Assembly (NCBI RefSeq): GCF_029223255.1
Contig: NZ_JARHUC010000007.1
Span: 248,001-312,000 of the forward strand
Source: Albimonas marina
GTDB taxonomy: Bacteria; Pseudomonadota; Alphaproteobacteria; Rhodobacterales; Rhodobacteraceae
Direction of reading: 5' to 3'
Length of the DNA stretch: 64,000 bases
Within the stretch, counting starts at the first letter, position 1, and every line of letters starts with the position of its first letter. Both the position numbers and the translations under genes were made by a program. Shown here one piece after another: positions 1 through 64,000 of the stretch. The notes under the pieces were generated by a model. It was not told where the DNA came from. It ran no database searches and was given only the letters and a program-made list of their open reading frames with translations.

Positions 1-2114
1 TCGATCGGCGGGAGGGTGTTGGAGGAGGAGTTGTCGGCCTCGTCCTGTTCGGTCACCGCGCCGAGCACGTCCGCCACCGCGCCGATGAACCAGGTCCCCT
101 CGGCGAGGGAGACGGTGTAGGCGTTGGAGCGGGTCGAGGACGCGCCGGCCGCGATCCCGCTCGGGTCGTAGGCGCCCCCCAGCTGCAGGTCGCCCTGGTC
201 GACCGTGGCGTCGGTCGAGGCGAACAGCCGCGTCAGCTGGGGCCCCGCGTCCAGCAGGCCGGTGTTCGACGTCGTGAAGTCGATCCCGACCTGCGTCCCG
301 ATCTCCCAGTAGAGCGTGTCGACCGTGAGGTCGGAGATCACCAGGTTCGGCAGGTTCTTCTGGATCGTCAGCTCGTAGCCGCCCTCCTCGGTCGAGCCCA
401 GCGGCCCGGCGTCGAGGTGGTAGGTGCCCGAGCCCGAGGCCGTGAAGACGAGGCGGGAATCGAGCCCCGCCCCGCCGTCGTCGTTGGCCATGAGCATGGC
501 CCCGGAGGCGTCGCGCAGGATCAGGAACGGGTCGCTCAGCGGTTTGCCGCCGACGAGGTCCACCTGGTACTCGACCCCGTCCTCGAGCGTCACCGCGTAC
601 CAGTCGCGGTCGCCGGCGTAGTCGATGCTCTCGGCCACCGTCTCGCCCATCGCGATGGCGCCGGCGGTGGCGACGGTGTCGCCCTGCGGGTCGTGGATGA
701 CGGTGGTCGAGAAGGTGAAGGTGTTGTCGTCCTCGAGCTGCTCGGCCACGTCGCCGTCGGAGTCGACGGTGAAGGTGATGTCGTAGTCGCCGGGCGCGAG
801 GTCGACGAAGTAGTTGGTCGACAGGCTGTTGCTCTGCCCCGCGTTCAGCGGCGCGTATCCGATCGCGGCCAGCTGCGTGACCGCGCCCGAGGCGTCGGTC
901 GCGGTGATGTTGGACAGGAAGGCGCCGTCGCCGGTCGGCGCCAGGCCGTCGTTGGCGAAGGTGATGCGCATGAAATAGGTGCGGCCGCCGTAGAGGATCG
1001 CCTCGTCGCCCTCGACCGAGGTGATCGCGAGGTTCGGCAGGAACGCGGTCGAGGTCAGCCGGTAGCCGCCGACGTCGTCCTCGCCCGAGTCGCTGACGTC
1101 GAGGTAATACGTGCCGCCGACCGTGGGCGTGTAGGTGATGCGGGGCGCGTTCACGCCGGGCCCGCCGTTGTCGTTGGCGCTGATGTAGGCGCCCGTGCCG
1201 TCGCGCAGGGTCATGAACAGGTTCGGCTCGGGGCGCGAGCCGTTCACCGCCTCCCCCTCGACGTCGAAGCGATACTGCACGCCCGCCGTCAGCTGGACCG
1301 CGAAGAAGTCGTGGTCGCCGACGTACTCCAGCTCGCCCGTCACGTCGCCGTGCGGGGCCACGACGCCCGAGGTGGTGATGTCGTTGCGCTGGTCGTCGGG
1401 CAGGACGTTGACCTGGACGACCCGGTTCGACGGGGTGAAGTTGTTGAGTTCGTTGGCCTCTTCCACGTCGAGCCCGGCGTCCGCGCCCAGTCCGACGTAC
1501 CAGACCCCGACCGGCAGATCGACGATGTAGGAGGCGAGCGCCGAGCGAATCTCCCCCGGGGACATCGCGGCCGTGGCGATGGTCGCGATCAGCGTGTCGG
1601 ACGCCGAGAGGTCGGGGTCGGACGAGGCGTAGATGCCCAGCAGGCTCGGGCCCGCCGCGATGTTGCCGCCGTTGTAGAGTTCGTGGGCGATCTCGACCGC
1701 GGCGCCCTGGCGCCACGTGCCGCTCGTGAACACCGCGGTGGGGGCGAGGTCGGCCTTCGCCTCGATCACCTCCAGCTCCCAGGCGCCGGCGTTGGCGTCG
1801 TGGAGGTCCTCGACCTCGAAATAGTGGAGGCCGCCGCTGCTGGCGAAATAGGTGAAGGAGACAAGCCCGTCGGCGTTGCCGTCGGTCTGCGACGACCGCT
1901 GCCGGCCGGTCTCGTCGTAGATGTCCACGCGCGGGTTGATGCGCGCGCCGAGCGCGTCCTCGATCCCCGTCAGCTTGACCTCGTAGACCACCCCCTCGGT
2001 CAGGTCGTAGGCAAGCCAGTCCTTGTCGCCGATCGTCTCGATCTCGCCGGTGATGGCGGTTCCGATCGTCCCGGTCCCGGCGGTGGCGTTGGTCTGTCCG
2101 AAATCGTCCGGCAT
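1..2114 (-). CDS. Large PPC/CARDB-repeat protein, C-terminus cut by window edge
   Basis: The minus-strand frame is open from an ATG at 2114 to the left edge, giving 704 visible residues and no stop, so the C-terminus is missing. A purine-rich AGGGGAAG sits 5 nt before the start. The sequence alternates two beta-sandwich modules three times. The PPC-like ones (pre-peptidase C-terminal) carry the D-x-D-W/F signature, for example GDKDWLAYDL, GDHDFFAVQL and GDRDWYAVTL. The CARDB-like ones include LPNLAITSV and LPNLVISDL. Composition is acidic, Cys-poor and Gly/Asp-rich, as in secreted adhesins or exoprotein tails. There is no N-terminal signal peptide, which would fit type I secretion with the signal in the missing C-terminus; that part is inference. 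No catalytic domain is visible, so any enzyme or RTX region must lie outside the window. Confidence 0.82.
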   Translation of the reverse strand, partial: MPDDFGQTNATAGTGTIGTAITGEIETIGDKDWLAYDLTEGVVYEVKLTGIEDALGARINPRVDIYDETGRQRSSQTDGNADGLVSFTYFASSGGLHYFEVEDLHDANAGAWELEVIEAKADLAPTAVFTSGTWRQGAAVEIAHELYNGGNIAAGPSLLGIYASSDPDLSASDTLIATIATAAMSPGEIRSALASYIVDLPVGVWYVGLGADAGLDVEEANELNNFTPSNRVVQVNVLPDDQRNDITTSGVVAPHGDVTGELEYVGDHDFFAVQLTAGVQYRFDVEGEAVNGSRPEPNLFMTLRDGTGAYISANDNGGPGVNAPRITYTPTVGGTYYLDVSDSGEDDVGGYRLTSTAFLPNLAITSVEGDEAILYGGRTYFMRITFANDGLAPTGDGAFLSNITATDASGAVTQLAAIGYAPLNAGQSNSLSTNYFVDLAPGDYDITFTVDSDGDVAEQLEDDNTFTFSTTVIHDPQGDTVATAGAIAMGETVAESIDYAGDRDWYAVTLEDGVEYQVDLVGGKPLSDPFLILRDASGAMLMANDDGGAGLDSRLVFTASGSGTYHLDAGPLGSTEEGGYELTIQKNLPNLVISDLTVDTLYWEIGTQVGIDFTTSNTGLLDAGPQLTRLFASTDATVDQGDLQLGGAYDPSGIAAGASSTRSNAYTVSLAEGTWFIGAVADVLGAVTEQDEADNSSSNTLPPI

Positions 2115-2442
2115 GGCGGCTTCCCCTGTCGCGTGTCGCGAACAAAACGAACGCCGTTCCCGTCCTCCCCAGGACGAGGCGGCGTCGCTCCCGAGCATCA
2201 ATCGCTTGCGGACCCGGAACCGGGCCTTGGCGTTACGTTAACGATGGTCGGTCGTTCTGTCCCACGGAATGGAAAGCGGTTCTGTAATCCCGTTCACAGC
2301 CGCGCCCGGCGCGCGATCGGACGCTCGCGCCCAAAGGCGTCGGCGAGGGGCTGGGAGAGGAGATCTTCGGGGAGACGCGCCCTGCACGGCGCGTCTCCCC
2401 GCCTTCACCCGCCCGCGCTGGCGTCCCGGCGCGGGGCCGCGA
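2115..2442. other. Intergenic region upstream of the PPC/CARDB gene
   Basis: This 328-bp gap separates the start of the left-edge gene from the end of the GH13 gene. It holds the 5' region of the PPC/CARDB gene, an AT-richer stretch near 2228-2290 that is the likeliest promoter zone (no convincing -35/-10 pair), and a strong hairpin at 2369-2400. No coding sequence was recognised. Confidence 0.5.
2369..2400 (-). terminator. Perfect 13-bp hairpin after the GH13 gene
   Basis: GGGGAGACGCGCC (2369-2381) and GGCGCGTCTCCCC (2388-2400) are exact inverted repeats around a 6-nt loop, beginning 43 nt past the stop of the minus-strand GH13 gene. No U-run follows on the minus strand, so it is a GC-type terminator or 3'-end stabiliser rather than a textbook intrinsic terminator. 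Confidence 0.6.
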
Positions 2443-4239
2443 TCAGCGGGTGAAGATCAGCGCGGTGTAGGCGCCGATGCCGAAGGTCCCGTGGAAGGGG
2501 CGGCCGTCGCGCTCCCCCTCGACGCCCTCGAGCGCGGCGGAGTCGAAGCCCGCGAAGTCCTTCGAATAGCCGTCCCAGTCGGTGTTCAGCCGCAGCCGCC
2601 AGGTTCCGCCGCCGGGCAGGGGGACGGTCACGTCCTCGGCCGGCAGATGGGCGAAGTTGAGGGCGACGATCACGCCCTCGTCCCCCTCCCGCCCGTCGTC
2701 GCGGCGGTGGAAGACGACGAGCTTGCGCGCCTCGTCCATCATCAGCACCTCGACCTGCCGGCCCGAGAGACCGGCGGCGCCGCCCTCGCGGTCGAGGCGC
2801 AGGGCGATCAGGTCGCGGTAGAGGCGCGTCACCCCCCGGAAGGTGTCGTTCATATCCCAGTCGAGCGGGACCGCGTCGTCGAACCAGTCGCCCTGCAGGA
2901 ACTCCTGTCCCTGGAACAGCATCGGGATGCCGGGGGTGGTGAACATCAGCGCCGCCCCCAGGGTCGAGCGCTTCTGCGCCGCCCAGCCGGGGGCGCCCTC
3001 GCCGTCGATCTCGTGGGGCACGCGGGCCTGGCCGTTGGCGACCTCGTCGTGGCTCTCGGTGTAGATCACCCGCTGGAACGGGTCGCCGTTGTAGTCGGCG
3101 CAGAGCGCGTCGACGACCGCCTGCATCGAGCGGTCCTCGTCCGCCATGGCGATCAGGACGGCGCGGATCGGATGCACGAAGCCCGCGTCCCACTGCGCGC
3201 CGAAGCCCGCGCCGCCGGCCTCGACGGAGGCGGTCATGGCGTGGTTCAGGCGCAGGTCCTCGGCGATGGTGATGCGGCCGGGGAAGCGGTCTGCCACCGC
3301 GGCGTTGATCTCCTGCATCAGGGACCAGCCCTCGGGGATCGCGTCGGCCTCGTTCCCCTCGTCGCCCGAGATGGTGCGGATGTAGAGGGTCATGTCGAAG
3401 CGCAGCCCGTCGACGCCGTAGCCGCCAAGCCAGTGCAGCGCGTTCTCGCGGATGAAGTCGCGCACCTCGGCCCGGCCGTAGTCGGGGCGCGTGTCGCCCC
3501 AGGGCGTGTCCGAGCGGTGGTCGTTGTAGAAGTAGATCCCGCCCTTGCCCTCCTCCGACCAGCCGTCGAACTGCCAGAGGTCGAGGTCGGAGGGGCCGAG
3601 GTGGTTGTAGACCACGTCCATGATCACCGCGAAGCCGGCGGCATGGGCCTTGGCCACGAAGTCGCGGAAGGCGTCGGGGCCGCCGTAGGCGATCTCGACT
3701 GCGAAGATATGGGCGGGGTTGTAGCCCCAGCTCAGGTCGCCCGCGAACTCGGCGATGGGCATCACCTGGATCGCGTTCACGCCCAGCTTGCGCAGGTGGT
3801 CGAACTTCTCGACCGCCTCGGCGAAGCCGCCCGGGCGCTCGGGGTCCGAGCGGTGGAAGGTGCCCATGTGCATCTCGTAGATCACCAGCCGGTTCCAGTC
3901 GGGGCGCGCGAACCCGTCCTCGGGGGCGGAGCGCGGCGCGCAGACGATCCCGTCGCCGACCGAGCTGGTCAGCGCCCGCGCCCAGGGGTCGATCCGGCTG
4001 AGGACCTGGTCGCCGTTGAGGATGCGGAAGCGGTAGCGCTGGCCCTCGGCGGCGTGGGGGAGCGTCGCGCTCCAGCAGCCGTCGTCGCCGCGGACCATCG
4101 GGTCGGCCTCGTCGGCCCAGTCGTTGAACTCGCCGACGACGAAGACCGCGTCGGCGTTCGGGGCCCAGACCCGGAAGGACGCCCCCTCGGCCTGGGCGGC
4201 CGCCCCCATCGGGAGGGCGGGGGATGGCACATCGAGCAT
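2443..4239 (-). CDS. GH13 alpha-glucan branching-enzyme-like glycosyl hydrolase
   Basis: A 598-residue cytoplasmic GH13 enzyme. An N-terminal CBM48/E-set domain (about residues 18-100) precedes a TIM barrel. The four GH13 regions are visible: DVVYNH near 208-213, GLRFDMT with nucleophile Asp282, ITIAEDL with acid/base Glu327, and ESHDEV with stabiliser Asp398. A late motif (GIPMLFQGQEF, then PLDWD) and a C-terminal beta domain resemble 1,4-alpha-glucan branching enzymes and trehalohydrolase-type enzymes. The ATG at 4239 is preferred because AAGGA lies 8 nt upstream; a GTG at 4263 is in frame but poorly placed. The gene stands alone, with no other glycogen or trehalose genes adjacent. Branching activity versus another GH13 specificity cannot be settled from motifs alone. 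Confidence 0.85.
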   Translation of the reverse strand: MLDVPSPALPMGAAAQAEGASFRVWAPNADAVFVVGEFNDWADEADPMVRGDDGCWSATLPHAAEGQRYRFRILNGDQVLSRIDPWARALTSSVGDGIVCAPRSAPEDGFARPDWNRLVIYEMHMGTFHRSDPERPGGFAEAVEKFDHLRKLGVNAIQVMPIAEFAGDLSWGYNPAHIFAVEIAYGGPDAFRDFVAKAHAAGFAVIMDVVYNHLGPSDLDLWQFDGWSEEGKGGIYFYNDHRSDTPWGDTRPDYGRAEVRDFIRENALHWLGGYGVDGLRFDMTLYIRTISGDEGNEADAIPEGWSLMQEINAAVADRFPGRITIAEDLRLNHAMTASVEAGGAGFGAQWDAGFVHPIRAVLIAMADEDRSMQAVVDALCADYNGDPFQRVIYTESHDEVANGQARVPHEIDGEGAPGWAAQKRSTLGAALMFTTPGIPMLFQGQEFLQGDWFDDAVPLDWDMNDTFRGVTRLYRDLIALRLDREGGAAGLSGRQVEVLMMDEARKLVVFHRRDDGREGDEGVIVALNFAHLPAEDVTVPLPGGGTWRLRLNTDWDGYSKDFAGFDSAALEGVEGERDGRPFHGTFGIGAYTALIFTR

Positions 4240-4380
4240 GCGCGTGTCCTTATGGAAAATCACTCCCCCTCGATATGGATCGACCGGCCCCCGCGGCCAG
4301 CGCGCGGAGGCGCTTCCCGACGCCGCGCCGCGCGGCGTCGCGAACTGCGCTCCCCTCCGCCTGGCGGCGGGCGCCGGCGC

Positions 4381-5196
4381 TCAGCCCTCGGCGTCGAGGT
4401 GGGTGCCGATCTCGGCCACCGCCTCGAGCAGCGCGTCGAGATGCGGGGGCAGCCCGTCGGGGCCGGGGGCGAGGCGGCGCGACAGGTCCGTGAGCGAGAT
4501 CACCGCCCGGAAGCGCCCGGCGGGATCGTGGATCGGGGCGGCGAGCCCCGCCATGCCGATCGAGTAGTCGTCCACCGCCAGCTCCCACCCCCGCGCGGCG
4601 ATGGCCCGGGCGTCGGCCTCCAGCTTCGCCGGGTCGGTGCAGCTCGCGGGCGTGAAGGCGTGGAGGGGGCCGGCCAGCACCTCCGCCCGGCGGGCGGGGT
4701 CCATCGAGGCCATCACCATGCGCGGCCCCCCCGAGCAGTTGATCGGCATCAGCCGCCCCACCTCGGTCCAGCGCACCCCGGCCAGGCGGGCCTGCGCGCG
4801 CACCCGGTCCACGCAGAAGGCGTGGCCGCGGAACTCGGTCCACAGGAAGGCGGTCATGCCCGAGTGCGCGGCCAGGCGGGCGAGCACCGGGGCCGCCACG
4901 TCGCGCAGCCGCCGCTCGTAGAAGACCGCGGGCTGCAGCGCCATCAGGCCGGGACCCAGCGCATAGCGCCGCTCCCGCGGGAAATGCAGCACCCAGCCCA
5001 CCGCCTCGAGCGTGTGGAGCAGGCGGCGGGCGGTGTTCTTGTCGAGCTCGGCATGGGCCGCGATCTCGCTCAGCGTCAGGCGCGGCGCCTCGGCGTCGAA
5101 GGCCGACAGGATCGCCGCCGCGCGCTCCACCGCGCGCACGCTGGCGACGCCGGGCCGTTCGCTGCGTCTCTCCTCCGGTCCGTGGTCCTGGGTCAT
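4381..5196 (-). CDS. IclR-family transcriptional regulator
   Basis: A 271-residue regulator. The N-terminal winged helix-turn-helix (about residues 20-85; LTLSEIAAHAELDKNTARRLLHTLE) is followed by the IclR effector domain (about 95-265), with the typical GMTAFLW and IGMAGLAAPI stretches. The ATG at 5196 has GGGAGG 9 nt upstream; a longer reading frame continues past it but has no support. The gene is divergent from the Liv-type ABC importer/amidohydrolase operon beginning at 5486. A 7-5-7 palindrome sits in the shared promoter region, so the likeliest role is control of that operon and of itself by the imported compound or its breakdown product. Effector unknown. Confidence 0.88.
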   Translation of the reverse strand: MTQDHGPEERRSERPGVASVRAVERAAAILSAFDAEAPRLTLSEIAAHAELDKNTARRLLHTLEAVGWVLHFPRERRYALGPGLMALQPAVFYERRLRDVAAPVLARLAAHSGMTAFLWTEFRGHAFCVDRVRAQARLAGVRWTEVGRLMPINCSGGPRMVMASMDPARRAEVLAGPLHAFTPASCTDPAKLEADARAIAARGWELAVDDYSIGMAGLAAPIHDPAGRFRAVISLTDLSRRLAPGPDGLPPHLDALLEAVAEIGTHLDAEG

Positions 5197-5217
5197 GTGC
5201 GGGCCTCCCTCCCTGAA

Positions 5218-5236
5218 AGTATCACTATATGATACT
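5218..5236. promoter_or_regulatory. Palindromic operator in the iclR/ABC divergent promoter region
   Basis: AGTATCA (5218-5224), a 5-nt spacer, and TGATACT (5230-5236) form a perfect inverted repeat, 21 nt from the iclR start codon and inside one of the few AT-rich patches nearby. Minus-strand TTGTCA (5257-5252), 17 nt from TCATAT, resembles an iclR promoter whose -10 falls inside the palindrome. TTGACA (5249-5254) on the plus strand could serve the ABC operon. Binding by the IclR protein is inferred from position and symmetry. Confidence 0.62.
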
Positions 5237-5485
5237 AAATATCGTCTGTTGACAACACCTTGAGTCGCCCTCAGGCTCGATGTCCAGACAAGCCGGCGCA
5301 GACCGGCGGCCGCCCTCGCGCCGGGCCGGCGCCGTGCGCCCCTCGGCGGGCGTCGCGCGCCCTCGGGGTCCGGGGAAGCGGCCGAAGACCGGCGAGCGAG
5401 ACCGAAAGCGGGCCGTCGCGGTCGGGCGAGACGCCCGCCCCGGCCGTCCATGACGACAGACATTGCGACCGACAGGAGAGTGCAG

Positions 5486-6715
5486 ATGAGATCGAACGCG
5501 ATCCGCGCCGCGGGCCTGACCCTGGCGACCGGCATGGCGCTGGGCGCCCCCGCCCTGGCCGACGACCTCAAGATCGGGGTGATCGGCCCGCTCAGCGGCC
5601 CGGCGGCCGTCTCGGGCCTGTCGATGCAGCAGGCCTACCAGGCCCGCGTCGACAAGCTGAACGCCGAGGGCGGCGTGACCCTGGACGGCGAGCCCGCCCA
5701 AATCGAGTTGATCTTCGAGGACAGCGCCTCGCGGCCCGAGCAGGGCGTCTCGGCGGCGCAGAAGCTGCTGACCCGCGACGACGTCGACATCCTGATCGGC
5801 GACTCCATCGCCTCGTCGGTGACGCTGGCGGTGATGGAGGTCTCGGCCTCCTACGGCAAGTTCACCATGTCCGGCCAGCCGGTCTCGATCGAGATCTCGA
5901 AGAAGGTCGCCGCCCAGCCCGACCGTTTCGCCAATTTCTGGAAGACCGGCTTCAACTCCGACAACTACGGCGCGACGCTGTGGGAGACGGTGCAGATGAT
6001 GATCGCCGACGGCACGATCGAGGCCGGCGACAAGAAGGTGGCCTTCATCGTCGAGGACACCGACTACGGCAAGTCGAACATGGAATACGCGGCGCCCCTG
6101 TTCGATGAGGGCGGCTGGACCGTCGCCTCCTCCGAGACGGTGTCGCTGGGCTACGCCGACTTCTACCCGCAGATCTCCAAGCTGCGCGGCGACGCGCCGG
6201 ACGTGCTGATCTCGGTGTTCACCTCGGTCAACTCGGGCGTGGCGCTGGTCAAGCAGCTGGCCGAGCAGGGGGTCGAGACCCCGCACCTGGCGATCTACTA
6301 CCCGATCCGCTCCGAGTTCCTGGAGGGCGCGGGCGAGCAGGCGAACGGCCTGCTGTGGTCGCCGCTGCTGTTCGACGCGGTCAACAACCCCAGGCACGCC
6401 GAGTTCTCGACGATGTACGAGGCGCTGGCCGGCAATCCCGCCAACGGCGACCACGCGCTGGGCTGGTGCCAGATGGACCTGCTGCTGGGCAACCTCGCCA
6501 AGGCCGGCACCGCCGAGCCCGCGGCGCTGTCGGCGGCGTTCAAGGACACCGACTACAGCTGCGTGGTCGGCCGCTACGTGTTCGACCCCGAGACGCACTC
6601 GCCGCTGGGCGGCGCCGACTACCTGCCGGCCCCGACCGCGCAGATCCAGGACGGCGTCAGCTACGCCGTGTGGCCCAAGAACCAGGCGACCCGCGAGATC
6701 TCCTTCGGCAAGTGA
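5486..6715 (+). CDS. Liv-type ABC transporter periplasmic binding protein
   Basis: A 409-residue type I periplasmic binding protein of the branched-chain amino acid/amide class. The start is ATG 5486, with AGGAGAG 5 nt upstream, and is followed by a signal peptide (basic MRSNAIR, hydrophobic core, APALA cleavage near residue 25). The mature protein opens with DDLKIGVIGPLSGP, the usual LivK-like first strand. It heads the operon that continues with two ATPases, two permeases and two M20 hydrolases. Ligand not determinable; the downstream hydrolases suggest an N-acyl, N-carbamoyl or ureido amino compound. Confidence 0.9.
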   Translation: MRSNAIRAAGLTLATGMALGAPALADDLKIGVIGPLSGPAAVSGLSMQQAYQARVDKLNAEGGVTLDGEPAQIELIFEDSASRPEQGVSAAQKLLTRDDVDILIGDSIASSVTLAVMEVSASYGKFTMSGQPVSIEISKKVAAQPDRFANFWKTGFNSDNYGATLWETVQMMIADGTIEAGDKKVAFIVEDTDYGKSNMEYAAPLFDEGGWTVASSETVSLGYADFYPQISKLRGDAPDVLISVFTSVNSGVALVKQLAEQGVETPHLAIYYPIRSEFLEGAGEQANGLLWSPLLFDAVNNPRHAEFSTMYEALAGNPANGDHALGWCQMDLLLGNLAKAGTAEPAALSAAFKDTDYSCVVGRYVFDPETHSPLGGADYLPAPTAQIQDGVSYAVWPKNQATREISFGK

Positions 6716-6723
6716 GCCGGACC

Positions 6724-6753
6724 GGGCCGGACCGCGCCCGAGCGGTCCGGCCC
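6724..6753 (+). terminator. 12-bp hairpin after the binding-protein gene
   Basis: GGGCCGGACCGC (6724-6735) pairs perfectly with GCGGTCCGGCCC (6742-6753) across a 6-nt loop, starting 8 nt after the binding-protein stop. No U-run follows. Hairpins here commonly protect the 3' end or partly terminate, so the binding protein is made in excess over the membrane components. Confidence 0.6.
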
Positions 6754-6890
6754 GACCGGCCCCGCGCCCGCCCGCCTTCGACGCGGGCGGATCGCGCCCC
6801 CCCTCCGCCTCCCCGCCGTCCCGTCCCGGTCCCGCCGTCGCCGCCCGCCCCGCGGCGCGCGCCGCGCCCGATCCCCGCCGGAGCCAGCGC

Positions 6891-7673
6891 ATGCCCGAAC
6901 CCGCCGCCCCAGCTTCTCCCGGCCCCGCCGCTTCCGATGCGGCGTCCGGCGCCCTTCTGAAGGTCGAGGGCCTGTCGATCGCCTTCGGCGGCATCCGCGC
7001 CGTCGACGACCTCAGCTTCTCGGTCGCGCCAGGCCGGATCGTCGCCCTGATGGGGCCGAACGGGGCCGGCAAGACCACCACCTTCCACATGATCGCCGGC
7101 GTCCACGCCCCCTCGGCGGGCCGGGTGATCTTCGACGGCCGCGACATCACCGGCCTGCGCCCGGACAAGCGCTGCCGGGTGGGCCTGGCGCGCACCTTCC
7201 AGATCACCCAGCCCTTCGACGACCTGAGCGTGGTCGAGAACGTGATGGTCGGCGCCATGTCGCGCCACGCGCGCCTCTCGCACGCCCGCGACGACGCCGC
7301 GCGCTACGTCGAGATGGTGGGCCTGGGGGAGCGGATGGACGTGCTCGCCAAGGGCCTCTCGACCGGCCAGCGCAAGCGGCTGGAGCTCGCCCGCGCCATG
7401 GCGACCCGGCCCAAGCTGCTGCTGATGGACGAGGTCACCGGCGGCGTCGACCAGAAGAGCCTGCCCGGCCTGATCGACCTGGTGCTGGGCCTGCGCCGGG
7501 AGGGGCTGACCCTGATCGTGGTCGAGCACAACATGCGCGTGATCAACGACCTGGCCGACCACGCGATCTTCATGAACCGCGGGGTGAAGATGGCCGAGGG
7601 CCCTCCCGCCGAGATCGCCCGCCACCCCGACGTGGTCGAGCTCTACCTGGGCGAGGGGGCCGCGCATGGCTGA
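6891..7673 (+). CDS. Liv-type ABC transporter ATP-binding protein (LivG-like)
   Basis: A 260-residue cytoplasmic ABC ATPase. Walker A is GPNGAGKTT (about residues 55-63), the signature is a diverged LSTGQRKR in place of LSGGQ, Walker B is LLLMDEV, and the switch His is in VEHNM. The family usually has LSGGQ and DEP here, so both motifs are mildly unusual but retain the catalytic Glu. The gene follows the binding-protein gene after a 175-nt GC-rich gap and overlaps the next ATPase gene by 8 nt. It pairs with that second ATPase under the two permeases. The N-terminal Ala/Pro-rich ~20 residues are probably a flexible extension. Confidence 0.9.
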   Translation: MPEPAAPASPGPAASDAASGALLKVEGLSIAFGGIRAVDDLSFSVAPGRIVALMGPNGAGKTTTFHMIAGVHAPSAGRVIFDGRDITGLRPDKRCRVGLARTFQITQPFDDLSVVENVMVGAMSRHARLSHARDDAARYVEMVGLGERMDVLAKGLSTGQRKRLELARAMATRPKLLLMDEVTGGVDQKSLPGLIDLVLGLRREGLTLIVVEHNMRVINDLADHAIFMNRGVKMAEGPPAEIARHPDVVELYLGEGAAHG

Positions 7674-8382
7674 TCCCATTCTCCGGGTCGAGGACCTGAA
7701 CGTCGTCTACGGCGCCTACCAGGTGCTGTGGGACGTCTCGATGGACTGCGGCGACCGCGAGGTGGTCGCGGTGCTGGGTCCCAACGGCTCGGGCAAGTCC
7801 ACGGTGCTGAAGGCGATCATGGGGCTCACTCCCGTGCGGTCGGGGAAAATCCTGTTCGAGGGCGCCGACCTGACCCGGACGCCGGTGCACGAGAAGGTCG
7901 CCATGGGCATCTCGATGGTCCTCGAGCGCCGGCGCCTCTTCAAGGACATGACGGTGCGCGAGAACGTGCTGCTGGGCGCCTACCACAAGTCCGTCGCCGG
8001 CAAGTCGGCCGAGCGGCTGGAGTGGGTGGAGAGCCTGTTCCCGATCCTAGCCGAGCGCCGCAACCAGGTCGCCGGCAAGATGAGCGGGGGCGAGCAGCAG
8101 ATGGTCGCCGTCGCCCGCGCCCTGATGTCGGGCCCGCGCCTGCTGCTGATGGACGAGCCGTTCCTGGGCCTCGCGCCCCGCATCGTCGCGCAGATCGCCG
8201 ACATCATCCGCAAGGTCAACGGCGAGGGCATCGCGGTGATCTTCAACGAACAGAACGTCCAGCTCTCCTTCGGGATCTCCGACCGGGGATACCTGCTCGA
8301 GGGCGGGCGCATGATGCTGTCGGGCACGGGGGAGGAGATGATCGCCTCCGACGTCGTCCGGCGCGTCTATCTCGGGGCATGA
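7666..8382 (+). CDS. Liv-type ABC transporter ATP-binding protein (LivF-like)
   Basis: A 238-residue ABC ATPase, second of the pair. Walker A is GPNGSGKST, the signature is MSGGEQQM, and Walker B is LLLMDEP, followed by FLGLAP as in LivF proteins. It starts inside the end of the preceding ATPase gene (8-nt overlap), which implies translational coupling. The next gene, a permease, begins 11 nt downstream. The length matches LivF (about 235). Confidence 0.92.
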   Translation: MADPILRVEDLNVVYGAYQVLWDVSMDCGDREVVAVLGPNGSGKSTVLKAIMGLTPVRSGKILFEGADLTRTPVHEKVAMGISMVLERRRLFKDMTVRENVLLGAYHKSVAGKSAERLEWVESLFPILAERRNQVAGKMSGGEQQMVAVARALMSGPRLLLMDEPFLGLAPRIVAQIADIIRKVNGEGIAVIFNEQNVQLSFGISDRGYLLEGGRMMLSGTGEEMIASDVVRRVYLGA

Positions 8383-8392
8383 GGAGCGCACG

Positions 8393-9268
8393 ATGACCTC
8401 CGCGATCCTGATCGAGCAGATCGTCAACGGCCTGGTGATCGGCTCCATGTACGCGCTGATCGGCAGCGGCATCGCGCTGATCTACGGCACCATGCGGGTG
8501 CTGAACCTGGCGCATGGCGAGTTCTACATGCTGGGCGGCTACTTCGTGTTCTACACGGTCGCCGTCTGGGGCCTGCCGGCCTGGCTGGGCATCCCGCTCG
8601 CCGTCGCCGCCGGCTTCGTTCTGGGCGCGGTGGTGCAGCGCCTGACCATCCACCGGCTGCTGGGTCGCGAGGGGTGGATGTTCGCCACCATCGCCGTGAC
8701 CATGGGCCTGTCGATCTTCCTGCAGAACGCGGCCCTTCTTGTGTTCGGCGAGAACTTCCAGTCGGTCCCCTACTACATCGACGGCATCGTCCAGTTCGGC
8801 GAGGTGCGCCTGCCCGCGCAGCGGCTGCTGATCCTCGGCGTCGCCGCGGGGACCATCGCGGCGATGTGGTACGTGCTGAAATACACCCGCCTCGGCTGGG
8901 CGATCCGCGCGACCTCGCAGGACGCGGACGCGGCGGCGGTGGTGGGCATCCCCTCCGCCCGCGTCCATCTCATCACCTTCGGCCTCGCCGCGGCGCTGGG
9001 CGCGGTGGCCGCGGCGATGCTGGCCCCGATCTACTCGATCAACCCCTGGTCGGGTCTTCCGATCCTGCTCAAGGGCTTCGTGGTGGTGGTGCTGGGCGGC
9101 CTCGGCTCCTTCCCCGGCGCCATCGTCGGCGGGCTGGTGCTGGGCGTGGTCGAGGCGCTGGGCGTGCAGGTCACCTCGTCCGAGTGGCGGGACGTGATCT
9201 CCTTCGCGCTGATGATCGCCGTGATCTGGTGGCGGCCCTGGGGCCTGCTGGGGAAGAAGACGTCATGA
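8393..9268 (+). CDS. Liv-type ABC transporter permease (LivH-like)
   Basis: A 291-residue inner-membrane permease with about eight hydrophobic segments. It opens with the family's ILIEQIVNGLVIGSMYALIGSG stretch and has the GxMRVLNLAHGEFYMLG motif typical of LivH. GAGGAG lies 7 nt before the start. Forms the translocation pore with the LivM-like permease encoded 49 nt downstream. Confidence 0.92.
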   Translation: MTSAILIEQIVNGLVIGSMYALIGSGIALIYGTMRVLNLAHGEFYMLGGYFVFYTVAVWGLPAWLGIPLAVAAGFVLGAVVQRLTIHRLLGREGWMFATIAVTMGLSIFLQNAALLVFGENFQSVPYYIDGIVQFGEVRLPAQRLLILGVAAGTIAAMWYVLKYTRLGWAIRATSQDADAAAVVGIPSARVHLITFGLAAALGAVAAAMLAPIYSINPWSGLPILLKGFVVVVLGGLGSFPGAIVGGLVLGVVEALGVQVTSSEWRDVISFALMIAVIWWRPWGLLGKKTS

Positions 9269-9317
9269 GCGTCGCCTCCCGCGCCCCCTCCTCCCTCCTT
9301 CGTCCCGCGAGGTCCGC

Positions 9318-10310
9318 ATGTTCCATCCGCTGACGCTCCGCCAGAAGGGCGCGCTCGCGCTCGGGCTGCTGGCCCTGCTGCTGCTGCCGCTGGTCTCCTC
9401 CGACAGCTACCTGATGCACGTGCTGGTGCTGGCGATGATCTTCGGGATCTTCGCCTCGGCCTGGAACCTCGTCACCGGCTTCGCGGGGATGAAGACCTTC
9501 GGCCACCACGCCTTCTTCGGCCTGGGCGCCTACGGCTCGGCCCTGATCGCGATGAACGCCGGCCTCAGCCCCTGGATCACCATCTGGCTGGGCGGCCTCG
9601 TCGCCATGGCCGCGGGCCTTCTGATCGGCCTGCCGGTGCTGCGCATCCGCTCGATGCCCCACGTGGCCATCGTGACGCTGGGCTTCGCCGAGATCGTGCG
9701 CATCACCCTCTCGAACCTGAAGGACATCACCCGGGGCGAGCTCGGCCTCTGGGGCATCCCCTTCTTCGAAGGGTTCACGCTTCCGGGCGTCGGCGCGGTG
9801 AAGTTCACCCCCGCCGACAAGGTGCCGTTCTACTACCTCGCGCTGGCGCTGCTGGTGCTGGCCTGCGGGGGCATGGCGCTGATGATGCGCACGCGCGTCG
9901 GCCTCGCTATCGTCGCCATGCGCGACGGGGAGGACGCGGCCGAGTCCCTCGGCGTGAACCTCACGAAGCAGAAGCTGCTGGTCTTCGCCGTCTCGGCCTT
10001 CGTGGTCGGCGTCGCGGGCGCCTTCTACGCCCATTACATCACCATCCTCACCCCCATGGCCGCCGTGGGCGCGGACCTGATGATCCTGGTCATCGCCATG
10101 GCGCTGGTCGGGGGGCTGGGCACCTTCGCCGGCCCCCTGCTGGGCGCGCTGATCCTGACCGCGGCCTTCGAGCTGCTGCGCGATCTCGAGAACTACCGCC
10201 TGCTGGTCTACGGCGGCCTGATCGTCCTGGTGGTGATGTACCTTCCCAAGGGGCTGGTGACGCTGGTCCCCTCCGTGCGCGAGGCGCTCGCCTCGCGCCG
10301 CCGCGCCTGA
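9318..10310 (+). CDS. Liv-type ABC transporter permease (LivM-like)
   Basis: A 330-residue inner-membrane permease. The LivM hallmarks are visible: NLVTGFAGMKTFGHHAFFGLGAY near residues 50-75, and a late GGLGTFAGPLLGA stretch. An earlier ATG at 9265 overlaps the previous stop but closes within 25 codons, so the ATG at 9318 is the start. It completes the five-component importer; the M20 hydrolase gene follows 16 nt later. Confidence 0.92.
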   Translation: MFHPLTLRQKGALALGLLALLLLPLVSSDSYLMHVLVLAMIFGIFASAWNLVTGFAGMKTFGHHAFFGLGAYGSALIAMNAGLSPWITIWLGGLVAMAAGLLIGLPVLRIRSMPHVAIVTLGFAEIVRITLSNLKDITRGELGLWGIPFFEGFTLPGVGAVKFTPADKVPFYYLALALLVLACGGMALMMRTRVGLAIVAMRDGEDAAESLGVNLTKQKLLVFAVSAFVVGVAGAFYAHYITILTPMAAVGADLMILVIAMALVGGLGTFAGPLLGALILTAAFELLRDLENYRLLVYGGLIVLVVMYLPKGLVTLVPSVREALASRRRA

Positions 10311-10326
10311 TTTCGGAGCCTTCGCG

Positions 10327-11661
10327 ATGACCGCCCCTCTCCCCCTCGATCCCGCCGTCGAGGACGCCATCGTCGCGGCCGTGGACGCCGCCTTCGACGA
10401 CCAGATCCGCTTCACCCAGGCGATGGTCCGCTGCCCCTCGACCCGCGGGCAGGAGCACACCGTCCAGGACCTGATGGAAAGCGCCATGGCGGGGCGCGGC
10501 CTCGACGTCGACCGCTGGAAGGTGCGGGTCGAGGACATCAAGGACATGCCCGGCTTCGCGCCGGTGGTGGACGCCGACTACGCCAACGCCTGGAACGTGG
10601 TCGGCGCCTTCCGCCCGAAGGCGCGGGCCGAGGGCGGCCGCTCGCTGATCTTCAACGGCCATGTCGACGTCGTGCCCACCGGCCCGTGGGAGCGTTGGAC
10701 GACGCCCCCGTTCGAGCCGCGGATCGAGGGCAAGTGGATGTACGGGCGCGGGGCGGGGGACATGAAGTCCGGCCTCGCCGGCACGCTCTTCGCCCTCGAC
10801 GCCCTGCGCGCCGCGGGATTCGAGCCGGGCGCCCCGGTCTGGTTCCAGTCGGTCGTCGAGGAGGAGTGCACCGGCAACGGCACGCTCGCCTGCCTGCAGC
10901 GCGGCTACGCCGCCGACTGCGCCTTCGTGCCCGAGCCGCTGGGCCCGGTGCTGATGCGCGCCGAGGTGGGGCTGATCTGGTTCCGCGTCCACGTCGACGG
11001 CGACCCGCAGCACGCCTCGGCCGCCTTCCAGGACGTGGGCGCCAACGCCATCGAGAAGGCGCTTCTGCTGTGGCCCGGCATCAAGGCGCTGGAGGACGAG
11101 TGGAACGCCCGCAAGGGCGACCGCCCGCCCTACGAGGACCACCCCCACCCGATCCGCGTGAACCTGGGCGAGATCGAGGGGGGCGAGTGGACCTCCTCGG
11201 TCCCCGCGAAGGCGGTGCTGAACGTGCGGGTGGGCGTGTTCCCCGGCGACGACCTCGCCGACATCCGCGCCGAGATCGAGGCCCGCGTGAGGGAGGAGGC
11301 GCGCAAGGATCCGTACCTGTCCAACACGCCGCCGCGGATCGAGTGGCACGGCCACATGGCCGAGGGCTACGTGCTGGAGAACGCCGAGGCGCCCGAGGCG
11401 GCGCTGGGCGCCGTCCACGAACGCCTGACCGGCGAGGCCCTGCGCGCCGAGCCGAGCTCGGCCGCCACCGACGCCCGCTTCTTCGGCCTCTACCAGGGCG
11501 TGCCCGGGCTGGTCTACGGTCCGGTCTGCGAGCGTCCCCACGGCATCGACGAGCGGGTGGACCTCGACAGCGTGCGCCACGCGACGAAGGCGATGGCGCT
11601 GTTCATGGCCCGCTGGTGCGGGCTGGTTCCAACGGGCGCGAAGGAGCGCGGCGATGCTTAA
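10327..11661 (+). CDS. M20-family metallohydrolase (ArgE/DapE/ACY1-like deacylase)
   Basis: A 444-residue cytoplasmic amidohydrolase of the M20 dinuclear zinc family. Metal and catalytic motifs are FNGHVDVVPTG (His112, Asp114), GRGAGDMKSG (bridging Asp145) and VEEE (about 178-180, with the general base). The dimerisation domain sits in the middle. Such enzymes cleave N-acyl amino acids or small amide bonds. GGAG lies 8 nt before the ATG. It shares the operon with the importer and overlaps the next hydrolase gene by 8 nt, so it probably acts on the imported compound. Exact substrate unknown. Confidence 0.88.
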   Translation: MTAPLPLDPAVEDAIVAAVDAAFDDQIRFTQAMVRCPSTRGQEHTVQDLMESAMAGRGLDVDRWKVRVEDIKDMPGFAPVVDADYANAWNVVGAFRPKARAEGGRSLIFNGHVDVVPTGPWERWTTPPFEPRIEGKWMYGRGAGDMKSGLAGTLFALDALRAAGFEPGAPVWFQSVVEEECTGNGTLACLQRGYAADCAFVPEPLGPVLMRAEVGLIWFRVHVDGDPQHASAAFQDVGANAIEKALLLWPGIKALEDEWNARKGDRPPYEDHPHPIRVNLGEIEGGEWTSSVPAKAVLNVRVGVFPGDDLADIRAEIEARVREEARKDPYLSNTPPRIEWHGHMAEGYVLENAEAPEAALGAVHERLTGEALRAEPSSAATDARFFGLYQGVPGLVYGPVCERPHGIDERVDLDSVRHATKAMALFMARWCGLVPTGAKERGDA

Positions 11662-12880
11662 GGCGAACCCCGAGCGTCTGTGGGACGCGCTGATGGAGCT
11701 GGGCCGCATCGGCGAGACGCCGGGCGGCGGCGCCCGGCGCCTGGCGATGGACGCCCTCGACGGCGAGGCGCGCGCGCTGCTGAGGCGCTGGCTGGCGGAG
11801 CTGGGCCTCGCGGTCGCGACCGACCGGCTGGGCAACATCTTCGCCCGGCGCGAGGGGACCGACCCCGACGCCGACCCGGTGGTGATCGGCAGCCACCTCG
11901 ACACCGTGCCCACGGGCGGCAAGTTCGACGGCGCCTACGGCGTGATCGCGGCGCTCGAGGTCCTGCGGCGCATGGCCGACGAGGGGCTGGCCACCCGCGC
12001 CTCGGTCGAGCTGGTGATCTGGAACAACGAGGAAGGCGCCCGCTTCTCGCCGATGACCATGGGCTCCTCGGTCTTCGTGGGGGACGTGGCGCTCGACTTC
12101 GCCCTGTCGCGCACCGATCCCGACGGGGTGACGGTCGCGCAGGCGCTGGAGGCGCTGGACGAGCCCGGCGAGACCGTCGCCGTCGGCGGACGCCCCTTCG
12201 CCGCCTATCTCGAAACCCATATCGAGCAGGGCCCCCTGCTGAAGGAGGCCGGCAAGGACATCGGCGTCGTGACCGGCTCCTTCCGCGCGCGCTATTTCGT
12301 GGCGAGCGTGACGGGGGAGGCGGGCCATGTCGGCCCCACCTTGATGGAGCAGCGCCACGACGCGCTCGCCGCCGCCGCGGAGCTGATCCTGGGCATCGAG
12401 GCCATCGGCCGGGCGCGGGGCCGCGACGGCCGCTCCAACGCTCCGCACCTGGAGCTCTCGCCCAACGTGCGCGGCGTGATCCCCAACGCGGTCCGCGTGA
12501 GCTGCGACATCCGCCATGTCGAGGCCGGACCGCTGGCCGAGATGGAGGCGGAGCTGCGCGCCCTGTGCGAGCGCGTCGCCGCCGAGCGGGGCGTGCGCGT
12601 GGAGCTGGCGCAATACTTCGCCTTCGGCCCGATCGACTGCCACGCGGCGATGAACGACATGGTCCGCGGCTGCTGCGAGGAGCTGGGCCTCTCGACCATG
12701 GACATCCTCGCGGTGGCCAGCCACGACGCGATCCCGATCATGGGCTACTGCCCGACGGCGCTGTTCTTCATCCCCTCCGAGACCGGCATCAGCCACAACG
12801 AGGCCGAGTGGAGCACGCCCGAGCAGTGCGCCGCGGGCGCCGACGTGCTGCTGGCGGCCACCCTCAGGGCCGCGGGCTGA
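11654..12880 (+). CDS. Zn-dependent N-carbamoylase/allantoate-amidohydrolase-type M20 hydrolase
   Basis: A 408-residue amidase of the hydantoinase/carbamoylase branch of M20. The branch-specific motifs are all present: GSHLDTVPTGGKFDGAYGV, WNNEEGARFSPMTMGS, HIEQGP and SHDA. Members hydrolyse N-carbamoyl-L-amino acids, ureidopropionate or allantoate, releasing CO2 and ammonia. GGAG lies 7 nt upstream of the ATG and the start overlaps the previous gene. The pairing of two different M20 hydrolases with a Liv-type importer points to a route for N-substituted amino acids or ureides. The gene ends 17 nt inside the convergent lysR gene. Confidence 0.87.
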   Translation: MLKANPERLWDALMELGRIGETPGGGARRLAMDALDGEARALLRRWLAELGLAVATDRLGNIFARREGTDPDADPVVIGSHLDTVPTGGKFDGAYGVIAALEVLRRMADEGLATRASVELVIWNNEEGARFSPMTMGSSVFVGDVALDFALSRTDPDGVTVAQALEALDEPGETVAVGGRPFAAYLETHIEQGPLLKEAGKDIGVVTGSFRARYFVASVTGEAGHVGPTLMEQRHDALAAAAELILGIEAIGRARGRDGRSNAPHLELSPNVRGVIPNAVRVSCDIRHVEAGPLAEMEAELRALCERVAAERGVRVELAQYFAFGPIDCHAAMNDMVRGCCEELGLSTMDILAVASHDAIPIMGYCPTALFFIPSETGISHNEAEWSTPEQCAAGADVLLAATLRAAG

Positions 12881-13778
12881 GGCGGGGCGGGGCGGGCGTC
12901 GGCCCGCCCCCGGCCCGCAGCCCCCGCGCCACCTCGTAGACGGCGTCCACGAGCCGGCTGCCGGAGTCGGCGAGGCTGAAGACGTATTCGTCCACGCGCG
13001 CCGAGACCTCGGTCAGACGCAGCCGCGCCGCCCCGTCCTGCCGGCTGGTGCCGTGGCGCCAGAGGAACCCCACCCCCAGCCCGCTGACCACCGCCTCGTA
13101 GAGCCCGTCGCGCGCGTCCAGCGTCAGGAACGGCGTGGGCGAGAGGCCGGCGCGCGCGAACATCCGGTCCACCACCCGCTGCGTGGACGAGCCCCGCGCC
13201 CGGAAGATCAGGGGCGCGGCGCTCAGCTCCTCGGCCGTCGCCGTCTCCTGCCGGGCGAGCGGGTGGGAGGGGGGCGCGATGGCGATCACCTCGTTGCGCA
13301 TCAGCGCCTCGCGCCGGAAGCGGGCGTCGGGGGCGACCTCGGGCAGCACGCCCACGTCGACCTCGTGGTTGAGGACCGCGCGGGTGATCTTCTCATGGCT
13401 GCCGGTCTCGACCCGCAGGGTCACGCCGGGATAGGCGCGGTGGACCGCGGCCACCAGCGCCATGCCCGGCATCGCGTTGCCGAGGCCGATGGCGATCGAG
13501 CCCTGGGCGAGCGAGGCGCCGCTGCTCAGCAGACGCTCGGCCCGCTCGCCCGCCTCCAGCATCCGCTCGGCCGCGTCGCAGACCTGCAGGCACAGGGGCG
13601 TCGCCGCCAGCCGCCCCCGCTCGCGCCGGAACAGGCGCACGCCGTAGGCCGTCTCCAGCGCCCGCACGCGCTGGGAGACGTTGGTCTGGCTGACGCCCAT
13701 GCGCCGCGCCGCCGCGGCGTAGGAGCCCGCCTCCGCCACCTGGCGGAGCGCGTCGAGTCGGGAAGGCGAGAGGGTCAT
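12864..13778 (-). CDS. LysR-family transcriptional regulator
   Basis: A 304-residue regulator. The N-terminal HTH (residues 1-60; LDALRQVAEAGSYAAAARRMGVSQTNVSQRVRALE) is followed by the type 2 periplasmic-binding-like effector domain (about 90-295; starts at GSIAIGLGNAMPGM). The 3' end overlaps the convergent hydrolase gene by 17 nt. Its start faces the phosphatase/Dpp-importer operon across a 342-nt divergent gap containing a perfect palindrome, the usual LysR arrangement, so control of that operon is more likely than control of the upstream one. Confidence 0.88.
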   Translation of the reverse strand: MTLSPSRLDALRQVAEAGSYAAAARRMGVSQTNVSQRVRALETAYGVRLFRRERGRLAATPLCLQVCDAAERMLEAGERAERLLSSGASLAQGSIAIGLGNAMPGMALVAAVHRAYPGVTLRVETGSHEKITRAVLNHEVDVGVLPEVAPDARFRREALMRNEVIAIAPPSHPLARQETATAEELSAAPLIFRARGSSTQRVVDRMFARAGLSPTPFLTLDARDGLYEAVVSGLGVGFLWRHGTSRQDGAARLRLTEVSARVDEYVFSLADSGSRLVDAVYEVARGLRAGGGPTPAPPRLSPRP

Positions 13779-14120
13779 GGCGGGAATCCGAAGCCGGAGT
13801 TCGAGGTGGCCAAACCCTAGCTTCCGTCTGTAACAGGCGCGTCACAGCTGTGAGGCAGGTTGCCCCCGTCGACCGAGGGGCCCCGCCCCCGCGACCGCGC
13901 CGGCCGCCCCAGGCGGCCTGCGACGACCCCCGCGATCCGCGCGGCGCCCTGCGCCCGCGCCCAGACCCCGCCGACCCGGCCCGCCGGGCGCGGCGCCCTC
14001 CCGCGCCGTGGCGCGGGCCGCTCGACCTCTCCCGCGTTCCGGCGCGGGCCCTGCCATGCCCCCGCGCCGCGGCGCGGGCCTGAACCCACGCGGCGACGCC
14101 CGCCGCCGAAGGAGCCCGCC
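13779..14120. promoter_or_regulatory. Divergent lysR/phosphatase-importer control region
   Basis: A 342-nt gap with no convincing gene. Near lysR it holds a perfect 12-bp palindrome, TCACAGCTGTGA (13843-13854). Just before it, TGTAAC (13829-13834) and GTCACA (13842-13847) form a 5/6 dyad, candidate LysR sites. The remainder to 14107 is extremely GC-rich with several GGCGCGGGCC-like short inverted repeats. The far end carries GAAGGAG (14108-14114), the ribosome-binding site that fixes the TTG start of the next gene. Confidence 0.5.
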
Positions 14121-14924
14121 TTGGACGCAGACCTCGCCTTCCGCACCGCCGCGCTCGATGCCGCCCCCGCAGCGGCGCCCGGCGCCCGGCGCTGGCCCGC
14201 GCTCGATCCCGCGATGGTCGAGGGGGCGGCGCTGGTGCTGTGCGACCTCGACGGCTGCCTCGTCTCCGAGGGGCGGGCCTTCGCCGACGCCGCCGGCTTC
14301 GTGGACCTGTGCGGGGCGCGGCTGCGCATCGTCTCCAACCGCTCGGACCTCGACGCCGACGCCTGCGCCGCGGCGCTGGCGGGGCAGGGGCTGGCGGTCC
14401 CGGCCGCGCATCTGTGGCTGGCGGGGGAGGCGACGCTGCGCCACCTCGCCGAGGCCCTGCCGCGCGGCGCCCGCCTGCGCCTGCTGGCGCCCCCGCCCCT
14501 GGCCGCGCGGGCCGCGGCGCTGGGCCTGAGCCTCGCCCGGCCCGGAGAGGGCCCGGTCCCCGCCGCCACGCTGCTCTGCCGCGACCCCGCCGCGGGGGTG
14601 GAGGAGCTGGGCGAGGTGCTGGCCGACGTCGCCGGGGGGGCGGAGCTGTGGATCTCCAACCTCGACCTCTCGCACCCCGCCCATGACGGCAGCCCGGTGC
14701 CCGAGACCGGCGCGCTGCTCGCGGCCCTGCGCGCGATCCGGCCCGGCCTGAGCTTCCGCAGCCTCGGCAAGCCCCACCCCCACCTGCTGACCGCCGCGCT
14801 GGCCGAGGCCGGCGTCGCCCCCGCCGACGCGGTCTTCGTGGGCGACAACCCCGACACCGACGGGCGGGCCGCGCTGGCGGCCGGCGTGCGCTTCGTCCAC
14901 CTCGACCGGAGCCTCGCGCGATGA
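14121..14924 (+). CDS. HAD-superfamily phosphatase (class IIA, NagD-like)
   Basis: A 267-residue cytoplasmic hydrolase. Motif I is LVLCDLDGCLV (near residue 37, nucleophile Asp), motif II is IVSNRS, the motif III Lys is in LGKPHPHLL, and motif IV is VFVGDNPDTDGRAA. The order and spacing match class IIA HAD phosphatases (NagD, phosphoglycolate or pyridoxal-phosphate phosphatases). A TTG start at 14121 is chosen because GAAGGAG lies 6 nt upstream; the ~87 codons before it are low-complexity Pro/Arg sequence. Its stop overlaps the permease start (ATGA). Being first in an operon with a Dpp-type importer and a metallophosphoesterase, it probably dephosphorylates the imported product. Confidence 0.83.
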   Translation: MDADLAFRTAALDAAPAAAPGARRWPALDPAMVEGAALVLCDLDGCLVSEGRAFADAAGFVDLCGARLRIVSNRSDLDADACAAALAGQGLAVPAAHLWLAGEATLRHLAEALPRGARLRLLAPPPLAARAAALGLSLARPGEGPVPAATLLCRDPAAGVEELGEVLADVAGGAELWISNLDLSHPAHDGSPVPETGALLAALRAIRPGLSFRSLGKPHPHLLTAALAEAGVAPADAVFVGDNPDTDGRAALAAGVRFVHLDRSLAR

Positions 14925-15847
14925 CCCTCGTGATCCTGCGCCTGCTGGCCAAGACCGCGCTGACGCTGCTCGCCATCGTCACCGCCACCTTCTTCGCGAC
15001 CCGCCTCTCCGGCTCGCCGATGGAGACCTTCCTGGGCGAGGGGCTGACCGCGGAGCAGCGCACCCAGATGATCGCCTATTTCGGCCTCGATCTGCCGATC
15101 TGGGACCAGTACCTCGCCTACCTGCGCGGCCTCTTCGAGGGCGACTTCGGCCTGAGCTTCGTCGAGCGGCGCCCCGTCGCCGACGTGGTGGCCGAGCGGA
15201 TCTGGCCCTCGGTCCAGCTGCTGCTGGCCGCGGTGGCGCTGACGGTCGCGGTGTCGATCCCGCTGGGCGTGATCGCGGCGGTGTGGCGCAAGAGCTGGGT
15301 GGGCTCGGCCGTCCTCGCGCTGGCCTTCGTGGGCTACGCGGCGCCGGCCTTCGTGCTGGCGATCTTCATGATCCTGGTCTTCAGCTACACGCTGAACTGG
15401 CTGCCGGTGGTGGGCTCGTCGACGCCCCTGCACTTCATCATGCCCACCATCGCCATGTCGGGCGTGCTGATCGCGGCGCTGACCCGCTTCACCCGCAACG
15501 CCATGCTCGACGTGCTGGGGCAGGACTTCATCCGCACCGCCCGCGCCAAGGGGCTGTCCGAGGCCGCGGTGGTCCTGCGCCACGGGCTGCGGGCGGCGTC
15601 CGTCACGGTCCTCTCGGTCATCGGGCTGCAGGTGGCGGGGCTGGCGGCGGCCGGCTCGGTGGTGGTCGAGACGATCTTCTCCTGGCCCGGCATCGGCCAG
15701 CTGCTGGTGAACGCCGCCATCGTGCGGGACTACCCGGTCCTGCAGTTCGGGGTGATCGCCGTCTCCTTCGCCGTCGTCGTCGTCAACACGCTGACCGACA
15801 TCGCCTACTCGCTGGCCGATCCGCGCCTGCGCCTGGCCGGGAACTGA
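14921..15847 (+). CDS. Dpp-type ABC transporter permease (DppB-like)
   Basis: A 308-residue inner-membrane permease of the peptide/nickel/opine class with about six transmembrane segments. It shows the DppB-type N-terminal periplasmic region (ATRLSGSPMETFLGEGLT) and the cytoplasmic EAA-like loop around RTARAKGLSEAAVVLRHGLR. Start overlaps the phosphatase stop by 4 nt; the partner permease starts 5 nt after its own stop. Confidence 0.92.
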   Translation: MTLVILRLLAKTALTLLAIVTATFFATRLSGSPMETFLGEGLTAEQRTQMIAYFGLDLPIWDQYLAYLRGLFEGDFGLSFVERRPVADVVAERIWPSVQLLLAAVALTVAVSIPLGVIAAVWRKSWVGSAVLALAFVGYAAPAFVLAIFMILVFSYTLNWLPVVGSSTPLHFIMPTIAMSGVLIAALTRFTRNAMLDVLGQDFIRTARAKGLSEAAVVLRHGLRAASVTVLSVIGLQVAGLAAAGSVVVETIFSWPGIGQLLVNAAIVRDYPVLQFGVIAVSFAVVVVNTLTDIAYSLADPRLRLAGN

Positions 15848-15852
15848 GCGCC

Positions 15853-16734
15853 ATGACCGCCTACGCAGACCCCGCCCCCCGCCGCCTGCGCCTGCCGCGG
15901 CTCGAGGGCGCCGACCCGATCCGCCTGATCGCGCTGGCCGTCGCGGTCCTGCTGGTCGCCGCCGCGATCCTCGCGCCCCTGGTCGCCCCCTACGACCCGC
16001 TGGGCCAGAGCCTGATCTCCCGCCTGCGCCCGCCCGTGGGGTTCGAGCGCGCCTCCCCCGGCCACTGGCTGGGCACCGACGAGCTGGGCCGCGACGTCCT
16101 CTCCCGCGCCCTCTACGGCCTGCGCCTGACGCTGGCGCTGGCCGGGGGCGGGGCGCTGATCGGCCTCCTGATCGGCGGGACCATGGGCCTCGTCGCCGGG
16201 CTGCGCCGCGGCTGGGTCGAGGACCTGATCATGGGTCTCGTCGACCTGCAGATCGCCGTGCCCTTCACCCTGATCGCGCTCCTGATCCTGGCGCTCGCCG
16301 GATCGTCGCTGGAGGTCCTGGTCCTCGTCCTCGGCATCGCGGGGTGGGAGCAGTACGCCCGCATCGTGCGCGCCGAGACCCGCCGCCTCGCCGCCCAGCC
16401 CTTCGTCGAGAGCGCCCGCGCCGCCGGCGCCTCGGGCGGCTACATCGCGCGCCGCCACCTGCTGCCGAACCTCGTCTCGCCGCTGGTGGTGCAGTTCACG
16501 CTGGCGCTGTCGAACATCGTGATCCTCGAGAGCACGCTCAGCTTCCTCGGCCTCGGCGTGCAGCCGCCGCATCCCTCGCTCGGCTCGATGGTCGGGCTGG
16601 GGCGGGACTACATGCCCAGCGCGCCCTGGATCGTCGCCGTGCCCGCGCTGCTGATCGTGCTGCTGACCTTCGCCGTCCAGATCCTCGGCGACTGGCTGCG
16701 CGACCGGGCAGATGTCCGCCTGCGCGAACGCTGA
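15853..16734 (+). CDS. Dpp-type ABC transporter permease (DppC-like)
   Basis: A 293-residue inner-membrane permease. Typical DppC marks are the N-terminal APYDP followed by the HWLGTDELGRDVLSR motif (about residues 75-90), then the EAA loop ESARAAGASGGYIARRHLLPN and the LSFLGLGVQPPHPSLGSMV stretch. The ATG at 15853 lies 5 nt after the previous stop; longer readings of this frame run through the DppB gene and are not real. Confidence 0.92.
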   Translation: MTAYADPAPRRLRLPRLEGADPIRLIALAVAVLLVAAAILAPLVAPYDPLGQSLISRLRPPVGFERASPGHWLGTDELGRDVLSRALYGLRLTLALAGGGALIGLLIGGTMGLVAGLRRGWVEDLIMGLVDLQIAVPFTLIALLILALAGSSLEVLVLVLGIAGWEQYARIVRAETRRLAAQPFVESARAAGASGGYIARRHLLPNLVSPLVVQFTLALSNIVILESTLSFLGLGVQPPHPSLGSMVGLGRDYMPSAPWIVAVPALLIVLLTFAVQILGDWLRDRADVRLRER

Positions 16735-16794
16735 CCCCCCATCGAACAACAAGACCGCCCCGCGCGGCCCCTTCCCCCTCACGGAGTGAGACCC

Positions 16795-18348
16795 ATGCTC
16801 AGACTGCTCCTGACCACCGCCCTGACCGCCGGCCTCGGCTTCGCCGCCTCCGCCCAGGAGATCACCGTCGGCGCTGCCAACGTGGCCCCCTACCTCGATC
16901 CCGGCCGCGACCACTCCAACGTCGGCTCGCAGTTCTACTACAACGCCTTCGACACGCTGATCGCCCGCGATCCCGCCAGCATCGAGCCCGTCTGGCAGCC
17001 CGGCCTCGCCACCTCGTGGGAGCTGGTCGAGCCGAAGGTGATGGAGTTCAAGCTCCGTGAAGGCGTGACCTTCCACAACGGCGAGGCGATGACCGCCGAC
17101 GACGTGGTCTTCTCGCTCAACCGGATGTTCCAGGCGACCTTCCCGCCCTACGCCGTGCGCTCCAAGGACCGCCTCAACAATTTCGAGAAAGCCGAGAAGG
17201 TCGACGACTACACCGTGCGCGTCCACGCCAAGCGCGAGGAGCCGCTGTGGGAAACCCTCATGAACCTCCAGCAGGTCATGATCATCCCCGAGGACTACAC
17301 CAAGGCCCTCTCGGGCGACCCGAAGGTGGCCGAGGACGGCGACTTCGAGGCGTTCTCCCTCAAGCCCGTCGGCACCGGTCCCTACGCGATCTCCGAGTTC
17401 ACGCCGGGCGAGCGGGTGGTCTACTCGCGCTTCGACGGCTTCTGGGGCGACAAGGCCCCGCTCGCCAAGGCCACCGTGGTGCAGATCGCCGAGACCGCCA
17501 GCCGCATCACCGCGCTGAAGACCGGCGAGGTCGACCTGATCACCAACCTGGCGCCCGACCAGCTGGCCCTGGTGGACGCGGACCCTGCGCTGAAGACCGA
17601 AGGCTCGGCCACCGCGCTGTTCCACGTGATGATCATGAACGTGAATCATCCCAAGCTGCAGGACCCGCGCATCCGCCAGGCCATGTCGCTCGCCATCGAC
17701 CGCGACCTGCTGAACGAGGCGCTGTGGCAGGGCAAGGCGATCGTGCCGACCTCGCACACCATGGCCGAGATGGGCGCCCTCCATCAGCCCGACCTGACGA
17801 CCTTCGAGCACGACCCCGAGCGGGCGAAGGCCCTGCTCGAGGAGGCCGGCTACGACGGGTTCGAGATCACCTACGACACCCACCCGACCTACTACACCAA
17901 CGGCCTGCTCGCCGCGCAGGCGATCATGGAGATGTGGGCCGCCGTGGGCATCAACGGCCGCGTCAACGTCGCCGAGAAATGGTCGGGCGGCTCCCCCGAC
18001 ATGATGGCCCGCAACTGGTCGAACCCGATGTACTTCGCCGACCCGTTCGGCTCCTTCGGCGTGATGTGGGCGCCCAACGGCCCCTCCGAGGGCGAGGGCC
18101 GCTTCAACACCGACGAGGACTACGCGCAGAAGTGGGACCGCTTCCGCTTCTCGTCGGACGTCGAGACCCGCAAGGCCGCCTATGCCGAGCTGATGGAGCG
18201 CATCCAGCAGGACCCGCCCGTCCTGCCGCTCTACCGCCCGTTCGAGAGCTGGGGGATGAAGAAGTCGGTCAACTGGGCCCCGCGCCCGGGCCACATCCCC
18301 TACGTGCTCGACTTCCGCTCCGGCGCGATCTCGCTGGCCGACAGCTGA
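16795..18348 (+). CDS. Dpp-type ABC transporter substrate-binding protein (SBP family 5)
   Basis: A 517-residue periplasmic binding protein. The signal peptide is MLRLLLTTALTAGLGFAASA with cleavage near residue 20. The body is the family 5 three-domain fold, with LATSWELVEPKVMEFKLREGV near the front and TADDVVFSLNRM following. ATG 16795 has GGAG 8 nt upstream; a GTG at 16786 overlaps that site and is rejected. Family 5 proteins bind peptides, opines, nickel, heme or sugar phosphodiesters. The neighbouring phosphatase and phosphoesterase favour a phosphorylated ligand here (inference). Confidence 0.9.
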   Translation: MLRLLLTTALTAGLGFAASAQEITVGAANVAPYLDPGRDHSNVGSQFYYNAFDTLIARDPASIEPVWQPGLATSWELVEPKVMEFKLREGVTFHNGEAMTADDVVFSLNRMFQATFPPYAVRSKDRLNNFEKAEKVDDYTVRVHAKREEPLWETLMNLQQVMIIPEDYTKALSGDPKVAEDGDFEAFSLKPVGTGPYAISEFTPGERVVYSRFDGFWGDKAPLAKATVVQIAETASRITALKTGEVDLITNLAPDQLALVDADPALKTEGSATALFHVMIMNVNHPKLQDPRIRQAMSLAIDRDLLNEALWQGKAIVPTSHTMAEMGALHQPDLTTFEHDPERAKALLEEAGYDGFEITYDTHPTYYTNGLLAAQAIMEMWAAVGINGRVNVAEKWSGGSPDMMARNWSNPMYFADPFGSFGVMWAPNGPSEGEGRFNTDEDYAQKWDRFRFSSDVETRKAAYAELMERIQQDPPVLPLYRPFESWGMKKSVNWAPRPGHIPYVLDFRSGAISLADS

Positions 18349-18362
18349 TCGCCTGATCTCCC

Positions 18363-18385
18363 GGGCGGGGCGTCCAGCCCCGCCC
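18363..18385 (+). terminator. 9-bp hairpin after the binding-protein gene
   Basis: GGGCGGGGC (18363-18371) and GCCCCGCCC (18377-18385) are exact inverted repeats around a 5-nt loop, 15 nt after the binding-protein stop and before the phosphoesterase gene. No U-run; probably partial termination or transcript-end protection inside the operon. Confidence 0.5.
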
Positions 18386-18416
18386 GACCCTTTCCGCACA
18401 TCCAGGGCCCCACGCC

Positions 18417-19271
18417 ATGACCGCTCCGCTGCGCATCGCCGTCGTCGCCGACATCCACCACGGCCTCCCCTCCCACACCAAGCGAGGGGACGCCGGCCTC
18501 GACCTGCTGGCCCGCTTCGTCGCCTTCTGCAACGCCGAGCGGCCCGACCTGGTGCTGGACCTCGGCGACCGCATCTCCGACGTCGACGCCCAGACCGACG
18601 CGCGGCTGGAGGCCGAGGTGGCCGAGGTGTTCCGCGACCTCGACGCGCCCATCCGCCACGTCTGCGGCAACCACGACCGCGACCACCTGAGCGTCGAGGA
18701 GAACGCCGCCATCCTCGGCGCGCCGCTGGCCTCCGAGGTCGTGGACCTCGGCGCCTGGGACGTGGCGCTGTGGCGGGCGGACGCAAAGATCCATCGCGAC
18801 CGTCCCCGCCCCGGCTTCGACCTGCCGGAGGCGGACCTGCTGTGGCTGTCGCGCACCATCCAGGCCGCGACGAAGCCCACGCTGGTCGTCACCCACGTGC
18901 CGATGTCGGGCCACGCCCAGACCGGCAACTACTACTTCCAGCGCAACCCGCACCTCGCCACCTACCCGCAGTCCGAGCGGGTGCGCGCGGCCCTCTCCCA
19001 GGCCCGCGTGCCGGTGGTGGCGCTGGCGGGCCACGTGCACTGGAACACCGTGACCACCGTCGACGGCATCCCGCACCTGACCCAGCAGTCGCTGACCGAG
19101 TCCTTCACCACCGCCGGCGATCCCGCCGAGGCCTGGGGGATGCTGGAGCTGTCGGACGTGGTGCGCTGGCAGGTCTTCGGCCTCGATCCGTTCGAGGCGA
19201 CCGTCACCCCCACCGCCCGCCGCTGGACCCCCCCGCTCGCCCCGTTCTTCACCGAGCTCGCCGCGGAATGA
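18417..19271 (+). CDS. Calcineurin-like metallophosphoesterase
   Basis: A 284-residue cytoplasmic metallophosphoesterase. The dinuclear-metal motifs appear in order: VVADIHHG (Asp/His near 11-13), LDLGDRISD, CGNHDRDH, VVTHVPMSG and LAGHVHWN. No signal peptide, so the substrate must enter the cell first. It lies between the Dpp binding protein and the double ATPase, and its stop overlaps the ATPase start (ATGA). With the HAD phosphatase at the operon head it could form a diester-then-monoester route. The family also includes cyclic nucleotide phosphodiesterases, so the substrate is open. Confidence 0.85.
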   Translation: MTAPLRIAVVADIHHGLPSHTKRGDAGLDLLARFVAFCNAERPDLVLDLGDRISDVDAQTDARLEAEVAEVFRDLDAPIRHVCGNHDRDHLSVEENAAILGAPLASEVVDLGAWDVALWRADAKIHRDRPRPGFDLPEADLLWLSRTIQAATKPTLVVTHVPMSGHAQTGNYYFQRNPHLATYPQSERVRAALSQARVPVVALAGHVHWNTVTTVDGIPHLTQQSLTESFTTAGDPAEAWGMLELSDVVRWQVFGLDPFEATVTPTARRWTPPLAPFFTELAAE

Positions 19272-20977
19272 CCCGCATCCTGCCCCCCAACCCGCCGGTC
19301 CTGTCGGTGAAGGACCTGCGCGTCGCCTTCGGCCGGCACGAGGCCGTGCGCGGCCTCTCCTTCGACCTGCACGCCGGCGAGACCCTGGCGCTGGTCGGCG
19401 AGAGCGGCTCGGGCAAGTCCACCGCCGCCCTCTCGATCCTGCGCCTGGTCGAGCGGGAGGGGGGCAGGATCGCCGGCGGCTCGATCCGCCTGGGCGACAC
19501 GGAGGTCACCACCCTCCCCCCCGCCGCGCTGCGCGCCATCCGCGGCGACCGGGTGGCGATGGTGTTCCAGGAGCCGATGACCTCGCTGAACCCGGTGATG
19601 CGCGTCGGCGAGCAGCTGGAGGAGGCCGTCCGCCTCCACCGCGGCCTGCGCGGCCGCGCGGCGCGCGCGGCCTGCCTCGCCGCCCTCGAGCGGGTCCGCA
19701 TCCCCGAGCCCGCCCGCCGCCTGCGCCAGCACCCGCACGAACTTTCGGGCGGCCTGCGCCAGCGGGTGATGATCGCCATGGCGCTCGCCTGCGAGCCCGA
19801 CGTGCTGATCGCCGACGAGCCGACCACCGCGCTCGACGTCACCACCCAGGCCGAGATCCTGGACCTGATGCGCAGCCTGCAGGCCGAGCTGGGCATGGCG
19901 GTCCTGTTCATCACCCACGACATGGGCGTGGTGGCCGAGATGGCCGACCGCGTCGTGGTCATGCGCCATGGCGAGAAGGTCGAGGAGGCGACGACCGAAG
20001 GCCTGTTCTCCGCCCCCCGCTCCGACTACGCGCGCGAGCTGCTGGCCGCGATCCCGCGCCTCGGCGCCGGCTCGCCCGCGCCGCTGGCCTCGCCCGAGCC
20101 GCTGCTGGAGGTCCGCAACCTCACCACCCGCTTCGGCCGCGGCGGGATCTTCCGCAAGGCGCCGCCGCCGGTGGTGCGCGACGTCTCCCTGACGCTGGCC
20201 CGCGGAGAGACGCTGGGCCTGGTGGGCGAGAGCGGCTGCGGGAAGTCCACCCTCGCCCGCTCGATCCTGCGGCTAGTCGAGCCGGAGGCGGGCCACGCGA
20301 CCCTCGACGGCCTGCCCCTGACCGGCGTGCCCCAGTCGGCGCTGAAGGCCGCCCGCCGGCGGATGCAGATGGTCTTCCAGGACCCCTACGCTTCGCTCAA
20401 CCCGCGCCTGCCCATCGCCGACCTGGTGACCGAGCCCGCCTTCCTCGCGGGCCTCGTCTCCCCGAAGGACCGCCGGGCGCTGGCCGAGGACCTGCTGGAG
20501 CGCGTGCGGCTTGAGCCCGAGGCCGCCGAGCGCTTCCCCCACCAGTTCTCCGGCGGCCAGCGTCAGCGCATCTGCATCGCGCGGGCGCTGTCGGTGCGCC
20601 CGGCGCTGATCGTGGCGGACGAGGCGGTGAGCGCGCTCGACGTCTCCATCGCCCGCCGGGTCACCGACCTGATGGCCGAGATCCAGGCGCGCGACGGCGT
20701 CAGCTTCCTGTTCATCAGCCACGACCTCGCGGTGGTGGAACGCGTCAGCCACCGGATCGCGGTGATGCTGCGCGGCGAGATCGTCGAGATGGGGCCGACG
20801 GCGCAGGTCCTCTCGGACCCTCGCCACAGCTACACCCGCAAGCTGCTCGCGGCCGCCCCGCGCCCCGATCCCGCCCGACGGGCGGAGCAGCGCGCCGCCC
20901 CCGTCCCCGCGGATCCCGGCGGCTGGCGGTGGGAGACGGCCGGCCCTGCCCATTTCGTGCGGGCCGAGGCGGGCTGA
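19268..20977 (+). CDS. Dpp-type ABC transporter double ATPase (DppD-DppF fusion)
   Basis: A 569-residue fusion of two ABC ATPase domains. Domain 1 (about 10-250) has Walker A GESGSGKST, signature LSGGLRQR and Walker B LIADEPTTALD. Domain 2 (about 280-535) has GESGCGKST, FSGGQRQR and LIVADEAVSALD; Ala replaces Pro after the catalytic Glu in domain 2. Such fusions (YejF/GsiA type) replace separate DppD and DppF subunits. ATG 19268 overlaps the phosphoesterase stop. Longer upstream readings are shadows of that gene. Confidence 0.92.
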   Translation: MTRILPPNPPVLSVKDLRVAFGRHEAVRGLSFDLHAGETLALVGESGSGKSTAALSILRLVEREGGRIAGGSIRLGDTEVTTLPPAALRAIRGDRVAMVFQEPMTSLNPVMRVGEQLEEAVRLHRGLRGRAARAACLAALERVRIPEPARRLRQHPHELSGGLRQRVMIAMALACEPDVLIADEPTTALDVTTQAEILDLMRSLQAELGMAVLFITHDMGVVAEMADRVVVMRHGEKVEEATTEGLFSAPRSDYARELLAAIPRLGAGSPAPLASPEPLLEVRNLTTRFGRGGIFRKAPPPVVRDVSLTLARGETLGLVGESGCGKSTLARSILRLVEPEAGHATLDGLPLTGVPQSALKAARRRMQMVFQDPYASLNPRLPIADLVTEPAFLAGLVSPKDRRALAEDLLERVRLEPEAAERFPHQFSGGQRQRICIARALSVRPALIVADEAVSALDVSIARRVTDLMAEIQARDGVSFLFISHDLAVVERVSHRIAVMLRGEIVEMGPTAQVLSDPRHSYTRKLLAAAPRPDPARRAEQRAAPVPADPGGWRWETAGPAHFVRAEAG

Positions 20978-21067
20978 ACCCTGCGGGCCGCCCCCCGGTC
21001 GCGAGGGGCGCTCGCTGCGGGTCGCGATGACCCGCGCATCCCGCGCAAGGCGCCCTTGCACGCAAAA

Positions 21068-21098
21068 CGCCCGCCGCCGGGCTTGCCGGCGGCGGGCG
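21068..21098. terminator. Bidirectional intrinsic terminator between convergent genes
   Basis: CGCCCGCCGCCGG (21068-21080) and CCGGCGGCGGGCG (21086-21098) form a perfect 13-bp stem with a 5-nt loop. AAAA at 21064-21067 gives a U-run for minus-strand transcripts arriving from the carnitine dehydrogenase gene. GGTTCTTGT follows on the plus side for the Dpp operon. It sits between two gene ends 143 nt apart. Confidence 0.85.
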
Positions 21099-21120
21099 GT
21101 TCTTGTCGGGCGCCTCGGCC

Positions 21121-22119
21121 TCAGGTCTTCGGGGCGGCCCGTTCGGCCAGCGCCTCGCGGCGCGCCTCGACCACTTCGCCGGCGCCGTAGCGCTGGTCGG
21201 CCAGGCCCGACATCACCGCCACCAGGCAGGCGTCGCGCAGGGCCTCGTACTCGCGCAGCGAGGTCTCGCCGGCCTGGGCGTCGGACTGGGTCGCGACCCG
21301 GTCGATCAGCTCATCGGTCAGTTCGGGCGCCTCGAGCTTCGTCCAGGGCAGCTTCAGGGCCGGGCCGAACTGGGCGAGGAAGTGGCGCATCCCGTCCTCG
21401 CCGCCCGCCAGGCGGTAGGTCAGGAACGTGCCCATGAAGGACCAGCGCAGACCCGCCCCGAAGCGCACGGCGTCGTCGATCTCCTCGACCGTCGCCACGC
21501 CGTCGTTGACCAGCCACAACGCCTCGCGCCACAGCGCCTCCAGCAGGCGGTCGGCGATGAAGCCGTCGATCTCCTTGCGCACCCGCAGGGGCCGCATCCC
21601 GATCGAGCGGTAAATCGCGGCGGCCTGCTCGCAGGCGGCGTCGGAGGTCTTCTCGCCCCCGCAGATCTCGACCAGCGGCAGCAGGTAGACCGGGTTGAAC
21701 GGGTGGCCGACGACCAGCCGCTCGGGCCGGGTCATCCCCGATTGCAGGCGCGAGGGCAGCAGGCCCGAGGTCGAGGAGCCGATCACCGTCTGCGCCGGCG
21801 CGGCCGCGTCGATCTCGGCGAGGATCCGGATCTTGAGGTCCTCCCGCTCGGGCAGGCTCTCCTGGATGAAGTCGGCGCCCGCCACCGCCTCGGCGATCGA
21901 GGCGGCGTAGACGATCTCGCCTTCCTCGGGCAGGGGCGCGCCCTTCATCAGCCCGGCCTGGGCGGCGCGGGCGTTCTTGAGGACGGCCTCGGTCTTGCGG
22001 GCGATCTCGGGGTCGGGGTCGAACAGGCGCACGTTCCAGCCGTCCAGCAGGAAGCGCGCGGCCCAGCCGGCGCCGATGACGCCGCCGCCGACGAGCGCCG
22101 CGGTTTTCCGATCAGTCAT
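21121..22119 (-). CDS. L-carnitine dehydrogenase / 3-hydroxyacyl-CoA dehydrogenase-family protein
   Basis: A 332-residue NAD-dependent dehydrogenase. The Rossmann motif [18 protein letters not shown] is at residues 11-28, with an acidic residue (FDPDP) after strand 2 for NAD. The catalytic [13 protein letters not shown] segment and the [10 protein letters not shown] helix follow. The GWAAR variant is characteristic of carnitine dehydrogenases, which oxidise L-carnitine to 3-dehydrocarnitine, rather than fatty-acid HADs. Its start overlaps the end of the BKACE gene upstream, the next enzyme of the pathway, and a CdhR-like regulator lies at 29523-30662. Specificity is inferred from motif and context. 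Confidence 0.82.
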
Positions 22120-23005
22120 GCTTCACCAGCTTCAGCTTCTCGCGCACCTCGGCGGGGCCCATGACGCGGGCGCCCATGCCCTCGACGATGCCCTTCGCCC
22201 GCTCGACGAGCTGGGCGTTGGTCGCCTTCACGCCCTTCTCCAGCCAGAGGTTGTCCTCCAGCCCCACGCGCACGTTGCCGCCCGCCAGCGTCGCCATCGC
22301 CGCATAAGGCAGCTGGTCGCGCCCGATGGAGAAGGCCGAGAACTGCGCCCCCGCCGGCAGGTTGTGCACCAGCGACATCAGCGTCAGCGGATCGGCCGGC
22401 GCGCCGTAGGGGATGCCCATGCAGAGCTGGATCAGGAGCGGGTCGTCCAGCAGCCCCTCCCGCTGCAGCTCCTTCACGAAGACCAGGTGGCCGGCGTCGA
22501 AGACCTCCAGCTCCGGCCTGACCCCCAGCGCCTGCACCTGCCGCGCCATCGCGCGGAGCACCGAGGGCGTGTTGGTCATCACGTAGTCGCCCAGCGCGAA
22601 ATTCATCGTGCCGCAGTCGAGCGTGCAGATCTCCGGGCGCAGCTTCGCCACGTGCTCCAGCCGCTCGGTCGGGCCGACCATGTCGGTCCCGGCGGGGTCG
22701 AGGGGCAGGGGGCTTTCGCCCGCGCCGAAGACCACGTCGCCGCCCATGCCGGCGGTCAGGTTGATGATCACGTCCACGTCCGAGGCGCGGATGCGCGCGA
22801 CCACCTCCTCGTAGAGCTCCAGCCGGCGGGCGGCCTGTCCGGTCTCGGGGTCGCGGACGTGGATATGGGCGATCGCCGCGCCCGCACGGGCGGCCTCGAT
22901 CGAGGCGTTCGCGATCTGCTCGGGCGTCACCGGGACATGCGGGCTCTTGTCCGCCGTGTCGCCGCCGCCGGTGACGGCGCAGGTGATGAAGACGTCGCGG
23001 TTCAT
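22112..23005 (-). CDS. BKACE-family beta-keto acid cleavage enzyme, probably dehydrocarnitine-cleaving
   Basis: A 297-residue member of the beta-keto acid cleavage family (DUF849). Typical features are the N-terminal [11 protein letters not shown], zinc-ligand [10 protein letters not shown] (about residues 46-55), [10 protein letters not shown], and a C-terminal [13 protein letters not shown]. These enzymes condense a beta-keto acid with acetyl-CoA. Beside carnitine dehydrogenase the expected reaction is dehydrocarnitine plus acetyl-CoA to glycine betaine plus acetoacetyl-CoA. The ATG at 23005 matches the conserved N-terminus; longer readings lack homologous sequence. First gene of the minus-strand pair, 8-nt overlap with the dehydrogenase. 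Confidence 0.85.
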
Positions 23006-23429
23006 GACATCGCGCCTCGCGCTCAGGGAAAGGGGAGTCGGCGCTCTCACGCCGTCCGCGACAGGATCCGCCCATTCGGCGACGCCTGCCTCCCGCATAA
23101 CGACAGGGAGTTTGCATGGCACGACGGATGCGGCGGAGGCGCGCCGATCTCGTCGCGATTTGAAAAATTGAAGACGCCGAATGTATCGAGAGGCCGAATG
23201 CGACTCGTATGATCCTGAGAACGCCACCGCGACTCGCCGCCGCGCCGAATCCGGCGCCGGCGGTCGCGAAGGGAGCGGCCCGCCCTCGGCCCCGCCGCCT
23301 CCGCGGCCGCGGGCCTCGAGGCCCGGCGCGCCCCGACGTCGAAAAAGGAGAGACCCGGCCCATGCCCGCCCTCGCCGCGATCCCGCGTCCCGCTCCGCCT
23401 CCCCCGGCGGCCCCCTCGGAGGCCCGGCC
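23006..23429. promoter_or_regulatory. Divergent promoter region of the carnitine and importer operons
   Basis: A 424-nt gap between divergent start codons with no recognised gene. The middle (about 23085-23220) is markedly AT-richer than its surroundings and contains TTGAAA (23163-23168) followed by ATGTAT-like sequence, and two copies of GCCGAATG about 25 nt apart (near 23177 and 23202). These are the likely promoter and regulator-binding zone. From 23225 to 23415 it is GC-rich with no distinct structure, and CGGAGG (23417-23422) is the ribosome-binding site of the permease. Confidence 0.45.
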
Positions 23430-24389
23430 ATGAGCGGCGGACTCGCGCGGATGATCGCGGTGCGCATCGGGCTGGGGCTGCTGACGCTGCTGCTGATCTC
23501 GGTGCTGATCTTCGGCGCCATGGGCCTGCTGCCCGGCGACGTGGCCGAGGCGATCCTGGGCCAGAACCGCACGCCCGAGACGGTGGCCGCCCTGCGCACG
23601 CAGCTCGGCCTCGATCAGCCGGCGTGGAGCCGGTATCTCGACTGGATCGGCGGCATGCTGACGGGCGACTTCGGCCGCTCCCTCGCCTCCGGCCGGCCGG
23701 TGGCCGAGCTGATCGGGGGGCGGCTGGTCAACACCCTGTCGCTGGCGGCCTACGCGGCGCTGATCTCGGTGCCGCTGTCCATCGCGCTGGGGATCGTGGC
23801 GGCCCTGTTCCGGGGGCGCGGCGTCGACCGCGGCATCTCCATCGGGGCGCTGACCGCGATCTCGATGCCCGACTTCTTCGTGGCCTACGTGATGATCTTC
23901 CTCTTCGCGGTTTCCTGGGGGCTGCTGCCCTCGCTGTCGGCGGTCTCGCCCGGCGGGGGGCTGGGGGAGTGGCTCTATCGCTCCACCCTGCCGGCGCTGG
24001 CGCTGACGCTGGCGACCTCGGCGCACATGCTGCGCATGACGCGGGCGTCCATCGTGAACGTGCTCGCCTCGCCCTATGTCGAGATGGCGCGCCTGAAGGG
24101 CCTGCCGCCGCGGCGGGTGGTGGTGCGCCACGCGCTGCCCAACGCGCTCGCGCCGATCATCAACGTGGTGGCGGTGAACCTCGCCTTCCTGATCGTGGGC
24201 GTCGTGGTGGTCGAGACGGTGTTCGTCTATCCGGGCCTGGGCCAGCTGATGGTCGACTCGGTCGCCGCGCGCGACGTGCCGGTGGTGCAGGCGGCCTGCC
24301 TGATCTTCGCCACCGCCTACGTCTCGCTGAACCTGCTCGCCGACGTGCTGTCGATCCTGACCAACCCCCGGCTGAGGACCGCCCGATGA
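23430..24389 (+). CDS. Dpp-type ABC transporter permease (DppB-like), carnitine locus
   Basis: A 319-residue inner-membrane permease. It shows the DppB-type opening ([25 protein letters not shown]), an LGLDQP segment, and the EAA loop [24 protein letters not shown] 23430 is fixed by CGGAGG 7 nt upstream; the longer frame through the promoter region is not coding. First gene of an operon running to 29538; overlaps the DppC-like start by 4 nt. Confidence 0.92.
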
Positions 24390-25222
24390 GCGCGCCGACG
24401 AAACTCGCCGCGACGCTGCGCACCGCCCCGCCGAGCGCGCTGCTGGGCATCCTCGTGCTGGCCGCGGTGGCGCTGCTGGCCCTCTTCGCCCCCGTCGCCG
24501 CCCCCTATGGCGAGCGCGAGATCGTGGGCGACGCGTTCGAGGTGTGGTCGGACCAGTTCTGGCTGGGCACCGACAACCTGGGGCGGGACATGCTCTCCCG
24601 CCTGATCTGGGGGGCGCGCAACACGATCGGCATGGCGCTGCTGACCACCGCCATCGCCTTCGTGGTGGGCGCGGCGACCGGGTTGCTGGCGGGCACGGTC
24701 GGGGGCTGGGCCGACCGGCTGCTGGCCTGGATCGTGGACGTGATCATGGCCATGCCCTCGCTGATCCTGGCGCTGCTGCTGCTGTCGATCTTCGGCGCCT
24801 CGACCGCGATCCTGGTGGGCATCATCGCGGCGATCGAGGCGACGCGCGTGTTCCGCCTGTCGCGCGCGGTCGCGATGAACATCTCGGTGATGGAGTATCT
24901 CGACGCCGCCCGCCTGCGGGGGGAGAGCGTGCCCTCGATCCTGTGGCGGGAGGTGCTGCCCAACGCCTCCGCGCCGCTGGTGGCCGAGTTCGGGCTGCGC
25001 TTCTGCTTCGTGTTCCTCTTCGTCTCCTCGCTGTCGTTCCTGGGGCTGGGCATCCAGCCGCCGACGGCGGACTGGGGCTCGATGGTGCGCGACAACGCCA
25101 CCCTGATCACCTACGGCGACATCACCCCCCTGCTGCCCGCCGCCGCCATCGCGCTGGTCACCGTCTCGGTGAACCTGGTGGTGGACTGGGTGCTGCACCG
25201 CTCCTCCGGGCTGAAGGACTGA
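24386..25222 (+). CDS. Dpp-type ABC transporter permease (DppC-like), carnitine locus
   Basis: A 278-residue inner-membrane permease. The WLGTDNLGRDMLSR motif is near residues 57-70, the EAA loop is YLDAARLRGESVPSILWREVLPN, and LSFLGLGIQPPTADWGSMV follows. ATGA overlap with the preceding permease; the ATPase gene starts 4 nt after its stop. Confidence 0.92.
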   Translation: MSAPTKLAATLRTAPPSALLGILVLAAVALLALFAPVAAPYGEREIVGDAFEVWSDQFWLGTDNLGRDMLSRLIWGARNTIGMALLTTAIAFVVGAATGLLAGTVGGWADRLLAWIVDVIMAMPSLILALLLLSIFGASTAILVGIIAAIEATRVFRLSRAVAMNISVMEYLDAARLRGESVPSILWREVLPNASAPLVAEFGLRFCFVFLFVSSLSFLGLGIQPPTADWGSMVRDNATLITYGDITPLLPAAAIALVTVSVNLVVDWVLHRSSGLKD

Positions 25223-25226
25223 TGCG

Positions 25227-26873
<1,647 letters not shown>

Positions 26874-26877
26874 CGCC

Positions 26878-27861
26878 ATGTCCCATTCGCACCCCATGCC
26901 CGCCGACCCGGAGGTGGTCGAGTTCATCGAACGGACCCTGTCGTGGTATCCCGCCGACGCCTACGCCATGTCGCTGGAGGAGAACCGCCGCCTCTACGAC
27001 GCCATGGCCGAGGCCTTCCGCGCCCCGCGCCCCGAGGGGATCGAGACCGAGGACTTCGCGGTGGCCGCCGCCGACCCGGCGCGCGAGATCCCCTGCCGGC
27101 GCTACCTGCCCCGCGGCGTGGACCGGGCCGCGCCTCTGGTCCTCTACGCCCATGGCGGCGGCTTCGTGCTGGGCGGGCTCGAGAGCCATGACGACGCCTG
27201 CGCGGGCATCGCCAAGCGGACGGGGCTCGAGGTGGTGGCGGTCGACTATCGCCTCGCGCCCGAGAACCTCCATCCCGCCCAGGGCGACGACTTCGAGGCG
27301 GCGTTCGAGCATGTGGCGAAGGACGGCCGCAAGGTGATCGTCGCGGGCGACAGCGCCGGCGGGAACCTGGTCGGCGCGCTGGTCCTGCGCCGCCGCGCGG
27401 CGGACGGCCCCGCGCCCATCGGCCAGGTGCTGATCTACCCCGGCCTCGGCGGCGACCGCAGCCGGGGCAGCTACGTCGAGATGGCCGACGCCCCCCTGCT
27501 GAAGGCCAAGGAGGGCGAGACCTACGCCGGCATCCGCACCGGCGGCACGCTCACCGAGGCGCAGCGCAACGATCCCGACATGGCGCCCCTGAAGGCGCAG
27601 GACCTCTCGGACCTGCCGCCCGCCTTCGTGGTCACCGCCCACATCGACCCGATCCGCGACGACGGCGAGGCCTGGGCCCGCCGCCTGAGCGCCGCCGGAG
27701 TGCCGGCCGAGTGGCGCGACGAGCCGGAGCTGGTCCACGGCTACCTGCGCGCCCGGCACATGTCCAAGCGCACCGCCGAGAGCTTCGCGGCCATCTGCGA
27801 CGCCATCGTCCGCATGGCCGAGGGCCGCTTCGTCTCCGCCCCCGAGGCCGCCGGCGCCTGA
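26878..27861 (+). CDS. Alpha/beta hydrolase of the HSL (hormone-sensitive lipase) family
   Basis: A 327-residue cytoplasmic esterase. The oxyanion motif HGGGF is at residues 92-96, the nucleophile elbow GDSAGG has Ser159, and the acid and base are Asp in HIDPIRDDGE (about 254) and His in LVHGYL (about 284). GAAGGAG lies 9 nt upstream of the ATG. It sits between the double ATPase and binding protein of the importer, so it very likely hydrolyses the imported compound. Next to carnitine catabolic genes, an O-acylcarnitine or other choline/carnitine ester is a plausible but unproven substrate. Confidence 0.87.
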   Translation: MSHSHPMPADPEVVEFIERTLSWYPADAYAMSLEENRRLYDAMAEAFRAPRPEGIETEDFAVAAADPAREIPCRRYLPRGVDRAAPLVLYAHGGGFVLGGLESHDDACAGIAKRTGLEVVAVDYRLAPENLHPAQGDDFEAAFEHVAKDGRKVIVAGDSAGGNLVGALVLRRRAADGPAPIGQVLIYPGLGGDRSRGSYVEMADAPLLKAKEGETYAGIRTGGTLTEAQRNDPDMAPLKAQDLSDLPPAFVVTAHIDPIRDDGEAWARRLSAAGVPAEWRDEPELVHGYLRARHMSKRTAESFAAICDAIVRMAEGRFVSAPEAAGA

Positions 27862-27969
27862 ACGCTCCCGCGGCGCGCGCCTCGGGGCGCGCGACCGCCT
27901 CGCGACACCGCGGCGCGCGCCATGTCGGGCGCGCCCGCTTCGACAAGAACCGACAGAGAGGTGAGATCC

Positions 27970-29538
27970 ATGTCCCGACTGATCCTTCCCCGGGCGCAGG
28001 GCGTCAAGCCCAGCCGCCGCGCGGTCCTCGCCGGCGGCGCGGCCGTATTCGCCATGGCCGCCGCGCCCCGCGCCCGCGCGGCCGAGCCCAAGAAGGGCGG
28101 CGAGTTCCGCCTCGTCGCCTCGGGCAACACCTCGGACAGCCACGATCCGGCGACCTGGGGCACCTCGGGCATCATCAACATCGGCCTGTGGGGCGCGGTC
28201 TACAACAACCTGACCGAGGTCCATCCCTCGGGCGAGGTCATCGGCGAGCTCGCCGAAAGCTTCGAGCCGTCGGTCGACGCCAAGACCTGGACCTTCCGCC
28301 TGCGCGAGGGGATCACCTTCCACGGCGGCCAGACGCTGGAGGCCTCCGACGTCGCGGCCTCTATCAACCATCACCGGGGCGAGGGCTCGTCCTCCTCGGC
28401 CAAGGGGATCGTGGCGCCGATCGCCGACATCGCCACCCCCGACGCCCGCACCGTGGTGTTCGAGCTCGACCAGGGCAACGCCGACTTCCCCTTCATCCTG
28501 ACCGACTACCACCTGGTGATCGGCAAGGCGGTCGAGGGCAAGATCGACTGGGAGACGCCCAACGGCACCGGCGGCTACACCTTCGTCAGCCACGATCCCG
28601 GCGTGCGCATGGTGCTGGAGCGCAACCGCGACTACTGGAAGGAGGGGCGCGCCCACTTCGACCATGTCGAGCTGCTCTCGATCCGCGACCCGGCCGCGCG
28701 CATGAACGCGCTGGTGACGGGCGAGGTCGACGCGATCTCCTCGGTGGACATCAAGTCGATGTCGCTGCTCGGCCGCGCGCGCGACATCGAGGTGATGGAG
28801 ACGCCGGGCACCCAGCACTACACCTTCCCGATGTGGTGCGACGCGGCCCCGTTCGAGGACGTCGCCGTGCGCCAGGCGCTCAAGCATGCGATCGACCGCG
28901 AGGCGATGCTCAAGACCATCCTCAAGGGCCATGGCTCGGTCGGCAAGGACAGCCCGATCACGCCGGCGAACCGCTTCTTCAACGCGGAGCTCGCCACCCC
29001 GACCTACGACCCCGAGAAGGCGAAGAGCCTGCTCAAGAAGGCCGGGCACGACCGGCTGTCGGTCGACCTCTCGGCCGCCGACGCCGCCTTCGCCGGCGCG
29101 GTGGACGCCGCCACCCTGTTCCAGGAGAGCGCCGCCGCCGCGGGCATCGACATCAACGTGGTGCGCGAGCCCGACGACGGCTACTGGTCGAACGTGTGGC
29201 TGAAGAAGCCGTTCTGCGCCTCCTACTGGGCGGGGCGTCCGACCGAGGACTGGATGTTCTCCCAGGTCTACGCCTCGGACAGCAAGTGGAACGACGCGCA
29301 CTGGAAGAACCCGCGCTTCGACTCCCTGCTGCTGGAGGCGCGCGCCGAGCTCGACCCCGCGAAGCGGGCGGAGATGTACGGCGAGATGCAGACGCTGGTG
29401 TCCGAGGACGGCGGCACGATCATCCCGCTCTACGCCAACTACATCGACGCGCGGAACACCCGCATCGCCCATGGCGAGCTGTCCACGGCCAACGCGCTCG
29501 ACGGCTGGAAGTGCATCGAGCGGTGGTGGGTCGCCTGA
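27970..29538 (+). CDS. Dpp-type ABC transporter substrate-binding protein, Tat-exported
   Basis: A 522-residue family 5 binding protein. The N-terminus carries a Tat-like signal: a twin-arginine SRRAVLAG (residues 17-24), a hydrophobic stretch and an ARA cleavage site, then EPKKGGEFRLV. Family landmarks follow, including TWTFRLREGITFHGGQTLEASDV. ATG 27970 is preceded by AGAGAGGTGAG. The gene closes the importer operon and its last 16 nt overlap the proposed GTG start of the regulator. Confidence 0.9.
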   Translation: MSRLILPRAQGVKPSRRAVLAGGAAVFAMAAAPRARAAEPKKGGEFRLVASGNTSDSHDPATWGTSGIINIGLWGAVYNNLTEVHPSGEVIGELAESFEPSVDAKTWTFRLREGITFHGGQTLEASDVAASINHHRGEGSSSSAKGIVAPIADIATPDARTVVFELDQGNADFPFILTDYHLVIGKAVEGKIDWETPNGTGGYTFVSHDPGVRMVLERNRDYWKEGRAHFDHVELLSIRDPAARMNALVTGEVDAISSVDIKSMSLLGRARDIEVMETPGTQHYTFPMWCDAAPFEDVAVRQALKHAIDREAMLKTILKGHGSVGKDSPITPANRFFNAELATPTYDPEKAKSLLKKAGHDRLSVDLSAADAAFAGAVDAATLFQESAAAAGIDINVVREPDDGYWSNVWLKKPFCASYWAGRPTEDWMFSQVYASDSKWNDAHWKNPRFDSLLLEARAELDPAKRAEMYGEMQTLVSEDGGTIIPLYANYIDARNTRIAHGELSTANALDGWKCIERWWVA

Positions 29539-30662
29539 GCGGGCCGCTCCGGCCCCGCGGCCCGTCGGCGGCGCACGCGCCCGCCGACGGGCCCGCTCCG
29601 GGCGGCGACGCCCGGGGCCGCGCGCCGGCCGAGGCCGGGGCCAAGGGCGCGCCCCGCGCCGCCCCCGCGGCCGAGGGCGCGCCGGTTCCCGACGACTCCG
29701 GCCCCGCGCCCGAGCGGATCGGCTTCCTGCTGGTGCCCCAGTTCTCGATGATGGCCTTCATGTCGGCGACCGAGCCGCTGCGGGTCGCCAACCGCCTCGC
29801 CGGGCGGCGGCTTTACGAGTGGAGCGCGCTGTCCGCCGACGGCGGCGCGGTCGAGGCCTCCTCCGGTCTCTCGGTGATGGCCGAGCGGCCGCTGGCCGAG
29901 GCGCGCGACCTGCCGATGCTGTTCGTCTGCGCGGGCTTCGACCCGGACGCGCACGCGGCCCCCTCGCTGCTGGCGTCGCTGCGCCGGCTGGCGCGGCGGG
30001 GCGCGGTGCTGGGCGCGCTCGACACAGGCGCGTGGCTGCTGGCGCGCGCGGGCCTGCTCGACGACGCCCGCGTGACCCTGCACTGGGAGGCCGCGCCCGC
30101 CTTCCGCGAGACCTTCCCCGACATCGAGGTCAGCCAGGACCTCTACGAGATCGACGGCCGCCGCATCACCTGCGCGGGCGGCACGGCGGCGATGGACATG
30201 ATGCTGGACATGATCGCCTCGCGCCACGGGCACGACCTGGCGGTGGCGGTGGCGCGCCAGTTCATCCAGGACGGGATGCGCGCGCGCACCGTGCGCCAGA
30301 TGGGCCGCTTCCCGGCCCTGCGCGGACGCCCCGACCGGCGCCTGACCGCGGCGCTGGAGCTGATGCAGCGCTCGCTGGACCATCCGCTGTCGCCGGGGGA
30401 GATCGCCGAGGCCGCCTCCCTCTCCGTCCGCCAGCTCGAGCGGCTGTTCCGCGAGCGGCTGGGCGAGAGCCCCGCCGCCGCCCACCTGCGCCTGCGGTTG
30501 GAGCGGGCGCGCGAGCTGCTGCGCCAGACCGACCTGCGGGTGCTGGAGGTGGCGACGGCGACCGGCTTCGGCTCCGGCGCCAGCTTCGCCCGGGCCTATC
30601 GCGCGCGCTTCGGCGTGGCCCCGCGGGCGGACCGGCGGGAGCCGGACATGATGCGGGGCTGA
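29523..30662 (+). CDS. GlxA/AraC-type transcriptional regulator (CdhR-like)
   Basis: About 379 residues. A DJ-1/PfpI-like amidotransferase-fold domain begins at ERIGFLLVPQFSMMAFMSATEPLRVAN (about residue 64). A C-terminal AraC double HTH (about 275-370) contains LSVRQLERLFRERLGESPAAAH and ATGFGSGASFARAYRARFG. This domain pair and the opening motif resemble CdhR, the activator of carnitine dehydrogenase genes in pseudomonads. No ATG precedes the conserved domain, so GTG 29523 (or 29526) inside the end of the binding-protein gene is the best start. The first ~60 residues are Ala/Pro/Gly-rich, and their DNA doubles as a hairpin. Start uncertain; family assignment firm. Confidence 0.78.
   Translation: MVGRLSGPLRPRGPSAAHAPADGPAPGGDARGRAPAEAGAKGAPRAAPAAEGAPVPDDSGPAPERIGFLLVPQFSMMAFMSATEPLRVANRLAGRRLYEWSALSADGGAVEASSGLSVMAERPLAEARDLPMLFVCAGFDPDAHAAPSLLASLRRLARRGAVLGALDTGAWLLARAGLLDDARVTLHWEAAPAFRETFPDIEVSQDLYEIDGRRITCAGGTAAMDMMLDMIASRHGHDLAVAVARQFIQDGMRARTVRQMGRFPALRGRPDRRLTAALELMQRSLDHPLSPGEIAEAASLSVRQLERLFRERLGESPAAAHLRLRLERARELLRQTDLRVLEVATATGFGSGASFARAYRARFGVAPRADRREPDMMRG
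29560..29592 (+). terminator. 12-bp hairpin after the Tat binding-protein gene
   Basis: GCCCGTCGGCGG (29560-29571) pairs exactly with CCGCCGACGGGC (29581-29592) across a 9-nt loop, 21 nt past the binding-protein stop. It lies inside the N-terminal low-complexity part of the downstream regulator frame, so it may limit regulator expression from the importer transcript. Confidence 0.5.
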
Positions 30663-30670
30663 GCGGGGCC

Positions 30671-32155
30671 TCAGGGGTCCTGCGCGACGCCTCGGCCCGC
30701 GGGCGACAGGCCGACGAGGCCCAGGATCGCCCGCGCCGCCGCGTCGTGGTCCTTGCCCAGGTGGTGGCCGCCGGGCAGGACCAGCCGCCGCACGCCCTCC
30801 GCCGCGGGCGGGGGATCGCAGGCCGAGGCCGCCTCCTCCGCGCCCCGGATGCACAGGATCGGCGGCGCGCCGGGCGTCTGCGCCAGCGCCGCGATCTCGG
30901 CCGCGACGTCGGCGGCGCCGGTGGCCTCGCCCAGCCAGCCGGCGGGCGAGATCTCGAACCCCGTGCGCCGCTCGGGCACCAGCAGGACGAGGCCCGCGAT
31001 GCGCGGCCGCGCCTCCGCCGGCAGGCGGCGCAGGACGAAGGGCGCCACGTTCGCGCCCATCGAGAAGCCCACGACCAGCGCCCGGCGCGGCCCCCAGTCC
31101 GCGCCGCGCCGCTCGATCAGGCCGGCGAGGTCGGCGGCGATGCGCTCGGGGTCCTTCTCCCGCCACAGGTAGCGCAGCAGCGACAGGCCCGCGACCGGGG
31201 CGCCGGCGGCGGCCAGCCGCTCGGCCACCTCCGCGTCGAAGGTCGCCCAGCCGCCGTCGCCCGACAGGAACACCACGAAGACGTCGGAGGCCGGCGCCCC
31301 CGGCGCCTCGTGCAGGGCCACGGGCAGCGGCTCGGCGCTCCCGCCTCCACGGAAGGCGAAGTCGGCGCCGGAGACGGACCAGACGGTTTCGAGGAACCCC
31401 TGGGAGACGCCGGGCATCCCCGCCGGCGTCGCCGCCGAGGCCTCCGTCGGGGCGGGCGCCGGGGCCTGTCCGCCGGGGCGGGAGGCGGCCGGCATCGCCT
31501 CGTCCCCGGCGACCTCCCCTCCCGCACGCTTCAGGCGTCGCCCGTCGCGGGCGATCACCGTCACGCCGGGCAGGGCGGCGACGGGGGAGCGGCCGGCGGC
31601 GTCCGCAAGGTCGAACCAGCGCGCCGGGGCCTTGGCCATCGCGCCCGAGATCGCCGCCGCCGCCGTCGCCGCGCAGGGCCCCGCGGCGGTGATGCCGTCC
31701 GTCGCCAGTCCCTTGAAATCCTGCGGGGCGGCGGCGGCCAACGCCAGCGCCAGCCCCGCGCCCTCGGCGCGCGCCACCAGCGTGGGCGGGATCGCCTCGG
31801 CCCCCGCCCGGCGCGCGACCCGACGCGCCAGAGCCATCGTCGCGCGACCGGCGCGCCCGCAGTCCGCGGGCAGGCGGCGCAGGTCCACGCCCACCACCAG
31901 CGCGCCGGAGCGCGACAGCCGGGCGGCGCGCGCCTCCAGCCGCGCGGTCCAGCCCGCGGCGCCCGAGATCATCACGGCGACCGAGCGCGCCTCTCCGGCG
32001 GGAAGATGCAGCGTGGCGAGGGCGGCCTGCGCCTCCGCCTCCGCGCCGCCGAGGGCCGGGTGGGGCAGGGCGGCGAGGAGGGCGAGCGCCGGCGCAAGGC
32101 CCCGCCGCGCGCGGCGGCGGGCCGAAGCCGGTGCGGGGCGGGTCCTCGGCGCCAT
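30671..32155 (-). CDS. AcvB/VirJ-family periplasmic hydrolase
   Basis: A 494-residue protein. ATG 32155 (GGAGG 6 nt upstream) gives a signal-peptide-like N-terminus: a basic RRRARRG stretch then LAPALALLAALPHPALGG. The C-terminal VirJ domain (about 275-490) shows FLSGDGGWATFD, LSLLRYLWREKDPERIA, the nucleophile motif GFSMGAN and a late GGHHLGKDH. The N-terminal half is a degenerate copy, matching AcvB (double length) rather than VirJ (~230 residues). AcvB-type proteins degrade lysyl-phosphatidylglycerol and usually sit beside the lysyl-PG synthase gene, which is not seen here. Convergent with the regulator gene. Confidence 0.84.
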   Translation of the reverse strand: MAPRTRPAPASARRRARRGLAPALALLAALPHPALGGAEAEAQAALATLHLPAGEARSVAVMISGAAGWTARLEARAARLSRSGALVVGVDLRRLPADCGRAGRATMALARRVARRAGAEAIPPTLVARAEGAGLALALAAAAPQDFKGLATDGITAAGPCAATAAAAISGAMAKAPARWFDLADAAGRSPVAALPGVTVIARDGRRLKRAGGEVAGDEAMPAASRPGGQAPAPAPTEASAATPAGMPGVSQGFLETVWSVSGADFAFRGGGSAEPLPVALHEAPGAPASDVFVVFLSGDGGWATFDAEVAERLAAAGAPVAGLSLLRYLWREKDPERIAADLAGLIERRGADWGPRRALVVGFSMGANVAPFVLRRLPAEARPRIAGLVLLVPERRTGFEISPAGWLGEATGAADVAAEIAALAQTPGAPPILCIRGAEEAASACDPPPAAEGVRRLVLPGGHHLGKDHDAAARAILGLVGLSPAGRGVAQDP

Positions 32156-32307
32156 CTCGTCCTCCCGCCCCCGGCCATAGGGGCGAGCGGTGGAGAGAGG
32201 GTTAACCGCAGCCACGGCCACGCGCCGCGCCCCTCGCCGTCCCGCGCGGAAAGCGCCGCCCTCGCGCCGCGCCCGGCGCCGACGAAGCCCGGAGCCGGGG
32301 GCGGCCC

Positions 32308-33031
32308 TCAGATCTTGAGATGCTCCAGCACCCGCTCCCGCGCGCCGGGGCCGTTCTCGCCGGCGTCGTCGATGGCGCCCAGCTTCAGCACCGCCCAGCG
32401 GTCGGCCACGCCCAGCGCGAAGTCCAGGTTCTGCTCGACCAGCAGGATCGCGCAGCCGGCCTCGCGCTCGGCCCTCAGGGCCGCGGCGATGCGGGTGACG
32501 ACGGAGGGCTGGAGCCCCTCGGAGATCTCGTCGATCAGCAGCAGCTTGGGCTTCAGCATCAGCGCGCGCGACAGGATCAGCATCTTCTGCTCCCCGCCCG
32601 AGAGCGTGCCCGCCTTCTGCCCCAGCCGGTCGAGGACGAACGGGAAGTGCACCGCCACCCGCTCCAGCGCCCCCGCCAGCTCGCGGTCGGAGCGGAGCGC
32701 GAGGCGCAGGTTGTCCCGGATCGACAGGTCCTGGAACAGCGGCTGCTCCTGCGGGGCATAGCCGACGCCGGCCGCGACCATGGCGGCGGGCGAGGCGCCG
32801 GCGACCGGGGCCCCCTCGAGCGCCACCTCGCCGCCGCGCAGGGGGACGAGGCCGAGGATGGTCTTCAGGAGCGTGGTCTTGCCCATGCCGTTCTTGCCCA
32901 TCAGGGCGAAGATCTCGCCGGGGCGGACCGAGAGGCTGACGCCGTCCAGCACGTCCACCGCGCCGTAGCCCGCGCGCACCCCGTCCAGCGCCAGCCGCGC
33001 GCCGGTCTCGCCCGCCTGACCCTTGAGCGCA

Positions 33032-33039
<8 letters not shown>
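32308..33039 (-). CDS. Amide-type ABC transporter ATP-binding protein (LivF/UrtE-like)
   Basis: A 243-residue ABC ATPase. Walker A is GKNGMGKTT (Lys and Met replace the usual PNG-A), the signature is LSGGEQKM, and Walker B is LLLIDEISEGL. The DEIS sequence (Ile after the catalytic Glu) and the switch region VEQNLDFAL resemble urea/amide transporter UrtE more than LivF. ATG 33039 overlaps the stop of the upstream fusion gene (ATGCTTGA). Last gene of the amidase-type operon that starts with the nitrilase gene. Confidence 0.88.
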
Positions 33040-34823
<1,784 letters not shown>

Positions 34824-34831
<8 letters not shown>

Positions 34832-35657
34832 TGGAGAACCCTTTCGGACGCACGCGCAGCACCAGCGCCGAGAGCACCGCGACCGTGATCCCGCCCAGGA
34901 TCGGCGAGACGTAGGTCGACACCGCCACCTGCGCCGAGCCGAACAGGATGCAGGCCACCGCCAGCCCCGCGAAGGAGGAGCCCGCCGCCATCACCAGCAT
35001 GAAGGAGCCGACCAGCCAGCCGACCCCCATCGTGGGATCGACCGAGGTCAGCGGCGACAGCAGCGCGCCCGCGAGCCCCGCCAGCCCCGCGCCCAGCATG
35101 AAGGTGACCGAGCGGACCCTGGCGGTGTCGAGCCCCAGGGCCTTCGCCAGATGCTCGTTCATGATCACCGCGCGCGCCGACAGGCCCAGCCGGGTCCCGT
35201 CCAGCATCAGCGCGAAGCCCCCGCCGATCACGACGGCCGCGACCAGCGCGAACAGGCGATAGAGCGAGTAGTCGACCGGCCCCAGCGAGACGGCGCCGGG
35301 CAGCAGGCTCTCGGTGAACTGCACGTCGCGCCCGAAGCCCAGCGTGATCAGCTGGCCCACCACGATGCCCAGGCCCCAGGTCGCCAGGATCGCGTCGAGG
35401 GGGCGGTCGTAGAGGGGGCGGACGATGAAGCGCTCGGTCAGCCCGCCCAGCGCGCCCCCGACGACGAAGGCCAGCGGCAGCGACAGCCAGGGCGTGATCC
35501 CCGCCTGCGCGCAGACCACCGCGCAGTAGCCCCCGACCGTCAGCCAGGCGCCATGGGCGAAGTTGATGATCTTCAGCACGCCGAAGATGGCCAGCAGGCC
35601 CGAGGCGACGATGAACAGGATCGCCGCCGTGGTGATCATGTCGAGCACGAGCGTCAT
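34824..35657 (-). CDS. Amide-type ABC transporter permease (LivH/UrtB-like)
   Basis: A 277-residue inner-membrane permease with LivH marks (GLLAIFGVLKIINFAHGAWLTVGGY near residues 20-45). ATG 35657 is chosen because AGGAG lies 8 nt upstream; an extension to 35723 runs through the hairpin region and is not supported. Preceded on the transcript by two strong hairpins that separate it from the damaged binding-protein gene. Confidence 0.9.
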
Positions 35658-35685
35658 GCCGCGGCTCCTGTTGGGGGGCGGGGAA

Positions 35686-35710
35686 GGGAGGGCCGGTCGC
35701 CGGCCCTCCC
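35686..35710 (-). terminator. 11-bp hairpin just upstream of the LivH-like gene
   Basis: GGGAGGGCCGG (35686-35696) and CCGGCCCTCCC (35700-35710) are perfectly complementary around a 3-nt loop, 29 nt before the permease start codon on the minus strand. No U-run follows. Probably a processing or attenuation hairpin between the binding-protein and permease genes. Confidence 0.55.
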
Positions 35711-35750
35711 GCAGCGTCGTCATGCCCTCGGCCCGAGGCCCGCGCGCGGC

Positions 35751-35771
35751 GCCCCGGGCTCGACCCGGGGC
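35751..35771 (-). terminator. 8-bp hairpin in the binding-protein/permease gap
   Basis: GCCCCGGG (35751-35758) and CCCGGGGC (35764-35771) form a perfect stem with a 5-nt loop. Together with the hairpin at 35686-35710 it occupies the 288-nt non-coding gap 35658-35945. The rest of that gap is GC-rich and shows no gene. Confidence 0.45.
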
Positions 35772-35945
35772 CTCGCGGCCCGCGCCGGGCGGGGCGCCGC
35801 CGCGCTCAGGGCGTCGGCCGCCGCGGCCCGGGCGGAGCGCGGCGCCCGCGGCGGGCCGGGCGAGGCTCCGGCTCGGGGGCCGGGGCGCGCTCCGCCGCCG
35901 CCGTCGCGCGCGGAGCCTGTGCCGCGCGGAGGGGGCGGCGCCCGC

Positions 35946-37053
35946 TCACAGGTTCGGGCACTGTTCGCCGGGGTCGACGTTCTCGAAGGAGGCGACGACC
36001 TCCACCGAGCCGTCGGCCTGCACCTGGCCCAGGTACATGGTCAGCGGCGCGTGGTGCTGCTTGTTCATGCTGATGGTTCCGCGGGGCCCCTCGACAGCGA
36101 CCTCGGGCAGGGCGGCGAGCACCGCGCGCGCGTCGGGCGACCCCGCCTTCTCCACGGCGGCGGCATAGGCGTAGACGGCCTCGTACTGCGGCACCGACAG
36201 GTCGTTGGGGGTGCGCAGATCCTCGCCGAACTTGGCCTCCATCGCGGCCAGGAACGCCTGGTTCGCCTCGGACTCGATGCCGGTCACGTAGGAGGCCGAG
36301 ATCAGGATCCCCTCGGCGTCCGCGCCCATCGAGGCGGCGGTGCCCTCGTCCACCGCGAGGTTGGCGTAGGGCAGGCTGACGCCCGCGCCGCGCAGCTGCT
36401 TGGTCAGCGTCACGTTCGGCGCGCCGCCCGCGGTCGAGGTGATCAGCGCGTCGGCGCCCGAGCTCTTGAGGTTCGAGATGATCGCCGTCCAGTCTGTGCC
36501 GTCCATGGGCAGGTATTCCTCGCCCACGATCTCGCCGCCCGTCTCCGTCACGTACTTGGCCGCGAACTCCAGCATGCCGCGCCCGAAGGCGTAGTCGGAG
36601 CCGACGAGGAAGTACTTCTTGGCGCCTTCCTTGTTGAGGTAGTCGACGATCGGCGGCACCTGCTGCTCGGGCACCCAGGCGTTCACGAAGAGGAACGGCG
36701 AGCACGAGCGCCCCTCGTAGAACGAGGTGTAGATGTAGGGGACCTTGCCCTTGGCCACCGCCGGCAGGCCGGCGTTGCGCGCGGCCGAGGTCTCCATAGA
36801 GATCAGCACGTCGACCTCGTCCTTGAAGATCAGGCTGTCGAAGGCCTTCTGCGCGCCCGCCGCCCTTGGCGTTGATCTCCTCGACGGCCAGTTCGGCCGC
36901 CTGCACCACCGAGGGCGCGACCACCGAGTTGGCGCCCGAGAGGCCCACCGGCACGCCGATCCTGATCGGGTCCTCAGCGAGGGCTGCGCCGGCGAGGCCG
37001 AGCGCGAATGCGGGGGCGAGCGTCAGCGCGCCCAGTGCGGTCTTGCGGTTCAT
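35946..37053 (-). pseudogene. Broken amide/urea-type ABC binding protein (internal deletion with frameshift)
   Basis: The start is intact: ATG 37053 with AGGAGAGG upstream and a 4-nt overlap with the nitrilase stop. It is followed by a signal peptide (MNRKTALGAL to AALAEDPIRIGVPVG) and the first helix, ending VEEINAKGG. Near 36854-36862 the coding jumps to another frame at AQKAFDSLIFKDEVDV. It then runs to a proper C-terminus at 35946 with family motifs (LISMETSAARNAGLP, LVGSDYAFGRG, PNDLSVPQYEAVYAYA). The segment of roughly 15-20 residues that normally follows INAKGG (an LGRP...DD region) is missing, so a non-multiple-of-three deletion is likely rather than a one-base slip. The gene as written cannot make a working protein; assembly error in GC-rich sequence is the alternative. 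Confidence 0.8.
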
Positions 37054-37985
37054 TTCACCTCTCCTGCGGTCTGATGGGCCGGCCGGGGGGCCGGTTCGGT
37101 CGTCGCGGGGGCGTCTCCCCCCGTCTTGAGGGGCCCGTCGAGCGGGCCGTAGGCGTCGGGCCGACGATCGGCCAGGACGTGGTTGCGCGCGCTGACCGCG
37201 CGGATCGTCTCGACCGCGCCGGGGGTGGCGCGGGCGATCAGGATCTCCTCCCGGTCGCGCGAGGCGGGACCGGCGAGCCGCCAGCCGGTGGCGTCGACGA
37301 TCACGCTCTGCCCGATGAAGGGCTGGCCGCGCTCGACGCCGACGCGGTCGGCGCAGGCGATGACCAGGCCGTTCGAATGCGCGGCGGCCTGGTGGAGGAT
37401 GTTCGACATCGCCGCCTGGTCGTCGGGCTGGTCGGGCATCGGCACCCAGTTGGTGGGGATCGCCACGATCTGCGCGCCGGCGAGCGCATAGGCGCGGAAC
37501 AGCTCCGGGAACCAGCCGTCGTAGCAGATGGCGATGGCGATCCTGCCCAGGGCCGTGTCGTAGACCGGCGTCGCGGGAGGCGAGCGGTCGAAGACCTCCG
37601 TCTCCCCGTCCCACAGGTGCAGCTTGCGGTAGCCGCCGATGAAGCCCTGCGGGCCGAACAGGCCGGAGGCGTTGTAATACTTGCCGTCCTCGGCCTCGGC
37701 GAGACCGCTCACGATATGCACGCCCAGCTCCGCCGCCAGCGCCGCCAGCCGGCGCGAGGGCGCGCCCGAGGGGATCGGCGAGGCGAGCGAGGCGAGCTCC
37801 GCCCGGTCGGCGAAGACGTAGCCGGTGTCGGCCAGTTCGGGGGCCACGATCAGCTCCGCGCCCTGCGCGGCGGCGGCGCGGACCAGGCGCTCGAGCGCGT
37901 CGAGATTGGCCTCGACCTCGCCGATCCTGGGTTCGAACTGGAGGCAGGCGATGGCGACCGCCCGCGGGTCCGTTGTGGGACTCAT
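37050..37985 (-). CDS. Nitrilase-superfamily amidase (carbon-nitrogen hydrolase)
   Basis: A 311-residue cytoplasmic amidase. The catalytic triad is visible as Glu50 (IVAPELADTG), Lys121 (GGYRKLHLWDG) and Cys154 (IAICYDGWFPEL). ATG 37985 has GGAGGA close upstream; a TTG at 38003 falls in the terminator tail and is rejected. First structural gene after the ANTAR-type leader, upstream of an amide/urea-type ABC importer, so it is the probable catabolic enzyme for the inducing amide. Aliphatic amide, nitrile-derived amide or carbamoyl substrates are all possible for this family. Confidence 0.87.
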   Translation of the reverse strand: MSPTTDPRAVAIACLQFEPRIGEVEANLDALERLVRAAAAQGAELIVAPELADTGYVFADRAELASLASPIPSGAPSRRLAALAAELGVHIVSGLAEAEDGKYYNASGLFGPQGFIGGYRKLHLWDGETEVFDRSPPATPVYDTALGRIAIAICYDGWFPELFRAYALAGAQIVAIPTNWVPMPDQPDDQAAMSNILHQAAAHSNGLVIACADRVGVERGQPFIGQSVIVDATGWRLAGPASRDREEILIARATPGAVETIRAVSARNHVLADRRPDAYGPLDGPLKTGGDAPATTEPAPRPAHQTAGEVK

Positions 37986-38001
37986 GCGTCCTCCGAAACG
38001 C

Positions 38002-38049
38002 AAAAAGCCCCTGGCGCGGACGCGCGGAGCGCGTCGCGAACCAAGGGCT
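38002..38049 (-). terminator. Intrinsic terminator in the nitrilase leader
   Basis: On the minus strand AGCCCTTGG (38049-38041) pairs with CCAGGGGCT (38014-38006), nine pairs including one G-U. The 26-nt apex holds a further GC-rich stem. A run of five U (38006-38002) follows immediately. It ends 16 nt before the nitrilase ATG, so it can only act as a conditional attenuator. Its upstream arm also pairs in an alternative small hairpin GGCT-ATGC-AGCC (38057-38046), a possible mutually exclusive fold. Confidence 0.85.
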
Positions 38050-38069
38050 GCATAGCCGGGATGTGGAAG

Positions 38070-38122
38070 GCGGCGACCCTGCCGCGCGGGAACGATGCTG
38101 TTCCGATCGCCAGCGTTGGCGA
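38070..38122 (-). promoter_or_regulatory. Tandem hexaloop hairpins, candidate ANTAR antiterminator RNA target
   Basis: Minus strand, in transcript order: UCGCC-AACGCU-GGCGA (38122-38107), GGAAC-AGCAUC-GUUCC (38104-38089) and GCGGC-AGGGUC-GCCGC (38085-38070). Each is a perfect 5-bp stem with a 6-nt loop, separated by 2 and 3 nt. Known ANTAR targets are paired hairpins with hexanucleotide loops conserved at A1 and G4. All three loops here begin with A, and the first and third also have G at position 4. They lie about 20 nt upstream of an intrinsic terminator, and an AmiR-type ANTAR protein is encoded upstream at 38556-39356. Confidence 0.75.
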
Positions 38123-38321
38123 GAATCGGGCGGGGGTCAAGCCTGATCTTGCGGCGCCTGCGAGGCGGCGCCGCGAAAACGGGCGCCGGAGCGGGGGCGG
38201 CGCGGTCTGCAGGCGCCCTGCGGGCGGGCTTGGCTGCGTCGCGCGGGCTCAGGGGGCGTCATGGGCCTGCGGTCGTGGCGCGGCCTCCGGCGGGCTCCTG
38301 ACTCACCAAAGAACAGGGGCC

Positions 38322-38487
38322 GCGCCTGTCCTTCGGATCCGTCTCTCGCTGTTGATGCCTGAGCGACTCGCCCGCCGGGGTCAAGGACAAGCCCCGCGCA
38401 GGCGCGGGGTCGCTTCGCGATCCCTGACCCCGGCGGACGAGTCGCTCTTATCGGCATCAGCGAGAGACGGCTCCGAAGAACAGGCGC
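38322..38487. repeat. Long imperfect inverted repeat (two ~66-nt arms)
   Basis: The left arm (38322-38387) and right arm (38421-38487) are reverse complements apart from a few mismatches and a 2-5 nt indel. Shared blocks include GCGCCTGT, CTTCGGA, CCGTCTCTCGCTG, AGCGACTCG and CCGCCGGGGTCA. The 33-nt centre contains its own CCCCGCG/CGCGGGG stem (38392-38398 / 38403-38409). It lies between amiR and the nitrilase leader. No protein is encoded. It could be a palindromic mobile element remnant (MITE/REPIN-like), a cruciform, or a terminator for the amiC-amiR transcript. Confidence 0.75.
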
Positions 38488-38555
38488 TTCGCGAGGACCT
38501 CCGCGCGTCGCGCCGGGGGCCTGGGGCGGGCCTCCGCGCTTGCGCGGAAGGCGGG

Positions 38556-39356
38556 TCAGCGGCGGGGGGGCGGGGCGGGGAAGGGGAGGCCGAGGCGCGC
38601 CATCGTCTCGTGGGCCTGGATCAGCGCCTCGGCCACGGCGGACATCGGCGAGCGGTCGGCGCTCGCCTGCTCGCGGATCAGGCGGTAGGCGGCGTCCTCG
38701 TCGAGGCCCTGACGCTCGACCAGCAGCTTCACCGCGCGCTCGACCACCCGGCGGCCCTTCAGCGTCTCCTCCAGCTTGCGGACCTTGGCGCTCAGGCGCG
38801 CCTCGTAGCCGCGGCGGTGTCGGGCCAGCGCGAACTGGGTGAGGATGCCGGCCGCGCGCACCGGCTTCGAGATCACCCCGTGCACGTTGAGGTCCACGAT
38901 CGCCTTCAGCGCGGTCGGCGTCTCGTAGGTCACCACGGCGATCAGGGCGGGGCCGTCCTCCTCCAGGCTCACGGCCACCGCCTCGGGCAGGCGGTCCTCG
39001 ATGGCCAGGAACACCACGTCCACGTCCTCGGGCAGCGGCGCGGGCGCGGGCCAGACCTCGCGCACCTCGCAGCCCAAACGGCGCAGATGGCCGGCGAGCA
39101 GCGCCCCCTCCTCGTCGGGCGGATGGGCGACCAGCACGCGGGCGCGGCGCAGGTCCTCGAGGATGCGGCGCGCGGCGCCCCGGTCTCCGCCCCGATCGCC
39201 GCCCCGGTCGCCGCCTCGCTCTCCGCCCCGGCCGCGGGCCGGAGGCGCGGCGGGGGCGGCGGGGGCCGCCCGCTCGGGCGTCCGCGCGCCGGGCCCGGCA
39301 TCGGGGCCGCGGCGTCGGCCGGGGGCGTCGGGTCCGTCGCGATCCTCGTTGCGCAT
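38556..39356 (-). CDS. AmiR-like ANTAR-domain antitermination regulator
   Basis: A 266-residue RNA-binding regulator. Residues about 65-180 form a receiver-like domain (ARVLVAHPPDEE, then VISKPVRAAGILTQFALARH) lacking the usual phospho-acceptor pattern, as in AmiR. A coiled coil (about 183-205) leads to the ANTAR domain (about 203-252; VVERAVKLLVERQGLDEDAAYRLIREQA). The first ~64 residues are an extra Gly/Arg/Ala/Pro-rich tail with GGDR repeats, absent from classical AmiR (196 residues). ATG 39356 has GGGAGG 7 nt upstream, 14 nt after the AmiC-like stop. AmiR binds leader RNA to prevent termination and is silenced by AmiC without amide. Confidence 0.87.
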   Translation of the reverse strand: MRNEDRDGPDAPGRRRGPDAGPGARTPERAAPAAPAAPPARGRGGERGGDRGGDRGGDRGAARRILEDLRRARVLVAHPPDEEGALLAGHLRRLGCEVREVWPAPAPLPEDVDVVFLAIEDRLPEAVAVSLEEDGPALIAVVTYETPTALKAIVDLNVHGVISKPVRAAGILTQFALARHRRGYEARLSAKVRKLEETLKGRRVVERAVKLLVERQGLDEDAAYRLIREQASADRSPMSAVAEALIQAHETMARLGLPFPAPPPRR

Positions 39357-39370
39357 CGCGCGCCCTCCCC

Positions 39371-40519
39371 TCAGGCCGGGTCCGCCGTCCACGCTTCCTC
39401 GAAGCGCGTGACGGCGAGCCAGGGGTCGGGGCGCACGGGGGCGGCGGCGGACCACACCACCTCGAAGCCCCCCTGCGGGCGCGCCACGCCGATGCGGGGC
39501 GTCAGCCACATGTGGCGGGTCTCGGGGTCGAGGCGCACCGGCCCCTCGGGCGCGCGCAGCTCCTGCCCCAGGCAGGCGCGGGACAGGCGGCGGGGGTCCA
39601 TCGAGCCCGCCTCCGCCAGCGCCCGGGCGAACAGCCGGGTCTGCACGTAGGCGGGTTCGGACCAGATCGTGGGCGTCGCCTGCGCCCCGAACCGGGCGCG
39701 GAAGCGGGCCACGAAGTCGGCGTTGCCGGGCGCGTCGAGGTCGCCGAAATAGGTCGCGGCCAGAACGTGGCCGTCGCATTTCTCGATCCCGATCTCGCGC
39801 ATCTCCGTCTCGGCCATGGTCAGCGAGGCGATGGGGCGGGCGCGGCGGTCGATGCCGGCGGCGTGATACTGGGCGTAGAGCATCCGCGCCGTGCGCCCGA
39901 TGGCGGTCGAGAACACCACGTCGGGCGCGAGGCGGCGGATCTCGGCCACCTCCTCGGCGACCGCGTCCTCGGTCGCGACCAGGGGCAGGTAGCGCTCGGC
40001 CACGATCTCGCCGCCGCGGCTCTCGACCAGGTCGCGCATCACGCGGTTGGATTCGCGCGGGAACACGTAGTCGATCCCCAGCAGGTGCACCCGCCGCGCC
40101 CCGCGCCGCATCAGCCAGTCGGCCAGCGGGAAGATCGTCTGGTTCAGGGTCGAGCCCATGTAGAGCACGTTCTCGCAGTACTCGAACCCCTCGTACATCG
40201 AGGGGTAGAACAGCAGGCCGTTGTAGCGCTCGACGATCGGCAGCATCGCCTTGCGCGAGGCGGAGGTGGAGCCGCCGAAGATCACCGTCGCGTCGTCCTC
40301 GGCCAGCAGCCGGCGGGCGAGCGCGCGGTAGGCGTCGGGATCGCCGCCGGGATCGTAGGCGACGGGCTCCAGCGGGCGGCCCAGCACGCCGCCGGCGGCG
40401 TTGATCTCTGCGATGGCGAGCTCGGTGCCCAGGAAGTGCTCGGTCTCGGTCACCGCGGTGGGGCCGCTGCGCGAGAACAGGACGCCCACGCGCCAGGGGC
40501 GGTCGGCGGGGGCGGTCAT
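39371..40519 (-). CDS. AmiC-like amide sensor / negative regulator
   Basis: A 382-residue type I periplasmic-binding-fold protein with no signal peptide, hence cytoplasmic. It opens WRVGVLFSRSGPTAVTETEHFLG and contains YPSMYEGFEYCENVLYMGSTLNQT and GIDYVFPRESNRVMRDLVESRGG, segments characteristic of AmiC. In Pseudomonas AmiC sequesters AmiR and releases it when amides bind. The adjacent downstream ANTAR gene completes the pair. ATG 40519 matches the conserved N-terminus; an ATG at 40549 adds ten residues without support. Confidence 0.87.
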   Translation of the reverse strand: MTAPADRPWRVGVLFSRSGPTAVTETEHFLGTELAIAEINAAGGVLGRPLEPVAYDPGGDPDAYRALARRLLAEDDATVIFGGSTSASRKAMLPIVERYNGLLFYPSMYEGFEYCENVLYMGSTLNQTIFPLADWLMRRGARRVHLLGIDYVFPRESNRVMRDLVESRGGEIVAERYLPLVATEDAVAEEVAEIRRLAPDVVFSTAIGRTARMLYAQYHAAGIDRRARPIASLTMAETEMREIGIEKCDGHVLAATYFGDLDAPGNADFVARFRARFGAQATPTIWSEPAYVQTRLFARALAEAGSMDPRRLSRACLGQELRAPEGPVRLDPETRHMWLTPRIGVARPQGGFEVVWSAAAPVRPDPWLAVTRFEEAWTADPA

Positions 40520-40605
40520 CGGCGGGGCTCTGCACGGGTCATGCGCCATGTTGCGCGCGCGGGCGGGGCGCGCGCAAGCGGGCGGCGGGACGCGGGGGCG
40601 GCGGT

Positions 40606-41529
40606 TCAGGCCATCGCCGGCTGGGGCACCTTGCGGGCGAACATCATCATCGCGCCCGTGGGCGCGGCCCCGGCCCGCGCCTGCAGCTTCAGCGAGGCCG
40701 CGTTCCCGGGCCGCACCAGCGAGAAGGCGTGGGTCGCGCCGCGCGCGGCCATGGCGCGCAGCCCCTCGCGGGTCATGTGGTCGGCGAGGCCCGTGCCCCA
40801 GTGGCTGCGGGCGATCGCCATCATGCTGTAGAAGCCCATCTGCGGGCTGGTCTCGGCCACGCCCACCACGCGGCCGCTGGCGGCGTCGCGCGCCAGCAGC
40901 CACAGGCTGTCCGGCGCGGCCATCAGGGCGGCGACGGCGGGGCCGTCGAGGCGGGGCCACACGCCCTCGCGGCGCATCATCCGCCAGGAGAGGTCGGCGG
41001 CCTCGGCCTCCGCCGCGGGATCGCCGCCGTCATGGGGGGCGACCGCCACGCCCTCGGGCGGGGCGGAGGCGGGCTGGTCGAGCGGCAGAGAGACCACCAG
41101 CAGCCGCTGGAGGGGGGCGTAGCCCGCGGGGCAGGGCGGGTCGCCGTCGTCGGGCGCGGGGATCGTGGCGGTCAGCAGCCCCACGCCCAGCCGGCGGGCG
41201 AGCGCGTCCACCTCGGGGAGGAGGGCGGCGTCCAGCCCTGGCGGCGCGTCCGCGAGCGGCAGGGTCAGGGCGGCGCGGCCGTCGAGGGCGACCATCGGCC
41301 TCTCGTCCACGATCGTCAGCGCGACGAGCCGGCCCGGGCCGCCGGATCCCGCCTGCGACGGGCGGGAGGCGTCGCGGGTCAGCAGCACACGGCCCCGCGG
41401 GTCGCGAAGGCGGCGGGCCCACCAGTCGCCCAGCGAGGGGGCGCTCTCGAAGATCGGGGCGCAGGCCTCCAGCGCCTCGGGCGCATCCTCGGGGCGCGCC
41501 GGGGCGAAGCGGAGATCGGGGTCGCTCAT
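40606..41529 (-). CDS. GNAT-like N-acetyltransferase family protein
   Basis: A 307-residue protein. The C-terminal ~140 residues look like a GNAT fold: a strand with RVVGVAETSPQ, an acetyl-CoA-binding-like SHWGTGLADHMTREGLRAMAARG (about residues 245-268), then the classic ending SLVRPGNAASLKLQARAGA. The N-terminal half (LRFAPARPEDAPEALEACAPIF) resembles a second GNAT-like start, so the protein may be a tandem or degenerate double GNAT. Substrate unknown. ATG 41529 has only a weak GAGA upstream. It lies immediately downstream of the Cys-repeat gene on the same strand (134-nt gap), so involvement in that locus is possible but unproven. Confidence 0.62.
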   Translation of the reverse strand: MSDPDLRFAPARPEDAPEALEACAPIFESAPSLGDWWARRLRDPRGRVLLTRDASRPSQAGSGGPGRLVALTIVDERPMVALDGRAALTLPLADAPPGLDAALLPEVDALARRLGVGLLTATIPAPDDGDPPCPAGYAPLQRLLVVSLPLDQPASAPPEGVAVAPHDGGDPAAEAEAADLSWRMMRREGVWPRLDGPAVAALMAAPDSLWLLARDAASGRVVGVAETSPQMGFYSMMAIARSHWGTGLADHMTREGLRAMAARGATHAFSLVRPGNAASLKLQARAGAAPTGAMMMFARKVPQPAMA

Positions 41530-41663
41530 CGGGGTCTCGCGCCGGCCGGGGACGGGACGGACCCGGCATCGCGCGACGCCGGGTCCGGACGGCGCGCGCC
41601 GCGCCGGGAGGATCGGTCGGGCGGTCCGCCGCGGCGCGGGCGCGGCGGCGGACCGGGCCGGGC

Positions 41664-42464
41664 TCAGCCCGTGGCCCTGAGGGCGGCCGGCGCCTCGGCC
41701 TCGGTCTGCGTCGACCGGCAGCCGCAGGGGACGCAGGGGATCCCGCAGGGCGCGGAGCCGGCGGCGCGGCCGTCGAGATCCTCGGCCGAGGCCTCGGCCG
41801 TCTCCGGCGTCTTGCAGATGACGCAGCAGAACACGCAGGGCGCCGAGGCGGCGGTCCTGCCGTCGAGGTCTTCGGCCGCGACGCTTTCGGGCGCCTTGCA
41901 GAAGCCGCAGCAGAAGGCGCAGGGCGCGGAGGCGGCGGCGCGTCCGTCGAGGTCTTCGGCCGCTGCGGTCTCGGGCGTGCGGCAGGCGCAGGGGACCATG
42001 CAGAAGCCCGCGGCCGCGGCGCGCCCGTCGAGATCCTCGGTCGCCACGCTCTCGGGCGCGCGGCAGAAGACGCAGGGGACGCAGGGCGCCGCGGCGGCGG
42101 TCCTGCCGTCGAGATCCTCGGCGGAGGCGTTGTCGGGCGCCTTGCAGAAGACGCAGCAGAAGGCGCAGGGCGCGGAGGCGGCGGCGCGTCCGTCGAGGTC
42201 CTCGGCCGCGGAGGTCTCGGGCGCGCCGCAGAAGGCGCAGGGGACTACGCACGGCGCGGAGGCGGCGGCGCGTCCCTCGAGGTCCTCGGCCGCGACGGCC
42301 TCGGGCGCGCCGCAGAAGGCGCAGGGGAAGGCGCAGGGCGCCGAAGCCGCGGCGCGGCCGTCCAGCTCCTCCGCCCCTTCGGGCGCGTGCGGCGAGGCCG
42401 CGGGCGGCGGCGCCGCCACGGCGCGGTCGACCCTGAAGGTCGCGGCGATCAGGTGGTGGGTCAT
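41664..42464 (-). CDS. Cys-rich eight-repeat protein, putative multi-core RiPP precursor
   Basis: A 266-residue protein. A 31-residue N-terminus (MTHHLIAATF then an Ala/Pro-rich part) precedes eight repeats of 27-30 residues (a longer last one) at 32-59, 60-87, 88-115, 116-142, 143-169, 170-197, 198-227 and 228-266. Each repeat opens with E-E/D-L-D/E-G-R-(A/T)-A-A/G, continues to a core of three or four Cys spaced by one to three residues (CAFPCAFC, CAFCCVFC, CVPCVFC, CMVPCAC, CGIPCVPCGC), and mostly ends in (A/T)P(E/D). Total 28 Cys, no His/Asp metal pattern, no transmembrane segment. GGAGG lies 9 nt before ATG 42464. The DUF697 gene lies immediately upstream on the same strand, and the divergent YcaO and SagB-type genes begin 0.9 kb away. 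The constant part looks like a repeated recognition/cleavage element and the variable Cys segment like a core to be converted to thiazol(in)es. No characterised homologue recognised; a metal-binding protein is the alternative. Confidence 0.75.
   Translation of the reverse strand: MTHHLIAATFRVDRAVAAPPPAASPHAPEGAEELDGRAAASAPCAFPCAFCGAPEAVAAEDLEGRAAASAPCVVPCAFCGAPETSAAEDLDGRAAASAPCAFCCVFCKAPDNASAEDLDGRTAAAAPCVPCVFCRAPESVATEDLDGRAAAAGFCMVPCACRTPETAAAEDLDGRAAASAPCAFCCGFCKAPESVAAEDLDGRTAASAPCVFCCVICKTPETAEASAEDLDGRAAGSAPCGIPCVPCGCRSTQTEAEAPAALRATG
41667..42371 (-). repeat. Eight tandem ~84-bp coding repeats
   Basis: In-frame tandem repeats of 81-90 bp (117 bp for the last) encoding the EDLDGRAAASAPC-type unit. 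Constant blocks correspond to LDGRAA and APC; variable blocks encode the Cys spacers. Identity is high enough to suggest recent duplication and possible copy-number variation between strains. This is a coding repeat, not a CRISPR array. Confidence 0.85.
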
Positions 42465-42580
42465 CTTGCAGGTCCTCCCCCCATGGGATGCCAGTCGCGC
42501 CGAACCGCCGGCGCGGGGCGCGGCCGCCGGGCGGACGGCGGCTCTCGAGACGGCGGCGGCGGGCGCGCCCGCCGGGCCGG

Positions 42581-43138
42581 TCAGCTCGCCTCGGTCTTCA
42601 CGACCTCGGCGTCCTCCGCCTTCGACGTGTCGCGTCGGCGGATCGCGGACTTCACCGCGGATTTGCCCTTCTCGACCTCGGCCGCGAAGCGGCTGCTCAT
42701 GGCGGCGGGATCGAGCGACTCGATCGTGCCGCCGCGGGCGAAATGCCAGTCGAACACCCGGCCCACGGCCCAGGTGATCGCGCCGTTCAGGGCCGGCAGC
42801 GTGGCCACCGCCAGCAGCGTCCCCACCCCCGGCACCGCCTTGGCGGCGGAAGCGACCGGATAGCCCAGGAGCCCCCGGGGCAGGCCCACGGTCAGCAGGG
42901 TCGAGATCACCGTCTTGACCGCCTGTTCCGAGAACCTGACGCCGCGCGCCTCGCACAGCTGCGCGACCATGCGCACCTGCACGGTCGTCGCCGCGGCGAC
43001 GTCCACCGCGGGGATCGGGACCAGCCCCGCCACCGCGGCGTAGGCCACGTGATTCCAGATGATCCGCGCACTCTCGGCGTCCGCGGCGGAGGTCGGCGCA
43101 GGCGCGTCCCCGGACTTGGCTTCGATCTCGGCCGTCAT
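42581..43138 (-). CDS. DUF697-family protein
   Basis: A 185-residue protein. The centre (about residues 25-150) matches the DUF697 pattern: an amphipathic start WNHVAYAAVAGLVPIPAVDVAAATTVQVRMVAQLCEARG, then Gly-rich hydrophobic segments VISTLLTVGLPRGLLG and AVPGVGTLLAVATLPALNGAITWAVG. The last ~35 residues are charged. DUF697 domains usually follow GTPase domains; here it stands alone. AGGGGGGA lies 6 nt before ATG 43138. It heads the minus-strand pair with the Cys-repeat gene (116-nt gap) and is divergent from the YcaO gene. Function unknown; membrane association likely. Confidence 0.72.
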   Translation of the reverse strand: MTAEIEAKSGDAPAPTSAADAESARIIWNHVAYAAVAGLVPIPAVDVAAATTVQVRMVAQLCEARGVRFSEQAVKTVISTLLTVGLPRGLLGYPVASAAKAVPGVGTLLAVATLPALNGAITWAVGRVFDWHFARGGTIESLDPAAMSSRFAAEVEKGKSAVKSAIRRRDTSKAEDAEVVKTEAS

Positions 43139-43387
43139 GCCGTCCCCCCTGGTCGGACGCAGCGACAGCTCAGGCGAGGCGGGAAGCCTTGCCGAAGCGT
43201 TCTCCTTTACGGAGAGTTCCACAGCTCTGACGCTTGGTAAAGAACAATCGCATGAAAAATCGTTCACATTGAAGCACTTCGCGATTGCGGCGCCGGCGAG
43301 GTTTGGCTTGCCAGCGCGGTCTTCGCGGATTTACGCAAGGAAAGGGGAGGGCGCCTGGGCGCCGGACGAGCGGAGGCGCGACACGGC
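43139..43387. promoter_or_regulatory. Divergent promoter region of the putative RiPP locus
   Basis: A 249-nt gap between the DUF697 and YcaO starts. The stretch 43200-43290 is clearly AT-richer than its surroundings (GGTAAAGAACAATCG, GAAAAATCG), so both promoters probably lie there. TTGAAG at 43268 and minus-strand TTGTTC near 43250 are possible -35 words without clear -10 partners. A small GGCG/CGCC hairpin (43351-43364) and GGAGG precede the YcaO start. Confidence 0.4.
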
Positions 43388-45688
43388 ATGGCCACGGACC
43401 TGGCGGACAAGCACCTGGCGATCGCGCCGCATTTCACCGTCCACCGGGAGGCGAGCGACCGCTTCCTGCTGTTCGCCGAGGGGCGAAGCCTGCGCCTGCG
43501 CGGCGACCTCTACGCCCGCCTCCTCCCCCGCCTGACCGGAGAGCGCACCGGCGCCGAGATCCTGGCCGAAATCGCCGCCGTCCCCGGCGCCGCCGCCGAC
43601 GCGGGCGAGCAGGCGCGCCGCACGCTCGTCAGCCTCTACGAGGCGGGGCAGGTGGTGGCGCTGGCCCCCGGCGCGGACGTGAACCGACAGGCCTTCTGGT
43701 CCGAGGGCGGCCTGCCCCCGGCGGAGACCGAGCTGCGCCTCGCCGGCATCCGCGTCGCGGTGGCGGGGCTGGGGCGCAGCGCCGCCGCGGGCTCGGCCGG
43801 GGCGGGGGCGCTGACGGCGATGCTGATGGGCTCGGGCTTCGCGCCGGGGGACCTGCGCTCGGCCGAGCTGGTGGTGGCGCTGGTCGACGACTACCTCGAC
43901 CCCGCGCTGCAGGACCTCGCCGCGGCGCTGGGCCCGGACCGCGCCTGGCTGCCGATGCGCCCGGGCGGGCGGCGCGCGCTGATCGGGCCGCTGATGGGGC
44001 CGGGCTTCGGCGGCGCGGCCGGGGGCGGGTGCCTGACCTGCCTCGCGCGCCGCATGGCCGAGCATCGGCCCAACGACGCGCTCGCCCCCGCGGGCGTCGC
44101 CGGCCCCCGCCCCGCCCGCGCCTGGCTGCCTGCCTCGCTGGAGCTGGCGCGCGCGGCCGCGACGCTCGAGATCACGCGCATGGCGCTGGAGCAGGGCGAC
44201 GCGCTCTCGGGCGCGCTGCTGGCGCTCGACGGGGCCACCGGCGCGCGGGAGACGCACCGCCACTGGACCTTCCTCGACTGCCCCGACTGCGGCCCCGCCG
44301 CGCCGCCCGCGCCGGCCGCCGCCGCGCCCTTCGCGCTGGGGGAGGAAGCCTCGGTCGACAGCGAGATCGGCGGCTGGCGCGCCTGGACGGCCGAGCAGGC
44401 CCTGGCCCGGCTGGAGCCGCTGGTCAGCGACCTGACCGGCATCGTCAGCGACATGGTCCCGGGCCACGACCACGACCGCGGTCTCTACGTCTTCAACGCC
44501 TCCCAGGCCAACCGCGGCGGCGTCGACTTCACCCGCAACCGGCAGGCGGGCAAGGCGGGCTCGGCCAGCGGCAAGGGCCTGACCGAGACGCAGGCCCGCG
44601 TCTCCTGCCTCGCCGAGGCGGTGGAGCGCTACGGCTGCGGCTGGTCGGGGGCCGAGCCGCGCATCCGCGCCCGGCTGGCCGACCTGGGCGAGGCCGCGGT
44701 CCACCCCCACGCGCTGCTCGGCTTCTCCGAACGCCAGTACGCCGAGCGGGAGCGGATCAACGCGACGAGCGGCCCCCTGCACCACGTGCCGCTGCCCTTC
44801 GACGAGACGAAGGAGATCGAGTGGACGCCGGTCTGGTCGCTGACGCACGATACCACGCGCTGGCTGCCCACGCGCTTCCTCCATTACGGCTACCGGCCGC
44901 GGAACGTGCCCGGCGACCACGCCTTCGCGCTGGGCGATTCCAACGGCTGCGCCGCGGGCGCGACCCCGGCCGAGGCCGCGCTGCAGGGCCTGCTGGAGGT
45001 GATCGAGCGGGATGCGGTGGCGATCTGGTGGTACAACCGCCTGCAGCATCCGGGCATCGCGCTCGAGGGGATCGACGACGCCTTCGTCGAGCGGATGCTG
45101 GCCGTCTACGCCGGGCGCGGGCGCACCGTGCACCTGATCGACGTGACGACAGACGTGGGCATCCCCGCGGCCGTCGCCGTCTCGGCGATGGCGGAGGGGG
45201 GCGGGCGGATCCTGATGGGCTTCGGCGCCCATTTCGACCCCCGCGTCGCGGCCGAGCGGGCGCTGACCGAGCTCAACCAGATCATCGCCTTCGACCGGCC
45301 GGAGTCGGCGGAGGCCGAGACGCAGGAATTCGACGGCCACCTCGCCCGCTGGATGGAGCGCGAGACGCTGGAGACCCAGCCCTGGCTGCGCCCCGCGCCC
45401 GGCCCGCTGCGCGACGTGCGCGCGATGGCCCGGCCGCCGGCCCCCAGCCTGCGGGGCGCGGTGCTCGAGGCGCGCGACCGGCTGGCCGCCTGCGGGGTGG
45501 AGCTGATGGTCCACGACTATGCGCGCGGCGACCTGCCGTTGAGCTGCGTGAAGGTGGTGGCGCCGGGGATGCGCCATTTCTGGTCCCGGCGCGGCCCGGG
45601 ACGCCTGCTCGAGGTTCCTGCGAAGATGGGCTGGCGCGACCGCCCCGCGCGGGAGGACGAGCTGAACCCGATCGACTTCGTCCTGTGA
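43388..45688 (+). CDS. Fused azoline-forming cyclodehydratase (RRE, E1-like and YcaO domains)
   Basis: A 766-residue protein. Residues about 10-95 look like a PqqD-type RiPP recognition element (SLRLRGDLYARLLPRLTGERTGAEILAEI). Residues about 100-340 are the Ocin-ThiF/E1-like partner, with a zinc tetrad of Cys215, Cys218, Cys298 and Cys301 (CLTC, CPDC). Residues about 360-766 are the YcaO domain, with GLTETQARVSCLAEAVERYGC and SNGCAAGATPAEAALQGLLEVIERDAVAIWW carrying the Glu/Arg ATP-binding residues. The C-terminus (NPIDFVL) lacks the PxPxP tail of many YcaO proteins. Such fusions activate amide oxygens with ATP to cyclise Cys/Ser/Thr into azolines. Probable substrate: the Cys-repeat protein at 41664-42464. 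The SagB-type gene follows 61 nt later. Confidence 0.9.
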   Translation: MATDLADKHLAIAPHFTVHREASDRFLLFAEGRSLRLRGDLYARLLPRLTGERTGAEILAEIAAVPGAAADAGEQARRTLVSLYEAGQVVALAPGADVNRQAFWSEGGLPPAETELRLAGIRVAVAGLGRSAAAGSAGAGALTAMLMGSGFAPGDLRSAELVVALVDDYLDPALQDLAAALGPDRAWLPMRPGGRRALIGPLMGPGFGGAAGGGCLTCLARRMAEHRPNDALAPAGVAGPRPARAWLPASLELARAAATLEITRMALEQGDALSGALLALDGATGARETHRHWTFLDCPDCGPAAPPAPAAAAPFALGEEASVDSEIGGWRAWTAEQALARLEPLVSDLTGIVSDMVPGHDHDRGLYVFNASQANRGGVDFTRNRQAGKAGSASGKGLTETQARVSCLAEAVERYGCGWSGAEPRIRARLADLGEAAVHPHALLGFSERQYAERERINATSGPLHHVPLPFDETKEIEWTPVWSLTHDTTRWLPTRFLHYGYRPRNVPGDHAFALGDSNGCAAGATPAEAALQGLLEVIERDAVAIWWYNRLQHPGIALEGIDDAFVERMLAVYAGRGRTVHLIDVTTDVGIPAAVAVSAMAEGGGRILMGFGAHFDPRVAAERALTELNQIIAFDRPESAEAETQEFDGHLARWMERETLETQPWLRPAPGPLRDVRAMARPPAPSLRGAVLEARDRLAACGVELMVHDYARGDLPLSCVKVVAPGMRHFWSRRGPGRLLEVPAKMGWRDRPAREDELNPIDFVL

Positions 45689-45749
45689 CCCGCCCCGCCC
45701 CCCTCTCGGCCCCCCCGGCTCGGCGCCCCGCGCTCCGGAGCCCCGCGTC

Positions 45750-47429
45750 ATGAGCGGCGACGAGCCGGAGCGTCCCGGCGCGGAGGCCGCGGGATCGGCC
45801 GGCGCCGGTCGGACGGACGGGGAGGTCGTGCGCCTCGCCTTCGCCCGCCCGCCCGCCGCGGGCCAGGCCGCGACGCGGCCGGGCGGCGGGATGGGCGGCG
45901 CGGATCCCGGCTGGCGGCTGCACCTGGGCCTGCATCCCGACGTGACCTCGGCGCAACTGCGCGACGGCGCCCTGAGCCTGACCCTGGTGCAGGGGCTGAA
46001 GGCCGAGATCCCCTGGCGCGACCCGGCGCTGGGCCGCGCGCTGGCGGCGCTGGCCCGCGGCGGGGCGCCCTGGTCGCGCTTCGCCGCGCTCTGCGCGGGC
46101 GAGGCCGAGCCGGGGGCGCCCCCCACGGCGGGGCGCTCGGGCGCGGGCGAGACGCCCGAGGCGGCGGCCCGGCGGCTGGGGGCCGAGGCCTGGACCGCGC
46201 TCCTGCATCTCAGCCGCTCGCGCCTGCTGGCGTGGTGGTACGGCGCCCCCGACCTGCGCGCGGTCGAGATCCTGCCGCTCAGCGGGCGCTACGCCCCCCT
46301 GTCGACCGTGCCGGCGACGCCGGACCTGCGGATCGCCGAGGGCGCGGTGCTGGCATGGGCCACCTCCGGGCTGCTGCTGGAGGTTCCGGACATCGACGCG
46401 GTGGTGACGGTGACGCCCGCCGGCCTGCCGCTGGTGGGCGCGATCATGGGCGCGGGGCGGCCCGGCGCGCCGCCGCTGCCCGCCGCCGCCCGCGCGGCTT
46501 TCGCCGCCGCGGGGATCCTGCGCCCGCCGCCCGATCCCGCGGCCCCGGACCCGCCCGCCGCGGACTGGACCACCTGGGACCGGCTCGCCCATCGCCTGAC
46601 CCGGGACGTGACGCGGATGCACGCGCCGATCCCGGGCCTTCCCGAGCGGGACAGGGACGATTCCTTCGCCGGCCCGCCGCCCGCCTGGGCGCGTCCGGGC
46701 CTGCCGCGCATCGCGCTGCCGCGCCCGGCGCCCGACCTCCCCTCCCGCCCCCTCGCCGAGGTGCTGGAGCGTCGCCGCTCCCGCCGGGAGCCGGGGGCGC
46801 GGCCGCTGACCCTCGCGGCGCTGGGCGCGCTTCTGTGGCGGGTCGCGCGCCGCCGCGACGACCGGCGCGACGAGCTTCCGGGCGCCGTGCTGCGCAACCT
46901 GCCCGGCGGGGGCGCGAAAGGGGACGTCTCGCTCTACGTGGCGGTGGGGCGCTGCCTGGGCCTGCCGCGGGGCTTCTACGGCTACGACGACGTCGCCCAC
47001 GCGCTGACCCGCTTCCCCGACGCGGGGCGAAGCGCCATCGGCGAGGGCCCTGCGGGGCGCGACGCGGGGCCGGGCGAGGCGGATCCGCTGGCCGCGGTCC
47101 TCGCGCAGGCCGAAGGGGCCATGTCGGCCGGGGCGCCGCCCGACGCGGTGGTGGTGATGGGCTGGCGGCCGGGCGCGCTGGCGCGGCGCTACTACTCCAA
47201 CGCCTACCGGCTGGGCCTGATGCACGCGGGCGTCCACGCGCTGGGCCTCGCGCTCGCGGCCGAGGACCTGGGCCTCGCCGGCTGTCCGCTGGGCCTGGGC
47301 GAGCATCGCCACTTCGCCCGCCTGACCGGCGTCGATCCGCTGGTCGAGACCGCGCTCGCCGAATTCGCGCTCAGCGGGCGGGACGACGCTGCAGAAGCAG
47401 CAGGGCCAGCAGAACCGCCAGGGGCGTGA
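45750..47429 (+). CDS. SagB/ThcOx-type FMN dehydrogenase
   Basis: A 559-residue protein. The nitroreductase-like domain occupies the C-terminal half: RRRSRREPGARPLTLAALGALLWRVA near residues 345-370, GDVSLYVAVGRCLGLPRGFYGYDDVAHALT near 390-420, and YYSNAYRLGLMHAGVHALGLALAAEDLGLAG near 480-510. The N-terminal half is a less conserved segment seen in long SagB proteins. In azole RiPP pathways this enzyme oxidises azolines to azoles with FMN. Follows the cyclodehydratase on the same strand; its 3' end overlaps a small convergent gene by 59 nt. Confidence 0.85.
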   Translation: MSGDEPERPGAEAAGSAGAGRTDGEVVRLAFARPPAAGQAATRPGGGMGGADPGWRLHLGLHPDVTSAQLRDGALSLTLVQGLKAEIPWRDPALGRALAALARGGAPWSRFAALCAGEAEPGAPPTAGRSGAGETPEAAARRLGAEAWTALLHLSRSRLLAWWYGAPDLRAVEILPLSGRYAPLSTVPATPDLRIAEGAVLAWATSGLLLEVPDIDAVVTVTPAGLPLVGAIMGAGRPGAPPLPAAARAAFAAAGILRPPPDPAAPDPPAADWTTWDRLAHRLTRDVTRMHAPIPGLPERDRDDSFAGPPPAWARPGLPRIALPRPAPDLPSRPLAEVLERRRSRREPGARPLTLAALGALLWRVARRRDDRRDELPGAVLRNLPGGGAKGDVSLYVAVGRCLGLPRGFYGYDDVAHALTRFPDAGRSAIGEGPAGRDAGPGEADPLAAVLAQAEGAMSAGAPPDAVVVMGWRPGALARRYYSNAYRLGLMHAGVHALGLALAAEDLGLAGCPLGLGEHRHFARLTGVDPLVETALAEFALSGRDDAAEAAGPAEPPGA

Positions 47430-47541
47430 GCAGCAGCGACAGCAGCAGGCAGCCCCCGAAGCCCGCCAGCGTCGTGCGCCCCAGCCAGGCCGCGCCCAGC
47501 GCGCCGCCGATGTAGAGCAGCCACAGAATGTAGGGAAGCAT
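47371..47541 (-). CDS. 56-residue membrane protein
   Basis: Short gene: ATG 47541 with GGAGGA 5 nt upstream, stop at 47371. The product opens MLPYILWLLYIGGALGAAWLG and continues with a second hydrophobic stretch rich in Leu (CLLLSLLLTPLAVLLALLLL), ending QRRPAR. Two transmembrane segments with a basic C-terminus are likely. It is the last gene after the exporter and SPFH genes on the same strand (135-nt gap) and overlaps the end of the convergent SagB-type gene. No family recognised; an accessory membrane peptide is a fair description. Confidence 0.6.
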   Translation of the reverse strand: MLPYILWLLYIGGALGAAWLGRTTLAGFGGCLLLSLLLTPLAVLLALLLLQRRPAR

Positions 47542-47676
47542 CGCGTCCTCCGGCTCCGGCGCGTCGCGGCCCCCTCGGCGGAGGCCGCCTCGATCCGCGG
47601 GGCCCGCCGCGCCGCGAGCGGGCTCCGCCCTTCTCCTTCGGCCTCGCCCTCAGGCGGGGCGCGTCGTCCCTCCGCC

Positions 47677-48990
47677 TCAGTCCGTCGGGTCCACCGCGCG
47701 CGGCGGCGCGGAGCCGTCGGGCGCGGGCTGCGCGCCGTTCTGGGGGATCGCGCCGCCGGCCGGTTCCCCGCCCGGGCGGGCGACCGAGGCGGCGGGGTCG
47801 TCGCCGTCGCTCCCGCTTCCGCCGCGCAGGCCGCCCGGCGGGGCGGGCATCCCGTCGCCGGGCTCGGCCGGGGGGGCGGAGCCGTCGGCGGGCAGCGGGC
47901 CGCGCGGCGGCAGCGCGCCGAGGGTGCGGGCGCCGCGCGAATCCACCTGCTGCTGAAGCTCGGGGAACAGCATCGGCATCTCGCTCCAGCTTGGCAGCGT
48001 GTTTGCCTGGTCGGCGCCCATCTCGGGGATCGGCTGGGCGGTGGCGGGCAGGGCGCCCAGCTCCCCGCCCAGGATCAGGGGCATCGCGTCCTTGCCGTTG
48101 CCCACCACCACCACCTTGGCGTTGGGCGACTTCGAGAGCTGCACCGTCGCCTCGATCCCCCGCCAGGTCAGCAGGGAGTCGTTCAGCGCCTCGGAGACGA
48201 TGGTGTAGAACGAGCGGATGCCGATCGCCTCGATCCGGCGGCGCTCGGCCTCCTGCTTCTCGGACATGATCCGGAACTCGTAGGAGGCGGCGAGCTGCTC
48301 CTGCGCCAGCTTCTGGTCGATGGCCTGGGTCACCTGCTCGGGCAGGTAGATGCCGCGCACGGCCACGTCCAGGAACTCGATCACCTCCGCCGCGGCGTGG
48401 GAGGTGATGTCCTCGATCACCTCCTGCTTCAGCTGGTCGAAGTTGATCGAGTAGAGCTCGTTCGAGGTGTGGTTGGCGACCGCATGACGGATCGCGGCGA
48501 CCGAGACGGGGCCCACCACGCGGGCGCGGTATTCCGGCCCCACGCCCTTCTGCAGCTCGCCCAGCGTGGCGTAGCGGGCGCGGTAGATGACGTTGCCCTC
48601 GATGCGCACCGACATGCCCTCGGAGGACAGCGCCTCGATCGAGAAGGGGAACTGCTGCACGCGCAGCTCGTAGATGTAGATCCGGTCCCAGGGCAGCTTC
48701 AGCGCATAGCCCTCGGGCAGCGGCTCGCCCAGGTCGGTGCCGCCGGCCAGCAGCTTGTAGCGCACCCCCGCCTGGCCCGGCAGGATCTGCACGAAGATCA
48801 CGTTCCACAGGATCAGCAGCACGATCGAGATCAAGCTCGTTAGCCCCACCGCCCAGGCGACGATGCGCTCGCTCCGCGAGAACAGCGGCGGCTTCTCCCG
48901 CCGGTCGCGGCGGCGCCGGGCGTCGGAGGGGGGCGGGCCCGGGGGGGGCGGGCCCGAGGGATCGGGGGCGGGGGTCCTGGCGTCGGTCAC
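47677..48990 (-). CDS. SPFH/Band 7-domain membrane protein
   Basis: A 437-residue protein. A Pro/Arg-rich cytoplasmic start is followed by one transmembrane segment (about residues 45-68, VAWAVGLTSLISIVLLILWNVIF). The SPFH domain (about 70-270; EGYALKLPWDRIYIYELRVQQ, VRIEGNVIYRARYATLGELQ) leads into an Ala/Glu/Gln helical stretch (AIDQKLAQEQLAASYEFRIMSEKQEAERRRIEA). The last ~110 residues are low-complexity Pro/Gly/Ala. This is HflK/prohibitin-like architecture, which organises membrane microdomains or regulates proteases. Start overlaps the exporter stop by 4 nt, so the two are co-translated, an unusual pairing. Confidence 0.87.
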   Translation of the reverse strand: MTDARTPAPDPSGPPPPGPPPSDARRRRDRREKPPLFSRSERIVAWAVGLTSLISIVLLILWNVIFVQILPGQAGVRYKLLAGGTDLGEPLPEGYALKLPWDRIYIYELRVQQFPFSIEALSSEGMSVRIEGNVIYRARYATLGELQKGVGPEYRARVVGPVSVAAIRHAVANHTSNELYSINFDQLKQEVIEDITSHAAAEVIEFLDVAVRGIYLPEQVTQAIDQKLAQEQLAASYEFRIMSEKQEAERRRIEAIGIRSFYTIVSEALNDSLLTWRGIEATVQLSKSPNAKVVVVGNGKDAMPLILGGELGALPATAQPIPEMGADQANTLPSWSEMPMLFPELQQQVDSRGARTLGALPPRGPLPADGSAPPAEPGDGMPAPPGGLRGGSGSDGDDPAASVARPGGEPAGGAIPQNGAQPAPDGSAPPRAVDPTD

Positions 48991-50618
48991 GCGCGCTCTC
49001 CCTCCAGTCGTCGGTCCTCGACGATGCGGCCGTCGGCGAAGCGGATCACCCGGTCGGCGCCGTCGTGGTATCGGTCGTCATGGCTGACCACGATCAGGGT
49101 CCGGCCCTCGCGCTTCAGGCGGGGCAGGATCTCGCGGTAGAGCCGTTCGCGGAACTCCTGGTCCTGGTCGGCGGCGACCTCGTCCAGGATCAGCACCGGG
49201 CGCCGCTCCAGCAGCGCCACGGCCAGCGCCAGGCGCTTGCGCTGCCCGGTCGAGAGCTCGGTGGTCGAGAAGGCGCCGTCCACGAAGCGCACCTTCCCCC
49301 CCAGCCCGAGATCCGCGAGCAGGTCGTTCACCTCCTCGGGCGTGCGATCCTCGAGCCCGTAGAGCCGGTCGAAGAGGTGGAAGTCGGTGAAGACCGAGCT
49401 GAACAGCCCCCGCCACGCCGCCGCCTGCGCCGGCCCCACCGGCCGCCCGTCGAGCTCCAGCGCGCCCGTGTCCGGCGGATAGAGCCGGCACAGCAGCTTG
49501 AGGAACGTCGACTTGCCCGAGCCGTTGCCCCCCACCACGAACAGCGTCTGGCCCGCCGGCACGCTCAGGTCCACCGGCCCGATCGAGAACACCGGCGCGC
49601 CCTGCGCGTCGCGGTAGGTGAAGGTCGCGGCCCGCACGCCGAGCTCGGAGAAGCCGGCCGGCGCCTCCCCGGTCTCGACGCCCGCCGAGGCCGCCTCGAC
49701 CCTGCGCTCGGCGCTCTCGAGATCGTCGAGCGCGAATTCCGCCCGCGCGACCAGCGGGATCGAGCGCAGGATGATCTCCACCGTCGAGAGCAGGAAGATC
49801 GCCACGTAGATCGACTGCACGATCACCTCCTGGTCGCCCACGAAGGGCGGCAGCACGAAGGCGATCGAGGCCAGCATCACGTAGAAGAACCCGTAGGAGA
49901 TCGAGATCCCGCGATGGATCCGCGCCGCCGCCTGCGCCCGCGCGTCGCGATAGTCGGCCGAGGCGGGCGAGAGATGCTCGTGCTCCAGCGCGGCGCCGCG
50001 GGGGCGGTGCAGCCGGGTCTCCTTGAAGCCGTGGATCACGTGGCCCAGCAGGCGCAGGAAGCCGGTCTCGGCCTGCGACGCCTCGATCAGCGCGGCGCGC
50101 ACGCTGCGCTGGGAGATGGTGTAGAGCACCGCCGAGGCGCCGACGATGCCGGCCAGCGTGAAGAACACCACCGGCGAGAGCATCAGCGTGTAGAGCCCCC
50201 CCAGGACCAGCGATCCCAGCGCCGCGTAGCCCGGCAGCACCACCATCGCGGCTTCCGAGATCAGGGCGGTGTTGCGGGTCAGGGCGTCGTAGATGCGCCC
50301 GCCGCCGATGCGCTCGAAATCCGAGTACTCCAGGCGGCGCAGGCTCTCGACCAGGCGCATCCGCATCCCGTCGAGCATGGTCTCGACCGCGTCGACGCTC
50401 ATCCGCGCGCCGACCAGCTGGCCCGCGACCACGCCCATCGCCGAGAGCACGAACAGCGCCACGTCCGCCCCGCGCACCGTGTAGCCGGCGCCGCCGGAGA
50501 TCACGTTGTTGACCACCGCGAGCACGCCCACGGGGCTGACCATGGCGATCGCCAGCACGCACAGGAGCCACAGCCGTCTGCCTTCGGCCGCCCCCCAGAC
50601 CACGGATGCGAATCGCAA
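48987..50618 (-). CDS. PvdE/SyrD-type cyclic-peptide export ABC transporter
   Basis: About 543 residues, transmembrane and ATPase domains in one chain. Six transmembrane segments lie in the first ~310 residues. The ATPase has Walker A GGNGSGKST, signature LSTGQRKR and the family-specific LILDEVAADQDQEFRERLY, close to the DEWAADQDP block of PvdE/SyrD exporters, then VVSHDDRY. The start is ambiguous: TTG 50618 is best placed behind GGGAG (5-nt spacer), but the frame is open to TTG 50714 (575 residues). Operon with the SPFH gene; convergent with the azole RiPP genes, so it is a candidate exporter for their product (inference). Confidence 0.85.
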   Translation of the reverse strand: MRFASVVWGAAEGRRLWLLCVLAIAMVSPVGVLAVVNNVISGGAGYTVRGADVALFVLSAMGVVAGQLVGARMSVDAVETMLDGMRMRLVESLRRLEYSDFERIGGGRIYDALTRNTALISEAAMVVLPGYAALGSLVLGGLYTLMLSPVVFFTLAGIVGASAVLYTISQRSVRAALIEASQAETGFLRLLGHVIHGFKETRLHRPRGAALEHEHLSPASADYRDARAQAAARIHRGISISYGFFYVMLASIAFVLPPFVGDQEVIVQSIYVAIFLLSTVEIILRSIPLVARAEFALDDLESAERRVEAASAGVETGEAPAGFSELGVRAATFTYRDAQGAPVFSIGPVDLSVPAGQTLFVVGGNGSGKSTFLKLLCRLYPPDTGALELDGRPVGPAQAAAWRGLFSSVFTDFHLFDRLYGLEDRTPEEVNDLLADLGLGGKVRFVDGAFSTTELSTGQRKRLALAVALLERRPVLILDEVAADQDQEFRERLYREILPRLKREGRTLIVVSHDDRYHDGADRVIRFADGRIVEDRRLEGERA

Positions 50619-50771
50619 CGCCGCTCCCTTCGCGTCCCCTCTCGTCGCCCGTGGCCGCGCCGGCGGGGCCGGACGGCGCTTACGCGCGGACAACCCCTGA
50701 ACCCTCCCCTTCAAGCGCCTCGCAAGTCAACCTTTTCCCGCGGGGGGCGAGCGGGGGAGGGCGGGCGCCCG

Positions 50772-53180
50772 TCAGCCTGCAGAGGGCGGCGTCTCCAGCC
50801 GCTCGACCTCGCAGACATAGGCCCTCAGCGGGACCGAGCCGCTGACCGGATCGACCGCGTCATGGCCGATCATGGCGTTGAAGTTCGAGTTGCCGGGGCC
50901 CAGCGCGGGATAGCCCGGCGCGTCCAGCTCCTCGCACGGCTCCCACCAGCCGTGCTGGCCGCAGACCACGTCCGGGGCGAGCGCGGGATCGAGCCGGGCG
51001 CGGGCCAGCGACTGGCCGTGCGGGGTGCGGATGCGCACCCAGTCGCCCGCCGCGATCCCCCGCGCGGCGGCGGCGTCGGGGTGCAGGTCGACGGGCGGGT
51101 CGGGCTGGCGGCGGCGCAGGGCGGGAACGCCGCGGTGCTGGGTCTCGCAGAACAGCGTGTCCTTGGCGCAGGTCAGCGTCAGCGGGAAGCGCGGCGCGCG
51201 CCGCGGCTCGACCAGCGGGGGCCGGTAGACGGGCAGCGGGTCGTAGCCGTGCGCCAGCAGCCGCTCGGAATAGAGCTCCACCCGCCGCGAGGGGGTGGCG
51301 AAGCCGCGCGGCCCCTCGGCGTCCGGCCCCGGCTCGGCGTATTTGCGATGCCGCTGGACGAGGGGCACGCGCACCCCCTCGGGCGCCGCGCGCAGCGCCT
51401 CGAGCGTCACGCCCGAGGGGGCGAGCTGCGCGCGCATTCCCGCGTCGAGGTCGCCGTCCCAGAACCGGTCCCCCAGCCCGAGAGCGCAGGCGAGGTCGAA
51501 GACGATCCGCGCGTCGGCCCGCGACTCGCCCCGCGGCTCGACCAGCGGCCGGCGGAGCTGCACCAGCCCGTTCGCCTCGGCGCTGATCTCGAAGCCGATC
51601 TTGAGGCCCTCGGTCTCGAAGGGCGTGGCGGCGGGCAGCAGCAGGTCCGCGAAGTCGGCCGAGGGGTTGGGCGTGTGATCGACGTGGACATGGAACTCCA
51701 GCGCCGCCAGCGCCTTCGCGCCCGCGTCGCCGTCCGCATGGGCCATCAGCAGGTTCGAGCCGAAGCTGACCAGCCCGCGGATCCGGTAGGGTTCCCCCTC
51801 GAGGATCGCGCGGTAGACGTCGGCGGAGTTCGCCTCCTCGTAGGCGGCGGGGCCCAGGGGGCGGGTCTCGCGCCCCACGGTCTTCGCGCGCTGCTCCGCG
51901 CTCAGGAACTCGGCGCCCTGCACGTCGGCGGCGGGGACCACGGGCAGCTCGACGTTGCCGCCGGGCGCGTCGTAGTCGCCGGTCAGGGCGTAGAGCAGGC
52001 CGATCGCCAGCGCCGCCTGGTTGGCGTTCGACTGCTGCTCGAGCCCGCTCCAGGTCATGTAGGCGAGCGGTCGGGCCTGGTGGATCAGGGCCGCGGTGCG
52101 CTCCACCTGCTCGGCGGGGATGTCGGTCAGCCGCTCGGTCTCGGCCGGGTCGTGGCGGGCGCAGAGCTCGGCCCAGCGCGCGAAGACCGGGCGGCAGGCG
52201 ACGGGGCCGGCGGGGGTGGCGACCTCGAACCGGCCGGCGAGCGCCAGCGCCGGGTCCGCCTCGCCCAGGCGGCAGGGGACGGGGGCGCCCGCGGCCTCGG
52301 ACCAGGCGAGCAGGGCCCCCGGATCCTGCGCGGGGTCGTCCGCGCCGCCGGCCAGGTCGCCCGCGCGCAGCAGGCGGCCGTCGTCCTCGCGCACCAGGGC
52401 GGGGGCGTTGGTCCAGGCGCGCAGGAACCCGGCGTCGTAAAGCCCGTCGCGGATCAGCACGTGGGCGAGGCCCAGCGCCAGCGCCCCGTCGGTCCCGGGT
52501 CGCACGCGCAGCCATTCGTCCGCGCGCCGGGCGAGGCCCGCGTTGCGCGGATCGACCACCACCAGCTTCGCCCCCCGGCGCACCGCCGCGACGGCCGCGG
52601 TCGCATGGGCGATGCGCGAGACGGTGGGGTTGTAGCCCCACAGCAGGATGCAGCCCGCCCGCTCCATGTCCGGCATCACGCCCGCCGGCAGGGCCGAGCC
52701 CCAGCTGAGCAGGTTGCCCATCCACCGCCCCCAGCCGCACAGCTCGTAGGAGGTGGAGTGGTTGGGGCTGCCGAAGGCGCGGCGCAGGCGCACCACCCAG
52801 TGGCGCGAATCCGACAGCGCCGAGGTGGAGGGGGAGACGGTGTTGAAGGCCACCGTCTCGGGCCCATGCTCGGCCGCCAGCGCGTTCAGGCGCGTCGCCG
52901 CCAGCTCCAGCGCCTCGTCCCAGGAGATCCGCTCCCACCCCGGGTCAGGGTCGCCCTTGGGGCGGGTGCGCTTCATCGGGTGCAGCAGGCGGCGCGGGCT
53001 CTCGACCAGTTCGGGCGCCACCTTGCCCTTCAGGCACAGGGCCTGCCCGGTGGGGTGCGAGGGATCGGCGGCGAGCGCGGTCAGCCGCCCCCCCTCCACC
53101 GTCGCGACCGCGCCGCAGCGCGAGGTGCACAGGGCGCAGAAGGTGGGCACGCGCAGGCGCGCGGAGCCGTCGAGAGCCAT
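50772..53180 (-). CDS. Molybdopterin-dependent oxidoreductase with one [4Fe-4S] cluster
   Basis: An 802-residue member of the DMSO reductase superfamily. The N-terminal cluster ligands are Cys15, Cys18, Cys22 and Cys49 (FCALCTSRCG ... ALCLKG). Cys148 in SYELCGWGR is at the expected molybdenum-ligand position, as in formate dehydrogenase and thiosulfate/polysulfide reductase types. MGD-binding stretches (GYNPTVSRIAHA, VVVDPRNAGLARRADEWLRVRPGTDGALALG) and the C-terminal molybdopterin dinucleotide domain (about 680-800) are present. No Tat signal, so it is probably cytoplasmic. GGGAGG lies 6 nt before ATG 53180. No partner electron-transfer subunit or chaperone gene adjoins it, which suggests a stand-alone enzyme. 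Substrate unknown. Confidence 0.88.
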   Translation of the reverse strand: MALDGSARLRVPTFCALCTSRCGAVATVEGGRLTALAADPSHPTGQALCLKGKVAPELVESPRRLLHPMKRTRPKGDPDPGWERISWDEALELAATRLNALAAEHGPETVAFNTVSPSTSALSDSRHWVVRLRRAFGSPNHSTSYELCGWGRWMGNLLSWGSALPAGVMPDMERAGCILLWGYNPTVSRIAHATAAVAAVRRGAKLVVVDPRNAGLARRADEWLRVRPGTDGALALGLAHVLIRDGLYDAGFLRAWTNAPALVREDDGRLLRAGDLAGGADDPAQDPGALLAWSEAAGAPVPCRLGEADPALALAGRFEVATPAGPVACRPVFARWAELCARHDPAETERLTDIPAEQVERTAALIHQARPLAYMTWSGLEQQSNANQAALAIGLLYALTGDYDAPGGNVELPVVPAADVQGAEFLSAEQRAKTVGRETRPLGPAAYEEANSADVYRAILEGEPYRIRGLVSFGSNLLMAHADGDAGAKALAALEFHVHVDHTPNPSADFADLLLPAATPFETEGLKIGFEISAEANGLVQLRRPLVEPRGESRADARIVFDLACALGLGDRFWDGDLDAGMRAQLAPSGVTLEALRAAPEGVRVPLVQRHRKYAEPGPDAEGPRGFATPSRRVELYSERLLAHGYDPLPVYRPPLVEPRRAPRFPLTLTCAKDTLFCETQHRGVPALRRRQPDPPVDLHPDAAAARGIAAGDWVRIRTPHGQSLARARLDPALAPDVVCGQHGWWEPCEELDAPGYPALGPGNSNFNAMIGHDAVDPVSGSVPLRAYVCEVERLETPPSAG

Positions 53181-53404
53181 GGTCGCCTCCCCAGGACCGG
53201 GCGGCCCGACGGGAGCGGGCCCGTCCGGCCATGGCCTCCAGTCTGGGCGATCCCCCCGCGCCCTGTCCAGCATCGCGCCCCGCCCGTCGCCCGGCCCCGC
53301 CCCGCGCCCCCGCGGCGCCGCGCGTCCCGTTCGGCCCGGGACGGGCGCCGCCTGCGGCGCGCGGGCCGCTTCCGCGCCGGGCGGGGCGTGCTAGGCTCGC
53401 GCCC

Positions 53405-54079
53405 ATGATCCGAGCCGAGCCCTTCGACTGGCCCTACGACGGTCGCCTCGCCCCCGCGGCGCTGGCCTTCGTGGCCATCGACCTGCAGCACGACTTCCTG
53501 TCGCCGGAGGGCTATTTCGCGCGCATGGGCTACGACCCCGCGCCGCTGCGCCGGGTGATCCCGCAGGTGAACCGGATCTCGGCCGCGGTCCGCGGCGTGG
53601 GCGGAACGGTCGTGCACACCCGGCAGGGCTACCGCGCCGACCTCGCCGACATGACCCCTTACGAGCGTTGGCGGCGCGCGCGCAGCGGGCTCGACCGCTC
53701 CCAGGCGCTGCTGCGCGGCACGCCGGGCTTCGAGATCGAGGCGGGGGTGGAGGTCGCGCCGCAGGACGTCGTCGTCGACAAGACCTGCAACGGCGCCTTC
53801 ACCCACACCGACCTCGACCACGTCCTGCGGGCGCGGGGGATCACGCATCTGATCGTGGCGGGGGTGACGACGGACGTCTGCGTGCACACCACCCTGCGCC
53901 AGGCCTGCGACCTGAACTTCCAGTGCCTGACCGCCGCCGACGCCTGCGCCAGCGGCGACGCCGAGATCCACGCCGCCGCCCTGAAGATGGTGACCGTCGA
54001 GGACGGCGTCTTCGGCTGCCTCGCCGATACGGACGCCATCGTCGAGGGGCTCGCCGCCCTGCGCCCCGCGGCCGCCTGA
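53405..54079 (+). CDS. Isochorismatase-family cysteine hydrolase
   Basis: A 224-residue cytoplasmic hydrolase. The catalytic triad is Asp26 (FVAIDLQHDF), Lys126 (VVDKTCNGAF) and Cys159 (GVTTDVCVHTT), with the cis-peptide region before the Cys. The family covers N-carbamoylsarcosine, biuret and ureidoacrylate amidohydrolases and nicotinamidases. ATG 53405 is used; the frame upstream is Pro/Arg low complexity. Divergent from the molybdoenzyme gene across 224 nt and followed by a hairpin at 54082-54105. Confidence 0.87.
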   Translation: MIRAEPFDWPYDGRLAPAALAFVAIDLQHDFLSPEGYFARMGYDPAPLRRVIPQVNRISAAVRGVGGTVVHTRQGYRADLADMTPYERWRRARSGLDRSQALLRGTPGFEIEAGVEVAPQDVVVDKTCNGAFTHTDLDHVLRARGITHLIVAGVTTDVCVHTTLRQACDLNFQCLTAADACASGDAEIHAAALKMVTVEDGVFGCLADTDAIVEGLAALRPAAA

Positions 54080-54081
54080 GG

Positions 54082-54105
54082 GCCGGCGCGCCGCCGGGCG
54101 CCGGC
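54082..54105 (+). terminator. 8-bp hairpin after the isochorismatase-family gene
   Basis: GCCGGCGC (54082-54089) pairs with GCGCCGGC (54098-54105) across an 8-nt loop, 2 nt after the stop codon. No U-run. Beyond it, an AT-richer patch (54131-54170, TTTCGTTTCGCTTACTGAAATCG) is the likely promoter zone of the acyl-CoA synthetase gene. Confidence 0.5.
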
Positions 54106-54238
54106 GTCAGGCGACGGGATCCGCCCGCGGGGAATCTTTCGTTTCGCTTACTGAAATCGTATCTCCGGTCTCGAACGCCCGCCGGATCGGGCGGAACGGG
54201 CCGCAGAGCCCGGGGACCATTCCTGGGGAGGATCGCTC

Positions 54239-55795
54239 ATGCAGCTGACGCATGGCCTCAAACGCGCCGTCGCCACCAACCCGAACGGGGCGATCCGGGT
54301 CTCGCCCGAAGGGCGGCGGAGCTATCGCGAGGCGATCGGGCGGGTCGCGCGTCTCGCCGGCGGCCTGCGCGCGCTGGGCGTGGCGCCCGGCGACCGGGTG
54401 GGCCTGCTCGCCTTCAACTCCGAATTCTACCTCGAGGCGCTGTTCGTCCTTCCCTGGTGCGGCGCCGTGGCGGTGCCGATGAACTGGCGCCTGACCCCGC
54501 GCGAGCTCGCCTTCCTGATGGAGGATGCGGGCGTGGGCGTGCTGATCGCCGACGCCGAGGGCCTGGCGCTGGCCCGCCGAATGACCCCGCGCCCCGCCGC
54601 CTGGGGCCGCACCGTCCTGATCGGGCAGGGCGGCGACGGCGCCGCCGACCTCGTCCCCTACGAGGATCTGGCGACGGGCGCCGAGCCGATGGCGGACTTG
54701 GAGCGGGGCGGCGAGGATCTCGCCGGGCTCTACTACACCGCGGGGACCACCAGCGCCTCGAAAGGGGTGATGCTCAGCCACGACAACATCTGCGCCAACG
54801 CGATCAACGCCATGGCCTCGCTGCAGTTCACCGAGGAGTCGATCTACCTGCACTCGGCCCCGATGTTCCACCTGGCCGACGGAACCTCGACCTTCGCGAT
54901 CACGATGATGGGCGGCGCCCACGCCTACGTGCCCCGCTTCGATCCCGCCGCCTGCCTCGCGCAGATCGAGGCCTGCGGCGTGACCAACGCGCAGTTCGTG
55001 CCGACGATGATCAAGATGCTGCTCGACCATCCCGACGCGCAGACCCGGGATCTTTCGAGCCTGCGCAACGTCCTCTACGGCGCCAGCCCGATCGAGGACG
55101 AGACCCTGCGCCGGGCCCTGACGCTGCTGCCCAACGCGCGGTTCGTGCATGGCTACGGCATGACCGAGGTCTCCTCCATCGCCACCATGCTGCCCGGCAA
55201 GTACTCGGTGACCGAGGGTCCTCACGCCGCCAAGCGCCGCTCCTGCGGGCAGGCGGGGCTGCTGTGCGAGGTCGAGGTGCGGCGCGAGGACGGAAGCCGC
55301 GCCGATCCAGGCGAGGTCGGGGAGATCGCGATCCGCGGCCCCAACGTGATGCAGGGCTACTGGAACCGGCCGGAGGAGACGGCGGCCGCGCTGCGCGAGG
55401 GCTGGATGCACTCCGGCGACCTCGGCTGGCTGGACGAGGAGGGGTTCCTGTTCCTCGCCGGCCGCCTGAAGGACATGATCAAGACCGGGGGCGAGAACGT
55501 CTTCGCCATCGAGGTCGAGAACGTGATCGCCGAGGTTCCGGGCGTGGCCGAATCCGCCGTCATCGGCATCCCCCATCCGCAATGGGGCGAGACGGTGCTG
55601 GCGATCGTGGTCCCGCGCGCGGGCGCGACGGTCGAGCCGCAGGCGGTGATCGATTTCTGCCGGGCGCGGCTCGCCCCCTACAAGTGTCCTCGCGAGGTGC
55701 AGATCCGGACCGAGCCGCTGCCGCTGAGCTCCGCCGGCAAGATCCTCAAGCGCGACCTGCGCGCGCCGTACTGGGAGGGACAGGGCGCCGGCTGA
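54239..55795 (+). CDS. AMP-dependent acyl-CoA synthetase/ligase
   Basis: A 518-residue ANL-family enzyme. Core motifs are YYTAGTTSASKGVMLSH (P-loop, about residues 163-179), HGYGMTEVSS, the hinge SGDLGWLDEEGF, and the catalytic Lys near the C-terminus in LSSAGKILKRDL, preceded by GRLKDMIKTGGENVFAIEVE. GGGGAGGA lies 7 nt before the ATG. It activates a carboxylic acid to its CoA thioester via an acyl-adenylate. With the convergent enoyl-CoA hydratase gene it probably serves fatty or aromatic acid catabolism. Chain preference not determinable. Confidence 0.9.
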   Translation: MQLTHGLKRAVATNPNGAIRVSPEGRRSYREAIGRVARLAGGLRALGVAPGDRVGLLAFNSEFYLEALFVLPWCGAVAVPMNWRLTPRELAFLMEDAGVGVLIADAEGLALARRMTPRPAAWGRTVLIGQGGDGAADLVPYEDLATGAEPMADLERGGEDLAGLYYTAGTTSASKGVMLSHDNICANAINAMASLQFTEESIYLHSAPMFHLADGTSTFAITMMGGAHAYVPRFDPAACLAQIEACGVTNAQFVPTMIKMLLDHPDAQTRDLSSLRNVLYGASPIEDETLRRALTLLPNARFVHGYGMTEVSSIATMLPGKYSVTEGPHAAKRRSCGQAGLLCEVEVRREDGSRADPGEVGEIAIRGPNVMQGYWNRPEETAAALREGWMHSGDLGWLDEEGFLFLAGRLKDMIKTGGENVFAIEVENVIAEVPGVAESAVIGIPHPQWGETVLAIVVPRAGATVEPQAVIDFCRARLAPYKCPREVQIRTEPLPLSSAGKILKRDLRAPYWEGQGAG

Positions 55796-55861
55796 AGCCC
55801 CCCGCCTCCCCCGCGCCCCGCGCAGTTCGATGCGCCGCTCCCCCCTCGTCGCGAGCGCTCC

Positions 55862-56656
55862 CTACCGCCCCTTGAACACCGGCGCCCGCTTCTCGAGGAA
55901 GGCCGCGCGCCCCTCGGCGAAATCCTCGGAGATGATGCAGGCGGTCTGCGCGTCGGGCTCCAGCTTCAGGGCCTCGTCGAAGCCCATCGGCATGCGCGCC
56001 ATGTAGGACTTGGTGCGCGCCAGCGCCCGGGTCGCCATGGTCGCGAAGCCCGCGGCCATCTCCTGCGCGCGGGGCAGGGCCTGGCCGGGGTCGACCACCT
56101 CCTCGATCATGCCGCCCTCGCGCGCGGCCTCGGCGCCCATCACCTCGCCCGACATCAGGAAGGCCCGCGCCCGGCCCAGCCCCATGCGCATGGTCAGCGT
56201 CCACATCGCGCCCAGGTCCGGCATCAGCCCGATCTTCACGAAGGCCGAGGCGAAGCGGGCGTCGCGGGCGGCCACCACGAAGTCGCAGGCGACGGCGAGC
56301 GCCATGCCGCCGCCCACGGCCACGCCCTCGACCGCGGCGATCACGGGCTTGGGCGCCTCGACCACGCCGCGGATCATCTCCTGCATCTTCACCAGCTTGC
56401 CGTGGGCGTTGTCGGCGTCCAGCGTCGTCATCCCCTTCACATCGCCGCCGGCGCAGAAATGCCCGCCGGCGCCCGCGATCACGATCACCCGGCACGCGGG
56501 GTCCGCGCCCAACACCTTCAGCCCCTCGATCAGGTCGGCCTGAAGGCTGGCGGACATGGCGTTGCGCGCGGCGGGGTTGTCAAGGATCAGGGTTCCGATC
56601 CCGTTCTCCAGCGTGCGGCGCACGGCGCCGGCCGGCGCCTCCGTCTCGGCGGTCAT
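55862..56656 (-). CDS. Enoyl-CoA hydratase/isomerase-family protein
   Basis: A 264-residue crotonase-fold enzyme. The oxyanion-hole segments are HFCAGGDVKGM (about residues 69-79) and VGGGMALAVACDFVVAARDARFASAFVKIGLMPDLG (about 112-148). The usual second catalytic Glu position is occupied by Asp in PDLG, and the hydratase Glu before GGG appears to be absent, so an isomerase or other crotonase activity is possible. GGAGG lies 6 nt before ATG 56656. Convergent with the acyl-CoA synthetase gene, 66 nt apart. Confidence 0.87.
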   Translation of the reverse strand: MTAETEAPAGAVRRTLENGIGTLILDNPAARNAMSASLQADLIEGLKVLGADPACRVIVIAGAGGHFCAGGDVKGMTTLDADNAHGKLVKMQEMIRGVVEAPKPVIAAVEGVAVGGGMALAVACDFVVAARDARFASAFVKIGLMPDLGAMWTLTMRMGLGRARAFLMSGEVMGAEAAREGGMIEEVVDPGQALPRAQEMAAGFATMATRALARTKSYMARMPMGFDEALKLEPDAQTACIISEDFAEGRAAFLEKRAPVFKGR

Positions 56657-56925
56657 GGGTGTCCTCCGGTGATCTTTTCTTCAGCGGCCGGGCGCCGTCG
56701 GCTCGGCGCGGACGTCCGGGCGCGGTTCGTATCCACGTCGGCGCCCAACCTGCGCACATCGGCGCCGAGTCACCAGAGGAAACGCGTCGAAGGGGGGGCT
56801 CGCAGGACCTGCCCCGGACCCGGTCGCGGCGCACGGGATCCCGCCCGCAGGCGGCGCGGGTCGTCCTCCATGCGCCCGAGCCTGAAGGCGCGGCCGCTGC
56901 CGACATGGCGGCGGAGCGCGCCCTC
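56657..56925. other. Non-coding gap between the crotonase and giant RTX genes
   Basis: A 269-nt gap between the crotonase start and the RTX gene stop. Both genes are on the minus strand. It carries the upstream region of the crotonase gene (TCTTTTCTTCAG near 56673 is the only AT-rich patch). No gene, clear promoter or terminator hairpin was recognised. Confidence 0.4.
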
Positions 56926-59900
56926 TCAGGCCGGGTCGATGTCGAGCGCCGAGATCAGGCCCGCGCGCGAGAAGGCGAACCAGTCCAGCGTCTCGCCGAC
57001 ATGGTTGGTCTCGGCGTCGGCGCTGGCGTCCTCCTCGACCATCGCCGCGAACCCCGTGGCGGAGGCGGAGAGGCCCCGCGCCCAGGCCGGGTCGGCGCCG
57101 GCGAAGCTCGACAGCGCCGCGACCGCGTGGGTGGGGACCGGGTGGGGCGCGCCCAGGCTCGTCGTCGCGCCGCGGTGGTCCACGCCCGGGGTCGTCCCCG
57201 CCTCCCACAGGAAGTCGTCGGCCCCGCCGGCGCCGGTCTCGAAGGCGATCCAGCCCAGCGTCTCGACGGCGTGGCCGCCGTCCATCAGGGCCTCCTCCTC
57301 CTGCATCGCCAGCTCGAACCCGTCCCCGTCGACGGCGCGGGAGCGGGCGACGACGAAATCCACCCCGGCTGAGGTCTGCACCTGGGTCAGCAGCGCGGGG
57401 CGCGCGTCGAACCCGGCGGCGAAGCTCACGCTCTCGAACCCCTGGCTGGTCAGCAGGCTGCTGTCGAGCCGCCCGGCCTCGAACACCTGTCCGCCGGGCA
57501 GCTGCCAGCGCCCGGCCTCGGCGACGAGGTAGCTCACCGTCTCGAACGCATGGCCGCCGTCGAGGTGGTTGGGCTCCTGCAGCCTGAGCGTCGCCGAGCC
57601 CGGCCCCACGTCCGAGATCCGCACCACCGCCGGCTGCACGCCGTTGCGGGTGGCGACGAAGGCGACCACCACCGGATCGACGTAGTCGCCGCGGAAGGAG
57701 ATCGTCGCCCCGCCGTCGTCGAGCCGCGCCGTCCCCGTCTCCAGCGCCGGGGTCAGCGGCACGCCCGGGAGCACGCCCCCGGAGGCCGACCGCGCGCCCG
57801 CGCCCGCGTCGGAGGCGCCGAAGGCGAACCAGTCCACCCGCTCCCCCACGTGGTTGGTCTCGGCGTCGGCGCTCGCGTCTTCCTCCACCCGCACCCGGAA
57901 GGACGCGTCGGCGAAACCGTCGCCCCGCGCCCAGGCGGGGTCGGCGCCCACGACGCTCGACAGCGTCGCGCCGCCCTGCACCGGGCCGCCGAAGCGGGCG
58001 GAGGGGACGATGGTCGCGCCCTGGTGGGTCACGCCCCCGATCGAGCCGACCTCGAAGGCCAGCCCGTCGGCGGCGAGAAAGCCCTCTTCGATGGCGATCC
58101 AGCCGATCCGCTCCAGCGCGTGGCCCGAGCCTTCGTTCGCCTCCTCCTCCTGCATGGCGAGCTCCACTCCGCCCGCGTCGTCGCCGCGCTGGCGCATGGT
58201 GACGAAGGACTTGCCCACGTCGCTCTGCACCTGGGCGAAGACGGCGGGGCGGCTCTCGAACCCGGCCGAGAAGTCGATGCGGTCGAAGCCGTCGGGGACC
58301 AGCTGGCCGCGGTCCTCGTAATGGCCGGCCTCCGCCAGGCGCCCGTCCGGCAGCCGCCAGGCGCCGCTCTCGACCGCGAGCCAGCGCACCGTCTCGACGG
58401 CATGCGTCCCGTCGAGGTGGTCGGGCTCCTGCAGCCGCAGCGAGAAGCCGTTGGCGCCGCCCGCCTTCACCCCGGTGATCCGCGCCTCGACCGGCTGGGC
58501 GCCGTTGGCGGTGGCGACGAAGGCGACCACCACCGGGTCGACGAAGGCGTGGGAGAAGGCGACGCTCGCGCCCGCGTCGTCGAGCTCGAGCGAGCCGAAC
58601 TCCATCACCGGGCCGCCGGTCAGCGCGGCGAGCGGCAGGGTCCCGTCGGCGAAGGCCAGCGCCTCGATCCCGCGCAGCAGGTCGCGGCCGTCGTCGCCGT
58701 CGCCCGGGTCGATGTCCTCGACCGCATAGGCGTCCTGAGCCACGTCGTAGGCGACCGAGTAGCCGCGCCGCACGCCCGAGAAGGCGGCGACGTCGCGCCC
58801 CTCGCCCCCGCGCAGCAGATCGTCGCCGCCCTCGCCCGCCAGCAGGTCGGCGCCCGCGCCGCCGTCGATGGTGTTGGCGCGCGCGTCGCCGCGGCCGACG
58901 AAGTCGCCCTCGCCCGTGAAGACCAGCCGCTCGACCTCGGCCCCGAGGTCGGCGAGCGACAGGGAGATCGTCGTCTCGATCCGGTCGACGCCGCCGCCCG
59001 CCGTCTCCACCACCCGGTCGCCGGGATCGTCCACGCGGTGCACGTCGTCGCCGGGGCCTCCGATCATCCGGTCCGCGCCCGGACCGCCGTCGAGCGTGTC
59101 GTCCCCCTCGCCCCCGTCGAGCGTGTCGTCGCCCTCGCCGCCCTCGAGTGTGTCGTCGCCGCCGCCGGCCTGCAGCGTGTCGTCGTCGCCGAGCCCCAGC
59201 ATCCGCTCCCCCAGCGCCGTGCCGCTCAGGTCGTCGGGGCCGGGCGTGCCGCGCACCTCGGGCACGCCAAGCTCGACGGCGCCGAGGTCGGGGGCGGGGC
59301 CCACCTGCCGCGCGAAGCCGCGCTGGTCGACGGGCAGGCTCGCGGCGAAGGCGGGGTCGCCCGCGTTCTCGGCCGGGCCGCCGCGGGCGATCAGGACCGT
59401 GGGCGTGGGCCCGCCGTTGTCGCCGAGCGTGCCGGCCGTGGCGCTTCCCACCGTCGCGACGGCGGCGAAGACCGCCGCAGGATCGGCGTTCATCACCCCG
59501 TCCGAAGGGTCGGCGTCGGCCCCGGTCCCCACCAGGTTCAGGCCCAGGAAGGCGCGCGCGCCGGCGCCCGAGATCTCGCTCGCGCCGTCGTTGCCCAGCG
59601 CCAGGCTGTCGGCGAGGCTCAGCGCGCCGCCGTCCAGGTGCAGGCCGCCGCCGTCCGCGGCGCGGTTGCCGGTCACGGTCAGGTGGGCCGCGACCACGTC
59701 CGCGGTGCCCGCCGCCAGCCCCCCGCCGCGGGTGTCGCGCAGGTCGCCCGAGCCGGTCCCGTTGAAGGCCAGCGTCGCGTTCTCCAGCACCGCGCGGCCG
59801 GCGCCGATGTAGACGCCCGCGCCGTCGCCGTTGCGCTGCACGTCGTTGCCGCTGACGGTCGAGGCGCGGATCGTCAGCAGGCCGTCGACCACCCGCACGC

Positions 59901-62900
59901 CGCCGCCCTCGCGCCCGTTTCCGGTGACGGCGTTGTCGGCGATCAGGCTGCCGATCACGGTCAGGTCGCCGTCGGCCGAGATGCCGCCGCCCCCGGCCTC
60001 GGCGCGGTTGCCGGTGACGACCGAGTCCACCAGCTCCACCGGCGCGCGGGCGCGCACGGCGCCGCCCACGCCCGTCGCGACCAGGCCGTTCTGCAGGATC
60101 ATCCCCTCGATGCGGAGGAGGTCGGCCCCGTTGCGCACGTCGATCAGCCGGCTCAGCCCGCCGCCGTCGATCGTGACGTCGGGCGTGCGGTCGTCGTCCA
60201 CGTCGCCGTCCAGCGTCAGCGCCCGCGCGATGTCGAGCTGGCCGAGCGTCAGGTGCACCACGCCCCCCGCCAGCCCGGGCGCGAACGCGATCCGGCCGCC
60301 GTCGGCCACGAGCCCGATGGCCTCGCGCAGCGACAGGTCGCCGGCGGAGTGGTCGCCGTCGTCCTCGTCGGTCAGCAGGTCGACCACCAGGAGGTCCGGG
60401 CGAGGATCCTGCAGCTCGTAGGCGCCCAGGTCGCGCACCGCGGCCCCGGCGCCCGAGGCGCCGCCGACGAAATCGACCGCGTCCAGCCCACGGGCGTCCG
60501 CCGTCGGCGTTCCCGCCCCGAGCGAGGCGTCGAGCGCTGGGTTTTCCAGCCGCGCGGCGAGGGCCACGGTCGCGACCGGTGCGCCGGGCGTCTGCGCGAC
60601 CCGGCCGCCGCCCTCGGGCGTCAGCGCGGCGAAGACCGATCCGGGGGTCGCGTTGATGCGCCCGTCGGCGCCGTCCGCGTCGCCGCCCCGGCCGACGATG
60701 TTGAGGCCCAGGAAGGTGGGCGCCGCGCCCGAGACCTCGGCGATGGCGTCGCCCAGCGCGATGCTGTTTTGCATCGACAGCAGCCCGTCGTTGCGGATCC
60801 CCCCGCCGGCCGCGGCCGCGTTGCCGGTCAGCGTCGCGTTGACCAGCGCCACGTCCCCGCCCGCGCCGACCGACAGGCCGCCGCCCAGGCCCGTGGCCGC
60901 GTTGCCCGCCAGCGTCGCGTTGACCAGCAGGCCCTCGCCCTCCAGCCTCAGCCCGCCCCCGGCCGCGGCCGTGTTGTCGAGGATCGCGACGTCGCGCATC
61001 GACACCGCCCCGTCCGCCGCGAGGCCGCCCCCCTCGTCCGTCGCCGCGTTGCCGGCGAGGGTCGTTCGCGCCAGCGTCGCGGTCCCGCCCAGCACGTCGA
61101 CCCCGCCGCCCCCGTGGGCGGTGTTGCCCGAGATCGTGGAGTCGACAAGCGTCAGCGTCCCCCCCTCGGCGTGCACGCCGCCGCCGTCGCCCTCGGCCGC
61201 GTTGCCCGCGACCGTCACGCCGTCGAGCGTCAGGTCGGCGCCGATGGAGGCGACGCCGCCGCCCGAGGCGCCGGCCCCCTCGGCGCGGGAATCCAGGACC
61301 TCGCTGTCGCGCAGGATCACCTCGCCGCCCGTCGCGCGCAGCGCGCCGCCGTCCCCGGCCGCGAGGCCGCCGGTGATCCGCAGGCCCGACAGCTCGACCG
61401 AGGCCACCGCGATCTCCAGCGCGCGGGAGGCGCCGCCGGCGTCGATGGTCACGTCGAGGATCCCGTCGCCGTCGACGTCGCCCCCCGCCACCCGGATGTT
61501 CGCGCGCGTCGCCCCCGCCAGCGACAGCGGCCCCAGCGCGGGGTCGAGGGCGAAGCGCCCGTCGGTCTGCCCGTGCACGCCGCCGGTCAGGATCGAGGGG
61601 GCGAAGGTCACCAGCCCCCCGTCCTGCACGCGGGCCAGCGCCTCGCGCAGGCTCAGGTCGCCGGCGTGGAGGAGCCCGTCGTCCTCGTCGTGCAGGGTGC
61701 TGACGATCCATACGTCCTCGACCAGGGTTCCGACCTCGTAGGCGCCCAGGTCGCGCACCGCGCCGCCCACGCCCGCGGCGCCGACCGCGGGCTGGTCGAA
61801 GGCCGCGACCCCGCGCGCGTCCTTCGTCGGCGGCGCGCCCCCGCCGCCGGCGTCGAGCGCGGGGTTCGCCCGACGCGGCGCCAGCGCCACGGTCGCCACC
61901 GGCCCGCCATTGTCGGCGAGCGTCGGCGTCCCCCCGGCGAAGACCTGCACGGGATCGGCGTTGATCACGCCGTCGGAGGGGTCGGCGTCGGCCCCCTCGC
62001 CGATGATGCTCACCCCGTCCAGCAGCCGGGTCGCGCCCTCGGTCAGGTCCAGGTCCTCGCGCCGCGCCCCCAGCAGGATCGAATCCGACAGCGTCACCGT
62101 CGTCGACAGCCGCGCGCGCAGCCCGAAGGCGCCGCCGGCCACGGTGACGTTGGTCAACGCGGCGTCGCCGCCCGCGAGGCTCAACCCCGTGGTGTGATCG
62201 GCGAAGGTGGTGTTCGCCACCTCCAGCGAGCTCCCCGTCGCCTCGATCCCGTAGTAGGAGCCGTGCAGGACCGAGTCCCGGATCGTCGCGTCGGCGTCGA
62301 TCAGCGCGAGCCCCACGTCGCTCGCCCAGGTTCCGTTGCGCCCGATGTCGACGCCGATCAGCTCGAGCGAGCCGCCCTCGACCGTGATCCCGTCGCCCTG
62401 GCCCGCGCCCTGCGCGTCGTCGGCGTCGTTGCCGTGGACCGAGACGTTCTCCATCCGCAGGTGGCCGGCCGTCCACAGGCCGCCGCCCTCGCCGTCGCGG
62501 CTGGCGTTGACGTTGTCGCGGATGACCGAGTTCCGGATCGTGAGGTCGCCCTCGCTGCGCACGCCGGCGCCGTCCTCGCCGTCGCGCAGGCGCGAATCCA
62601 CGTAGCCGTTGGCGATCGTCAGCCCCTCGATCACTGAGCCCGAGGCGGTCGCGAAGAAGTTCAGCACCCGGTGCAGCCCGGCGCCGTCGATCGTCACGTC
62701 GGGGACGCCGTCGTCGTTCAGGTCCCCGTCGATCGTCACCCGCTCGTCGACCTCGAGCCGGTAGACCAGCCGGATCGTGTCGGGCAGGGAGGAATCGAAG
62801 GTGATCCGCCCCCCCGCCGCCACCAGCGTCAGCGCCTCGCGCAGGCTGATGTCGCCGGGCGAGACGTCGCCGTCGGATTCGTCCACCCAGTTGGTCACCA

Positions 62901-64000
62901 CCACCACGTCGGGCGCGTCGGGGAAGATGAAGTCGGCCTCGGTCAGCGTGGAGCCCGCCAGCCCCGCCAGCCGCTGGCTGGTGGAGGAGCCGACGACGTC
63001 GACCACCAGGTCCGCGCCGCTGTCGTAGAGGCTCAGCCGGCTGAGGCTGCGCACGTCGCCCGCCCCGGTCAGGTCCAGCCGGTCGCCGCCGATCTGGAAA
63101 TCCTGCACCACGCCCGAGCCGAACAGGAACACGTCCGCCCCGGTCCCGCCGGTGCGCTCGGTCCCCGCCCGCAGCACGTCGTCGCCGGGGCCGCCGTAGA
63201 GCACGTCGGGCTCGGCCAGGCCCGCCTGGTCCCCGTCCAGCAGGTCGTCGCCCTCGCCCCCGAAGATCGTGTCGCCGCCGCGCCCGCCGTAGAGTTCGTC
63301 GTTCCCGATGCCGCCCCGCAGCAGGTCGCGCCCGTCGCCGCCGTAGAGGCTGTCGTCGGCGCCGTCCCACTCCATCAGGTAGGCCTCGCGGTCGCCGGCA
63401 TCGAGCTGCTCGTCGTTCCAGACCGCGCCGCTCTCGTCGACGGTGGAGCGCCGGATCTCCGCCCCCCGCTCGGGCGTGCCGCCGGCGGCGGAGCCGTCGT
63501 TGGGCTCCCCCGCGCCCCAGTTGTTCCAGCTGAAGCGCTCGCCCGAGGTCCAGGTCCAGCCCTCGTCGGGGCGCGACGCGTCGCGCGCCTGCAGGGCGCC
63601 GATGTGCACGCCCACGGGCAGGCCGGCGATCAGGTCGGTGACGAAGCGGTTCTCCGCCGCCGAGGTGATCGAGGCGAGGTGCATGCCGTGGCCGAAGGCC
63701 ACCGCGCGGGCGTTCGCCTCCCGCCAGGTCTCGCCCAGGGAGAAGGCGGCGAGGTAATGATGCCCCGTCGCCTCGCGCCGCACCCAGGTTCCCAGCGCGC
63801 CCATGTCGGCGTCGCCGATCAGCACGTCGTCGCCGGCGTAGCCGCGCAGGATGTCGTCGCCCGCGCCCCCGATGATCGTGTCGCCCGCGCCCGTGGTCCC
63901 CGGCGGGTCGTCGCCGTTGAGGATGTCGTCGCCGTTCCAGCCCTCCAGCCGGTCCGCGCCCGCGCCGCCGCGCAGCACGTCGGCGGCGTCGCTGCCGATC
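56926..64000 (-). CDS. Giant RTX/beta-helix protein with C-type-lectin-like domain, N-terminus cut by window edge
   Basis: The minus-strand frame is open from the right edge to a stop at 56926, 2357 visible residues; the N-terminus lies outside. In order: RTX-type Gly/Asp repeats; a Cys-free C-type-lectin-like domain (about 63367-63765) with ETWREANARAVAFG, LASITSAAENRF, WTWTSGERFSWNNWGAGEPND and an AVWND end; more RTX repeats (about 63170-63370). Three long right-handed beta-helix segments follow, each beginning SPGDISLREAL-like (near 62850, 61650 and 60330) and closing with DLGAYE or DLGAVE. Then five or more RTX nonapeptides (GGDDTLEGGEGDDTL, about 59050-59190), a short linker domain, and two copies of a ~280-residue module (about 58604-57775 and 57774-56926). 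Acidic and Ca2+-binding by composition. Probably a type I-secreted adhesin or cell-surface protein; transporter genes are not in the window. Confidence 0.87.
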   Translation of the reverse strand, partial: IGSDAADVLRGGAGADRLEGWNGDDILNGDDPPGTTGAGDTIIGGAGDDILRGYAGDDVLIGDADMGALGTWVRREATGHHYLAAFSLGETWREANARAVAFGHGMHLASITSAAENRFVTDLIAGLPVGVHIGALQARDASRPDEGWTWTSGERFSWNNWGAGEPNDGSAAGGTPERGAEIRRSTVDESGAVWNDEQLDAGDREAYLMEWDGADDSLYGGDGRDLLRGGIGNDELYGGRGGDTIFGGEGDDLLDGDQAGLAEPDVLYGGPGDDVLRAGTERTGGTGADVFLFGSGVVQDFQIGGDRLDLTGAGDVRSLSRLSLYDSGADLVVDVVGSSTSQRLAGLAGSTLTEADFIFPDAPDVVVVTNWVDESDGDVSPGDISLREALTLVAAGGRITFDSSLPDTIRLVYRLEVDERVTIDGDLNDDGVPDVTIDGAGLHRVLNFFATASGSVIEGLTIANGYVDSRLRDGEDGAGVRSEGDLTIRNSVIRDNVNASRDGEGGGLWTAGHLRMENVSVHGNDADDAQGAGQGDGITVEGGSLELIGVDIGRNGTWASDVGLALIDADATIRDSVLHGSYYGIEATGSSLEVANTTFADHTTGLSLAGGDAALTNVTVAGGAFGLRARLSTTVTLSDSILLGARREDLDLTEGATRLLDGVSIIGEGADADPSDGVINADPVQVFAGGTPTLADNGGPVATVALAPRRANPALDAGGGGAPPTKDARGVAAFDQPAVGAAGVGGAVRDLGAYEVGTLVEDVWIVSTLHDEDDGLLHAGDLSLREALARVQDGGLVTFAPSILTGGVHGQTDGRFALDPALGPLSLAGATRANIRVAGGDVDGDGILDVTIDAGGASRALEIAVASVELSGLRITGGLAAGDGGALRATGGEVILRDSEVLDSRAEGAGASGGGVASIGADLTLDGVTVAGNAAEGDGGGVHAEGGTLTLVDSTISGNTAHGGGGVDVLGGTATLARTTLAGNAATDEGGGLAADGAVSMRDVAILDNTAAAGGGLRLEGEGLLVNATLAGNAATGLGGGLSVGAGGDVALVNATLTGNAAAAGGGIRNDGLLSMQNSIALGDAIAEVSGAAPTFLGLNIVGRGGDADGADGRINATPGSVFAALTPEGGGRVAQTPGAPVATVALAARLENPALDASLGAGTPTADARGLDAVDFVGGASGAGAAVRDLGAYELQDPRPDLLVVDLLTDEDDGDHSAGDLSLREAIGLVADGGRIAFAPGLAGGVVHLTLGQLDIARALTLDGDVDDDRTPDVTIDGGGLSRLIDVRNGADLLRIEGMILQNGLVATGVGGAVRARAPVELVDSVVTGNRAEAGGGGISADGDLTVIGSLIADNAVTGNGREGGGVRVVDGLLTIRASTVSGNDVQRNGDGAGVYIGAGRAVLENATLAFNGTGSGDLRDTRGGGLAAGTADVVAAHLTVTGNRAADGGGLHLDGGALSLADSLALGNDGASEISGAGARAFLGLNLVGTGADADPSDGVMNADPAAVFAAVATVGSATAGTLGDNGGPTPTVLIARGGPAENAGDPAFAASLPVDQRGFARQVGPAPDLGAVELGVPEVRGTPGPDDLSGTALGERMLGLGDDDTLQAGGGDDTLEGGEGDDTLDGGEGDDTLDGGPGADRMIGGPGDDVHRVDDPGDRVVETAGGGVDRIETTISLSLADLGAEVERLVFTGEGDFVGRGDARANTIDGGAGADLLAGEGGDDLLRGGEGRDVAAFSGVRRGYSVAYDVAQDAYAVEDIDPGDGDDGRDLLRGIEALAFADGTLPLAALTGGPVMEFGSLELDDAGASVAFSHAFVDPVVVAFVATANGAQPVEARITGVKAGGANGFSLRLQEPDHLDGTHAVETVRWLAVESGAWRLPDGRLAEAGHYEDRGQLVPDGFDRIDFSAGFESRPAVFAQVQSDVGKSFVTMRQRGDDAGGVELAMQEEEANEGSGHALERIGWIAIEEGFLAADGLAFEVGSIGGVTHQGATIVPSARFGGPVQGGATLSSVVGADPAWARGDGFADASFRVRVEEDASADAETNHVGERVDWFAFGASDAGAGARSASGGVLPGVPLTPALETGTARLDDGGATISFRGDYVDPVVVAFVATRNGVQPAVVRISDVGPGSATLRLQEPNHLDGGHAFETVSYLVAEAGRWQLPGGQVFEAGRLDSSLLTSQGFESVSFAAGFDARPALLTQVQTSAGVDFVVARSRAVDGDGFELAMQEEEALMDGGHAVETLGWIAFETGAGGADDFLWEAGTTPGVDHRGATTSLGAPHPVPTHAVAALSSFAGADPAWARGLSASATGFAAMVEEDASADAETNHVGETLDWFAFSRAGLISALDIDPA

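Follow-up and report, generated by a model that had tools for sequence, protein, structure and literature searches.

The window, a 64,000-nucleotide stretch of the Albimonas marina genome, carries a gene block that very probably encodes the pathway of a multi-core azol(in)e RiPP, with a Cys-rich repeat protein as the putative precursor. Most likely, the block stands for a new branch of azole RiPPs with several cores per precursor, in which each core may have a docking motif of its own in front of it. Its features are:

40606..41529, minus strand: GNAT acetyltransferase, 307 aa (PF00583, E 1.1e-6, over cut-off)
41664..42464, minus strand: repeat protein, proposed multi-core precursor, 266 aa, 28 Cys, eight units
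41667..42377, minus strand: eight motif-core units (ExLDGR-type block plus 3-4 Cys) and C-terminal tail
42378..42464, minus strand: putative N-terminal leader segment, 29 aa (MTHHLIAATF kept in A. pacifica)
42581..43138, minus strand: DUF697 protein, 185 aa (PF05128, E 4.2e-8, over cut-off)
43388..45688, plus strand: fused cyclodehydratase (RRE, E1-like, YcaO), 766 aa (TIGR03604 and TIGR03882 over cut-off)
45750..47429, plus strand: SagB-type FMN dehydrogenase (oxidase), 559 aa (TIGR03605, 77.6 bits, just under the cut-off of 78.4)
47371..47541, minus strand: small membrane-type protein, 56 aa (84% in A. pacifica, 36% in the G967 locus)
47677..48990, minus strand: Band_7 / SPFH protein, 437 aa (PF01145, E 5e-22; relatives in the G967 and G960 loci)
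48987..50714, minus strand: ABC exporter, cyclic-peptide type, 575 aa (TIGR01194, 287.0 bits, cut-off 286.2)

The block of ~10 kb is common to A. marina (40606-50738) and A. pacifica and comprises eight genes in the order acetyltransferase, repeat protein, DUF697, fused cyclodehydratase, SagB-type oxidase, small membrane-type protein, Band_7 protein and peptide-type ABC exporter; blastn matches of the window to the A. pacifica sequence L005 are confined to 40625-50738. The original prediction of a 266-residue protein with eight repeats and 28 Cys has been borne out, as eight units with 3 or 4 Cys each are found (the first seven spaced by 26-31 aa), with an A. pacifica ortholog of 153 aa, four units and 16 Cys (L005 8600-9061). 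Likewise, the fused YcaO and SagB-type genes do lie about 0.9 kb away, with divergent start codons 0.92 kb apart; new to the picture are the location of the repeat gene on the strand opposite to YcaO and the DUF697 gene (42581-43138, minus strand) sitting between the two. Since the ortholog is syntenic, the first ten residues (MTHHLIAATF) are identical in both species with all four base changes synonymous and in third positions, the ribosome-binding stretch GGGGGGAGGA is kept between both Albimonas, and the GC3 amounts to 0.95, the repeat protein is evidently a real gene.

The ring-forming enzymes closely resemble those of cyanobactins. Residues 10-762 of the cyclodehydratase align to TruD (E 3.7e-116) and LynD (E 6.1e-116) with the RRE part included, its best solved-structure matches are TruD, LynD and MusD, and the E1-like C domain and YcaO D domain of TOMM / azole RiPP clusters are both present (TIGR03882 and TIGR03604), as is, judged by homology, an RRE domain. 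The SagB-type oxidase matches CyaGox (5lq4, E about 5e-17), and its relative in genome G903 passes both TIGR03605 and Pfam ThcOx. The predicted azole RiPP with many cores is strengthened because these enzymes match cyanobactin heterocyclases end to end together with a cyanobactin oxidase, and because all repeat proteins of the same design found so far come from genomes that carry one particular branch of this YcaO.

Such proteins occur in three further alphaproteobacterial genomes (G822, G903 and G960), with core counts of 7, 26 (G903) and two genes of 4, a third gene being broken in frame. All five genomes with a repeat protein carry the YcaO, in G903 on a different contig from the precursor, so homologues of the repeat have not been found to occur mostly without the enzyme. 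A YcaO tree of 30 rows places all five carriers together on one side of a branch with support 100/98, and no repeat proteins have been found among the 25 other relatives. The unit profile A4, which is wider than the Albimonas-only profile A1, has matched 7 of 385 genomes of the class, four of them in tandem, and all four tandem carriers possess a close YcaO. Thirteen other genomes of the family have a YcaO match at E up to 1e-20; seven were searched with A4, and the remaining six, with weaker matches to the YcaO domain only, were left out. Single weak A4 matches in G667, G682, G710, G1155 and G1157 have been set aside, as the fetched stretches held no tandem-unit ORF, and those in G078 and G029 were set aside as well. 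Profile A1 has matched 12 of 390 genomes of the order at E up to 0.01, its own strongly and 11 others with one weak match each, the latter judged to be chance after a crude look. A plain search for the repeat protein matched 2 of 295 genomes of the family, i.e., its own and G070, and the G070 match (E 1.6e-4) was rejected with four stops inside. The window protein has no match in plasmids, the G903 protein none in plasmids or phages, and relatives of the window YcaO have not been found in viral contigs. Two PHROG matches of the window protein (E 0.006 and 0.02) are of unknown function; those of the G903 protein (E down to 2e-4 over ~37 residues, to a virion structural protein and three of unknown function) have been taken as low-complexity, and sub-cut-off Pfam/NCBIfam matches of the relatives' precursors (Pfam only for the second G960 gene) were ignored likewise.

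The partner genes recur without being uniform: in G822 and G903, the precursor has SagB and GNAT relatives nearby, in G960 it is accompanied by DUF697, Band_7 and ABC relatives, and all of these are united in Albimonas. Within the stretches searched, as distinct from whole genomes, no DUF697, Band_7 or ABC relative was found for G822 and G903 and no SagB or GNAT relative for G960; DUF697 relatives were not seen in the G967 stretches either. The GNAT has a 62% ortholog adjoining the A. pacifica repeat gene and 26% relatives near the G903 and G822 repeat genes, the DUF697 protein is 84% in A. pacifica with three relatives near the G960 repeat genes, and the exporter has relatives of 46.5% in the G960 locus and 41.6% in the G967 locus. 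A G960 look-alike of the 56-aa protein has been judged by eye only. The AlphaFold2 model of the DUF697 protein is all helical (mean pLDDT 71), and Foldseek against the PDB returned nothing for it at E 0.001 or better.

Each core is preceded by an acidic motif ending in Leu, which reads ExLDGR in Albimonas and [LIV]SDExL in the relatives. From this Leu to the first Cys, 9-12 residues have been counted in 50 of the 53 Cys-bearing units of the five genomes, and 46 of 49 distinct units show this distance vs a mean of 8.5 and at most 19 in 2000 shuffles. Genes, repeats, spacing, synteny and the common YcaO branch are read directly from sequence. In the genomes beyond Albimonas, the motif is similar to the L(X)4L sequence bound by the LynD RRE: a hydrophobic residue at one of the two L(X)4-5L spacings is found in all 42 units of G822, G903 and G960, with five, not four, residues between the hydrophobics in 25 of the 26 G903 units. 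The first hydrophobic is missing in five of the eight window units and in all four of A. pacifica; the motif in Albimonas is evidently degraded, and there a single leader may do the docking.

In the scheme that we infer, the repeat protein would be a precursor in which a short N-terminal leader is followed by eight units, and every unit pairs an acidic block with a Cys core. The TruD/LynD-like enzyme would dock on a block through its RRE, thereby bringing the first Cys, which lies some ten residues downstream, to a YcaO active site for the formation of thiazolines, and would then move to other cores, with the SagB/CyaGox-like protein oxidising thiazolines to thiazoles. A protease would free the peptides, whose new N-termini might be acetylated by the GNAT; secretion may fall to the ABC exporter together with the Band_7 and small membrane-type proteins, and DUF697 may be a membrane partner or a self-protection factor. 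A scan of the A. pacifica locus for another short precursor near YcaO (ORFs of at least 30 aa with 5 Cys in 40 aa) has returned nothing beyond the repeat protein itself and an overlapping ORF of 1164 aa. Points counted against the scheme are that the product is not known, that no protease was recognised among seven of the eight block genes (the 56-aa protein lying outside the scan), the mixed partner genes, the contig separation in G903, and the splitting of YcaO into three ORFs in G960 and two in G822.

Within a multi-core azole RiPP, docking on each block has roughly an even chance. Slightly short of even stands the fuller proposal, in which the RRE-docking motif has been copied with each core, every unit would be its own leader-core module with a register of about ten residues, and the precursor, freed from a single leader, would grow from 4 to 26 cores by unit duplication. 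Counted against per-block docking are the missing first hydrophobics in Albimonas, the five-residue spacing in G903, and the L(X)4F stretch (L-IAAT-F) in MTHHLIAATF, which could be the only docking site. The latter leads to a cyanobactin logic, which we tentatively rate as somewhat less than an even prospect: the RRE would dock once on the N-terminal leader, and the repeated block would be a protease or spacing signal like RSII/RSIII. Besides the conservation of MTHHLIAATF and the mostly incomplete Albimonas blocks, the extra block SDEELAAR at the end of the G960 protein, with no core behind it, agrees with this logic. In the excerpts of the literature on which our comparisons rest (PMC4603692, PMC4979651, PMC4663559, PMC12455567, PMC6511847, PMC5934393), the LynD RRE binds the PatE leader, cyanobactin RSI directs heterocyclisation with RSII/RSIII flanking each core, and L(X)4L is the RRE-bound motif, in which Val/Phe substitution restored product in MprE7, although L(X)4L alone was not enough in the NHLP system. 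Single docking is less compatible with the spacing recurring over units of five genomes and with the L(X)4-5L-like pattern in all 42 units outside Albimonas, and in G903 one leader would need to serve cores ~600 residues off.

An uncut protein, acting as a single poly-thiazole molecule of up to 28 rings, would suit the rather even spacing of the units and the lack of a recognised protease in the block, but appears improbable given the varying core number (4, 7, 8, 26), the strongly unlike cores of G903, and GNAT and peptide-type ABC neighbours that suit small peptides. A Cys-rich metal-binding or structural protein merely neighbouring an azole RiPP locus, as the CxxC-like spacing and several membrane-type neighbours might suggest, is very improbable, since the protein goes with one YcaO branch even unlinked in G903, 1-5 Cys per unit and single-Cys cores in relatives are ill-suited to a metal site, and AlphaFold2 gave no fold (mean pLDDT 32.7, a weak test with only two rows).

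The multi-core azole RiPP reading finds a close parallel in cyanobactins (PatE/TruE, TruD/LynD, ThcOx/CyaGox), with which the locus shares the fused RRE-E1-YcaO enzyme aligned end to end, a related oxidase, and several cores per precursor with constant blocks around each. Unlike them, it has no PatA/PatG-type subtilisin protease or macrocyclase among the seven of eight block genes scanned, an acidic Leu motif that stands ahead of every core, perhaps in place of a lone RSI, up to 26 cores vs the 1-4 given in the excerpts for cyanobactin precursors, and GNAT, DUF697, Band_7 and ABC neighbours. Thiovarsolins (VarA repeats, YcaO and TfuA) are described in the source excerpts as a YcaO pathway with a repeating precursor and no specific protease in the cluster, and their N-acetylated products may be counted as a further likeness; they differ as actinobacterial thioamides made via a YcaO-TfuA pair, with up to five repeats and tripeptide APR cores, whereas no TfuA partner was found among the seven block genes scanned. 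Multi-core microviridins (AMdnA), according to the cited extracts, likewise combine several cores in one precursor with an N-acetyltransferase and ABC transporter in their pathways, but form ATP-grasp lactone/lactam rings. NHLP azole RiPPs (MprE/MprC type) share, in the portions cited, a YcaO cyclodehydratase with RRE and L(X)4L in the leader, but have a long folded leader ahead of the core; the window precursor matches no Pfam or NCBIfam family at E up to 1, a nitrile-hydratase-like leader included. An NHLP-looking example near a relative YcaO (L030) ends in CCCCC and is without repeats.

This kind of multi-core system is not described among the literature matches listed, and the family would add an azole RiPP branch outside cyanobacteria. 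Open questions for RiPPs are how one modifying enzyme handles many cores per chain and how far leader dependence reaches; both would become testable with natural precursors whose unit numbers are 4, 7, 8 and 26 and whose motif-to-Cys distance is near-fixed. If docking per core holds true, the unit would be a ready module for arrays of azole peptides. The family hints at a route, so far little explored, by which one gene yields many modified peptides.

A third Albimonas (G295) is without YcaO, precursor, DUF697 and Band_7; this co-absence has been rejected as evidence of linkage because Band_7 is missing there as well. Between the two block-carrying Albimonas, dN/dS has been determined to be ~0.74 for the precursor (varying with the choice of repeat alignment), 0.63 for SagB, 0.60 for GNAT, 0.46 for Band_7, 0.33 for YcaO, 0.25 for ABC and 0.16 for DUF697.

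The original prediction of an eight-repeat protein with 28 Cys beside YcaO and SagB genes has been borne out by the gene coordinates and by an ortholog in Albimonas pacifica. The central genes are:

41664-42464, minus strand: repeat protein, 266 residues, 28 Cys
Between the repeat gene and the YcaO gene, minus strand (as the repeat gene): DUF697 gene
43388-45688, plus strand: fused cyclodehydratase (YcaO), 766 aa, divergent from the repeat gene
45750-47429, plus strand: SagB-type dehydrogenase, 559 aa

The repeat protein opens with a leader segment of 29 residues, behind which stand eight units; in each of these, 3 or 4 Cys come after an ExLDGR-type block. Its A. pacifica ortholog has been found at the equivalent site (NZ_FOQH01000001.1, locus L005) and comprises 153 aa with four units and 16 Cys, next to a YcaO that is 87% identical to that of the window. 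Residues 1-10 do not differ between the two proteins, the four base changes in the first ten codons are all third-position and synonymous (4/4), and the ribosome-binding stretch has been kept. Because of the syntenic ortholog, these synonymous-only changes, the conserved ribosome-binding stretch and a GC3 of 0.95, the repeat gene is a real gene. No Pfam or NCBIfam family has matched any precursor of the window and its relatives above cut-off. The mean unit identity of 0.68 inside each Albimonas species exceeds the 0.53 across the two, as would be expected if duplication or conversion reshapes the unit arrays. Of the locus first proposed at 41664-47429, the genes and repeats have stood, but not the extent, as a blastn comparison of the entire window with the A. 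pacifica locus (22 kb) has confined the matches to 40625-50738. This common block holds a GNAT acetyltransferase, the repeat protein, DUF697, YcaO, SagB, a 56-aa membrane-type protein, Band_7 and an ABC transporter that matches TIGR01194 (cyclic peptide export). A third Albimonas genome is without YcaO, repeat protein, DUF697 and Band_7; because Band_7 is also missing, it shows absence of the block and not linkage among its parts.

Direct searches with the repeat protein have returned no relative outside Albimonas. Relatives of YcaO at E <= 1e-40 have been found in 15/385 class genomes, the window genome counted, with the nearest (46-49% identity) in G903, G822 and G960. In G822, a protein of 195 aa with seven Cys units is encoded close to YcaO, SagB and GNAT relatives. 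The G903 repeat protein (633 aa, 26 units, 58 Cys) has SagB and GNAT relatives nearby, its gene and YcaO lie on separate contigs, and the 19.5 kb YcaO stretch has revealed no other block genes. In G960, a four-core gene lies near YcaO and a second one on another contig, and the YcaO locus also holds a third, frame-broken repeat gene and three DUF697 genes with ABC and Band_7 relatives. SagB and GNAT relatives have not been seen in the G960 stretches, nor DUF697, Band_7 and ABC relatives in those of G822 and G903. The YcaO gene is split into three ORFs in G960 (L087 8676-11061, 11148-11891) and two in G822 (L085 8622-11017), which together with the broken G960 repeat gene suggests assembly errors or decay. 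Near the G903 YcaO gene, we have seen by eye what is presumably a DUF692-like gene (L084 5026-5916); a DoxX-like ORF lies close by.

A profile built from 16 units (A4) has matched 7 of the 385 class genomes, four of them with several tandem matches (window genome, G822, G903, G960) and the remaining three with a single weak match each. A close YcaO is present in all four tandem-match genomes; the other 11 of the 15 YcaO-carrying class genomes are absent among the A4 matches, given samples of equal size that look identical and unmatched genomes listed in part. Within a chosen set of ten genomes (seven from the family that carry YcaO, G967 and two further Albimonas), tandem matches have been restricted to A. 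pacifica, with one weak match each in G078 and G029, and over 224 phylum genomes strong matches have come from the window genome alone. In a YcaO-domain tree of 30 rows, the five carriers are set apart from the rest by a branch supported at 100/98, G822 and G960 being represented by partial pieces, and G967 and G228 stand next to this branch. No repeat precursor has been found in the local flanks of the cyanobacterial, actinobacterial and other named YcaO rows. The G967 locus has SagB, Band_7, ABC and a small membrane-type protein in common with the block, and A4 has detected no repeat precursor in this genome; an M1 aminopeptidase gene adjoins its YcaO gene (L086 10929-13562).

Cyclodehydratase residues 10-762 align to TruD (E 3.7e-116) and LynD (6.1e-116), with the RRE part covered too, and MusD gives two matching stretches, the best being 242-763. 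The nearest solved relatives of the dehydrogenase are CyaGox entries (E about 5e-17); it scores 77.6 bits against TIGR03605, slightly under the cut-off of 78.4, and the G903 relative reaches 119.6 bits, above this cut-off, and also matches Pfam ThcOx (cyanobactin oxidase). The TruD/LynD and CyaGox matches, and the repeat precursors going with one YcaO branch, support the multi-core interpretation put forward at the outset and widen it to a family, and a multi-core azole RiPP is the best reading of the locus. Cyanobactins are described with 1-4 cores, where RSI directs heterocyclisation and RSII/RSIII flank each core (PMC4663559). An account of 2018 terms multiple cores rare and names cyclotides, cyanobactins, orbitides, ustiloxins and phomopsins (PMC5934393), and thiovarsolins are reported as a further example, from a YcaO pathway, in which the repeats number at most five (PMC6511847). 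Cyanobactins have PatA/PatG-type genes; because none has been recognised in the block, it is not to be classed as a cyanobactin, though it may work much like one. Among the matches listed from the open-access literature, with most subscription papers outside this scope, we have found neither a description of this repeat family nor a paper with DUF697 and YcaO together.

Outside Albimonas, units start with [LIVM]-[SG]-x(1-2)-E-x-[LIMF], and a hydrophobic residue stands five or six places ahead of the motif Leu in 42/42 units (G822 7, G903 26, G960 5 and 4; frame-broken G960 gene omitted), compared with 3/8 window and 0/4 A. pacifica units. Since the first unit of each relative, directly after the leader, has this hydrophobic too, the residue appears to be part of the motif and not of a preceding core. 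Despite unit lengths of 19 to 40, the motif Leu is followed by the first Cys after 9-12 residues in 50/53 Cys-bearing units (13-14 in the other three, from G822); this spacing holds for 46/49 distinct units, compared with 8.5 on average, and never more than 19, in 2000 shuffles of the tails. In PatE, the first ring-forming residue lies about ten residues past the second Leu. The LynD RRE is described to bind the PatE leader as a strand via L(X)4L, and for the related MprE7/MprC system the same source reports that Leu to Ala loses product, that Val or Phe restores it and that the motif alone is insufficient (PMC12455567). The RRE may dock either at every block or at a single site in the leader, and both readings may apply, each in different family members. 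Docking per block would be consistent with the near-fixed Leu-Cys distance, with blocks of L(X)4-5L-like form in three of the genomes and with a leader that is not common across families; docking once would fit the strongly selected N-terminal MTHHLIAATF, which holds L(X)4F, and an Albimonas block mostly without the first hydrophobic.

Several small peptides might then be released, which GNAT and ABC would fit. Thiovarsolins are described as APR tripeptides with N-acetylation, whose precursor is repetitive and whose cluster has no specific protease (PMC6511847), and microviridin pathways as combining an N-acetyltransferase with an ABC transporter (PMC5934393). Between the two Albimonas, dN/dS is highest for the precursor (about 0.74, a rough value that depends on how repeats were paired), SagB (0.63) and GNAT (0.60), followed by Band_7 (0.46), YcaO (0.33), ABC (0.25) and DUF697 (0.16), as if tailoring enzymes track changing cores.

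Other YcaO loci have yielded further observations. Near related YcaO genes, an NHLP-looking precursor ending in CCCCC has been named by eye in G209, of the window's family (L030 7770-8033), and in G078 a gene that we take, by eye, to be flavin-dependent halogenase-like (L024 11429-12724). On a Chlamydiae metagenome contig (L007), two copies of a related fused YcaO face each other (439-2598, 3947-6097), and a SagB-like stretch separates them. A Thalassospira marina plasmid (L045 3086-13869) has adjacent genes for a LanM, a 'thiocillin family RiPP', a TOMM cyclodehydratase, a P450-annotated protein that includes a SagB-like part, and an S53 peptidase.
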